Shown piece by piece: positions 1-64,000 of a DNA stretch of 64,000 bases. The notes beneath the pieces are model-generated. The model was not told the origin of the DNA. It saw only the letters and a list, made by a program, of their open reading frames with translations, and ran no database searches. Source of the DNA: Hyperoplus lanceolatus (taxonomy: Eukaryota > Chordata > Actinopteri > Uranoscopiformes > Ammodytidae); the NCBI GenBank assembly GCA_026929865.2, contig CM049396.1, positions 21,574,001 to 21,638,000 of the forward strand. The letters are read 5' to 3'. Position 1 is the first letter of the stretch; each line of letters opens with the position of its first letter. The translations under genes were made by a program, and so were the position numbers.

Positions 1-736
1 TGACCGTTATGTTTGTTTATCATCTCTCTTGAGTGACATTTTATAATAACAATAGTAGCCTAAATATATATCTCATTTGCTGTGCGCTGGGGAGAAACAG
101 ACTCGCTGGCAACTTTTCTGGTATCAAATTGGTGATTACGGGATGATTTGGATGCAGCAGCCTATTTGAATGACATGCTGTCGGGCGGACGCCGCCCGGC
201 AGAGCTGCTTGACTCTCGGCCAGGTGCGAGGCAAAAATAAATAAATTAAAGGACTCGGCACATTACTAGGCTACATAATAGGCTGGCCTGATGTGAAACT
301 TCTCTAAAATATAGGCTACTTACTCAGGCTCGGCAACATAAAACAGACGCGCACATAGCCGCGTGAACATATTCTCAGCAGGGGGTGCTGAAAAAAAAGC
401 TCAGCCTGCACTTGTCTCGCAACTCGCTACAATGATAAATACAAACTGCACCAATACATGCAGCGGTGATGGTTTTAATATAAGACTGGGGGTTTCCCCT
501 CCAAGTAGGCCTAGGTCGAAAAAAGTCGAGTCGTCTTATATTTGGGGTCTAATATTCGGCGTCTAGTAAGGGAATAACCGTTACCAGAGCAGTCATTCAG
601 CTTAAGGGCCTGTGTCCACCTTGTTTATTTTCTTTTTTTTCGGGTGGAACACAGGTTGTGCGCTCTGCAGCGGCTGGGACCTGCGTTTTTGCGCTGGCCG
701 CTGGGAGAGAGAACGCGGTGGGCTGAGACTATAGGC
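1..736. other. Stretch without recognised gene
   Basis: No coding exon, RNA gene or classifiable repeat was recognised. The short open frames here have no domain features or supporting splice sites. The right edge is an 8-bp sequence (729-736) duplicated by the hAT insertion that follows. Confidence 0.4.
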
Positions 737-1428
737 CAGAGCCGGCCCGAGGCATAAGCGAACTAAGCGGCCGCTTAGGGCCCCCGACTGCCTGGGGGGC
801 CCCCTAAAAAAAAAAAAAATTTTTTTTTTTTTTAGTTTGTGTGTTTGATATTATCATCATATATCAGCCTATTTCAGCCTTGTCTGTGGAAAAAAAGATA
901 CAGTAGCTGGACAACAGAGTTCTTCTGCTTCGTTCCTCACACTGCATTTAAATGCATTCATTATATTACAGAGAAATATGTCCCGTAAAAGAAAAAGAGC
1001 TCCAAGCCCAACCCAGAGGACCCTCCATAATATTTTATTTTATATTAACATTTTTATGGAAAGTCCATGTGTCCTTCTTCAATAGCTTCTAATTCATTTG
1101 ACCCAGTGTCTCCAAATTATTTGTTCACACAAAATTTCTCAGATTTAGCCTCTAAATTTTCCTCTCAAAGTGCTCTAGATTCATGCATTTCACTTTAAAA
1201 AGGTTAAACAAATCTCACGGGGGGGCATACCCCCGAACCCCCCTAGGAGGGTCTGAATCTCGGCTGTCTAATATTTTCGCACAGCTGCACAGTGAAGGCA
1301 CTAGCGGAAAACACTGGGTGTGTGGATGATATTTAACACAGATCTATAGTTTCAGCAGCGCTAACATTGGTGAGGGGCCCCCGAATCATTTTTCGCTTAG
1401 GGCCCCCTGAAGGCTTGGGCCGGCTCTG
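737..1428. mobile_element. Non-autonomous hAT element with 8-bp target duplication
   Basis: The ends are inverted: CAGAGCCGGCCCGAGGC on the left, and the complement of CAGAGCCGGCCCAAGCC on the right. CTATAGGC occurs directly on both sides (729-736 and 1429-1436), which is the 8-bp target duplication of hAT elements. Subterminal sequence is rich in GGGCCCCC on both sides, and an A-run/T-run hairpin lies near 808-832. The 692-bp body has no transposase frame, so any movement would have depended on a transposase supplied from elsewhere. Confidence 0.85.
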
Positions 1429-1436
1429 CTATAGGC

Positions 1437-3090
1437 TATAAAAAGGCACGGGAAATCGCCAAAGAGCTCAACATTCCCAGCATTGAATTAAGAGCCTCGA
1501 CTCATTTTATTGCGAGTCAACGAGGCATGAATCGACAAAGCGATCGACTTACAGTGGCTTTTCTGCTGTGGCAGGCGTACGAGGAGAGCGTGCAAACTGC
1601 ACCGTCCTTGTACGCACCACCACTGCCTCCGTAATGTTCAGATTTTATAGATTGCATCAAAGCCCTAATGATAATAAGAATGAGATCGCTTTTTTTTAAC
1701 AATGTCCATGCTTAGGTGGTGATTATATTAATTGTGTCGGATGTAGACTGAAACTAACTGAGCGAGGCGGTTGTTCACTTTACAGTTAGTCGGCAGTGAG
1801 ATTGGGGACATGTCTCCGTATATCCAGGGCTTGGGACATGCAATCGGATCGCGAAGCCTGTCTCCTCTACAACGTTAACGTGCAGGAATCCCCGGTGATC
1901 ATTTAGTCTAAAATCACAGTTTTACTGCACGGCAGCTCGCGACGTCTCACAGTGAACGACACCAACACAGCGTTTCACCGGGGTACGCGCTGCGTCGCTC
2001 AGACGGGGCTTTGAGTGTAGGCTCAGACGCAAAGAGAGTCTCTCTCTCTCTCTCTTTTTCTTGCTGCTGCGCGCTGCATTATAATGTGTGTGATTGCGTG
2101 TTGGTAGGGGTCCATGGCTGGTTTGTGTCCAGGGCCCGTCAGAAAGGGACAATGAACATGCGTCAATGAGGATGAGTTGGGGAGAAATGTTGAGTGGTTG
2201 GGAGTGAGAACGTGTTCTTACATAAAAAAAATATATATATGTGGCGTATTATTTTATTCGAACATGTAGGCTATACATTATACAGAATGTGCTCAATAGG
2301 GCATAGGCTATGGGTCAGTGTATGCTATGATCCTATTATAAAGGCTACTTTTACGCTGGAAATACAGAAGCAGGAAGCTCTCAGTGGCACAGCCAATGAG
2401 GCCCGTTTATTTGTTTTCATATAATTGGGACTAAGCTCTTAATACAAAGTAACAAAACCCTCCGTTCACCCATTTCCTTGTTCTGTCATATTCGTTTTTC
2501 GTTTTGTACCAATAAACAAGAAAGGAAAATTCGGATGGAATTTTCGTTTCTGCATTCCAGCTGGAAAACGGTAAAACGAAATTACGAGCGGTATATTCCT
2601 TTCTGTCACTTTGGACTCAGCCCTTAATACAAAATACCACTTCATACATGGACCCACAATTGTTATATCTTATTACAGTTTTGAATTCTGTTCTAAAATG
2701 TCTTATTGGCGCTACGTTTTCCTAGTTTTGGTAACATGGGCAGCAAAACTAACGTGACGTAACCTTGCAGTTCTTTTTCATGTAAGCTACTGCAGGCTAA
2801 AATTAGCTGGCCTTACTAATGTTTTGCTCAATGTTTTATAGACAATATCGCCGATTCATGCCATTTCCTGGCGTGAATCCTGCAAAGAGAGAGAGACCCA
2901 GGACCGTGGCTATCAAGAGACAAGAGCAGCTGTGACCAGAATGACCGGAGCCAACACACTACACATTTTATTTCGATAAATAATTGTTCATATTTTTTGC
3001 GATTAAAACTTTGAATTCAAGTTGGTTGATGTGGTTTGTCTACTAAGCACAACTCGAGTACTATTAGTGAAATACTCATTTCTACAGGGG
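1437..3090. other. Stretch without recognised gene
   Basis: No exon or transposon ends were identified. A short CT-run lies near 2036-2056. The short minus-strand frames here show no family motif. Confidence 0.35.
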
Positions 3091-3442
3091 TAAAAGGTTG
3101 AGGACAATCTTCAGATGCTAAGCTATTATATTCAATAAATAAGCAAATGTGTCTGTTTACATTGACCATATTACTCGTGGATGGTCTTGTTTCAATCATG
3201 ACAATCTAAGCTTTCTAACAATGTATGGCATGACTATATTCACCCAAGGGTTGAAATAATAAGATGATTAACGTGTGTAGTGTAACAATAGCTTGCCGGA
3301 CTGTTTACATTGAAAGCTAACGAGCTAACCGCTAACCTTATTGCTGTGAGCAACCATATTACTCGTGGATGGTCTCGTTTTAATCAAAAGGTTGAGGACA
3401 AACTTCATGGTGAGCTACTGTATTCAATAAATAAGCAAAACA
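3091..3442. repeat. Imperfect direct duplication of about 300 bp
   Basis: Two blocks recur in the same orientation. CCATATTACTCGTGGATGG occurs near 3167 and near 3355. AAAAGGTTGAGGACAA, followed by TTCAATAAATAAGCAAA, occurs near 3091-3150 and 3387-3442. The copies have diverged by substitutions and small indels, which suggests an old local duplication. No coding content is visible. Confidence 0.6.
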
Positions 3443-3703
3443 ATGTTATGCTATCAATATAGAAATGTGACCTGAAGTACTTCATTGTAATATATTCGAT
3501 AGCTGTTATTTTTCTGGTTTATCTGTTTTTTTCCTGTGATTGTGTCAGTATGCTGGACCTACCTTGCATCCTCGTGATTTTATAACATATTTTACCTCAT
3601 AAATTGTAGATTAAAAACAATTTGACATACAATAATCTGTGCATCAATATCAGTAACTATTGTTCAGCCTCCAGCCAACAAGTCTGTAATGGTGAACATG
3701 GTG

Positions 3704-3835
3704 TAAGGCAAGGCAAGGCAAGTTTATTTCTATAGCACAATTCAGACAAAGTGCTTTACAGGGGCAAGATTAGAATACATAAAACACATTATAAAACATT
3801 TAAAAGCAAATAAAAGACAGGAGTCCAAATAAACA
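3704..3835. repeat. Common teleost interspersed repeat fragment
   Basis: It begins with a short GGCAA tandem run and continues with AAGTTTATTTCTATAGCAC and AAAGTGCTTTACA. This motif order is very common in fish genomes as the end of an interspersed repeat. No terminal repeats or coding remains are visible, so the parent family is left open. Confidence 0.5.
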
Positions 3836-5532
3836 TGTGTAGCTTCTATGCCAGGGCAGGGACACGGCTCTCTCTACATTAAAAAACACTATCCATAGTT
3901 CAGCGCGCAGCGGTTAAGTTACTGTTCAACAAAAGGAGCATTAAGGCTACGGCTTCACAGTAAAAGCATTTCACTGGCTAAACATTAATAGCATTTCACT
4001 GGACACACGTGACTTGACTTTTATTTTGAAGTACGTCTAACAGGAAGGTATCCGCTCACGAAGCCCCTTCACTATCAGCATGTCTTCTGTTTTTACGAGT
4101 TCAATGCGGTGAAATAAGAGGACAGAAAGCTTGTCTTTTACAATACTTGTAACCCCAAGCTTACACCAACCACTTTATGAACGTTAGTGGCATTAATGTT
4201 CGGTTACAGTAAGGTTTTATGCATCAAATTGTACCGGAAGAGCTATCTACTAGGCTGTGTCACCGCTGACTATTGGCTTGGCATGGCTGCTACTAGAGCG
4301 ATTTCGGCCCGTTTCCTCTGAAAACATGTGTACGAGTGAAGATGTCAGATAAATTGTGCCTGAACAGGGTTTTTTTTAAAACCAAAAACTGGAAAACTGT
4401 CACGTTTTCACAGTGTAAAGTGCCCCTTAGATGGGATACTGCTGAGGTAGTGGTCTGATATCCTCTCTGTGAAGCTCACTGCAGCCTCCTTGGTCACTGG
4501 TTGAAGTTGAGTGGGAGACTGTAGACATAGGATTCTGAAATCACCATAAAATACGACAGTTAGGCTACTATAAGTGAAGCGTTAGCTGCTGAGCACTCAC
4601 TGAAAATGAGAGCGGATGAGAACTTTTTTTCTTTAGTTGCCTTACAAACACACAAACGGTTGTTACAATAGTCTGTTTCTGAAACCGTTTAGCAACCCCC
4701 CCCCCCCCCCGACAGCAGCTATAATTGCATACTGTGTGAACAGAAATGTATTCTAATAGGTTGAAAGTCTTACCTGTACACGAGTGCGTTCCGCAGGAGG
4801 TGGTGCATTAGTATCTCTGTAGGACAGGGTCCCGGTCTGCATACGTCCCTCCCGTCGTCTTCATGCCCGGAATATTTAGCTTCAGAGTCCGGTTTGAAGG
4901 CTAGGCTAGTTTTGTTGATAGCGCGCAGCATTTGGGTGGGGGCGGACGTTCATTCCGACATGCTGCCACTCCGACAATCGACTTCTTGTTGTCGCAAAGG
5001 CGGCACTTTATTTAATTAAAAAGGGGTCGCGACTCCGACATTTTATGTTTCCTTTGTCGATAAGAAACGGCCCATCATTCCGACAAGCGATTCCTTCTGT
5101 GTCGCCGGTCATATCGCCTCTGCCTCTGTGTCGCTGTTCAATTAAAGGTGCTGATTTCAAGGTGCAGGTGTAGCTTTTGGGTGCTTCATAAATGCGTCTG
5201 TTTCGCTGTTCAGTTCATCCTAGGCCTACTAATGAAAGAAGCAAACGTAGGTCTAATGGACACTGCTTTTTTCCCCCCCTTCAAATATTTATATCCTAAA
5301 ATACAACTCATAGGCTAGCCTATTTGCATTTGATTAAAACCAAACAGGACTCGCTTTGATTTTCTAAGAAACAACCAGGGGCTCAAAAAATAAAACAATA
5401 TATAGCCTAGTGATTTTGCTCTTACCAGAGCAAAGCACGATAATTATGTGTCGACTTATCTAGGTGTTTAGATAAACTTGTGTAGGGCTGTGCCTGGGCT
5501 ATAGGCTTATTATGGCCTACTCTAGTCTACCC
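3836..5532. other. Stretch without recognised gene; poly-C tract
   Basis: No gene was recognised. A run of about 15 C lies at 4696-4711. Between 4,940 and 5,100 the motif TCCGAC recurs several times. It recurs inverted near 6,790-6,910, so the two may be remnants of one element, but I could not fix its ends. Confidence 0.35.
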
Positions 5533-5908
5533 CTAGCCTGGCTCCGCCCGCCCGCCTACTTCCGGCCAAATTTTATTTTCCCTTCAGTAGTCAGTCTGGG
5601 TGTACAGCCCATTTCCCAGTTTTGCTGGAGATTCGACAACCGGTCCAATCAGCGAACAGAGCGAGTGGCTGAGAACGATGACGTCAAAGTCGCGCTCCAG
5701 TTTCAGTTGCCAGAAGCCGGCTCATGACACACGTGACGACCAAACGTTATGCGATTGGTTGGCTAATCCAGAGTGGCACTGGGCAGATCCAATAGTTTTA
5801 AACTTTAACAGACACCCGCCTCCATGAGTGAACGTTTGCCAATTAAAGCACTGCCAGACCTTCTGTACAAATGAAATGAAGTATGATGGTCTGGTAGCAC
5901 CAGGCTAG
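5533..5908. mobile_element. MITE with CTAGCCTGG inverted ends
   Basis: The left end reads CTAGCCTGGCT and the right end ACCAGGCTAG. The flanks repeat TCTACCC directly (7 bp, or 8 bp if the boundary moves by one base). This fits a short non-autonomous hAT-type element. It carries no intact transposase frame; the two overlapping plus-strand frames here have no domain features. Confidence 0.65.
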
Positions 5909-6049
5909 TCTACCCCAGAGCAGCAATTAAAACGCCTATTGGCGTGGCCATAAAATCTTACCTGGTTATTTTAAACAGCGCGTCTGATACCAAGTGTTGG
6001 CCTGGAATGTGTTAGCCGAAAAATATCCATCTGCATTGTGTTCAGAATA

Positions 6050-6190
6050 GGGTTGCCACCTTTCATAAATTAAAATAAGGGACACCTATCACTTGTAAGT
6101 CCACGGCTTACTAATTCAATAGGCTACGGGACGCAACATTTTATTGGCAAATAGGGTACGATTCCGTATTTTAAGGGACGGCTGGCAACC
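6050..6190. mobile_element. Possible small inverted-repeat element
   Basis: GGGTTGCCA at the left is mirrored by TGGCAACC at the right over about 140 bp, and AAGGGAC occurs near both ends. No target duplication is evident, so this call is tentative. Confidence 0.35.
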
Positions 6191-6241
6191 GGGGTGTACT
6201 TACTTTCTTTGCATACTGTATGTCACATGATCATTTATTAA

Positions 6242-6283
6242 GGCCTATTTATTTATTTATTTATTTATATATATATATATAAC
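6242..6283. repeat. TTTA/TA microsatellite
   Basis: Tandem TTTA units pass into a TA run. A short GATA run also lies at about 6442-6460. These are simple repeats with no other content. Confidence 0.85.
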
Positions 6284-7070
6284 CTAGGCCTATATATTAG
6301 GCCTATATCTGTGTGATGACAGGGTCGCCGTGCGCGAAGCCAGACGGTTTATATTAATGCCGAAGTGCGTCTGTCAAAAAACTGACTGTCCCACAAGCAT
6401 CGGGATGAAATAGTCTCCGTGCGTTTTTCTGACCAAATAATTAGATAGATAGATAGATAGCAGTCTCAAGACAAAGACAAGACAGACGGATGCATAGCCT
6501 ACTACCGACGTTATTTCAGTGATGGTTCCCTGGGCCTAGAACCATCATTTCACGCCTTGTGATTTAATTTTCGTTGCTCTACAGTATTTCGTATATTATT
6601 TTGTTGAAAATATTCATGTTTGGCGGGAAATTGGCGCAGAAAACCGTCATTGTAAAATAGTGTAGGCCTAAACAATCGCCTGCCGTTATTTGCGCTGGGC
6701 GCTTATTCAGCAAAACGGTTTTCCAGTCGCTTAAAAAAACGAGGCGGCTATCTACATAGTTGGGGAAATAGGCTACAGGAAAAATTATTCTGTCGGAATG
6801 GCGGTACGAAAGTGTGTCGTAGTGGAGGGCTGGAGGAATGGAAGTACGTCGGAGTGGAGGGATGGAGGAAAGAGGGGCTGTCGGAGTGGGGGCCTGTCGG
6901 ACTGTCAGCATGCACCCCATTTGGGTCTAGCCTAGCAGCAGGCATGTTGAAAAACTATCTTGAAAACTGTAGCAATTCATTGTGGAATCTAAATAGTGTC
7001 TGTATTTGTCGAGGTATCGCGCACAACTAGTCTAGCAGCAAGTGCTCAAAAAAGGCTTTAGTTTTCGAGA

Positions 7071-8186
7071 TACCCCTACCCGAGGTAGAACAAACCTCAA
7101 CAATGATTTTTTTATCTTTAGAATGTCCTGTTCATGAAATTGATTCTTGAGCACTTTTATCTTTGGGCGAAATATGTTTTTTTGGTTATTCTTTAGAACT
7201 ACCCTAGTACCTCAAAAAGAGCCAAATTAGGCCACTCCGAATAGGGGATATGTAGTCTCGCAAAGCCAGACCAAACTACAGCAAGTAGTATGGTCTGGAA
7301 GCACTCCGTTTAGAGCCGTCTATTCGGGGGGAAACTGGGCTGGCCTGTTTTTATTTATTTAAACCAATCACAATCATCTACGGCGGGGCTAACCCCGGGA
7401 AGCAGCCAATGGAGGCGTAGCGTTGTTTGCCGACGCCAGCGCTTAATAGACGCTGGCGGGAGTGGTCAAGCCAGACTAGGGGATATGTGACAAAAAAGCC
7501 CATAACTTGGGAATGCTCACTCTTTTCTTCACCAGATTTGCTGAGGTACTAACAGGTGTCTGTCCCACATCACCAAAAAGTTAGAATGTAATTTACCAAA
7601 ACATTTATTGAAATAGAGTCCTGTATACATAGCTTTAGTTTAGGCGGAAATGGTACTTTTGTGGTGATAGGAAAAGAGGGTTCCTTTACTTTTCTCTCAA
7701 ATATCACCAAGACATAAATCCCTGCCAAATATACCATTTATGTATTGTCCAGGATGCTATTTAACAATAACCAGTGGTTGTATGAAGATATCTATTACAG
7801 TTCAATTTCTAATGAGATTTTTCTAGAAGTACTCCTCCACTGAAATAGCCATATTAGGACATTTCAAATGGGGGATAGGTGGCTTAATAGCCTATAGTCC
7901 AGCAGATATGTGAATGCATTGTGCTTTTTATGATACAAACATGAGCTTTGGCACACTGATAGAGCATGCCCTAAGGAAGATTTTTGGCTATAGGGCCATC
8001 GCCAAATTTTTCCTATGGCGCCCATGGCGGCCACTTTTAAAAATGGCCACCAGCAGCTCTTATAGTACCAGTAGCTTGGGTTGTAGAGCACCTAGCATCT
8101 TGATTATGGTGTCTAATCCTACATTTTCAAGGATGGACAAGGCAGTGGTGCTATTTAAAACATGCTAGAAATTACCCAAATTCATA
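7071..8186 (+). repeat. Left long terminal inverted repeat, outer part
   Basis: This is the reverse complement of about 16,320-17,193 with few differences, including TACCCCTACCCGAGGTAGAA at the outer edge. It is interrupted by a 226-bp MITE (7253-7478) and ends at the Tc1 insertion. The intact right arm gives the pre-insertion sequence. Confidence 0.85.
7253..7478. mobile_element. Small MITE inside the left terminal repeat
   Basis: GGGGATATG flanks the insert directly (7244-7252 and 7479-7487), while the right arm near 17,010-17,030 has a single copy. That is a direct empty-site comparison. The ends read TAGTCT and AGACTA, next to an AGCCAGAC motif. The target duplication is at least 8 bp, with extra microhomology. 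This fits a hAT-type non-autonomous insert. Confidence 0.75.
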
Positions 8187-8364
8187 TACACTCAACACAA
8201 ATATAAACGCAACACTTTTGTTTTTGCTCCCATTTTTCATGACTTAAAGATCTAAAATTCATTCCAGATACACAATATTACCATTTCTCTCAAACATTGT
8301 TCACACATCTGTCTAAATGTGTGATAGTGAGCACTTCTGCTTTGCTGAGATAATCCATCCCACC

Positions 8365-10151
8365 TAGGGTTGCAAAGGGGTGGAAAGTTTCCGGTAAATT
8401 ACCGGAAACTTTCCGGGAACTTTCCACGGGAACTTTCGCTCGGGAATTTTGGGAATATTCAAAATTGGAAATTGTAGGAATGAACTAAATGCCGGTAATT
8501 TAAATTATAATTTTTTCACATCCAAACATAAATCTAAACATTTAAACACTATGTTTGGTCATAGGCATACATGCATGCAAAATAATAAAATTAAAAAACA
8601 TTACATTTGTAAGAAGAACTTTATCAAGTTTTGATTATTTTATGAACAATGAATAATTTCACTTAACAAGAAAAAGATTAATGTTGAGTTAAATATTATT
8701 CATCTGTCTGAACCCAACCATTCAATAAATAAAGTCAAATGCCCCCCATGTGATGGAGGAATGCACAGAGCATGTAGGGGGCATGGCCTCAGTAGGGGAG
8801 GACGGGGTAAGTAGACACACTTTTTTCTCTAGTGAGAATTCCTCATCACCTAAAAGATCTTTCAATAGTCATTCCTACATTAAATTGAAGCTTAAGGTGT
8901 TGGCTTGAAATGTGTACCCCTCACTTTTTCTATCTTATTGTAAGAAATTAATCATCGAAGACACCCTTACACATTGTGACAACCAACCCCATCAAGGGGT
9001 CGGTTGTCAAACACTATGGGATTGTTTGTCACAATGTTATCTTAATGGGAATAATCTTAAAAAGAAGTAAAGAAAGTAGAACTAAATTTAAAAGTTTAAT
9101 TGCATTGTCAAGTTGACAAATAGGCCTACATAACTTACTGTAGCCTTGGCAGCTGGTCTAGTTTGGGATGCACTGGGTTGTTTTGATTTTTTTGCCCTTT
9201 TTTCTTTTGCATGCTAGCTGCCTTTTCCTGCTCTATTCTTTCCTTCTCTGGGGATACAGAGAAGGATATATAGTGAGGATACAGCGTGACAATTTTTTTC
9301 GTTATTGGGTTCCTTTTCTGGCTGCAGCCTTTGGATAACATGTGACAACCAACCCCCCAAAAAATGTGACGACCAACCCCAACTAGAATTTCTTGCTACC
9401 ATCAAGGCCAACAACCATCTGACAACTAATTAGCTTGCTAACCACAATCTAAACTATATTTTACCCTTTACACTTTTTATGGGTAACAAGCCATCTTCAA
9501 AGCCTAGAAGAAAAATACTGAGGAGCTAAATATTTTCAATTTGACAAAACACAAACAGTCCTCTCACCTCAAATTCAGCAGTATAACTCCAAGGAAGACT
9601 ATGATCCCAATTCTGGATATTTACATACCAAAATTTCACAGACAGCGCCTTCTGGTTCCGAGATTTAACGATTGTGAAAACCAACCCGTGTGACATACTA
9701 CCCCGTTCTCCCCTACCCCTGCAGTAGGATGTGTGCTAAGTGCAATTTGCCAAGTGTACTTGCATAAAATCTGGTTGTTTTAGTCAAGATTATGCTAAAA
9801 TATATTGTCCCCAACTATATTTAAAATCAAAGCTTAAGCCTCTGTAAACCTGGTCTAGTAAAAATCAATATATGATATCAAGTTGGGTATCTCAATAAAC
9901 TTTGAAAAAAATCTGATTTGAAATTAAATGTTCAAAAATATATTAAAACTTAGTCGAAAACACTGCTTTTTACAGTCTAGAACGTTTGCCTGGACTGAAA
10001 TAACATAGTTAGGAGAATTTAGTGCATTTGGGTGGCTTTAAATTTGGTAAATTCCCGTTAATTCCCAAAATTCCCGTTAATTCCCATAAATTCCCGTTAA
10101 TTCCCATGGAAAGTTTCCAACTTTGAAAATTCCCGGAATTTTGCAACCCTA
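8365..10151. mobile_element. Non-autonomous hAT element nested in Tc1
   Basis: The ends TAGGGTTGCAA and TTGCAACCCTA are perfect inverted repeats. ATCCCACC flanks both sides (8357-8364 and 10152-10159) as an 8-bp target duplication. Subterminal sequence is rich in TTTCC/GGAAA and TTCCCGTTAA motifs. The 1,787-bp body has no long frame. It lies in the Tc1 left inverted repeat and is therefore younger than the Tc1 insertion. Confidence 0.88.
8792..9716. mobile_element. Inverted-repeat insert inside the hAT element
   Basis: GTAGGGGAGGACGGGGTAAG on the left is mirrored by CCCCGTTCTCCCCTAC on the right. TGTGACAACCAACCCC-like motifs recur inside (near 8,977, 9,343 and 9,367). I could not define a target duplication, so the exact ends are approximate. 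If real, this is the fourth level of nesting in the composite. Confidence 0.55.
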
Positions 10152-10299
10152 ATCCCACCTCACAGGTGTGCCACATCAAGATGCTGATCTGACATCATGA
10201 TTAGTGCACAGGTGTGCCTTAGACTGTCCACAATAAAAGGCCACTCTGAAATGTGCATTTTTTTTGCTTTATTCTTTTAGTCTGGGGACTCAGAACCAG

Positions 10300-11319
10300 T
10301 CAGTATCTGGTGTGACCACCATTTGCCTCATGCAGTGCAATACATCTTCTTCGCATAGAGTTTATCAGATTGTCAATTGTGGCCTGTGGAATGTTGGTCC
10401 ACTCCTCTTCAATGGCTGTGCGAAGTTGCTGGATATTAGTGGGAAATGGTGCACGCTGTCGGTCAAGCACATCCCAAACATGCTCAATGGGTGACATGTC
10501 CGGTGAGTATGCTGGCCATGCAAGAACTGGGACATTTTCAGCTTCCAAGAATTGTGTACAGATCCTTGCAACATTGGGCCGTGCATTATCTTGCTGAAAC
10601 GTGAGGTGATGGTCATGGATGTATGGCACAACAATGGGCCTCAGGATCTCATCACGATATCTCTGTGCATTCAAAATGCCATCAATGAAATGCACCTGTG
10701 TTCTTCGTCCATAACAGATGCCTGCCCATACCATAACCCCACCACCACCATGGGCCACTCGATCCACAACATTGACATCAGCAAAGCGCTCACCCACACG
10801 ACGCCACACACGCTGTCTGCCATCTACCCTGAACAATGTAAACCGAGATTCATCCGTGAAGAGAACACCTCTCCAACGTGCCAGACGCCATCGAATGTGA
10901 GCATTTGCCCACTCCAGTCTGTTACGGCAACGAGCTGGAGTCAGGTCAAGACCCCGATGAGGATGACGAGCATGCAGTTGAGCTTCCCTGAGACGGTTTC
11001 TGACAGTTTGTGCAGAAATTGTTTGGTTATGCAAACCAATTGTTTCAGCAGCTGTCTCAGTGGTTGGTCTCAGACGATCTTGGAGGTGAACCTGCTGGAT
11101 GTGGAGGTCCTGGGCTGGTGTGGTTACACGTGGTCTGCGGTTGTGAGGCCGGTTGGATCTAGTGCCATATTCTCTGAAACGCCTTTGGAGACGGCTTATG
11201 GTGGAGAAATGAACATTCAATGATCGAGCAACAGATCTGGTTGACATTCCTGCTGTCAGCATGCCAATTGCACGCTCCCTCAATGCTTGTGGCATCTGTG
11301 GCATTTTGCTGTGAGACAA
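10300..11319 (-). CDS. Tc1 transposase, complete 339-aa frame
   Basis: This is a cut-and-paste transposase of the Tc1/mariner superfamily. It would bind the element's inverted repeats in the nucleus and move the element to TA sites. The N-terminal third (about residues 10-110) has the paired helix-turn-helix layout of the family, including the segment MSTRSVARSLNVHFSTISRL. The catalytic domain follows: first Asp in LFTDESRF, second Asp in TFQQDNARPN, and Glu in SPIEHVWDVL, with 34 residues between the second Asp and the Glu (DD34E). It ends in GGHTRY. The frame runs from ATG to stop without breaks and has the usual family length. The segment between the Glu motif and NIQQL looks a few residues shorter than I recall for relatives, and ARPN replaces the usual ARPH, so activity is uncertain. 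Confidence 0.93.
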   Translation of the reverse strand: MSHSKMPQMPQALRERAIGMLTAGMSTRSVARSLNVHFSTISRLQRRFREYGTRSNRPHNRRPRVTTPAQDLHIQQVHLQDRLRPTTETAAETIGLHNQTISAQTVRNRLREAQLHARHPHRGLDLTPARCRNRLEWANAHIRWRLARWRGVLFTDESRFTLFRVDGRQRVWRRVGERFADVNVVDRVAHGGGGVMVWAGICYGRRTQVHFIDGILNAQRYRDEILRPIVVPYIHDHHLTFQQDNARPNVARICTQFLEAENVPVLAWPAYSPDMSPIEHVWDVLDRQRAPFPTNIQQLRTAIEEEWTNIPQATIDNLINSMRRRCIALHEANGGHTRY

Positions 11320-11583
11320 AACTGCACATTTCAGGGTGGCCTTTTATTGTGAACAGTCTAAGGCACACCTGTGCACTAATCATGATGTCAGATCAGCATC
11401 TTGATGTGGCACACCTGTGAGGTGGGATGGATTATCTCAGCAAAGCAGAAGTGCTCACTATCACACATTTTTGTGAACAATGTTTGAGAGAAATGGTAAT
11501 ATTGTTTATTTTAGATCTTTAAGTCCATCTCATGAAAAATGGGAGCAAAAACAAAAGTGTTGCGTTTATATTTTTGTTGAGTG

Positions 11584-12002
11584 TATCTGGCATTCAGGGA
11601 ACAACATTGTGGTAAAACCTCCAAATATTAGCGGAGTTATGCATATTTTCATGAATTACAGAATCAGTTCATGAGTTGTATGCTGACCTTATATTGCTCT
11701 AGGTTCCAAAGGAGCTAAGTGATATAAACAGTTACCACAATAAAAGTACCAGGCAAGGTAAGTTGCAAGCAGTAACTTTTACTCACATAAAGTTGTAGGT
11801 AACACCCAAAACATATGCATATACTGTTCATTATTTGAAAATAAAAACATGGGCCATTTAAAATAAAGAAGTGTTGTCAATAATCATTTTAGTCTTTATG
11901 TTTTGTGATCCCTTCGGTTTAATCAATCACTGTCAGTGGTTCTCTGTTAAACTGTCTGTAACTGGTCCTGTGACAGTTTTTGGAAAGGATGTGTGTAGCA
12001 GT
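11584..12002 (+). repeat. Left long terminal inverted repeat, inner part
   Basis: This continues the left arm after the Tc1 insertion. It is the reverse complement of about 15,892-16,311 and ends where both arms share GGATGTGTGTAGCAGT. Together with 7071-8186 it makes a roughly 1.3-kb arm. Confidence 0.85.
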
Positions 12003-12041
12003 ATGCTGACCTTATATTGTAAGCATATAAGGTCAGCATAC
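12001..12041. repeat. Perfect 17-bp hairpin at the inner edge of the left arm
   Basis: GTATGCTGACCTTATAT at 12001-12017 is followed by a 7-base spacer and its exact reverse complement at 12025-12041. The same motif occurs once in each terminal arm, so this may be a junction formed by duplication of arm sequence. Confidence 0.85.
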
Positions 12042-12146
12042 AACTAAAGTAAATATCTTTCTTTTTCAAAGCCTGAACAATACATCAGTTTAGCCTGTTT
12101 GATAGGTTGATATTTTATCCGTGTAACCCTCTCTGAGTAAGTCAAC

Positions 12147-12279
12147 ATTGCTCTAGGTACCGAAGGAGCTAAGTGATATAAACAGTTACCACAATGAAAG
12201 TACCAGGCAAGGTAAGTTGCAAGCAGTAACTTTTACTCACATAAAGTTTTAGGTCACACCCAAAACATATGCATATAAA
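12147..12279 (+). repeat. Direct copy of part of the terminal repeat
   Basis: This repeats about 11,692-11,822 in the same orientation, including AAGGAGCTAAGTGATATAAA and ACCAGGCAAGGTAAGTTGCA, with a few substitutions. It shows subterminal duplication inside the long-repeat transposon. Confidence 0.8.
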
Positions 12280-14080
12280 TCATTTTACAAAATTGGCCTA
12301 ATTCTACTTGTACAAGAATGAGGAATGCAGTGGTACTATTTTCAACATGCTAAACTACATACATACTGGCATTCAGGGAATTAAATAACAATAAAACCAT
12401 AAACACATTTATAATTATTTCTGAAAACACAGTCCACCACAGGGGTGGTGCACGGAAGTGCTGCCTTGGCACATTTGCAATGTCCACTGCACCACTTTTT
12501 GCATCCACAGCAGAGGAGTTTACAACAGGCCTGTATCGATCCTGGTAGTGTGGCCCAGTGAAATTCCCATCTGCCTGTGGCCTTCCACTTCCACCCCCAT
12601 TCACCTGGTGATGGGAGTTGAGGGGCTGAAACCATCATATGTCCCCAACAGTGAACAGCTTGGTAGGCAGCCCCCTTTTTGTGTCGCATCAGTGCTGCTT
12701 GTGTTGGAAGTCCCTCGATTGATGTTCCTTTCTGGGTGAAGAGCTGCTTTCTTGCCTGATTGACAGAATCGTGGCTGCTGGTGTGGTCATATAGCAATAC
12801 AACACATCTCTCCAGAGGCTCCATCCAGTTGTCTATGGAGTCAGGTGTGGCAGCAAATGCACAGAAGGCTTTTGTGACATCTTCAAAGCTCCTCCATGTA
12901 TCCCATGCATTTGTCTTACCCCTGCCACCAAAAGATGACACTGTGTCACATCCAGTAAAGGCATGGAACCCCGTCAAGGCGATACATCATTCTGGACCTA
13001 GTGCCCTTGCCATCTTGTGTGCTGCTACATTCTGAAAACTCTTTCCAGCTCCAAAGGCAACCCACAACTCATTGATGTTGAGAGAGTGGGCTGCAGTTAC
13101 TGCCAGTACTAACACATCTGTGTCAACTATGCATATTGATATACTGTTATACCCTTCCTTCACAGCATCTCCAAGGTGCAGTAGTATGCGGGTATCTGTC
13201 TCCTCATGTGTGCATAGTGCAAGAACTTCTACATCTCGAGGCTGAGTGCAGAGGACTTCAGCATAATGGTTGCTAATCACTTGTTTTTCAGTGTTGACGT
13301 CTGTCAGGCCCTTCAGGGAGTTCGTAGAAGAGTTGAGCCGTCAAGTGCCATTCCTGAAAAACGGCCAGAGTTTTTGCGCATTGACGACAACAAGGCTGAA
13401 CTGTTCTCCTTCCTGGCATCTATCTTGCTGCGTGTTTCTGCCTTTAAACTGTGAGGAAAATATTGATCCCACACAACATCCACTCTGCTGACATGCTCCA
13501 GCTTAGACAGGATGTATGGTGAGAACACCTTCTGTGCATATTCAGAAAAGGTCTCAGCAGCACCAGGTCGTAGCATGTTTACGAGCCCCATCAAGTATGT
13601 TGACCTGTACAATGGGGTTGGATTTGTTCTCTTGTGATGAAATCGGGTTCGCCAAACAGCCCACCAAGTCTGACTTGGTTCCAGTTCTTAGCTTGCCCAT
13701 TTGTGACAATGCCAGTGGACATGCCTGGTTTTTCGAGCTAAAAGAAACTCATCCAGTCTTCCATCATGTATCTGGGATACAATATAAAGCCTAGAGAACA
13801 GGGAGCAGTCACTCTTCAGGGATGAGAGCTGTTGTTAGGACCTGGAATTCTCTCGGACTGGAGGCCGGCTGAATAAAGGGAGGTTGTTCCTTTTGATGTG
13901 TTCTTTGATTGGCTTTGTCTGGTTGACCAGGCGTTCACTGACATAGGCGTCATACTGGTCCCGTCCAAGTTTCTCAACCTGGTTGACAGTGTCAATGACT
14001 GCTTCATCCGCAAAGTCCCTAGTATCTAATACAAGAAGATCTACAGTGCTCTTTTCACAGAATGGATTGCCCATGTCTTC

Positions 14081-14950
14081 TACACTCTCCGACCACTTTA
14101 TGAGGTACACCTGTTCAATTGCTTATAAAAACAAAAGACAACATGCTGAAGTTAAAACTGAGCATCAGAATGGGGAAAAAGGGGGTTTAAGCGACTTTTA
14201 ATATGGCATAGTTGATGGAGCAAAGCAGGATGGATCCATGCTTTCATGTTGTTTACCCCAAATTCTGACCCTACCATCTGACTTTCACAACCAAATCAAG
14301 ACTCATCAGACCAGGCAAGACTTTTCTAATCTTTTATTGTCCTGTCTTCTGCTCTTGTAGCCCATCTGCTTCAAGGTTGGTCGCGTTTTGCGTTCAGAGA
14401 TGGTATTCTGTATTTATTTTTATTAACCTTTATTTATACAGGTAAAATCTCATTGAGACCCAGGGTCTCATTTACAAGAGAGATCTGTTCAGGTAGGCAT
14501 ACCTGAACAGGTCACATATACATGTATACCCTGGTTGTAACGAGTGGTTATTTGAGTTAATGTTGCCTTTCTATCATCTTGAACCAGTATGCCCATCCCC
14601 CTCTGACCTCTGACATCAACAAGGCATTTTCATCCACACAAATGTCGCTCACCGGATATATTTTTTTTTTTGGGCCATTCTCTGTAAGCCGTAGAGATGG
14701 TTGTGCATGAAAATCCCAGTAGATCAGCAGTTTCTGAAATACCCAGACCAGCACTTTTGGCACTATCAACATTAACATGTTCAAAGTCACTTAAACCTCC
14801 TTTCTTCCCCATTCTGATGCTCTGTTTTAACTTTAATAAGTTGTCTTGTTCAGGTCCTAAATGCATTGAGTTGCTGCTATGTGATTGGCTGATAAGTTTT
14901 ATGTGTTAACAAGAAAACCACTGTACCTAATAAAGTGGCCGGTGAGTGTA
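14081..14950 (-). mobile_element. Decayed Tc1-like element inside the transposon gene
   Basis: The right end reads AATAAAGTGGCCGGTGAGTG before TA, and the left end is a diverged mirror (TACACTCTCCGACCACTTTA). AGGTACACCTGTTCAATTGC follows at the left end. At about 870 bp it is much shorter than a full Tc1, and most of the transposase is gone. An unrelated repeat (14,405-14,510, CATTGAGACCCAGGGTCTCA) lies inside. It splits the host element's gene. Confidence 0.8.
14557..14866 (-). pseudogene. Tc1 transposase N-terminal remnant
   Basis: Two overlapping minus-strand frames carry the helix-turn-helix region of a Tc1 transposase: GLGISETADLLGFSCTTIS in one frame, then VDENALLMSEVRGGWAYW in the other. 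A frameshift lies between them and the catalytic domain is missing, so no product is expected. Confidence 0.75.
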
Positions 14951-15891
14951 TAGCGGTAATTAGTTCTTTAGTTCTCTTGCAAACGCCAATTGTGCATGTT
15001 TGGTCTACTCAACATCAGGATGTGTGTCCTATAAGTGGACTGGTATCCATCTGGCATAGTGGGTGTGTTCCAAAGCAAAGATCCAAAGCACAATCTTGGT
15101 CAGGTCATCTATATAGAGTAGGAAGTTGGCCTCTCTTATTGATCGCACATAGATAATTTAATCTATTTCTAGCTGCAGGACAATGGACCAGAAGTGGAAC
15201 TGGGGACATGACAAAGCTCTTTCACTACACCAGTCTTCTAAGGACAGAGGATTATTACCCTCCTCCAGGTAATTCATGTACTCGGTGAAAGCCCTCTGCA
15301 GGAGAAGATATAGGCTGCTGGCTGTGACCTGATGAGCATGGCAGAGCCGTCACGTGACAGGCTTTCATAAAGGAATCGGCTGTCCCTGTTGAAGCAGCTC
15401 CAGCTTGCACAAGTGCTCCTGTCCACACGCTACCTTCCAAGATGACGCCAAGTACCTTGACTGCTGCCATCTCAATGTGGAACCCACCAAACATCACAAT
15501 AAAGTTATCTTCACCATGAGCTGTTGGCCAAGTCCACTGGATTTGTTTTGCCACTGCATACAGAGTTTGATCCAGAGTGATGATTGATACCTGACCAGGA
15601 TTCAGAATATCCACTGCCTTCTTCACCACATTCATAGAATGGCGAATCATGGCAAACGGTTTTGGCTTGGTCATAGAAAAGGGGAAGTACACACTACATT
15701 ATGTGGTGTTAACAATGTTGTTATGCTTCAGTATGATTATTGTATAACATTTACACCTAGTGAGATCCACTGTGAAGATCCCTCTCCATTCAGATCTCCC
15801 GGTGTGATCCTTCCAGGACGAGGAACCGACTCATGAAATACTCCACGTGTGGTAGGGCCGTACCAGTCGCCAGTATACACACATCCATTGG

Positions 15892-17193
15892 ACTGCTACA
15901 CACATCCTTTCCAAAAACTGTCACAGGACCAGTTACAGACAGTTTAACAGAGAACCACTGACAGTGATTGATTAAACCGAAGGGATCACAAAACATAAAG
16001 ACTAAAATGATTATTGACAACACTTCTTTATTTTAAATGGCCCATGTTTTTATTTTCAAATAATGAACAGTATATGCATATGTTTTGGGTGTTACCTACA
16101 ACTTTATGTGAGTAAAAGTTACTGCTTGCAACTTACCTTGCCTGGTACTTTCATTGTGGTAACTGTTTATATCACTTAGCTCCTTTGGAACCTAGAGCAA
16201 TATAAGGTCAGCATACAACTCATGAACTGATTCTGTAATTCATGAAAATATGCATAACTCCGCTAATATTTGGAGGTTTTACCACAATTTTGTTCCCTGA
16301 ATGCCAGATATATGAATGTGGGTACTTTCTAGCATGGTTTAAATAGCACCACTGCCTTGTCCATCCTTGAAAATGTAGGATTAGACACCATAATCAAGAT
16401 CCTAGGTGCTCTACAACCCAAGCTACTTGTACTATAAGAGCTGCTGGTGGCCATTTTTAAAAGTGGCCGCCGTGGGCGCCATAGGAAAAATTGGCGATGG
16501 CCCTATAGCCAAAAATCTTCCTTAGGGCATGCTCTATCAGTGTGCCAAAGCTCATGTTTGTATCATAAAAAGCACAATGCATTCACATATCTGCTGGACT
16601 ATAGGCTATTAAGCCACCTATCCCCCATTCGGAATGTCCTAATATGGCTATTTCAGTGGAGGAGTACTTCTAGAAAAATCTCATTAGAAATTGAACTGTA
16701 ATAGATATCTTCATACAACCACTGGTTATTGTTAAATAGCATCCTAGACAATACATAAATGGTATATTTGGCAGGGATTTATCTTTTGGTGATATTTGAG
16801 AGAGAAGTAAAGGAACCCTCTTTTCCTATCACCACAAAAGTACAATTTCCGCCTAAACTAAAGCTATGTATACAGGACTCTATTTCAATAAATGTTCTGG
16901 TAAATTACATTCTAACTTTTTGGTGATGTGGGACAGACACCTGGTTAGTACCTCAGCAAATCTGGTGAAGAAAAGAGTGAGTATTCCCAAGTTATGGGAT
17001 TTTTTTGTCACATATCTCCTATTCGGAATGGCCTAATTTGGCTCTTTTTGAGGGACTGGGGTAGTTCTAAAGAATAACCAAAAAAACATATTTTGCCCAA
17101 AGATAAAAGTGCTCAAGAATCAATTTCATGAACAGGACCTTCTAAAGATAAAAAAAATCATTGTTGAGGTTTGTTCTACCTCGGGTAGGGGTA
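15892..17193 (-). repeat. Right long terminal inverted repeat, uninterrupted
   Basis: This is the intact 1,302-bp partner of the left arm. It shows single copies at the sites where the left arm carries the Tc1 (TTCATATATCTGGC in complement) and the MITE. It therefore dates both insertions as later than the composite element. Confidence 0.87.
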
Positions 17194-18570
17194 CCTGAAA
17201 ATCTGAGGGCCCCTCCTGCTAGTCTAAACTGTATTTGGACGTTTTTGTTTATGAAGAGTCAGACGAGACGATATGAGACTACAAGGGAAATATGGGCGGG
17301 GCCTTGGAGGACTGCGAGCGCAATGCATTGTGGTAGTAGGAGGATTTCTGACTTTAGAGGCAGAGACAGCCAGAGAGACCATACAAACACTCTTTCTGCC
17401 TTTTCTCAGGCTAGGATGAACCGATTTCTAAAATGTTTGCACATTTATACTATGTAGGAGTATAAAGTTCAATACACCTTCATGGTTCCACCAGGGGAGT
17501 AATTTTTTAAAAGATAACCTAGAAGTGTTGTCCAGAATTGAGAAGGATAACATGTAAGTCTGTTTGAGAAGCTATAATACATTTTATACCCTGTGTCATG
17601 TAAATGTAATCAGAATATTGGAGCTCACAAATAATCTGCATGCTTTTCTGTCAGTAAGAAGGACAATGAGTAGAGAGGAGTTTTAATGTTGTATACTCGG
17701 GGCGCTGCCAGGGATTTTGGGTCAGATGAAAAGATACTGGGCCCCACCATAATAAGTGTGCTAAAGACCATCTTGTGTGGTGTGAATGCCATTTTAACAG
17801 TCAAATTATTAAAGGAAAAATTAAAACACGTGAATGCCCTTACTCAAAATAAATACAATTTAAATATACATAACCCCGTCAAAACCCAGAGCAAAATTAT
17901 TCCAGCACAGCGAACATTCTGAGTTCATACGCAACCGCAATGCCAATCATTCATGCTAGTTTGCCTGTCAAAGTTATATTCAACATTTTAAACTTAGTCC
18001 TACTGTAAGACAAGATGCTTTTATGTACACAATGGACAAAACGGGTGGGAAATTAACAGTTTTCGTTGTGTGTAAAGGTATAGAGGCAAGGTTACAAGAA
18101 CGCATTGCCCAGTTGGAGCTGATTTTGCTAAGTGCTTTCCCAGTGCTAAACACATGCTGAAAGCTACAGACTAATGAGAGGAGAGAGACAGGCCGCCATC
18201 TTTGAATGTGCGAATTAAGTGTCAAATCCTTTCTCCCTGTCTCTCCGGAATGCTCTCCTGAGGTGTGTTTGTTCAGCCTCCTTAGCATGAATATTAATGT
18301 TATTTATACAACCTTTTAAAAACTATGGAATGGAATGTTGTTCAAACTGACCCTTTAAACATTTCTGTTCCTTGACCTATTTCCCCTTAACCTTATTTCC
18401 AACTGAAAACCTAATTGAATAATTGTTCCTTAGAAATAACAAAGAAAGCTCTTTTGAAGTTAATCATTCATTCTGAACAATTATTGGTTTATTAATTATG
18501 AGCTGTGGTTAGAGTCTGATAGAACAAATGTTTCACGATTGTCCTGTTCATTGCCGCATGTTTATGTGTA

Positions 18571-18624
<54 letters not shown>

Positions 18625-18675
18625 GATGACTCTTTGTGTGTTTTTCCTTTGTTTGTGTGTGTGTGGTTTGTATAG
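17194..18675. other. Probable intron upstream of epha8 juxtamembrane exon
   Basis: No exon for an Eph transmembrane segment was found here, so the intron upstream of 18,676 may reach beyond the window. A (TG)n run lies at about 18,574-18,621, and a second TG-rich stretch runs to the splice acceptor. Confidence 0.4.
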
Positions 18676-31623
<12,948 letters not shown>

Positions 31624-32633
31624 CTGCGACTTTTATGATGAAATCTATAATAAAAAAACACAGGCTTCTATAACGTCTAAAAGGGACCCTGTGGAATGTG
31701 AGATGGTCTGTTTATAAGCGGGAAAAAAAGAAAATGTATGGGAACTTCACAAGACTTTTTCTTCGAGAAAATTGAAGAGCAAAACGTGAAAGGTTTTCAA
31801 ACGAAGGAGCACGGTTCAACATGACTACTTTGGGACAAGTCCGACCTTTCTTCTGTTTCTTTCCTATTCGACTGCATATACTGAGTTTTAAATGTCTTGT
31901 TTATAAATGGAAAGACTTGCCTTAATCACCACAAATGATTTTAATTTAATTGTGAGAGAGAAGCAAATTTTATCAATCATGAATTTATCAGAGATATTAG
32001 AGATATTGCTTAGTGAGAGATGTAAAGAGTAGGGCCGGGCCGTTTTTCAAATGTTTCTGATGATATGACACTCACTGCCTCTCCAGCAGTAACAGCTTGA
32101 GAGGCCCGGAAGGGGGTTTTGAGTCCGAAAACAGTGGATGAAAAAGTGAGATAGGGCTCACCCGAGTTGCCAGATCCTCTCCACTCCACAGTCGGAGAAG
32201 ACCTATTTCACCCCAGGCTATTAATACCAACAAAAAGGCACATTTCTCCACCGTTCAACCTTGATGAATGATTCCCTGAAGCTCTCTGCCCAGTTCCCAA
32301 GCTGTACGGCGCACAAACTACTACTTGTACTTGGAAAGATGTGTATGTGATTCAGTTACAGTGCACTTTATTCTACAATCTCTCTGTGTTGGCGAGGCTA
32401 TGCTGTTGTGACACAAATCTACCCTCAGCCACAGTGTTGGTGTGTGAAAGGACCAGCTGTTTTGAAAATATGAGATAAATAATGACTTACTATACTGTAT
32501 AAAGTCCCCCTGAAGAGACAGAGGTTTCTAACATTCATTGGTGTTAAGTAGCTCGCTCAGGAGATTTGTTTTCGAAAATTTCTTCTAAATGGCACTAACC
32601 TGAAAAGGAAATAAATGTCAATAACAAAGTAAA
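31624..32633 (+). other. epha8 3' UTR and flank
   Basis: It follows the stop directly. AATAAA occurs at 31649-31654 and again at 32610-32615, and either could set the mRNA end. No other gene signal is visible. Confidence 0.45.
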
Positions 32634-32947
32634 GTAACACTTTACAATAAGGGTACATTAATTAACATGTATTTAATGCTTAGGTAATGCTAAAAATGGT
32701 TAGTTAATGCTGATTAAGCATTAACTAACTGTTAATGCTTAGTTAATGCTTGGTAAGGAATTTACTACGCTTAGTTAACTAATGCTTAATTAAGCATTAA
32801 CTAAGCATAACAGTTAGTTAATACTTAGTTGATGCTCATTAAGCACTAACTAAGCAGTTACTATCAGCTTTGTTAATGTTTATTAACGAAGCATTAGATA
32901 AGCATCAACTAAAAGTTCATTAATGTACACTTATTGTAAAGTGTTAC
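32634..32947. mobile_element. MITE with GTAACACTTTACAATAAG ends
   Basis: GTAACACTTTACAATAAGGG on the left mirrors CTTATTGTAAAGTGTTAC on the right. The 314-bp body is made of repeated TTAGTTAATGCTTA-like palindromic units. It has no coding capacity. A truncated relative lies at 42,514. Confidence 0.85.
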
Positions 32948-35197
<2,250 letters not shown>

Positions 35198-35607
35198 TGG
35201 TTGCATTCCGGATCGCATACTTTCTACTATATAGTATGTAGAAAGAAGATTTAGGATGTCCCGATTCTTGTGGCCAGATTTAGGATGGTTAGAAGTACCC
35301 GGATGTCCTACTTCATGCGGCCAAGATTGTTAGTGTTGAAAACTGCATCCTATTTGGGCAATTCTGACCCACAATCCAGTGTGCACGTGAAGTGACTTCA
35401 CATCGACGAAGCCTCCATATGAAAACAAACGGGGATGCGACGGATATAAAAGCAAGATGCAAGATCAAGGCGCAATGTTATGATGAAATAAGAGAGTAAA
35501 GTATGTCCCAATAGTATGCCTACTGCATCCTAACTAGATTCTTTTTATCGTCGGATGTAGTATGTAGAATAGAAAAAAGAAAGAGTATGCGATTCGGAAC
35601 GCAACCA
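35198..35607. mobile_element. MITE with TGGTTGCATTCCGGATCGC ends
   Basis: The left end TGGTTGCATTCCGGATCGCA is mirrored at the right by TGCGATTCGGAACGCAACCA with two or three differences. The body holds GTATGTAGAA/TAGTATGTAG motifs in both orientations. No target duplication was fixed, so the superfamily is open. Confidence 0.7.
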
Positions 35608-36112
35608 TTATTTTAGAGACTGTCTATTTAAGCCCCGCCTTCCAAACAGCCTAGTCTGCTCTGATTGGCAGGTTTGAATTTAACTGCCAATGAGATTCTG
35701 GGGTAATCTGGGGACGTGTTCTATTTCGTTCCTACTGACCGCCAGAGGCGGTGCTTACAGCACTGGATGTTCCATCGCGCGCATGCGCAGGTCGAGATCT
35801 TTATACCAACAAAGTCACCTGTGACACCTGGGTGACTCCGGGAATGTATATATTCCGGAAGTCACCAGAGGTTCTGTTCCTTCTATATTCTCGCGGACTA
35901 GCAGGTCGCACACATTGTTGTGTGCTAATATACCATTAGCTTGTCGCAAGTAGCTCGTACCTAAGGGTTGGTGCTTCGATTTGACTTCGACCACCAAGGG
36001 CTGCGACTTGCAATTCGTTCGACTTGGCTGCGGCCGGTAGGGGTGAGTAAAGTGTGAAGGCTACGCGTAGCCCGAGGCTACCGCGGAAGCTAATATCACC
36101 TTTCCACCTTGC

Positions 36113-37774
36113 TTTGATTAGATCAGGCGGCGGCTGGGTTCACAGTCGCCGTGTTATTCTTTCGTTCGCACCGTTGCTTGTGTGTTTCGCTAGCCCGGTT
36201 GCTAATTGTATGCTCGAATGTATTGTCTTTCTAGCATTGTGCACTGTTGATCGGGTGCTACGTTCGCCCGACCGGTTGCCTACTCTGATTTAATCGACAG
36301 CGAGCGGCTTGGGGTACCAAGCCGCCGCCACAGTACTTTGTAGCATTGTCGCACTGTTGCTCGGCTGCTGAGTAGCCTAGAGCGGCTGCATAGGCTACTT
36401 AATTTGCTCGTCAGGTGCGGCTTCGGGTCAGAAGCCTCTTTCACTGTTGTTCGCACCGTTGCTTGTGTGTTTTTCGCTAAGCCGGTTGCTAATTGTATGC
36501 TCGAATGTATTGTCTTTCTAGCATTGTTGCACTGTTGATCGGGTGCTACGTTCGCCCCGACCGGTTGCTTACTTTGATTTAATCGACAGCGAGCGGCTTG
36601 GGGGTACCAAGCCGCCGCCACAGTACTTTGTAGCATTGTGAGTAGCCTAGAGCGGTTGCATAGGCTACTTAATTTGCTCGTACCAGTGGGTGAGCCGTGC
36701 CACACACTAGTATGCTGTTATACACTGTATGCTGCTGTATTGCTCGCCGGTGGACGAATTAGTTTCCTAAATCGCCTTCACCGTGTTATTTAGCCGTGTC
36801 ACACTGTTGCTCGTGTGTAGGCTGCTGTAGTGTGTCGCCAGTTGGCAGCTTAGTTTCACGGCACGGGTGTCGTGTCTGTGCCGCTGTGTTATTATAGCCG
36901 TGTTGCACGGTAGCTCACGCCTTAGCCTGACTGCATAGGCTAGTTTGATTAGATCAGGCGGCGGCTGGGTTCACAGTCGCCGTGTTATTCTTTCGTTCGC
37001 ACCGTTGCTTGTGTGTTTCGCTAGCCCGGTTGCTAATTGTATGCTCGAATGTATTGTCTTTCTAGCATTGTGCACTGTTGATCGGGTGCTACGTTCGCCC
37101 CGACCGGTTGCCTACTCTGATTAATCGACAGCGAGCGGCTTGGGGTACCAAGCCGCCGCCACAGTACTTTGTAGCATTGTCGCACTGTTGCTCGGCTGCT
37201 GAGTAGCCTAGAGCGGCTGCTAGGCTACTTAATTTGCTCGTCAGGTGCGGCTTCGGGTCAGAAGCCTCTTTCACTGTTGTTCGCACCGTTGCTTGTGTGT
37301 TTTTCGCTAAGCCGGTTGCTAATTGTATGCTCGAATGTATTGTCTTTCTAGCATTGTTGCACTGTTGATCGGGTGCTACGTTCGCCCCGACCGGTTGCTT
37401 ACTTTGATTTAATCGACAGCGAGCGGCTTGGGGGTACCAAGCCGCCGCCACAGTACTTTGTAGCATTGTGAGTAGCCTAGAGCGGTTGCATAGGCTACTT
37501 AATTTGCTCGTACCAGTGGGTGAGCCGTGCCACACACTAGTATGCTGTTATACACTGTATGCTGCTGTATTGCTCGCCGGTGGACGAATTAGTTTCCTAA
37601 ATCGCCTTCACCGTGTTATTTTAGCCGTGTCACACTGTTGCTCGTGTGTAGGCTGCTGTAGTGTGTCGCCAGTTGGCAGCTTAGTTTCACGGCACGGGTG
37701 TCGTGTCTGTGCCGCTGTGTTATTATAGCCGTGTTGCACGGTAGCTCACGCCTTAGCCTGACTGCATAGGCTAC
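36113..37774 (+). repeat. Two 831-bp tandem units, near identical
   Basis: TTTGATTAGATCAGGCGGCG begins at 36113 and again at 36944, and the copies stay in register at 831 bases through TAGCTCACGCCTTAGCCTGA. Only a few one-base indels separate them. Each unit contains two sub-copies about 286 bases apart starting at TTCGCACCGTTGCTTGTGTG. Two long minus-strand frames repeat here, but they are by-products of the repeat, not genes. Confidence 0.93.
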
Positions 37775-37954
37775 TTAATTTGCTCACCAGTGAACGTCGT
37801 TGCCGTCACCAAGAGCCGCTGACACTGCCAGGGGACTGCAGATGGAGAATAGCATTTTGGCTATTCTAGCATTTTTTAACCCATGTATGATCATGTGGTT
37901 TATTGATTTGCACTGTCCCCTTCTTAAGTAAACTGAATTCAATTGAACTGTGTT

Positions 37955-38260
37955 ATTTAGGGGGTCGTGGGTGCGCTCTCGTAAAGCTCGATTGCCTAGC
38001 CTACTGTAATTATGCTCGCCAGTGGGCAGCATAGTTTTGCACAACAGGTCGCATTGTTGCTTGGGTGCTCTCGCCTAAAGCTCGATTGCCTAAAGCCTAC
38101 TGTAATTATGCTCGCCAGTGGGCAGCATAGTTTTACACAACAGGTCGCATTGTTGCTTGGGTGCTCTCGCCTAAAGCTCGATTGCCTAAAGTCTACTGTA
38201 ATTGTGCTCGCCAGTGGGCAGCATAGTTTTACACCGCCACCGTTTTATTCTAGCGGTGTC
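37955..38260 (+). repeat. Three tandem units of about 96 bp
   Basis: TCGATTGCCTA, GCTCGCCAGTGGGCAGCATA and ACAACAGGTCGCATTGTTGC recur at about 96-base spacing. They share CGCCAGT and GTTGC words with the 831-bp units, so the arrays probably come from the same element. Confidence 0.85.
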
Positions 38261-38502
38261 GCACCGTGGCTCGGTTGCTCTCGCCTGAAGCCCGGTTGCA
38301 TGCATTAGTTGCTAGCCAGTGAGTGTCTTATGTTTCCAAGGGCCGCCTTCACTGTGTTATTGTAGCTGTCACACAGTTGTCGTGTCTGCGCAGGCTACTG
38401 TAATTGCTCGCCAGTGGGCGCTATAGTTTTGCACCGCCGCTGTATTATTCTGGCGGCCTGGAGCCCGGTTGCATACCTTAGTCAGATGCATATTTAGTTG
38501 GC

Positions 38503-38772
38503 GTGACAGTGGGCAGCTTACGCCTTCATGACCTCCATACAGTGGGGAATGGCCATGACAAGTGCCCTGCAGGTCTCAGGGTTGAGTACCTGAGGGAAGC
38601 GCTGTCAGATAGCCCATGCATGAACTGTAGTTTCATGTCTCAGGCACTTAGGTTGCTAGGTAGAGGCTCTTCTACTAGCCTCCAACCAGCGGCAGGCCCT
38701 CAATCCTCCGTTCCTGTGTGCCTCCCTCTGAGCCTTATTCCGCTCAGCTCCGTAGATGCTGGCCAGATTTAA
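38503..38772 (+). pseudogene. DIRS Gag-like remnant
   Basis: The frame contains GHDKCPAGLRVEYLREALSD, then SPCMNCSFM, resembling the cysteine-containing segment of fish DIRS Gag-like proteins. One Cys of the usual CPxC pair is missing, and the flanking frame is short. The call relies on my memory of the family motif. Confidence 0.5.
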
Positions 38773-39485
38773 GGGCTCTCTCCCATCACACTGCGACAGC
38801 AGAGCTCTGGCAGCCATGCACAATGCTGATAGTTAGGGCTCGGACTGGTTAGCTCCGAGCCGATGTGCGCTGCCCTCGGCCCCAGTGCCGGATTTCAGGC
38901 GATCTCCTTATCTGGGAATTTGCTTTCTCACACAGTCCTGGCTCGGTCGCTACAGGGGTCAGGTGCTGGTCACTCAGCATGGACCCTCAGTGATGCTTCA
39001 CTGCAGACTTTGCATTATGACTTAGGGAGCTAGGCATGTTGATGTCAACTGTGACGTCGTCCCAGTCGGAGGTGTGTCGACTGACCCTCCATTCTCTTTC
39101 AGTGATCCCAGGCCAGACGTTCGGCCAGCTGCTCTTCAGGCCCGGTGCGAAGTGTCCAGGTTGACTAGGCTAGACAGTAATTGCACGCAGCGACGTGCAC
39201 CTCTGCCTGATTCCAGGCCGGGAACCTCTGGTACCCCGTGCCAATAGCCTCAACCACGTTCAGGTGGACAATCAAGGGGCCAGTGCTTCTCAGCACATTC
39301 TGTACAGTGCCGTAACACTGCGCTACAGCTGCATTTCAGGCGCCAGGAGGTCGGCGTCCAGCCTCCGCCCTCCCTCAGAGTCCTTGGGGGTGCTACTCGA
39401 TGCTCGGTAGGTTCTAATCAAACGAAGTTCAGGTACCAGGAGGTGGGGCGGGGTCGCCCCGTTCTGGACTAAGACGGCGGAATCA

Positions 39486-39788
39486 ATGCCTCACGATTCT
39501 TCCTTTCCCCATGCTGCGTGTTGCAGGGGTACTCCAGTCTATCGCTCAGGCGGACTGGGTTGTGTCATAGCCCTGAAAGATGCTACTTCAAGTCCCTACT
39601 GCCCAATGTCACAGGTGGTCCTCCCCTTTGCATTTCTGGGCAGGGTGTACCAGTTCAGGGTTCCTCCGTTTGGGCCGTCCCTGGCTCTGCGGATATTAGA
39701 CAGTGTGGCAGCATCCCTGCCACCATTACAGCTCAGCTGGTGCTCGAGTCGGCGGCCATGCGAGCCTGCCTTTCTCCATAGCGCGTAG
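39486..39788 (+). pseudogene. DIRS reverse transcriptase fragment
   Basis: It reads VIALKDATSSPYCPMSQVV, then LPFAFLGRVYQFRVPPFGPS, matching the RT segment that starts at the LKDAYF motif and runs to the LPFGL motif. The first catalytic Asp (LKDA) is kept, but the following residues are altered and the YLDD box is absent, so it is inactive. Confidence 0.6.
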
Positions 39789-40139
39789 CTACCGTTCAGC
39801 AGCTACTACAGCACTCCATGCAATGGAGGCTGCTGGAGTACAGCCTCTTCCTTCGACTGATAAGTATGCTGACCTCAGCATAATCTAATTATCATTATCC
39901 AAGCTGTCCAAGTTCCAGGTGTCCGGAACACAGCGATAGAAAAGGGCCACCCCCGGGGGTGGAAACTCCATCCGGAGGTGGTGGGCATGATTGGGACAAG
40001 TATGGCAGGGCAGTGGCATATCTCTTTGCTTCCGAAGAGATGACCCACTGTCCCCCTGGGTTCTCCTAGATGGAGAGGACCAGTCCCCTAAGGCAGGATG
40101 CTCTGGCTAGTGCTTGGCCAGTCATCCTGCTTTGTGCAT

Positions 40140-40420
40140 TTCCTTCGCACCGTTGCTTGTGTGTTTTTCACTAAGCCCGGTTGCTAATTGTATGCTCGAA
40201 TGTATTGTCTTTCTAGCATTGTTGCACTGTGATCGGGTGCTAAGTTCGCCTAGACCGGTTGCTTACTTTGATTTAATCGACAGCGAGTGGCTTGGGGTGA
40301 GCCAAGCCACCGCCACAGTATTTGTAGCATTGTCGCCAAGAGTGGTTGCATAGGCTACTAATTTGCTCGTCAAGTGGGCGGCTTCGGGTCAGAAGTCGCT
40401 TTCACTGTGTATTGAGCCAA
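40140..40420 (+). repeat. Third copy of the GC-rich unit
   Basis: TTCGCACCGTTGCTTGTGTG and the following 280 bases match the sub-unit of the 831-bp tandem, with more divergence than the two left copies. Its position on the far side of the RT fragment fits the split direct repeats of DIRS relatives. Confidence 0.8.
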
Positions 40421-41429
40421 CACGTTCTCATCCCAAGGCGTCAAAACGGGACTGATTTGCAGTGCATTTAGCTTCAAAATATGACGCTAAATCCGCCCTT
40501 AGGCTTCACTTTTGGAAGCCTAAGGGCTTCATTAGATATACTGGTGAATGTGGCGCATGCGCCCGGGAACGAGACGGTGAATATAGCCTACTCTTAACAT
40601 TGTCTACAGTAAGCCACATTTAAGAAGATAACAGGCGAATGGGCTTTCATTTATCCGTCCTATTTAGAGTATGGTATTGTTCAAATGTAAATACGAGCAG
40701 CTGACTGTGTTGGCATACTGTGACTTCACATATTTGATCAAACTATCGGCCGTGTGTTGTTATTATACCAACAGGATGTGACGTGCACTATATCTTATGC
40801 AGTAAAGTTACGTCCTTGTCTCCCAATAATAGCCTACTCCAGGCTAAATTAAAGTGGATCACAGGCTAAAACGCAATTATTTATACGTTTGTAATTGTAA
40901 TGCATGCTGGGTGATGTTTTTACTGTCTAAAAAATGCCCACGATTTTATTTGAACTCGGCTTATTAAATCAATACCTTCCCGGTTTCACATTCCGGAGAG
41001 ATCGCTATCATACCAGGCACAGGGCTCCTATATTGGGCTGAATAATATTATTGAAACATCCGAGCTCTATTCTCAATTATTCTTGTAGGCTTTTTTTTTT
41101 ATTATTATTTCACTTTTAGATGAGAGGTGATTTAGAGCAGTACTAGCATAATGTTGGTAACGTCTTTTGAGATGATATTCTTTTAAATTAATTTAATTTG
41201 TTTTATATTTCGCATCTTGTGATTATTTATTTTTGTTTTAGTGACTCTTAGTTTGAAGTCGGTTTTTAAATGTCGGAATGCGGGTGCATTTAATTCTCCG
41301 ACAATGCAACAGGCGATTTAAGGATAGATTCATCATTAAACGTGTTTGATAACATTTCTTGCGAGAAATGTCCACTTTACTTTCCCAATCTTCACTCAGT
41401 GAGTGTGTAGGATTGTTTGATAGTTATCA
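40421..41429. other. Stretch without recognised gene; repeat fragment at left
   Basis: 40,430-40,560 holds AACACGTTCTCATCCCAAGG and an inverted pair around TAGGCTTCACTTTTGGAAGCCTA, a fish interspersed-repeat fragment. No gene was recognised in the rest. Confidence 0.35.
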
Positions 41430-42513
41430 CGAAGGCTCGACAGAAAGCTCTTTCATTGCACCGCCATGATTTTGATGAGGGGCGCAGCCGTCGGAGGAGT
41501 ACAGCAGGGGGCGATCATTTAATGCCAATGTCAAACGCTCCACTACAGACGACGTGAAGAAGAGCTTGCAACCTGCAAACCAAAACAAGCTGGATATTTC
41601 CTCATGAAACGCTTTCACTCTCAGGTAAGGGTATGATAAACGTGGCAAATATAACTATTCATTCAACTTGTGCTAGAGCTTGTTGTTAGGATACAAGTAA
41701 TATTGTAAATGTCATGTAGTTTGAATCAGACGGTAGACCGAAAGTATCAGTAGTAGATGAATTGAGTAAACGTAAGCGGACACTACCAGACTAGTGTCAT
41801 GAAAGGCAAAGCACATTTTAGATCAAGCATACATTTCCTATTCGATGGGGATGAGAGATAATTAAGGAATTCCACTGCTGAAAAGAAAAAGCAGAAGTGG
41901 GTAATCATAAAAACGTTCTTCAGCTACATGTTGGTCTATGTTTTCTCTGGATAAATCATATTTAAAGGGGTTAATATGTTCATCAATATACATTTATTTA
42001 CATAAAATAACTTTCAGCTAGCTAGCTAATTTGCCAGCCAGTATTTTATATTGTATTTTGATCATCTCTTGTGTATCTATCCTACATTAGTTCTTTCTGT
42101 AGCTGCCAGTGAGGACCTGAATCCTTGTGAACCGTCTGATGAGGTACCCACGGTGATGACCCAAGCAAGGCTCTACCACTTGGACTGCTTGTCGTCCTCC
42201 AGAGAGGTTCCAAAGAGGAACTGCAGACCTGTCTGACTGCAGCTTCGACCTGCACCCCACACAGTCTGCTGGCAGGGCAACTATTTAGCATAAATGGTAT
42301 GTATGTTTTAACTTTCATATTTTAGTTTTTCAGTTGTGTCACAAGCTTAATAAGTTTGACTGTTTTTAAATCATTGCCAGAGCCACATTAAGAGCAGGGC
42401 TGAACATTGGCTGGGTGTATGGAGTTGTCGGTGACCGGTTTCCACTTGTCAGAGACATCATCAGTGTGTCTTGTAAGGATGGAGGACCTCTTTGAAGTCA
42501 CGGTAAAATATTT

Positions 42514-42655
42514 GGTAACACTTTATAATAACTATCTGTTGTAACTCGTTAATAGATCATTAGTAAACTCTTAATTAATGATTATTAATGATTTGTTAAG
42601 TGTTTGTTAGCAGTTTGTTAAGGATTTATAACAATGGTAGATAGTTAATAGCTTA
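42514..42655. mobile_element. Truncated copy of the 32,634 MITE family
   Basis: It begins GGTAACACTTTATAATAACT and continues with TTAATTAATGATTATTAATG and GTTTGTTAAGGATTTATAAC. The second end is missing. Confidence 0.6.
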
Positions 42656-43839
42656 ATAATTGAATCAGTTCATCTGGGAGGTAATCCGAGATTAACTGAT
42701 CACGTCACGTTCAAGTCCATGGCATGCACAGTGTGTATTGAGTTTATTTAAAAATATTTGAAAATGGGGCTGCCCTCAGTTGCCCATGCACTGTGTATAG
42801 TCTATAGCCTATTTCAGCCTTGTCCCAGATGAACTGATTAAATTATTACTGCAGTCCGTTGATTGGTCAACAGAATCATGATTACGGTGTGAGAGAAACT
42901 GCTGTGTGTAGTCACCTCGGGAAGAGCCTTGTGTTTATAGAACAATGTTGGCACAGCTCTTTGTTTATTGTGTTGCGTTTTTCATCTTGATTTATTAAAT
43001 CAGTGACTCATACACTTTTCCCACTGATGCTAAATAGGGGCTAGTTCGAACCAGTTTTTTGGTTTTCCATCGCCTGAGAGCCGGCTCCGGGCTGTAAGAA
43101 TTGGTGCCAGAGCAACCCCGGGTTTGGGGCTAGAAATGCGAACCGCCTAAGTATTTAAAAAACATAACATAATGACAGAACGTAGCGATCAAATCGACTG
43201 GTGAAAATACGCTGAATAGGTCGTGTTTGGTTAACAAAGCAAGAGGCTACACATGTAAAAATAAGACGTATCCGCCACTGTTGCTGTGCTTAAAACTATC
43301 GCTAGCATTAGCTATGAGAGCAGCAACGTCAGGCAACATACACAGTCGTTTACAGTGACGTCATGACGTTGCTCTCCTGCCGGCTCTGGTCAGTGTGAAA
43401 CCAACTGGTTCACAACTTGTGCCAGGGTGAAACCAGTGGCAAACTGGCCCCAGCACCAGCCCATAGCTGGCACTTGGTTCCCGTTGATGGGAAAGGGGTA
43501 TCTGTGTCCCACTACTATGATATCACCATAGCTACGTAGCTGGTGTGCTCAGCGGTGATTAGCTGCTCTGACCCATAGACTGTATGTACTCTGACCATCC
43601 GGCATAAAACCCGACTACCAAGTATAGGTGCTGTCTGCAGTGGAAACACAAGCCAGAACTAGGGTTACCTTGCCCTGCCAAACCATGCTGTGCCAAACCG
43701 AACTGTGCTGCTCACTGGAAACGAGACAAAAGTACACTAAGTGATCATTATTCATGTTAATTAACTACTTAACTACGTAAGTATGAGAAGCCCTGTTAGC
43801 AATATATTTGTTTGTACTGTTAATGTTGAATAGACATTT

Positions 43840-44662
43840 CTTTTTTCTTTTTTTAATTTATTTATTATGGCTCACGGCCATAGCACATGGCATGGAGCAC
43901 AAAATTCAACTTAAATCATTACAAACCAACACAATTAGAATCACAGAGGTTGCATATTCTTTGATTTCTTTCCAGCCCTTTGTATCTTCCTGTGACTTTA
44001 GGTATGCGGGTGTTATTGGTTCTAAAATTGCAGATGGCCTGTCTGGACTTTTGATCTTCATACAGCAGATATTTTTCTAGTTTAAACTCTTGTTTAAATT
44101 CTATGTACGTGTCACAGGAAGTCATGCTTGTAAGCTCGCTCTGCCACCTCTGAATGAATTGATCTTTTAACCTCTGCTCAACAGTTCTTTTCAGCCAGTT
44201 AATGTTGTTGTACTTTTGAGTTATCCAGATGTATGACAACCCGCAGTCATCCAGTATCTGTTTCACCTGTGATACCCAGGGTGAAGCATACACACCGCTG
44301 CTATGCAAGCTGTGTAGCTGATTGTACATGATTTTACTAAGTTTACTTTCTAACAGTCTCCCCCAATATCCAATTATTATTTTTTTAACTGTAACACAGA
44401 GAGGGTACCGCCCATGTTCCCCATACACCATATTACTGCAGGTTGTCATTTTAACTTTTAAGATGTACTTTAGAAATTTAAGATGTAGTTTTTCTAACAG
44501 ATGTAGTTTTTCAAACCCCCACACTTCACATGCATACAACATAACTGGAGTAACCAATTTGTCAAAAAGGTCCAGAGTGACATCTACAGCAAGCTGAAGC
44601 TTTCTGCATTTGTTGAGTAAAGAAAACATTACGCGCAATGCTTGCTTGAATGTCTCAAAAAT
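43840..44662 (-). mobile_element. 5'-truncated LINE, minus strand
   Basis: The 3' end lies at the left, with CCATAATAAATAAATT in complement. Only the C-terminal part of the reverse transcriptase protein is left. It sits in the last intron of the candidate non-coding transcript, opposite in orientation. Confidence 0.75.
43919..44638 (-). pseudogene. LINE reverse transcriptase C-terminal remnant (239 codons)
   Basis: It contains LFDKLVTPVMLYACEVWGFE, the region after the RT catalytic core. Further on it has GRYPLCVTVKKIIIGYWGRL and ends with NQRICNLCDSNCVGL, the first cysteine pair of the C-terminal zinc motif. The catalytic YxDD segment and endonuclease are missing, and the zinc motif is cut off. 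It is open but truncated at both ends. Confidence 0.75.
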
Positions 44663-45595
44663 AATATTTTGTCTGCTGTCGCTGCAGCACTATGCCAAAT
44701 GTGCATATGCGTGTGTTTACACCACGTGTGTATGACACGTACATCAAATAATTTCTGGTCATCTAGTCATCTTTTGCATTCCTAGATACAGTACGCCAAT
44801 ACATTTTTTTAGTGTGTATGTGTGTAGTAAATCCACTGCACAGTTCTGGAGGAACAGCAACTGCTGTGAGACAGACATGGCCGATTTAGCAGGTCAAAAC
44901 CAAGCACACTGCTACATGTCGCTACACGCCGCTTACCTGTCATAATCCGCTTCCTTGGTTCACACTAGGTATGAGAACTTTTTTGTTTTTGTACAGGTTT
45001 AGTTCTCTTTCAAACCTATCGCTTTCTGTCCAAATAATTTGGTGAAGAACCGTCCTGACTTTGGGTCGGACTCAGTACAATCAAGTTTTCACCACAACGG
45101 ACCACACCAGAGTTTTGAAACGTATTGAGTCCGTGTCCACTTTTGGTGCAGAGTGTGATTGGTGTGTTTTCACCTGCACAAACGAACCGTAGCAAAGGTG
45201 GAAATGAACCAAGTTTGTTTCGATAGAACCAAACACAGCTGGTGTGAAAGCACCTTTAATATGTGTTGTGAATGTGATGTATTTACAGGTCAAATATAAC
45301 ATCTTAATGTATGTCTCCTTTCTGTGTTGCAGGGAATGGAATGGGTGGCAGATGGAGACACTTGTTAAAGGCTCATATTCATCACAATGCCCCAGTTTAG
45401 GATTTTGATTGTTTTATTATCTATGTGTTATTTCTGTTTGGTTGCTAGTATTTTTAGTTTTAGTGTACATGTCATGCCCCTTGCAGTGAAAATTCCCGCT
45501 CTCATTTGACAGGAAGTAAATACATATTCCATGGTCTTTGTTAATCCTCTGATTTTAAATTGTCAAATAAAGTTTTTTTTTTTTTTTTTTTTTTT

Positions 45596-46839
45596 TTTAT
45601 TAATATTATCCTTAATAAAAATAAAATAAAAAAAATCTCATTGTGATTTTTCACCCGCAATTGGTAAGTAGAACATTTCTTATAGGAGATAAAGAGTTTG
45701 GCCAATAAGGCTTTGATCGTTCACACTGCAAGCCTTAATGTTCTTTAACCACGTCCTGAACTGACCTGCATGCGCGGATACAATAGGCCTAAAACAGACA
45801 GGAAACTAATACAATTGTTAAAGCATTGAAGATACAAATGTGTGTGGCCCCCTGGTTTTAGGGGTCCGCAATATTACGCGTGCAAATACTGGAACGCCGC
45901 AGCAATGCATAATCATAGGCACACTGGTACTGAGCAGTGGGCACATCTCACTCAACAGCATTTGAAATCACCTAAATGCATCGGCTTATATGATGATAGA
46001 GACAGTGTCGTTTGATTGAGTGCGCCCTCCCGCACACCACGTTTCCCACAGTGGGATGCTGTCAGGCGTGTGACCACATTTCCCAAAGCGCACATGGGCC
46101 GGTTTTCGGTACAGGGCTTCCGGGCTCGGCGTACAAGGGCTGCGCGGCGTGCGCAGCAGGCATATCAGCTGGGTGAATCTAACCGCTAACTATCGAGGAA
46201 TCCATCAAGTTTAGCGTTTAGAGATTCAGTAACTTTTCCGCCCTGAAAACCCGTATGTCCCAATTCTATAATGTATGGTCCCAATACAGTAGACGTGTCA
46301 TTCCCCCAGACATCGTTTAGCTTACTGCTGCTACACCTTAAGATCCATGCTTATGATATGCATGAGAGAGCAATATGCTCTATATTAGCAAACAAATATC
46401 TAACATAAAGATATAAAATAAAACAATCTAATTTAAAACAGGGGTCTGTATGAGGTAGCGGCTGAGGTTTAATGTTTAGCCTACCATTCATTTCAAGATC
46501 TTTTGTTTTAAGCATGCACAACACTCTCCAATGACTGTTGGAGCAGGATACCCATTACTTATTATATAGCCTATTACCAAGTTATTACATTTATTTACAA
46601 AAAGAGATTGGCCAGGCTACACCTACCAGTAAAGGCCACACAACAAATGTATAGATAGACCTATCCTTATATATTGACCCAGTGACCGTCCAAAACGAAT
46701 GCTGTCAAATATTTAACACTCATTCTGAAGAAAATGTCAACTGGCAATCCATGTCAAAAGGTTGCTGACCCCTGCTTTAGCTATTGAGATTAGGCTATAG
46801 GACGTGGTTAAAGGTTAGGTGTGTATAATATATTGCCAT
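45596..46839. other. Stretch without recognised gene
   Basis: No exon or element with defined ends. A T-run of about 26 bases lies at the left border. Confidence 0.35.
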
Positions 46840-47035
46840 GTTTCAGGCTATACTTGGTAGAAGTCATTTTTAAATACTCCCCAAAAACCCATCTGTTCAC
46901 CTCCCCACTATTAGTCATATTATTTTCCTAATTTTGTTATTATGTCTTACTTTGTAAAGCAGCTTTGGGTCCCTTGAAAGGCGCTATATAAATTAAACAA
47001 AGTATTATTATTATTATTATTATTAAAAAAATTAA
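46840..47035 (+). mobile_element. LINE/L2-like 3' end with ATT tail
   Basis: CTTTGTAAAGCAGCTTTGGG and TTGAAAGGCGCTATATAAAT, followed by ATT units, form a very common 3' end of fish L2/CR1-type LINE copies. No coding part remains. Confidence 0.6.
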
Positions 47036-47394
47036 TATTATGTTCATAAATATGTTTTAATTAGTGTATATTCACTTTAAAATAAAAATTGTTGTTTCTT
47101 TTATTTCCTATGAGCCTTTTATATCTAGCCTACATAGGAGCGGGTCACCCCACGGATGTAAACCATGTTGAACTGATTGTATAGATATGTATGTAGATAT
47201 ATTGATTGTATATAAAAATAGATATATGCATTGTATAAATATCTAAAATATAAAAAATCATAGTATACTAAGTTGCATGTATGTATTAATCGTAGATATC
47301 AAATATAGTATCGCCAATTGTATAGATAGATTGTATAGAGCTTATAAGGAATACAAGAAGCGAATATAATAAATATTATTTTATTTTTTTAACT

Positions 47395-47602
47395 ATGGAA
47401 AAGGGGTAGGATTAAATAAGTTTATGCTTCTTCCTGCTCCTTTTCAGGCATATCACAACAATATATGTCATTAGTTTTCTTTCTTTTTTTCTTTTTGGAA
47501 AGTCGTTTAAACATACATTTTGTTTATTGTATTTTTATGCTTTTCATTTTGTTTTTGTATTGTTTTTGATATGTCTGAAATAAAAAATAAATAAATAAAT
47601 TG
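47395..47602 (+). mobile_element. L1-like LINE 3' end
   Basis: AAAAGGGGTAGGATTAAATA and TTATGCTTCTTCCTGCTCCT are followed by a T-rich stretch and GAAATAAAAAATAAATAAAT. This is the typical 3' tail of fish L1-type copies. The body is missing. Confidence 0.6.
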
Positions 47603-47970
47603 TCCTTTAAGGCCACTGTTATTATTATTTGAAAGATGAGGGGTTAGCAAGGGAGCGTTGGAATCTAGAACTTTCGACACTAGATGCATATTCTCATATT
47701 TCACACTGTATCTAGAGGGCCAGTATTGGTGGTTTCCCATCCCCACCTTTTTTTAATACATCCATGGTCAATGTTTGGCTTTTTTCTATTGCATTTCCAT
47801 AATAAATATGGTGAACTAAATTTGCATTTAGAATATAATTACAGACAGGTATTTACAACATGTGAAATCCAGGAAGGGTTGCCGAAGAGGAATGATGTTT
47901 TTATAATGTCCTTGTTCAACAGCTCCTGTTGTTTTCCAGCCCGAACCTTCATTCATCTTTATCTTTAAAC

Positions 47971-47995
47971 CAACGGCTCTTTTAAGAGCCACCCA
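47971..47995 (+). promoter_or_regulatory. Histone mRNA 3' stem-loop, without a histone gene
   Basis: GGCTCT (47975-47980), loop TTTA, and AGAGCC (47985-47990) form the 6-bp stem and 4-base loop recognised by stem-loop binding protein in replication-dependent histone mRNAs. The flanks CCAAC before and ACCCA after also fit the consensus. No histone reading frame precedes it within about 400 bases. It may be the relic of a lost histone gene or a piece carried in by a repeat. Confidence 0.75.
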
Positions 47996-48162
47996 CTCAT
48001 TCACTCATTCATTCACCCACCCACTCATTCACTCACTCATTCATTCACCCACCCACTCATTAATTCACCCACCCACTCATTCACTCGTTCATTCACCCAC
48101 CCACTCATTCACTCACTCATTCATTCACCCACCCACTCATTTGCTCACTCATTCATCCATTC
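47991..48162 (+). repeat. Minisatellite of CATTCACCCACCCACT units
   Basis: Units such as ACCCACTCATTCA, CACTCATTCATTCACCCACC and variants repeat imperfectly up to ten bases before the KDZ start codon. The unit matches the 3' flank of the histone stem-loop, so the array probably expanded from it. In the KDZ gene it would be promoter or 5' UTR. Confidence 0.85.
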
Positions 48163-48171
48163 ATTTCAAGG

Positions 48172-51100
48172 ATGAATGACAAAATCCAAGAAAGCTTGGA
48201 TGACCTTATTCAAGACCTTGAACAAAAAGAGGTGAACGATGTGCTAAGTCTTGGAGAGTTTCCAAGAGAGGCACAACCACTGACAGTGAGTTGGAGGAAA
48301 AGAGATGCAGGTGGCCATGTGACAAGCCAGAGGCCACCGGTCAGATGCAAGAAATCAAGACATGGTTAGAGTTATATGTTTTACCCTATTAAATATTATT
48401 TTAAAAGTTTCAGACCATAGTGTCAGGTAAGATTGGCGGACATGAGAATAGCATGACAAATTGAACCTTTTTCAAACCTGAAACATACATTTAATGTTAA
48501 AGATCCCAAAAAGAGTAACTGGACAATACATTTGTATAACTTGAAAAAAAGTAGAGGTACTGCATATTAATGCTGCTTTTTATGCTGATGTTTTTTTGTA
48601 TTACAGCTGCATCTCATTCAAAGGCTGCTCCCCCTGCTCCCCCAGAGGTGAATTTTGCGCCAGAGATAGCTTCTCAGACTATCTCAGCTGGTAGGTCATT
48701 TATTATATACCTTGTATCTGCCTAATTTACGCTCAATGTTTTTTGATCAGTTGATCAGTGATTGCTAAACAGTACTCACAATATTGTCTTACACTGTGTG
48801 ACAATATAATTTCCATGTTTTTTGCTAATTTATATGCAAACGATCCATCAGTGGGCAAAACAATGTATTGGGTTTCATGCTTACACCAGTATTTTTCTTT
48901 TACAATTTATTTTCAGAATTTCTTTTGAAAGATATCCAGCAGTCTGTAAGCTCTGATGATGAGCAAGAACAGGGTGCAGCAGTGCAAAGAGCTTCCTCAG
49001 ACTGGAGCACTCGTAATGCCCTTTTTTCGGAAAGGTGGAGGGCTAGGAGACCAAGCCTTGTAAAAAGCATGCTGGCAAATCAACATGCTGGAACACACAT
49101 GTGTCACCAGTGTGGGACCAATCCGGCAGTTGTGAGGTGCAGAGACTGTCTCCCAAGTCCTTTCCTCTGTGCTGATTGTGACATCAGCAGGCACAAGACC
49201 TTCGTCCTCCACAACAGGGATTCAATGTGTGCCCAGTTTTATCAGCCATTGCCTCCAACCAGTAGCGTCTTTAATGAGGCTGTTACACACTGTGGTAAAT
49301 TACAGACTGCTTTATTGAGTATGTATGTGTGGTGCTACAGATAAATTATCTTAAGTCATGTGTTATGTCTTTCAGTGAGACATTTTCCCATTGAGATGCC
49401 AGTCCAAATCTGTGGCTGTCCACCAGAGGCATTAAGGGTCATCAATGGGAAGGCTGTGGCATTGGTCACAATAAATGGTAATTTGGTGAAAGATTTCCTT
49501 TAGTCCTGTTTAAAAAAAGATGATTAATTCAATGATGCTTTCGGCGCTTGAGAAATCATTCAAAACTGACTTTTTTTTGCCCACCAAGTCCGCAGGTTTT
49601 ACTGAACCTCTGGAATAATATGTAACATACAACATTCTGACCTTGGCAGTCATAACATTACAGTGGATATTTTTTTACTTTGTAGGAAGATATGAACTCC
49701 ACATGGCTGAGCTGACCTGTGATCAATGCACAGCTCATTGGAGTGCAGGAGTGGAGGACCTAATAGAAGGTGGCTACTGGCCAGCCACTCTGCACTTTGA
49801 GACGGTGTACGAAACAGATTTGTTCATCACCTATGAGGACATTAAGATGGCATCGCCAGGGCTGTCGTTTCAGGCATTCCTCAGAATGCTTGATAAGCGG
49901 ACTGTTCGATTTGGTCGCGTAAGTATTTCTATTCTCATTTTACAGCATGGGAAATTTATTGTTGTATTATTATAAAACGTTCTCTGTTGAAAATACATTT
50001 TTTTGTGTTTTCTTTTATAGACTGGGAAGATTTCACCTGACAGCTTTCAAAAGAGCTTTTTTGAATGGGCTGCTGTCCAGTCAGATGTGGATAGCCTGTG
50101 CAAGGAGGAACAGTTTAGCTGTCCTGCCTGCTCGCCGGCAATGCTTGCGGTGTCAGTAGACGGAAACCGCAAGCATTACCGCTTTAAAAGTACAGCAAGG
50201 TATTAAAAAATATACACATCCCCAAGTTTCCAAGATCTCTTGCCAATAAATCTGTTGATATCTAAAATAAATGTGTGCTAGAACTGGTTGGATCCAATTC
50301 AGAGATTGAACAAGCACGTATTTCGGATTGGTAGCCATTGCTCAGTTAGTTTACTAATGTTATGCCATTTGCCTCTGCATCCTTTGCCAAACAAGTCTTT
50401 CTCTATCCTTGCCTTTGTTGAAGGAACCTGAGTAATTGTCCTGTCCCACTGAGCTAACATTTGCATCTTCAGGCCAGGTGCTGTATGCTATGCGACATAC
50501 TATGGCAAAAATGAACAGCCTTGCTGAATCAATGCAAAGACTTCAGGAAGGCCCTTCATACTGGGATAGTATTAGGTTTGGTTTTCACAGCAGTGCAATA
50601 TGCTTTTCAGCTGAGGATGTTTTACATTTTAGAAGGCCCGAGATCTCCAATTCAACTGTCTCCGTGAGACTTTACACCAACTAACCTTTAACTATACAAA
50701 AAATATTAAACAGTTAACTTTTTTTTCCTCAGATCCAACGAGCCGGCCATCTTTGATGGTGTCTTCATTGCAAATGATGATAAGGTTGCCAGATTTGTGG
50801 ATGACATCCGCAGCAAAACTAAACATGTAATTCCAGACTTGTACTTCTATCTTATTTTTTAAGTAAATAACATGTACTTCACATGCCACTGCCTTGTCTT
50901 GTATTATGAACATGCTCCAAAATTATACAAGCACCAATCTGTTCCTTGTCCTTAAGAGTATATTGGAATTGCTTTCTGTAATGACTGTTGCCCAAATCTT
51001 TGTTAATTATTATTTTCTACATTGTAGGTCACTGGAAGGAGCACTTGTGGTGGGGAGTGGTCGGCAGCAAGGGAAACTTCCCAAAAGTCGAGGAGTAAGG

Positions 51101-53321
51101 TGGATGAGGAGGGACTAGAGCTGGCTGTCTGCAGGCATGGAGTGTTGCTGGCTGCACTCAACATGTTCCGGGGCGAGATATTTGCATATCCTATGTATTT
51201 ACAGCACCACCTGGCATCCAAGAATGCCATCACATTCTTTTGCATGGATGTTGCATGCAAATACTGGCCCTACCTGCAGAAGGTTTGCGGTGACCATCCG
51301 GAGCTCCAGCCACTTCAGAGCATGAAGCCATTTTTATCGGTGGTTCATGCTAAGGCGCATGACCACAAATGCGAGGTTGGTGAAGTGCATGCCATCATGA
51401 ATTATAGAAGATTATTGTGGCAGTTAGAATTTGATTTGGGTTTGGTTTGAATTACAGGGAACTGGGCCTTGCTTAAGGTATTGGCTATATTGATGCTCAT
51501 GTTTGTGTCTCTGTCAAGGTGAAATGGAGTGGTGCAAATCTTGAGGGGGCTGGTTGTACCCTAGGAGAGGAAGTGGAGCAAGTTAATGCATTTCTCTCCA
51601 GGATAGCGGTCACAACAAAGCACATGTCTAAAGCAGGTACTACATAACAGTGCCTTTTGTACATAGAATGACTGACATTACTATGATTACGCTGGAATTG
51701 TTGCAGAATTCATCTCTGTGTTCTTTCAGGACGTAATGACATGCTGACCCTTCTCGCTGCGAGATGGAACCATCTCAAACGGGCAAACCTGGCCAATGCC
51801 CTCTCTAAAAGATACAATAAGGTAGCTAGAAACTGTATTATTTTGCCTTTATGGCTGGTTGATGAATCAATTGCACATATAGCTTTTTGCGTTTGCTTCA
51901 AGCTCTCATTGTTGCTATATTTTTCTCCCGATTACCTATGAAGTCACTGCTACTCTTACCCCTGCTTCTAATGGGAGCACAGACAATGTTGTATCTCCTC
52001 TTAAATATGAACCCATATTTTCTGCATTGGCCCATCTTTTGCATAACTTTTGTTGCTGTTTAAACTCTATGCATTCTAACGGTTTGGAGGTTTTTGTAAT
52101 AATTGCTTCTCATTTTAGACATGCAAAGCTCTTAAGGGACAGTCAGCTGCACTGGAGAACCTAAAAGTGGAGCTTCACATGGATGACAATGCTGTTAGTC
52201 ACTGTGTGCAAACCATCAAAGAGTGGGCAGATGGTAAGAAAATAATAAACATTAATAAAAACATTTATTTGTCATTTCTTATTAAATTAACACTGCATTG
52301 ATATATATATATATATATATATATTTTAACCAGGTGAAACTGAACAAGAAGGCACAATTACACTGTGTCAAAAGATAGAGGCTCTCTCTTGCAGCATCAA
52401 GACACGGTCACAGCTGCTCTACCGAAAAAATGGTATGTTAAGAGAAAAGGCCTATTCAGACAACAGCCTGAAACATTTCCATATCCACTTTACTTTAACA
52501 ATTTACATACAGTTGTCAAATGTAGTGTTCCATGATCTTTTTATCCCTCAGACAGCAACAAAGTACGACACAGAATTCGGAAGAAAATACGGCAACAGAG
52601 GAGCAGCTTGGAAGCCCTGGTAGTGGACTACAACCGCCTTGTGCCACCGGAGCAAGCCGTGTCCTTAGAAGGACTGGACACAGAACAGCCCTGGCCTTGG
52701 CAAATGGGACAAAGTGGTAAGTATATAATGTGCTGTATGTATTCTTCCATGTAGGGGTTCTGTTGAATATGCTGTTATAGAGTGGTAAAGTTTGCATATT
52801 ATTGGTAGAAGTGATCTTCAAATCTACAGTCTCAACCTGTATGTACATTTATTACAGGCTCTCTTGACTACACCACCAGCAAGAGAGTATTTGACAGGGT
52901 AATGGGTGTTCGGAGGCTCCAGGAAGAGAAGCAGATCCTAATGCAGGAAATCAAGCAGCACTGGGATTCACTTCAGGCCCGTGCCAGTGTGCTGTCGGAG
53001 TTGCTTCTCCAACACAGTCAGCACACGTTGCAAAGTAAATATGTAGTTTTTATTTAAGTTTTAAAAGTTTTGAAAGACTTGTTGCTTCCCCCTATAGTGA
53101 CACCATTTTTCATTTCCTAATGACATCAAACAGGGGATGCGACAAAGGGGCTCACCTGCCTCATCCGCAGAAGGCAGGGGGAAATACGACAGCTCCAGAG
53201 GCAAGCGAGGATATGCTACAGACGTGTCTTAGCTGTGTCTGACACTGACATGGATCTGGACTTTGACAGTTCAGAGGAGTTTCTGTTAAGCTCAGACTCT
53301 GACTCGGATGAAGATGTTTAA
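48172..53321 (+). CDS. KDZ (Zisupton-like) transposase gene, 15 exons, one frameshift
   Basis: KDZ transposases are RNase H-fold DNA transposases of the Kyakuja-Dileera-Zisupton group. Exons by GT/AG borders and phase: 48172-48364, 48607-48690, 48917-49294, 49376-49477, 49686-49918, 50021-50199, 50733-50826, 51028-51375, 51519-51636, 51730-51821, 52119-52233, 52334-52432, 52552-52718, 52858-53034, 53134-53321. Order: charged N-terminus, CxC2-like cysteine cluster, KDZ catalytic core, coiled-coil C-terminus, acidic Ser/Asp tail ending DSDEDV. All exons join in frame except near 52,680, where a CACACA run has two bases too many. Without that excess the product would be about 854 residues. Terminal inverted repeats are not evident, so transposon copy and captured host gene both remain possible. 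Confidence 0.85.
48917..49294 (+). CDS. KDZ exon 3: CxC2-like cysteine cluster
   Basis: It encodes an acidic stretch, then THMCHQCGTNPAVVRCRDC and FLCADCDISRHK. The pattern C-x2-C, C-x2-C, C-x2-C with a following His is that of the CxC2 cluster found N-terminal to KDZ transposase domains. It probably binds zinc and DNA or chromatin. Confidence 0.85.
50021..50199 (+). CDS. KDZ exon 6: first catalytic Asp
   Basis: It encodes FSCPACSPAML, then AVSVDGNRKHYRFKSTA. CPAC followed by VDGNRK is the start of the KDZ core, and its Asp is the likely first metal ligand. It ends with two bases of an Arg codon completed by the exon at 50733. Confidence 0.85.
51028..51375 (+). CDS. KDZ exon 8: second catalytic Asp
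   Basis: It encodes VDEEGLELAVCRHGVLLAAL, NMFRGEIFAYPMYLQ, FFCMDVACKYWPYL and FLSVVHAKAHDHKCE. The MDVACKYW motif carries the likely second metal-binding Asp. HAKAH-x3-C is typical of Zisupton-like proteins. Splicing at GAG/GTT joins to VKWSG in the next exon. Confidence 0.88.
51519..51636 (+). CDS. KDZ exon 9: acidic motif of the core
   Basis: It encodes VKWSGANLEGAGCTLGEEVE, then QVNAFLSRIAVTTKHMSKA. The paired Glu residues in GEEVEQVN are the likely third catalytic position. The frame is open, so the catalytic core of this copy appears complete. Confidence 0.85.
52552..52718 (+). pseudogene. KDZ exon 13 with 2-bp frameshift
   Basis: The frame from the previous exon reads KVRHRIRKKIRQQ to LVPPEQAVSLEGLD. 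It then enters CACACA at 52679-52684. With one CA fewer, the exon would read EQPWPWQMGQS and join exon 14 in phase. As given, it reads another frame and meets a stop (TAA) in exon 14. The affected part lies after the catalytic core. A sequencing slip or a real inactivating or tail-removing mutation would both explain it. Confidence 0.7.
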
Positions 53322-53324
53322 CAA

Positions 53325-53328
<4 letters not shown>

Positions 53329-53398
<70 letters not shown>
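53329..53398 (+). repeat. CA microsatellite in KDZ 3' UTR
   Basis: A pure CA run of about 35 units begins eight bases after the KDZ stop codon. Its complement gives a spurious poly-Cys/Val frame. Confidence 0.95.
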
Positions 53399-53399
<1 letters not shown>

Positions 53400-53407
53400 T
53401 AAGATAT

Positions 53408-53520
53408 TTTTTTGGGGGGCATTTCTATGCTTTATTGACAGGTTAAAGAAACAGTTATGAAATTGGACAGAGGACATGCAGAGAACGACCACAGGCCGGA
53501 TTCTATCCTACGTCGGCTAC
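53408..53520 (-). mobile_element. tRNA-derived SINE fragment, minus strand
   Basis: TTCTATGCTTTATTGACAGG, then GGACATGCAGAGAACGACCA and CACAGGCCGGATTCTATCCT, fit the complement of a fish tRNA-SINE with a worn B box. The A-box end is missing. Confidence 0.6.
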
Positions 53521-53526
53521 ATCTGT

Positions 53527-54061
53527 AGCCTGGAAATCCAGACCTGCCGCCGCTAAATGTAAATTTGCTCAGCCTGTTCGTCTTGACAAGATCCATTAAA
53601 GCTCATTAACTATGTCAGAACATTCTGACTTACCAATCAAATCGTTCTATCTGATATGGGCGGGCCAGAGCCCTATGTATGGTGCTTTGGGACGGACGTA
53701 GCCGTGATTGTGAACAACAGAGATGGCTGTGGATATGTTGTTTGAATTTGAGACGGCTTTGGCCTCGACCCTTTGCGATTTGGAAGACGACACTCATATC
53801 TTCCATTAGCAAGAAAGAAGAATTTCCTGTTTTGCCGCCCGACCACGGCAAAAGTTAAATAAGCAGTTAATCCCGCTGTTCGCAAAACTAACGGGGCTTA
53901 ATACGTTTCCTTGTTCAATGCTCTGATTGGTTTTAGTGGTATCCAATTGCGTGAAGTGGTATGTGAAATGTGCGCATAAGTGCCGGCCTTTGAGTTGGGA
54001 AGGTCTATTGATCGGGGCCAGACCCTCTATCGTTCTAGATACAACTCTGGATTTCCAGGCT
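53527..54061. mobile_element. MITE with AGCCTGGAAATCCAGA ends
   Basis: AGCCTGGAAATCCAGA at the left mirrors TCTGGATTTCCAGGCT at the right exactly. The 535-bp body has no intact frame. No clear target duplication was found, so the superfamily is open (hAT is likely). Confidence 0.75.
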
Positions 54062-57000
54062 GCTTCTGAAGACTGAGCCTCTAAAATAATAATAATAATA
54101 ATTAATTATTTATTTACAGGCGCCTTTAGCAGCCTAGCTCACTTTACAGGGCAGAGTTGAAAAGAAGAAGAAGAACAATAATAAAAGAAAAAGAAAAATT
54201 TACATTACAGTTTTTTTTCAATTGCTAAACAACAGTGGGCACAACTGGAGCGACATGTGCAAAACTCTAACAACATTATGCACAGCAGCAGCTCATGTGG
54301 ATCAAACTATTGCTTGTTTTTTATTGCTTAAAGTGAGTGATATATTTATGTTAATATAAGTTTTAAATCGCTCTGTATTCATACAGTGATCACTTACATA
54401 TTGTGCATGCTTCATAACACAGGTCTCTCAGTCACCCACTCGGCAAATAAACTTTTCGGGTATCCCACTACCTGATTTCCAATCAGAAGAGAGAACGCTA
54501 CAAACCGGCACAAGGTCTCACTGCAGGTGCACGCGCAAAGCGACAGATGGGTGAGTATGCGCCTATGATGGCGGAGAAGGAAAAAATCCTTCCCAATGTC
54601 TGTTTTGATGGTTTCTAAACCATACATTCAAGACAAAATGGATTTCAGCCTTTCAACAACTGTAGATTGCAATTCAAACTTAAAAACTAAGGTGTCTTGT
54701 TTTAGAACATATACAGTGTGCAACTCGATCTGCAAAGATCTAAAGTTGCATCTGTAATCCGAAATGTACAACCAACAAAAAGGTGAGAGTTGCATGCATG
54801 CAGTACATGACAACATCACAGGAATTAATTTCTGTAGGCCTATTACAATTATAGAATATGTAGATACATACTACTTGTGGAAATGTCATCAATAAAATTT
54901 CAATTAAAAATGTGTATCTATTGAAGCAAACTTCTGATTTTAATAGATTATTATTTACCTAAAAAAACAGTAAGTTATAAAATAAACAATTTTCACAATT
55001 TCATGTGAAAGAATGTCATTATTTCCTCCATGCTGCCTCCATGCTGCCAGCAGTTGGACTTCTTGCCTATGCTATGGGGGGACACTGACACTTGTAGTTT
55101 TGAGTTTGTTTAATAAATTGTATGTTGTGTTATTTAATAAAACTTAAATTTGGTTTCTGTGTCTTTAATCTTTTATGTTGCTGGTCACTAAGCACTAGCC
55201 AACCAGTGTTGGGGAGGTCAGTCATGTGATCACTGTAATGTGAACAGAAACAGATGGTATTTTTTTCATAGGCCTACAAATGGTATGCTTTTTGAGGTTT
55301 TTGTATGTAAAATCTATTTGAGACATTACTATTATTATAATAAGCAGTGTGGTTGTCTCTAACATGGCAACATTTACTCAAAGTTGTATTTCATCTGGTG
55401 AAATGTATCCTTGGCATGAAAAAATACTTGACATTTCAGTAGGCATAACACAGCCTTTGCCTCTTGTGTTTATGCTGAAATAATATACAATTGTCAATTT
55501 ATCATAGCAGCATTAGGGTTATCACAATATTGGACCAGTGGATGAGAGGGAGAACGAGGAGGAGATGAGGATGTAGAGACAAATATGCAGAGGGAGACTT
55601 TTCATGAATTAATGTAGAGATGCTGATTCGACCCATTTTCAGTTGTCTCCTTTGAACTCTCAACGTAGCCTAACTTTAGGCCAACAGCTGTCCTTCAATA
55701 CCGAGAATACATTTCATTCTTATTTATAGTTTACTTTTCCCAAGGAAGAAGTAATGGACACACAACAATAAATGACCGGGGCAGAGGGCTTCCTCCGCTG
55801 TAGGCTACTACCCAGGGGCATATGGACGACTTCCGCGAGGCGGGCCGTCAGACGACTTCCGCCGGGCATAGTTGTGGCCGAACTAGCGCGTTCGGCTACG
55901 GTTTTAACACTTTTGCACAAAATATCTTAAGTAGACAACATATCGACCTTTTTGTAAGTGGGATGAAATGGCTTTGGTGTTATAATGAGATCGGCTTCCC
56001 TACATATGTCATATATGATCCAATAAATCTATTTTATCGCAACACTAATTTGCAAACAACCAGAACTACTGATCCAAATACCCCATTTCTACAATACCAG
56101 CCAATATGTCACAAACACACTATTATTTATACTGGTTTTGTCATGAGGATATTATCATTGCAGTGTATCAACAAATTCGGCAGTAACCTACAGTTTATGT
56201 CTGTCACCGATAAGTTATATATTTAGTACACAAATATGTTACCCCAACCCTAGCTTGAAAACGAGAAAAACTACAACTATGGCCAACTACAGTATTTGAG
56301 TGCATCACGCATCACTGGGAAATGTAGTTTTATAAAAAGATTTTATTTTTTTCATGAATTGGAACTTGAGTATTCTAAATTGAGAGTACTGTGAGGTGTT
56401 TCATGTGATGCTTAACACATTTATGTAACCAGCTTTCATATATCTTATAATTAAATGGTTGAAATGTTATTTAAACTATAAATTAATCAAATTTTATATT
56501 GCCCCTAAGTGTGTATTATATCACATTATAGTCTAGACCTGGACATTTCCGTAACTGTTAGTTCCATGTCTGTACGACCTTTTGAAGCTGAGTTATGAGC
56601 CTTCAACCATGCACTAAGGTGAAGGTTCAAAGGTCAGTATTTCTGAGTAGGAGCCCAGTAGAATCCTCAAACTGACATATTGTTACATTGTAGGTCGAGA
56701 CCTTTCCAACAATATATTTTGTTTACCTCTAAGACAAAGATTTAAAATTTCTCATTTCATGGACACAGCTTCTCAAGCCTATTAAAGCTTACTCTTGAGA
56801 CAGTGTCTGTGTGTGTCCATAAAATGAGAAATATTTTCAATAGATATTGATGGAAGATGATAGACAGGGAGGATAGATAGATATATAGAGTTAATCGAGA
56901 TGATAGATTGATTGATTATTCTGTCCCCTGTCAGATTATCACCCTTAAAGTGCTGGGTGGCTTGTCAGATATTGAAAATTGTATGAGAAAATTAAAAATG

Positions 57001-57832
57001 TGTTGCATCCTACAGTTGGAAAGGCCTCAACCTGGAGAGTAACATGTCACTATGAATAGTCTACCTTTAGCCTACATGTTTCCTGTTTTGAAATACGAAG
57101 GTGAAGGGGATGATGTGGCCCTTTTTTAATACACGGCCCATGTTTAGGGTAATGATAGCTATCTCATTTTGCTTTATTTGTATTTATATATTGTAATATT
57201 TTACTTGAACATTGGAGGGACGAATAAAAAGACAAGAGATATTGCTGCAAACTATTGAAGCTGGAAAAATGAAATGAGCTCATATTTTTAATTTCTTAAA
57301 ATAAGCTCTCATATTGATAGCCTACTTTATTTATACTTAACTTTTTTTATACAAAAAGTGGATTTTGTGACATGATGGTAATATGATTTAAGGGAATGTC
57401 AATCTGTGAAGTGAAGGTGTTTGTCTAATTTTGTTTTTATTGCTTAGGCCTTAACCTGTCCTTTACTGCAGTGAAAGAGGACATCCATGATAAATGAATA
57501 AATAAATTAACACATAGGCAGAGAACTCAGGATGTTGAGAAACAATGACCACATAGGCATATAATTTATTTTTAAATTCCTCTGTTTCTTTTGTTTTATC
57601 ATTGTTGTCTGTACATTAGGCCTACATGTATTGTATGCCCTTAGATATAATTCAGTTATAAAGTGCTATATGAACTAGGTTGTTAATTATGTAATAGGCT
57701 ACACACAGACAATTAGAGGAGATGGCACAGAGGAGACACAATTCTATAGGTCTTTAGGCATCGTAAGTGGGTCCCAGAGGATGAGGGCAATACATAACTG
57801 GGCTATGGCACAAAATGGTTTGAAAAAGGCTG
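54062..57832. other. Stretch without recognised gene
   Basis: AT-rich sequence with ATA and GATA runs (about 54,086 and 56,873). A short plus-strand frame at 55,822-56,226 (134 codons) has no motif or splice support and is left uncalled. Confidence 0.35.
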
Positions 57833-57840
57833 GTCTAGAG

Positions 57841-58206
57841 TAGGGCTGCAACTAACGATTATTTTGATAATCGATTAATCTTTCGATTATTTTCTCGATT
57901 ATTTATCGATTAGTGTTTTGGCCCGTAAAATGTCAGAAAATGGTGAAAAATCTTGATCACTTTCCCAAAGCCCATGTAGACGTCCTCAAATTTATTTTTA
58001 TGTCCAAAACACAAAGATATTTCAGTTTACTGTCATAATAGGATTAAAGAAACCAGAAAATATTCACATTTGAGAAGCTGAAGTCAGAGAATTTGGACAT
58101 TTCTTATTAAAAAATGACTTGAAACGATTATCGATTATCAAAACAGTTGTCGATTATTTTAATAATCGATTAATAATCGATTCGTCGATTAATCGTCGCA
58201 GCTCTA
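57841..58206. mobile_element. hAT-type MITE with perfect 8-bp target duplication
   Basis: GTCTAGAG occurs at 57833-57840 and 58207-58214. The ends are TAGGGCTGCAACTAACGAT and the complement of TAGAGCTGCGACGATTAATC. The body is rich in ATCGATTAAT units near both ends. This belongs to a non-autonomous family I recall as common in vertebrates. Confidence 0.88.
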
Positions 58207-58214
58207 GTCTAGAG

Positions 58215-59263
58215 ATTACATATAGCCTAGCTATTTTTGACAAATGTTGGTCGAACCAGAGTCACCTGGCCAGCCTACAACACCCACAACGCCCTTTGGT
58301 AGCCGACATTATCCCTACAGAGTCGAGGGGATATTGATGGCATTAAGATCAACCTATCGTTTTGTAGAGTTGTACAGGAAACGTTCATGTTTTTGTGAGA
58401 AATGTTAAGTAGGCTATATCGCTAACAAAATCTCATCATGGGAATTTATTTACGGTCTGCGCATTTGCAGTTCAGCGCTACATTTATCTCACTCTGCAAG
58501 TGACGGATTTTAAAAAAAAAAGTGTTTTAAATCAATTAACAAATTATTCGTCAAAATTATTGAGTTAATTATGTCAAAAAGTGAAGTTTAATATTAACAA
58601 TTAGGCTTGGGCTGTTGGTCCATCCCTTTGGTCCTGACTGAAATATTGAATGTATTACGTGTCGGCAGCCTTTACAATTTAAAAGAGTAATATTTGGCCC
58701 AAAAAATCTGTCTGGAGCCCAAAGCATATATGAGTCTTATTATGAAGGTAATACAGCCCGTTAAGGCTATATTATCCTATCTACGTTACTAAAAGATGTA
58801 AATGACCATTCATTAATGTGTTTTGAGATTTCATCCAATCATTTAAAGTAGATGTGCTCAGTTCTGCTTTCTGCAGCGGTTTTGAAACTGCTCTCTTTCA
58901 TTCATCCCTAGCCGGATCTTGTGGATTTGTTCTAGTGCTACCACAAAGTTAAGATTTGTGTTTTTTAGTTAGATGTATTGACAATTATAATATAGATTAC
59001 TATGAAATTTGGCACAGATGTCCACATCAGGATTCATAGTAATAAATCCTGACTTTTATTATAGGGCCAAAATTTCAAATTGTCCACTACTTTTATTTTT
59101 GGCCAAATGCACAACTTGTGCTTATTACCAATTAGAAATTGTGAGCATGCTTAAACTCTTAATTAAAATCATGACATTGCTTTAACAATCATGTTTACTT
59201 TGTAATTATGAGAATGTTAGCATGCTGATGTTAGCATTTAGGTCAAAGTAATGATGTAAACGC
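58215..59263. other. Stretch without recognised gene
   Basis: No exon or element with defined ends; AT-rich. Confidence 0.4.
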
Positions 59264-59266
59264 TTA

Positions 59267-61290
59267 GGCCCTCATTTATCAAACTTGCGTGGAAACTGGT
59301 GCAGATTCTGGCGCAAATACCTCCCTACTGTGTATCGCGTGGGATTTATCAAACAGTCTTATCTCGCCAATTCGGCGTATTTCAGGCCATTATTGATAAA
59401 TGCGGCGGCTGAAAACAATCGTAATACGCCCCTATATTTTCTCAGTTTAGAGGCCTCGCCCAGAGGTGTTACGACATGTGGATATGCGCACACGGCACAG
59501 AAGGGGAACTTCTGAAGTAGAAATTGACAGAATAACAGCTAAAGAAAAAAAGAGTTTCATTTTGGAGCATTACAAGCGGCATCAAAGAACGACAGAAGGC
59601 AGCAGTTAGGAAGGAAATAACTCCTGCGGTCAACAGCGTTGATGTTGACAACAACAATCTCCTGTTACCAAATGCTATAAAACAACATATACAATTATAT
59701 GTCGCCATTTCTTTACATAGATGGAGAAAAGAGGTCTGACTCAAAATCGCCACTAAAAAAGCGTGTTGCTGTTCTGAAATGCAACCAACGGGCGGGCATA
59801 ATATAAGTGGTAGAGGAGAAAAAGACGCACCAACTGTCTGATAATGGTCCCCATAAAAGAAATACACGTCTGCAGAGATTTGAATGATTAAAATGTATTG
59901 GTCCTTTCAGATAGCACTACTCAAAAGGGGTTTAAAAACTGAAAATAACACATTTTGCATTTTACTGTATGACAGCATGCGCTTGGCAACAATGGTCAGC
60001 CCGGCCGTCAGCTGCACAAGCCGGAGCCAGTAACGATCAGCTGTGAGAGCACCCACTGTCCTGCTGAGCTGCTCCACTAGCAGATCGGAAAAACGTGCCG
60101 GTTAACGGTGGAAATAAATCGCTCGCTTAAGCGATCAATGACACATTAAAAGAGGAACTAACATCTAAAAAGTGTGTCAAATAAATAAAATGTTAAAGAG
60201 GACCTATTATACTACTTTTCTGGTCTTAATTTCTTGTTTTACACTGCTATAGAGCAACCTGACACGAATCACATCACAAAAAAACTATGTAGATTTTCGG
60301 GAAGCTCTTTCTTATTTTGGCGATCCAGCACGCCCTGTCAACACTTGAGTGTGTGTGCTTCGGGCATCTCCGCTCCCTCCGCCTGTGCTTCGGCGATCTC
60401 CGCTCCCGTCCCCCTCCTGCAAACCCCACTCCGTTGTGATTGGTTACCTTCCTTCCGGAACACTTTCAGTGGCGGGAAGCGCGAGCATGGACCTATAAGG
60501 GCGCGAGGCAGACGCGAACAGGGAAGTGACAGCATTACCATACATGGAAACATCCGCGGGGTGACTTCACGAAGTTTTATGCGACGTCGTCAAATTATGA
60601 AAGGGTAGACCGTGACTTCGACTGGCTAGAATAGTGTTTAGTGCTCTGCACAGACACCCCAGACGGTCAGCAGGGAATACGTCGAAATGCATGTAAGTCA
60701 TTATTTGATAATTTAGTATGGTTATGCATGACTATGAATCATCATAACAACGTTTATAGGTCATAAAAGTCAAAAAGCATCATAGGTCCTCTTTAAGTTG
60801 AATGTTGTGCCGTGTATTTTTTATCATAAAGAGCAGTGTAGGCCTACTACATATTTAATACTTAGGCTAACATTTTGAATGAATGCAGCCCCCGTGCCTC
60901 AGTGTCCCCCCAGCTGCTCCAAGTCGCAGATAACTGCCCTGCTTTGTTCCATGCAGCGCCTCCTAAGTGGCCGAAAGCACTATTGAATCAGCTCTCCTAC
61001 TCAGTTGCACACCATAAGCTGCACAATTTTAAGTGATTAATATCTTTATTTCGGTCTGAGCAAACACTGCATTTGTATTACCTTCTAATTGTCCAACAAA
61101 GTCATCGTTATTCTGCGGTTGTCGGCACTGCGAGTCCATGCTGTTTACAAACTTGCGCACACGAGCTGAGAGCTGGCGTGGGATTTGAGCGCATCCTACG
61201 CTCACGTCCATATTGATAAATGCCGAGATTTGCATGGAAATGTACGTACACCCACATTTCTGGTCTACGCAAGGTTGATAAATGAGGGCC
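59267..61290 (+). mobile_element. Harbinger-type element with TTA target duplication
   Basis: GGCCCTCATTTATCAAACTT at the left mirrors AAGGTTGATAAATGAGGGCC at the right. TTA flanks both (59264-59266 and 61291-61293), the 3-bp duplication typical of PIF/Harbinger. Inside, about 59,560-59,640 encodes a worn Myb/SANT-like segment (SGIKERQKAAVRKE). No DDE nuclease frame remains, and a second MITE is nested at 60,197. Confidence 0.8.
60197..60792. mobile_element. piggyBac-like MITE nested in Harbinger element
   Basis: The ends AGAGGACCTATTAT and ATAGGTCCTCT are inverted, and TTAA flanks both (60193-60196 and 60793-60796). This fits a piggyBac-type insertion younger than the Harbinger element. Confidence 0.82.
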
Positions 61291-61293
61291 TTA

Positions 61294-64000
61294 GTGTTTT
61301 AAAAACAAATGATTCCACAAAGCTGTTACAACCTGTACAATCCATCAATAATTACAATTATCTAAAAGCATATCTTAAATGAATATGTCTACTTTAATTT
61401 ATTGTGAGTTACTTGAAAAGCAGTCAGCAGTTGTAGCCTATTTAAAAAAATCTATGAAACATAAATTAAAGTATGCAAAGATGTCTGCCAACACGTGAAT
61501 GAGTGTTCACAATCCTTAATACGTCTTCGTTGGTGACTTTAGGTAGGTCGCCGAGTGATTTGCTCCAACGGTATCTGTCCGCCTCCGCCATTGCTCATAG
61601 ACGTAAATCGCTGACCGGAAGTGCCGTAACCCTACTTAGCAACGTTCTATGTTGCGTGACATAGGCCTATTGAAGCTGATGCTACTAGCTAAGTTGCCAT
61701 GGAGACCGAGGCGGAGTAATATTGTTGTGCGACAGTCCAGCCGTGCTTCGGCTCGATTTGAGCACGGTCAAAATGCTTTCGACCAATCAGATTGCTCAAT
61801 CGGAACTACCTTCCCAAGCTCCTTTTTTTTACGTCATGTTTGGTTGGGCTACGGGGAGCAGCTAGTGGCTCATATGTCCGCTGCTTTTTGAAAATGCTTT
61901 TTTCATCAAATGTGTCAGACATCAGTGTTTTGTATACATTTTATTCATTAGTGAGCGGGTATGCCGTCTTTCAGAACCGTTCATTACCTGCACTAAAGAG
62001 AAAAAAAGATGTTTCCGCATTGTCCCCCCCACTTTTGAAAATGCACTCCAGAATGCCTGTTTGTCCCCCCACTTGTTTAGCCAAATGGTCACGTCATTAT
62101 TGGCAGTGTTCTCACTGTTCTGTCGCTGATTTGTTTTGAAACTCTGAAAAAAAACTTTCTGAAAACCACAATCTGAAAAAAGAAAACTATAATGTAATGT
62201 AATAACCTTCAGGTCGTCATATTCAACCATTGGTGGAAACTCGCTGAGTTTGCCAAAGACAAGACCTCTTGCCATGCAAACCTCTTTTCTTTTCTATGGA
62301 TGCCCATCGCAACATCCCATCCTGTTAAAGCATGGAATAAAGGTGTATTGTATGGGAAAGGGTAGGATTGCCCTGTGTACTTGATAACTCAAACAATTTT
62401 AATAGGAACTAGAAAAAATCCTGCAGTGATTTTAAAAGTGCAGGCCCCCCGACGCCGACCGCAAGCCCCAAATTTGCGCGATGGTTTTTGGTACATTTTT
62501 ACCTTGACCTTGAACTGCATTTCCAATTTAGTTGGACATGACACCTTAAATGTTTTTCTGTTATTTGTTTCCAAAAACCTTTGAACATTACACCCAGGGG
62601 AATGGTGACCATCTTGGATTTGGGTCAAATCTGAAAACATTATGGTGGATACTAACCATGTTAAAAAGGATGTATCAAATAAATGCACAATAGATACTTA
62701 AATGATTCAAATACTATCACTGTATCAAAAGTTATGGTGAAAAAAGTACTTTTCTGGTACATATGTCGGCCATTTTGAAAAATTTGGAATTTGTGCATGG
62801 CTAACGTGTTTTTCGAAAAAGGGTTCCAAAATTGATATGCACTCAAATGTTGGTGCTTGTATGGCCATTTGAACGATTACTCCATTGAAAATGACATTTT
62901 CCTGCTGTACTATGGGCCCCCTTTGTTTGCATACCCTTTGTAAACATACCAGTTTACAGAGTCTAGGGCTAGGCTGTGTATTAACACCAGAACAGGACAG
63001 GAAGCGAATCGTGAGTAGATATTCCCTGATGTTGAAAACAACTTGGTCATAAACAAGAATTATATTTATTCACCCTGAGGTGGTTAATCGGGAAATTTGC
63101 GCTCAATCTGCAACACTCAGGTTGAAAAGCCAATTGACTTTAACTACCTTAATGTTCATTGCTGAGTTTTGGAGTAAATTACTTTTTTCCCCTCATTCTT
63201 CGGTGGGAATGAGGCCGCTGACCCAGCTCTGAATCATCATTCCGATGCTCAGCCTGAATAGGGGATGAATGGGGCTTTGATGAATCTGTGCTTGAGTAAT
63301 TGTCCTCTCCTTCACTTTAGGAGGGTCTGTTAGGAGATAATCCCTCTCCTTGGTGTGTAACAAGAGCTAACACAACATCATTAATCTCATTACTATAGGC
63401 AGCGTTGCTCTGTTGCCACCCGCGTCCCACGCCCAATTATCAGCCCCACAGCCTCATCCCCCGTGACGACACCCAAAATCCTGCACCAATCGCTAACAAC
63501 TATCTACATTGTCCCCTGATTGACTTCATATAGAGCAGTGGTGGTAGCGCCTCTGTATCTGCGGTCGGAGACCCTTCCTGGGCTGCGCGTGTGTCCTCGC
63601 ACACACCCTCCGATGTCCCGTGGCTGACTTGCAAAACGGAGCACAAAGCCGATCACGACATGAGTTTTTTTTTTCATTTCTTATCGCTACTCAGCAGGTC
63701 CACATCATATGGGAGCGGCAGACAAAGCAGACGGATTGAAAAACTCAAGCGCTAACTGTTGAGTATGCCTCCATCGTCAAGTATAGCACACCTATACACA
63801 TTCATTAACCAGCTTTCAAATCATAGTCAATACAAGTCATAATGTAGTCTTTGTGTGTGGAAACAAACTTGGTACAATGCAGTTTTTGTATCGTTTGCAA
63901 GTGCAGAAGTAATCCCACCAATACATTTCATCAAGTAAACAATCAGTCACTGGGGATTTCATTGTCGGTTTGCACTGCCTGCAGTGGCTGTAAGTAGTTT
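61294..64000. other. Stretch without recognised gene
   Basis: No exon was recognised. About 62,925-63,035 is a fragment of the GGTGGAGTCA MITE family (TTTACAGAGTCTAGGGCTAG, then GAATCGTGAGTAGATATTCC). The segment at about 63,150-63,660 is more balanced in composition and free of recognised repeats, so it could hold conserved non-coding sequence, but nothing specific supports this. Confidence 0.35.

Follow-up and report, generated by a model that had tools for sequence, protein, structure and literature searches.

A decayed transposon of probable Academ type in Hyperoplus lanceolatus, with relatives that join a candidate DDE-type region to a likely FEN/XPG-like region in one reading frame

The window analysed here, a stretch of 64,000 nt from the fish Hyperoplus lanceolatus, contains a defective DNA transposon of the cut-and-paste type, most likely a member of the Academ superfamily and its AcademX lineage; this assignment, in which the element is set against Academ by description only, is given a probability of roughly 70%. 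That is, the window element is probably a decayed representative of a known but little-studied kind. The superfamily and the AcademX lineage are reportedly the subject of work by Kapitonov and Jurka in 2010 and by Kojima in 2020, and the AcademX nuclease is said in the latter to be of XPG type. In L031, a relative in the same genome, two conserved regions lie in a single frame: an upstream region that may represent a DDE-type (RNase H-like) transposase domain, and a downstream region that is likely a FEN/XPG-like nuclease, a reading drawn from its sequence.

Alignment to other copies in the genome showed that the transposon spans approximately positions 7028-17226 of the window. A preliminary description had recognised a long-repeat transposon at 12381..15692; the long repeats are there, but the element extends far past that interval. 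It is bordered by a 3-bp target site duplication (TSD), AAC, at 7025..7027 on the left and at 17227..17229 on the right, and it has inverted repeats of about 1 kb. The outer part of the left terminal inverted repeat (7028..8188, plus strand, with the tip TAGTCTAGCAG) pairs with the right arm, 7474-8188 with 17024-16309 at 97.1% and 7062-7253 with 17201-17010 at 95.3%, and the right terminal inverted repeat occupies 15892..17226 on the minus strand (tip TAGACTAGCAG, read inward). The left repeat is interrupted at a TA by a nested insertion (8189..11583) with Tc1-like ends (CACTCAACA...GTTGAGTG), which holds further nested repeats and has TA on either side (8187-8188 and 11584-11585). The inner arm of the left repeat follows (11584..12002, plus strand) and is 100% complementary to 15892-16310 over 419 nt (99.5% by blastn). 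These inner arms were rejected as the ends of the element (11584/16310), since the sequence flanking them on the outside is still repeat in other copies.

Several features of the arms deserve mention in their own right. The left and right tips share 10 of their first 11 bp (TAG[T/A]CTAGCAG) and are then unlike for about 15-25 bp, until the long repeat starts. The inner arms are perfectly complementary, as compared with about 97% for the outer repeat, and in the left arm the 419-bp block, which resembles the right arm, lies beside another left-repeat block (12147..12277, plus strand) that matches repeat positions 110-240 at 96%. In several other copies one end consists of positions 1-113, an inverted 91-111 and then 110-240. 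The identity of the inner arms and the block layout of the left arm suggest arm-to-arm copying during repair. Elsewhere in the window, the region 18551-19539 shows many overlapping inverted pairs offset by two bases and resembles simple-repeat or satellite-like sequence.

An exact 3-bp duplication was found in 8 of the 11 copies in which both tips could be read, the frequency in mismatched left-right pairings, taken as a control, being 4 of 110. Among the remaining two-ended copies, C7 agrees at two of the three bases, and L026 and L012 show no agreement. Duplications of 4, 5, 6, 7 or 8 bp were found in none of the 11, and a TSD length other than 3 bp was rejected. Left out of this count, for want of a recognisable tip at one end, are L016 and the C2 14-kb pair, as are the single-ended entries L009, C1:4312285, C15, L011 and L010; near L022, a further end (L044) could pair with the same left end instead and was not counted separately. 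The inverted repeats of the 1-kb class and the duplication of constant length, both of which the preliminary description had listed for checking, are supported.

The element is repeated in the genome. With 150 of the 184 candidates scored, a protein search of the same genome (806.7 Mb) gave at least 135 matches with E no higher than 0.001, a figure that is not a copy number, since the matches cover several families and several pieces per copy. A search with the right tip gave at least 40 matches (40 of 60 candidates scored); among the matches listed there are 20 right-type ends besides the window's own (query start of at most 26), and 17 of these begin at query positions 15-17, corresponding to window positions 17225-17227. 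Relatives were also sought in collections of viral contigs and of genome contigs, where none was found. The relative L031 has one stop-to-stop frame of 1536 codons, and the copies of its type (L031, L050, L059, L060 and L064) share 91-98% identity over the nuclease part; with this identity and a frame of that length still open, the family looks young. Two further relatives, L052 (84-1037, minus strand) and L063 (750-1487, plus strand), each have an open frame (318 and 317 aa, respectively) in which GED replaces GCD; the protein of L052 finishes with an acidic tail and has no cysteine cluster there. They may belong to a different element family or have an altered nuclease.

The preliminary description had stated that no superfamily of such a build was known. 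Given the literature on AcademX and Academ, this is very probably wrong: as far as the excerpts of the paper go, AcademX elements make TSDs of 3 or 4 bp and AcademH elements TSDs of 9 or 10 bp, these lengths being tied to the encoded nuclease or helicase (PMC10045372). AcademX, compared here by description only, has a nuclease besides a DDD/E transposase, as the present family likely does, and agrees with it in TSD length, for which the window family gave 3 bp in 8 of 11 copies and 4 bp in 0 of 11. AcademH, of the same superfamily, likewise combines an accessory DNA enzyme with the transposase, but the enzyme is a helicase and the TSDs are 9-10 bp, as opposed to a nuclease-like part and 3 bp here. 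In the portions of the sources at hand, Academ is listed among the DDD/E superfamilies (PMC9587614, PMC10294476) and has been reported in zebrafish, medaka and stickleback (PMC4746887) and in Xiphophorus (PMC4705583).

An alternative is that the element belongs to another or unnamed DDE superfamily, which gained a FEN-like nuclease independently of Academ. A precedent is found in the Kolobok lineages, which, in the part of the source seen, bear several different accessory nucleases; KolobokP and KolobokE resemble the present family in placing a nuclease downstream of a DDD/E transposase, but that nuclease is of the His-Me finger or PD-(D/E)xK type (PMC9587614), and across the Kolobok nuclease lineages the downstream domain is PD-(D/E)xK, His-Me or DEDDh, whereas the motif order here is FEN-like. 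The likeness to Academ is moreover one of description and not of sequence, and the Pfam match of the upstream region to DUF6589, described below, is of uncertain meaning. Against an independent gain, both the accessory nuclease and the TSD length fit AcademX as excerpts of PMC10045372 describe it, and Academ is annotated in teleosts (PMC4746887, in part), so that this alternative appears rather unlikely.

In the window copy, the ordered motifs and the cysteine cluster that had been noted earlier do lie in one decayed gene. This gene is on the minus strand, lies in three frames and is interrupted by stops, by frameshifts and, at 14108-14866, by a stretch of 759 bp. The stretch is missing from copy L011 and was interpreted as inserted sequence; something resembling part of it is present in L022 and L017. 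The FEN-like 3′ half (12384..13340, minus strand) contains EETD, DTD, GCD and GxGK motifs and one internal TGA. That is, CTHEETDTRILLH at 13176-13214 and CIVDTDVLVLAV at 13098-13133 are followed by the TGA stop and then by AFTGCDTVSSFGGRGK at 12915-12962, and the CXC-like C-terminal cysteine cluster CCGCKKWCSGHCKC lies at 12471..12512, all on the minus strand. Two more motifs in FEN order, absent from the preliminary description, were found on the same strand in different frames, at the aligned family positions of the first and second acidic motifs: LDG at 13587..13595 and VVWDQYF at 13457..13477. Further upstream, a linker segment (13841..14083, minus strand) shares 52% identity with L031 residues 981-1060. 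With about 40-57% identity to the open frame of L031, the pieces of the window gene are far above chance.

The corresponding motifs in L031 are IFDG near residue 1140, VWDVY at 1182, EEAD at 1275, DTD at 1302 and GCD at 1359, followed by a C-terminal cysteine cluster from 1505. Alignments of the family retain the acidic motifs in the order of FEN1 (DG, VWD, EEAD, DTD and GCD plus GxGK), and the acids D91, D130, D134, E225, E226, D228, D252, D254 and D311 (numbered as in the query of 486 aa) show little or no variation across an alignment of 10 rows. The family thereby has in common with FEN1, EXO1 and XPG the ordered acids, which are catalytic in those enzymes, a helix-hairpin-like GxG motif and a GxD...GxGxK stretch that aligns without gaps to the archaeal LVGTDFN..GIGPK; it differs from them in being fused to a transposase-like region and to a cysteine cluster, and in giving no significant profile match. 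As to the cysteine cluster, L051 matched Pfam TCR/CXC weakly (E 0.029). CXC-type clusters are also carried by KDZ proteins, but Zisupton/KDZ transposons make 8-bp TSDs, as opposed to 3 bp here, and none of the KDZ families was among the Pfam matches of the relatives.

The resemblance to FEN1 was quantified by chaining five short FEN1 blocks under spacing limits and scoring the chain on the family average (nine groups, 29 rows); the comparator comprised 51 archaeal loci with the FEN1 motif, of which 43 open frames of 300-380 aa were used. The five-block chain scored 12.67, the best of 5000 column permutations 12.19 (0 of 5000 as high) and the reversed profile -7.2. The block scoring had been altered after earlier results (the first settings were too strict, softer and shorter blocks were used next, and then the family average), so that the 0 of 5000 does not come from a test fixed in advance. 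The GCD block dominates the score: once the GCD/GxGK block is left out, 119 of 2000 permutations do as well, while the E, D and G blocks alone gave 0 of 2000. The upstream domain, used as a control, was not elevated (1768 of 2000 as high). When blocks were placed freely, the expected site was the best for the GCD block (7.0 vs -1.1), the expected sites of the E and D blocks ranked only fourth, and that of the V block fell outside its best four; in the best chain the D block lies 10 columns ahead of its expected place. For single proteins, the number of shuffles per 1000 scoring as high was 0 for L029, 5 for L053, 11 for L051, 20 for L055 and 41 for L056, and 329 for the nuclease part of L031, 338 for L054 and 893 for the whole of L031. 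Among 197 other archaeal open frames, those scoring as high numbered 1, 2, 1, 8 and 8 for the first five proteins in the same order, 61 for the nuclease part of L031 and 77 for L054.

The suggestion of a FEN/XPG-like nuclease is thus upheld by the motif order and by the family-level statistic, but not by hhalign or Pfam. The hhalign comparison with archaeal FEN1 was not significant (Prob 2%, E 0.024, with 2 of 200 shuffles as high), and the reversed profile outscored the true one (27.0 vs 25.4). Pfam XPG/FEN families matched neither the 29 family rows nor the whole L031 protein, and a Pfam scan of the window pieces gave nothing bearing on a nuclease or transposase. Sequence searches of the PDB returned no FEN match, the best being apolipoprotein A-I, which aligned to the GCD stretch at E 0.0043. 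AlphaFold gave no usable fold from the single sequence of the window 3′ half alone (mean pLDDT 33.7). The lack of a profile match, the weak hhalign result and the mixed single-sequence tests are what would be seen if the downstream domain had no FEN/PIN fold and its acids fitted the FEN pattern by chance or convergence. Nevertheless, that no permutation in 5000 reached the family score, and that the GCD block freely chose its expected site, argue against such a coincidence, which we consider unlikely; a FEN/XPG-like nuclease is the likely reading of the domain.

On the N-terminal side, the L031 protein has Cys-rich stretches starting at residues 41 and 157, and further on it shows, in order, VDNIDHN at 502, AADQPLY at 676, MFGGLHIEM at 704 and ALDQCHEQNN at 896. 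In an 18-row alignment the VDN is present in all 5 rows that reach the block, the DQ in 8 of 8 and the E in 5 of 5; L051 is gapped at the VDN, L018 ends ahead of the E, and the DQ count leaves out four first-D rows with unrelated tail letters in the DQ columns. L051, which is 21-26% identical in the upstream region, keeps the second and third blocks, the first not being covered. Part of the region was matched weakly by Pfam DUF6589, in 3 of the 18 rows at E up to 10 (best E 1.9e-4), the score for L051 (19.7 bits) lying under the curated cut-off of 27, and no transposase match was found in PDB sequence searches. We take this group of motifs to be what a DDE transposase in the style of hAT, MuDR, P or Kolobok could show, in which case the G-x-x-H after the second D of L031 would presumably occupy the place of the C/DxxH of those enzymes. 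The C/DxxH motif is described in the part of PMC9587614 consulted. L031 thus has the FEN-order motifs in one frame with D/D/E-like blocks upstream of them, which we read as a DDE-type domain.

Two pieces of this upstream domain survive on the minus strand of the window copy, 15348..15686 corresponding to L031 residues 640-752 and 15011..15340 to residues 756-874, and the second-D motif DQTLY and the GGFH motif are retained (TLDQTLY at 15558-15578, MFGGFHIEM at 15468-15494). Missing is the segment that contains VDNI[DE]H, the first-D motif; L024 has it between the positions that match window 15707 and 15689 (minus strand), and L015 and L019 are consistent with this. The E segment is lacking as well, since L031 residues 875-980 are unmatched in the window at E 1e-4. 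That both of these segments are missing explains why the DDE-type region had been overlooked, and with no complete transposase encoded by the window copy, the element is either dead or moved in trans. The original proposal, in which the FEN-like nuclease replaces a DDE domain and acts as the transposase, is very unlikely: its motifs are in FEN order, the window copy has no full DDE triad and no Pfam transposase family matched the relatives scanned, but the VDN, DQPLY-GGLH and DQxxEQNN blocks are conserved in the same L031 frame as the nuclease region and recur partly in other families of the genome, and a TSD with a constant length of 3 bp is what staggered strand transfer by a DDE enzyme usually leaves behind.

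Under the preferred reading of an Academ-type element, a protein of the L031 type would comprise N-terminal Cys/His clusters, a DDE-type domain, a FEN/XPG-like domain and the C-terminal cysteine cluster. Such a protein would bind the transposon ends, and its DDE triad would cut them and join them at a target staggered by 3 bp, gap filling then producing the 3-bp duplication, while the FEN-like part may process 5′ strands or flaps as the element is excised or inserted. A more specific division of labour can be proposed tentatively, in which the DDE domain would cut and join the transferred 3′ ends, the fused FEN/XPG-like domain would cut the 5′ non-transferred strand and the cysteine cluster would hold the ends. 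The boldest reading left is that the two domains, as unrelated nucleases in one polypeptide, would be a eukaryotic analogue of the TnsB/TnsA split in Tn7.

A mechanism that appeared new, in which a transposon does without a DDE transposase, is corrected to an architecture that has likely been described already. With its ends and TSD annotated and a relative in a single frame, the family offers an example for testing what an XPG/FEN-like nuclease, whose role is unexplained, does in transposition, and for this the better-preserved relatives, rather than the window copy, would be the useful material.
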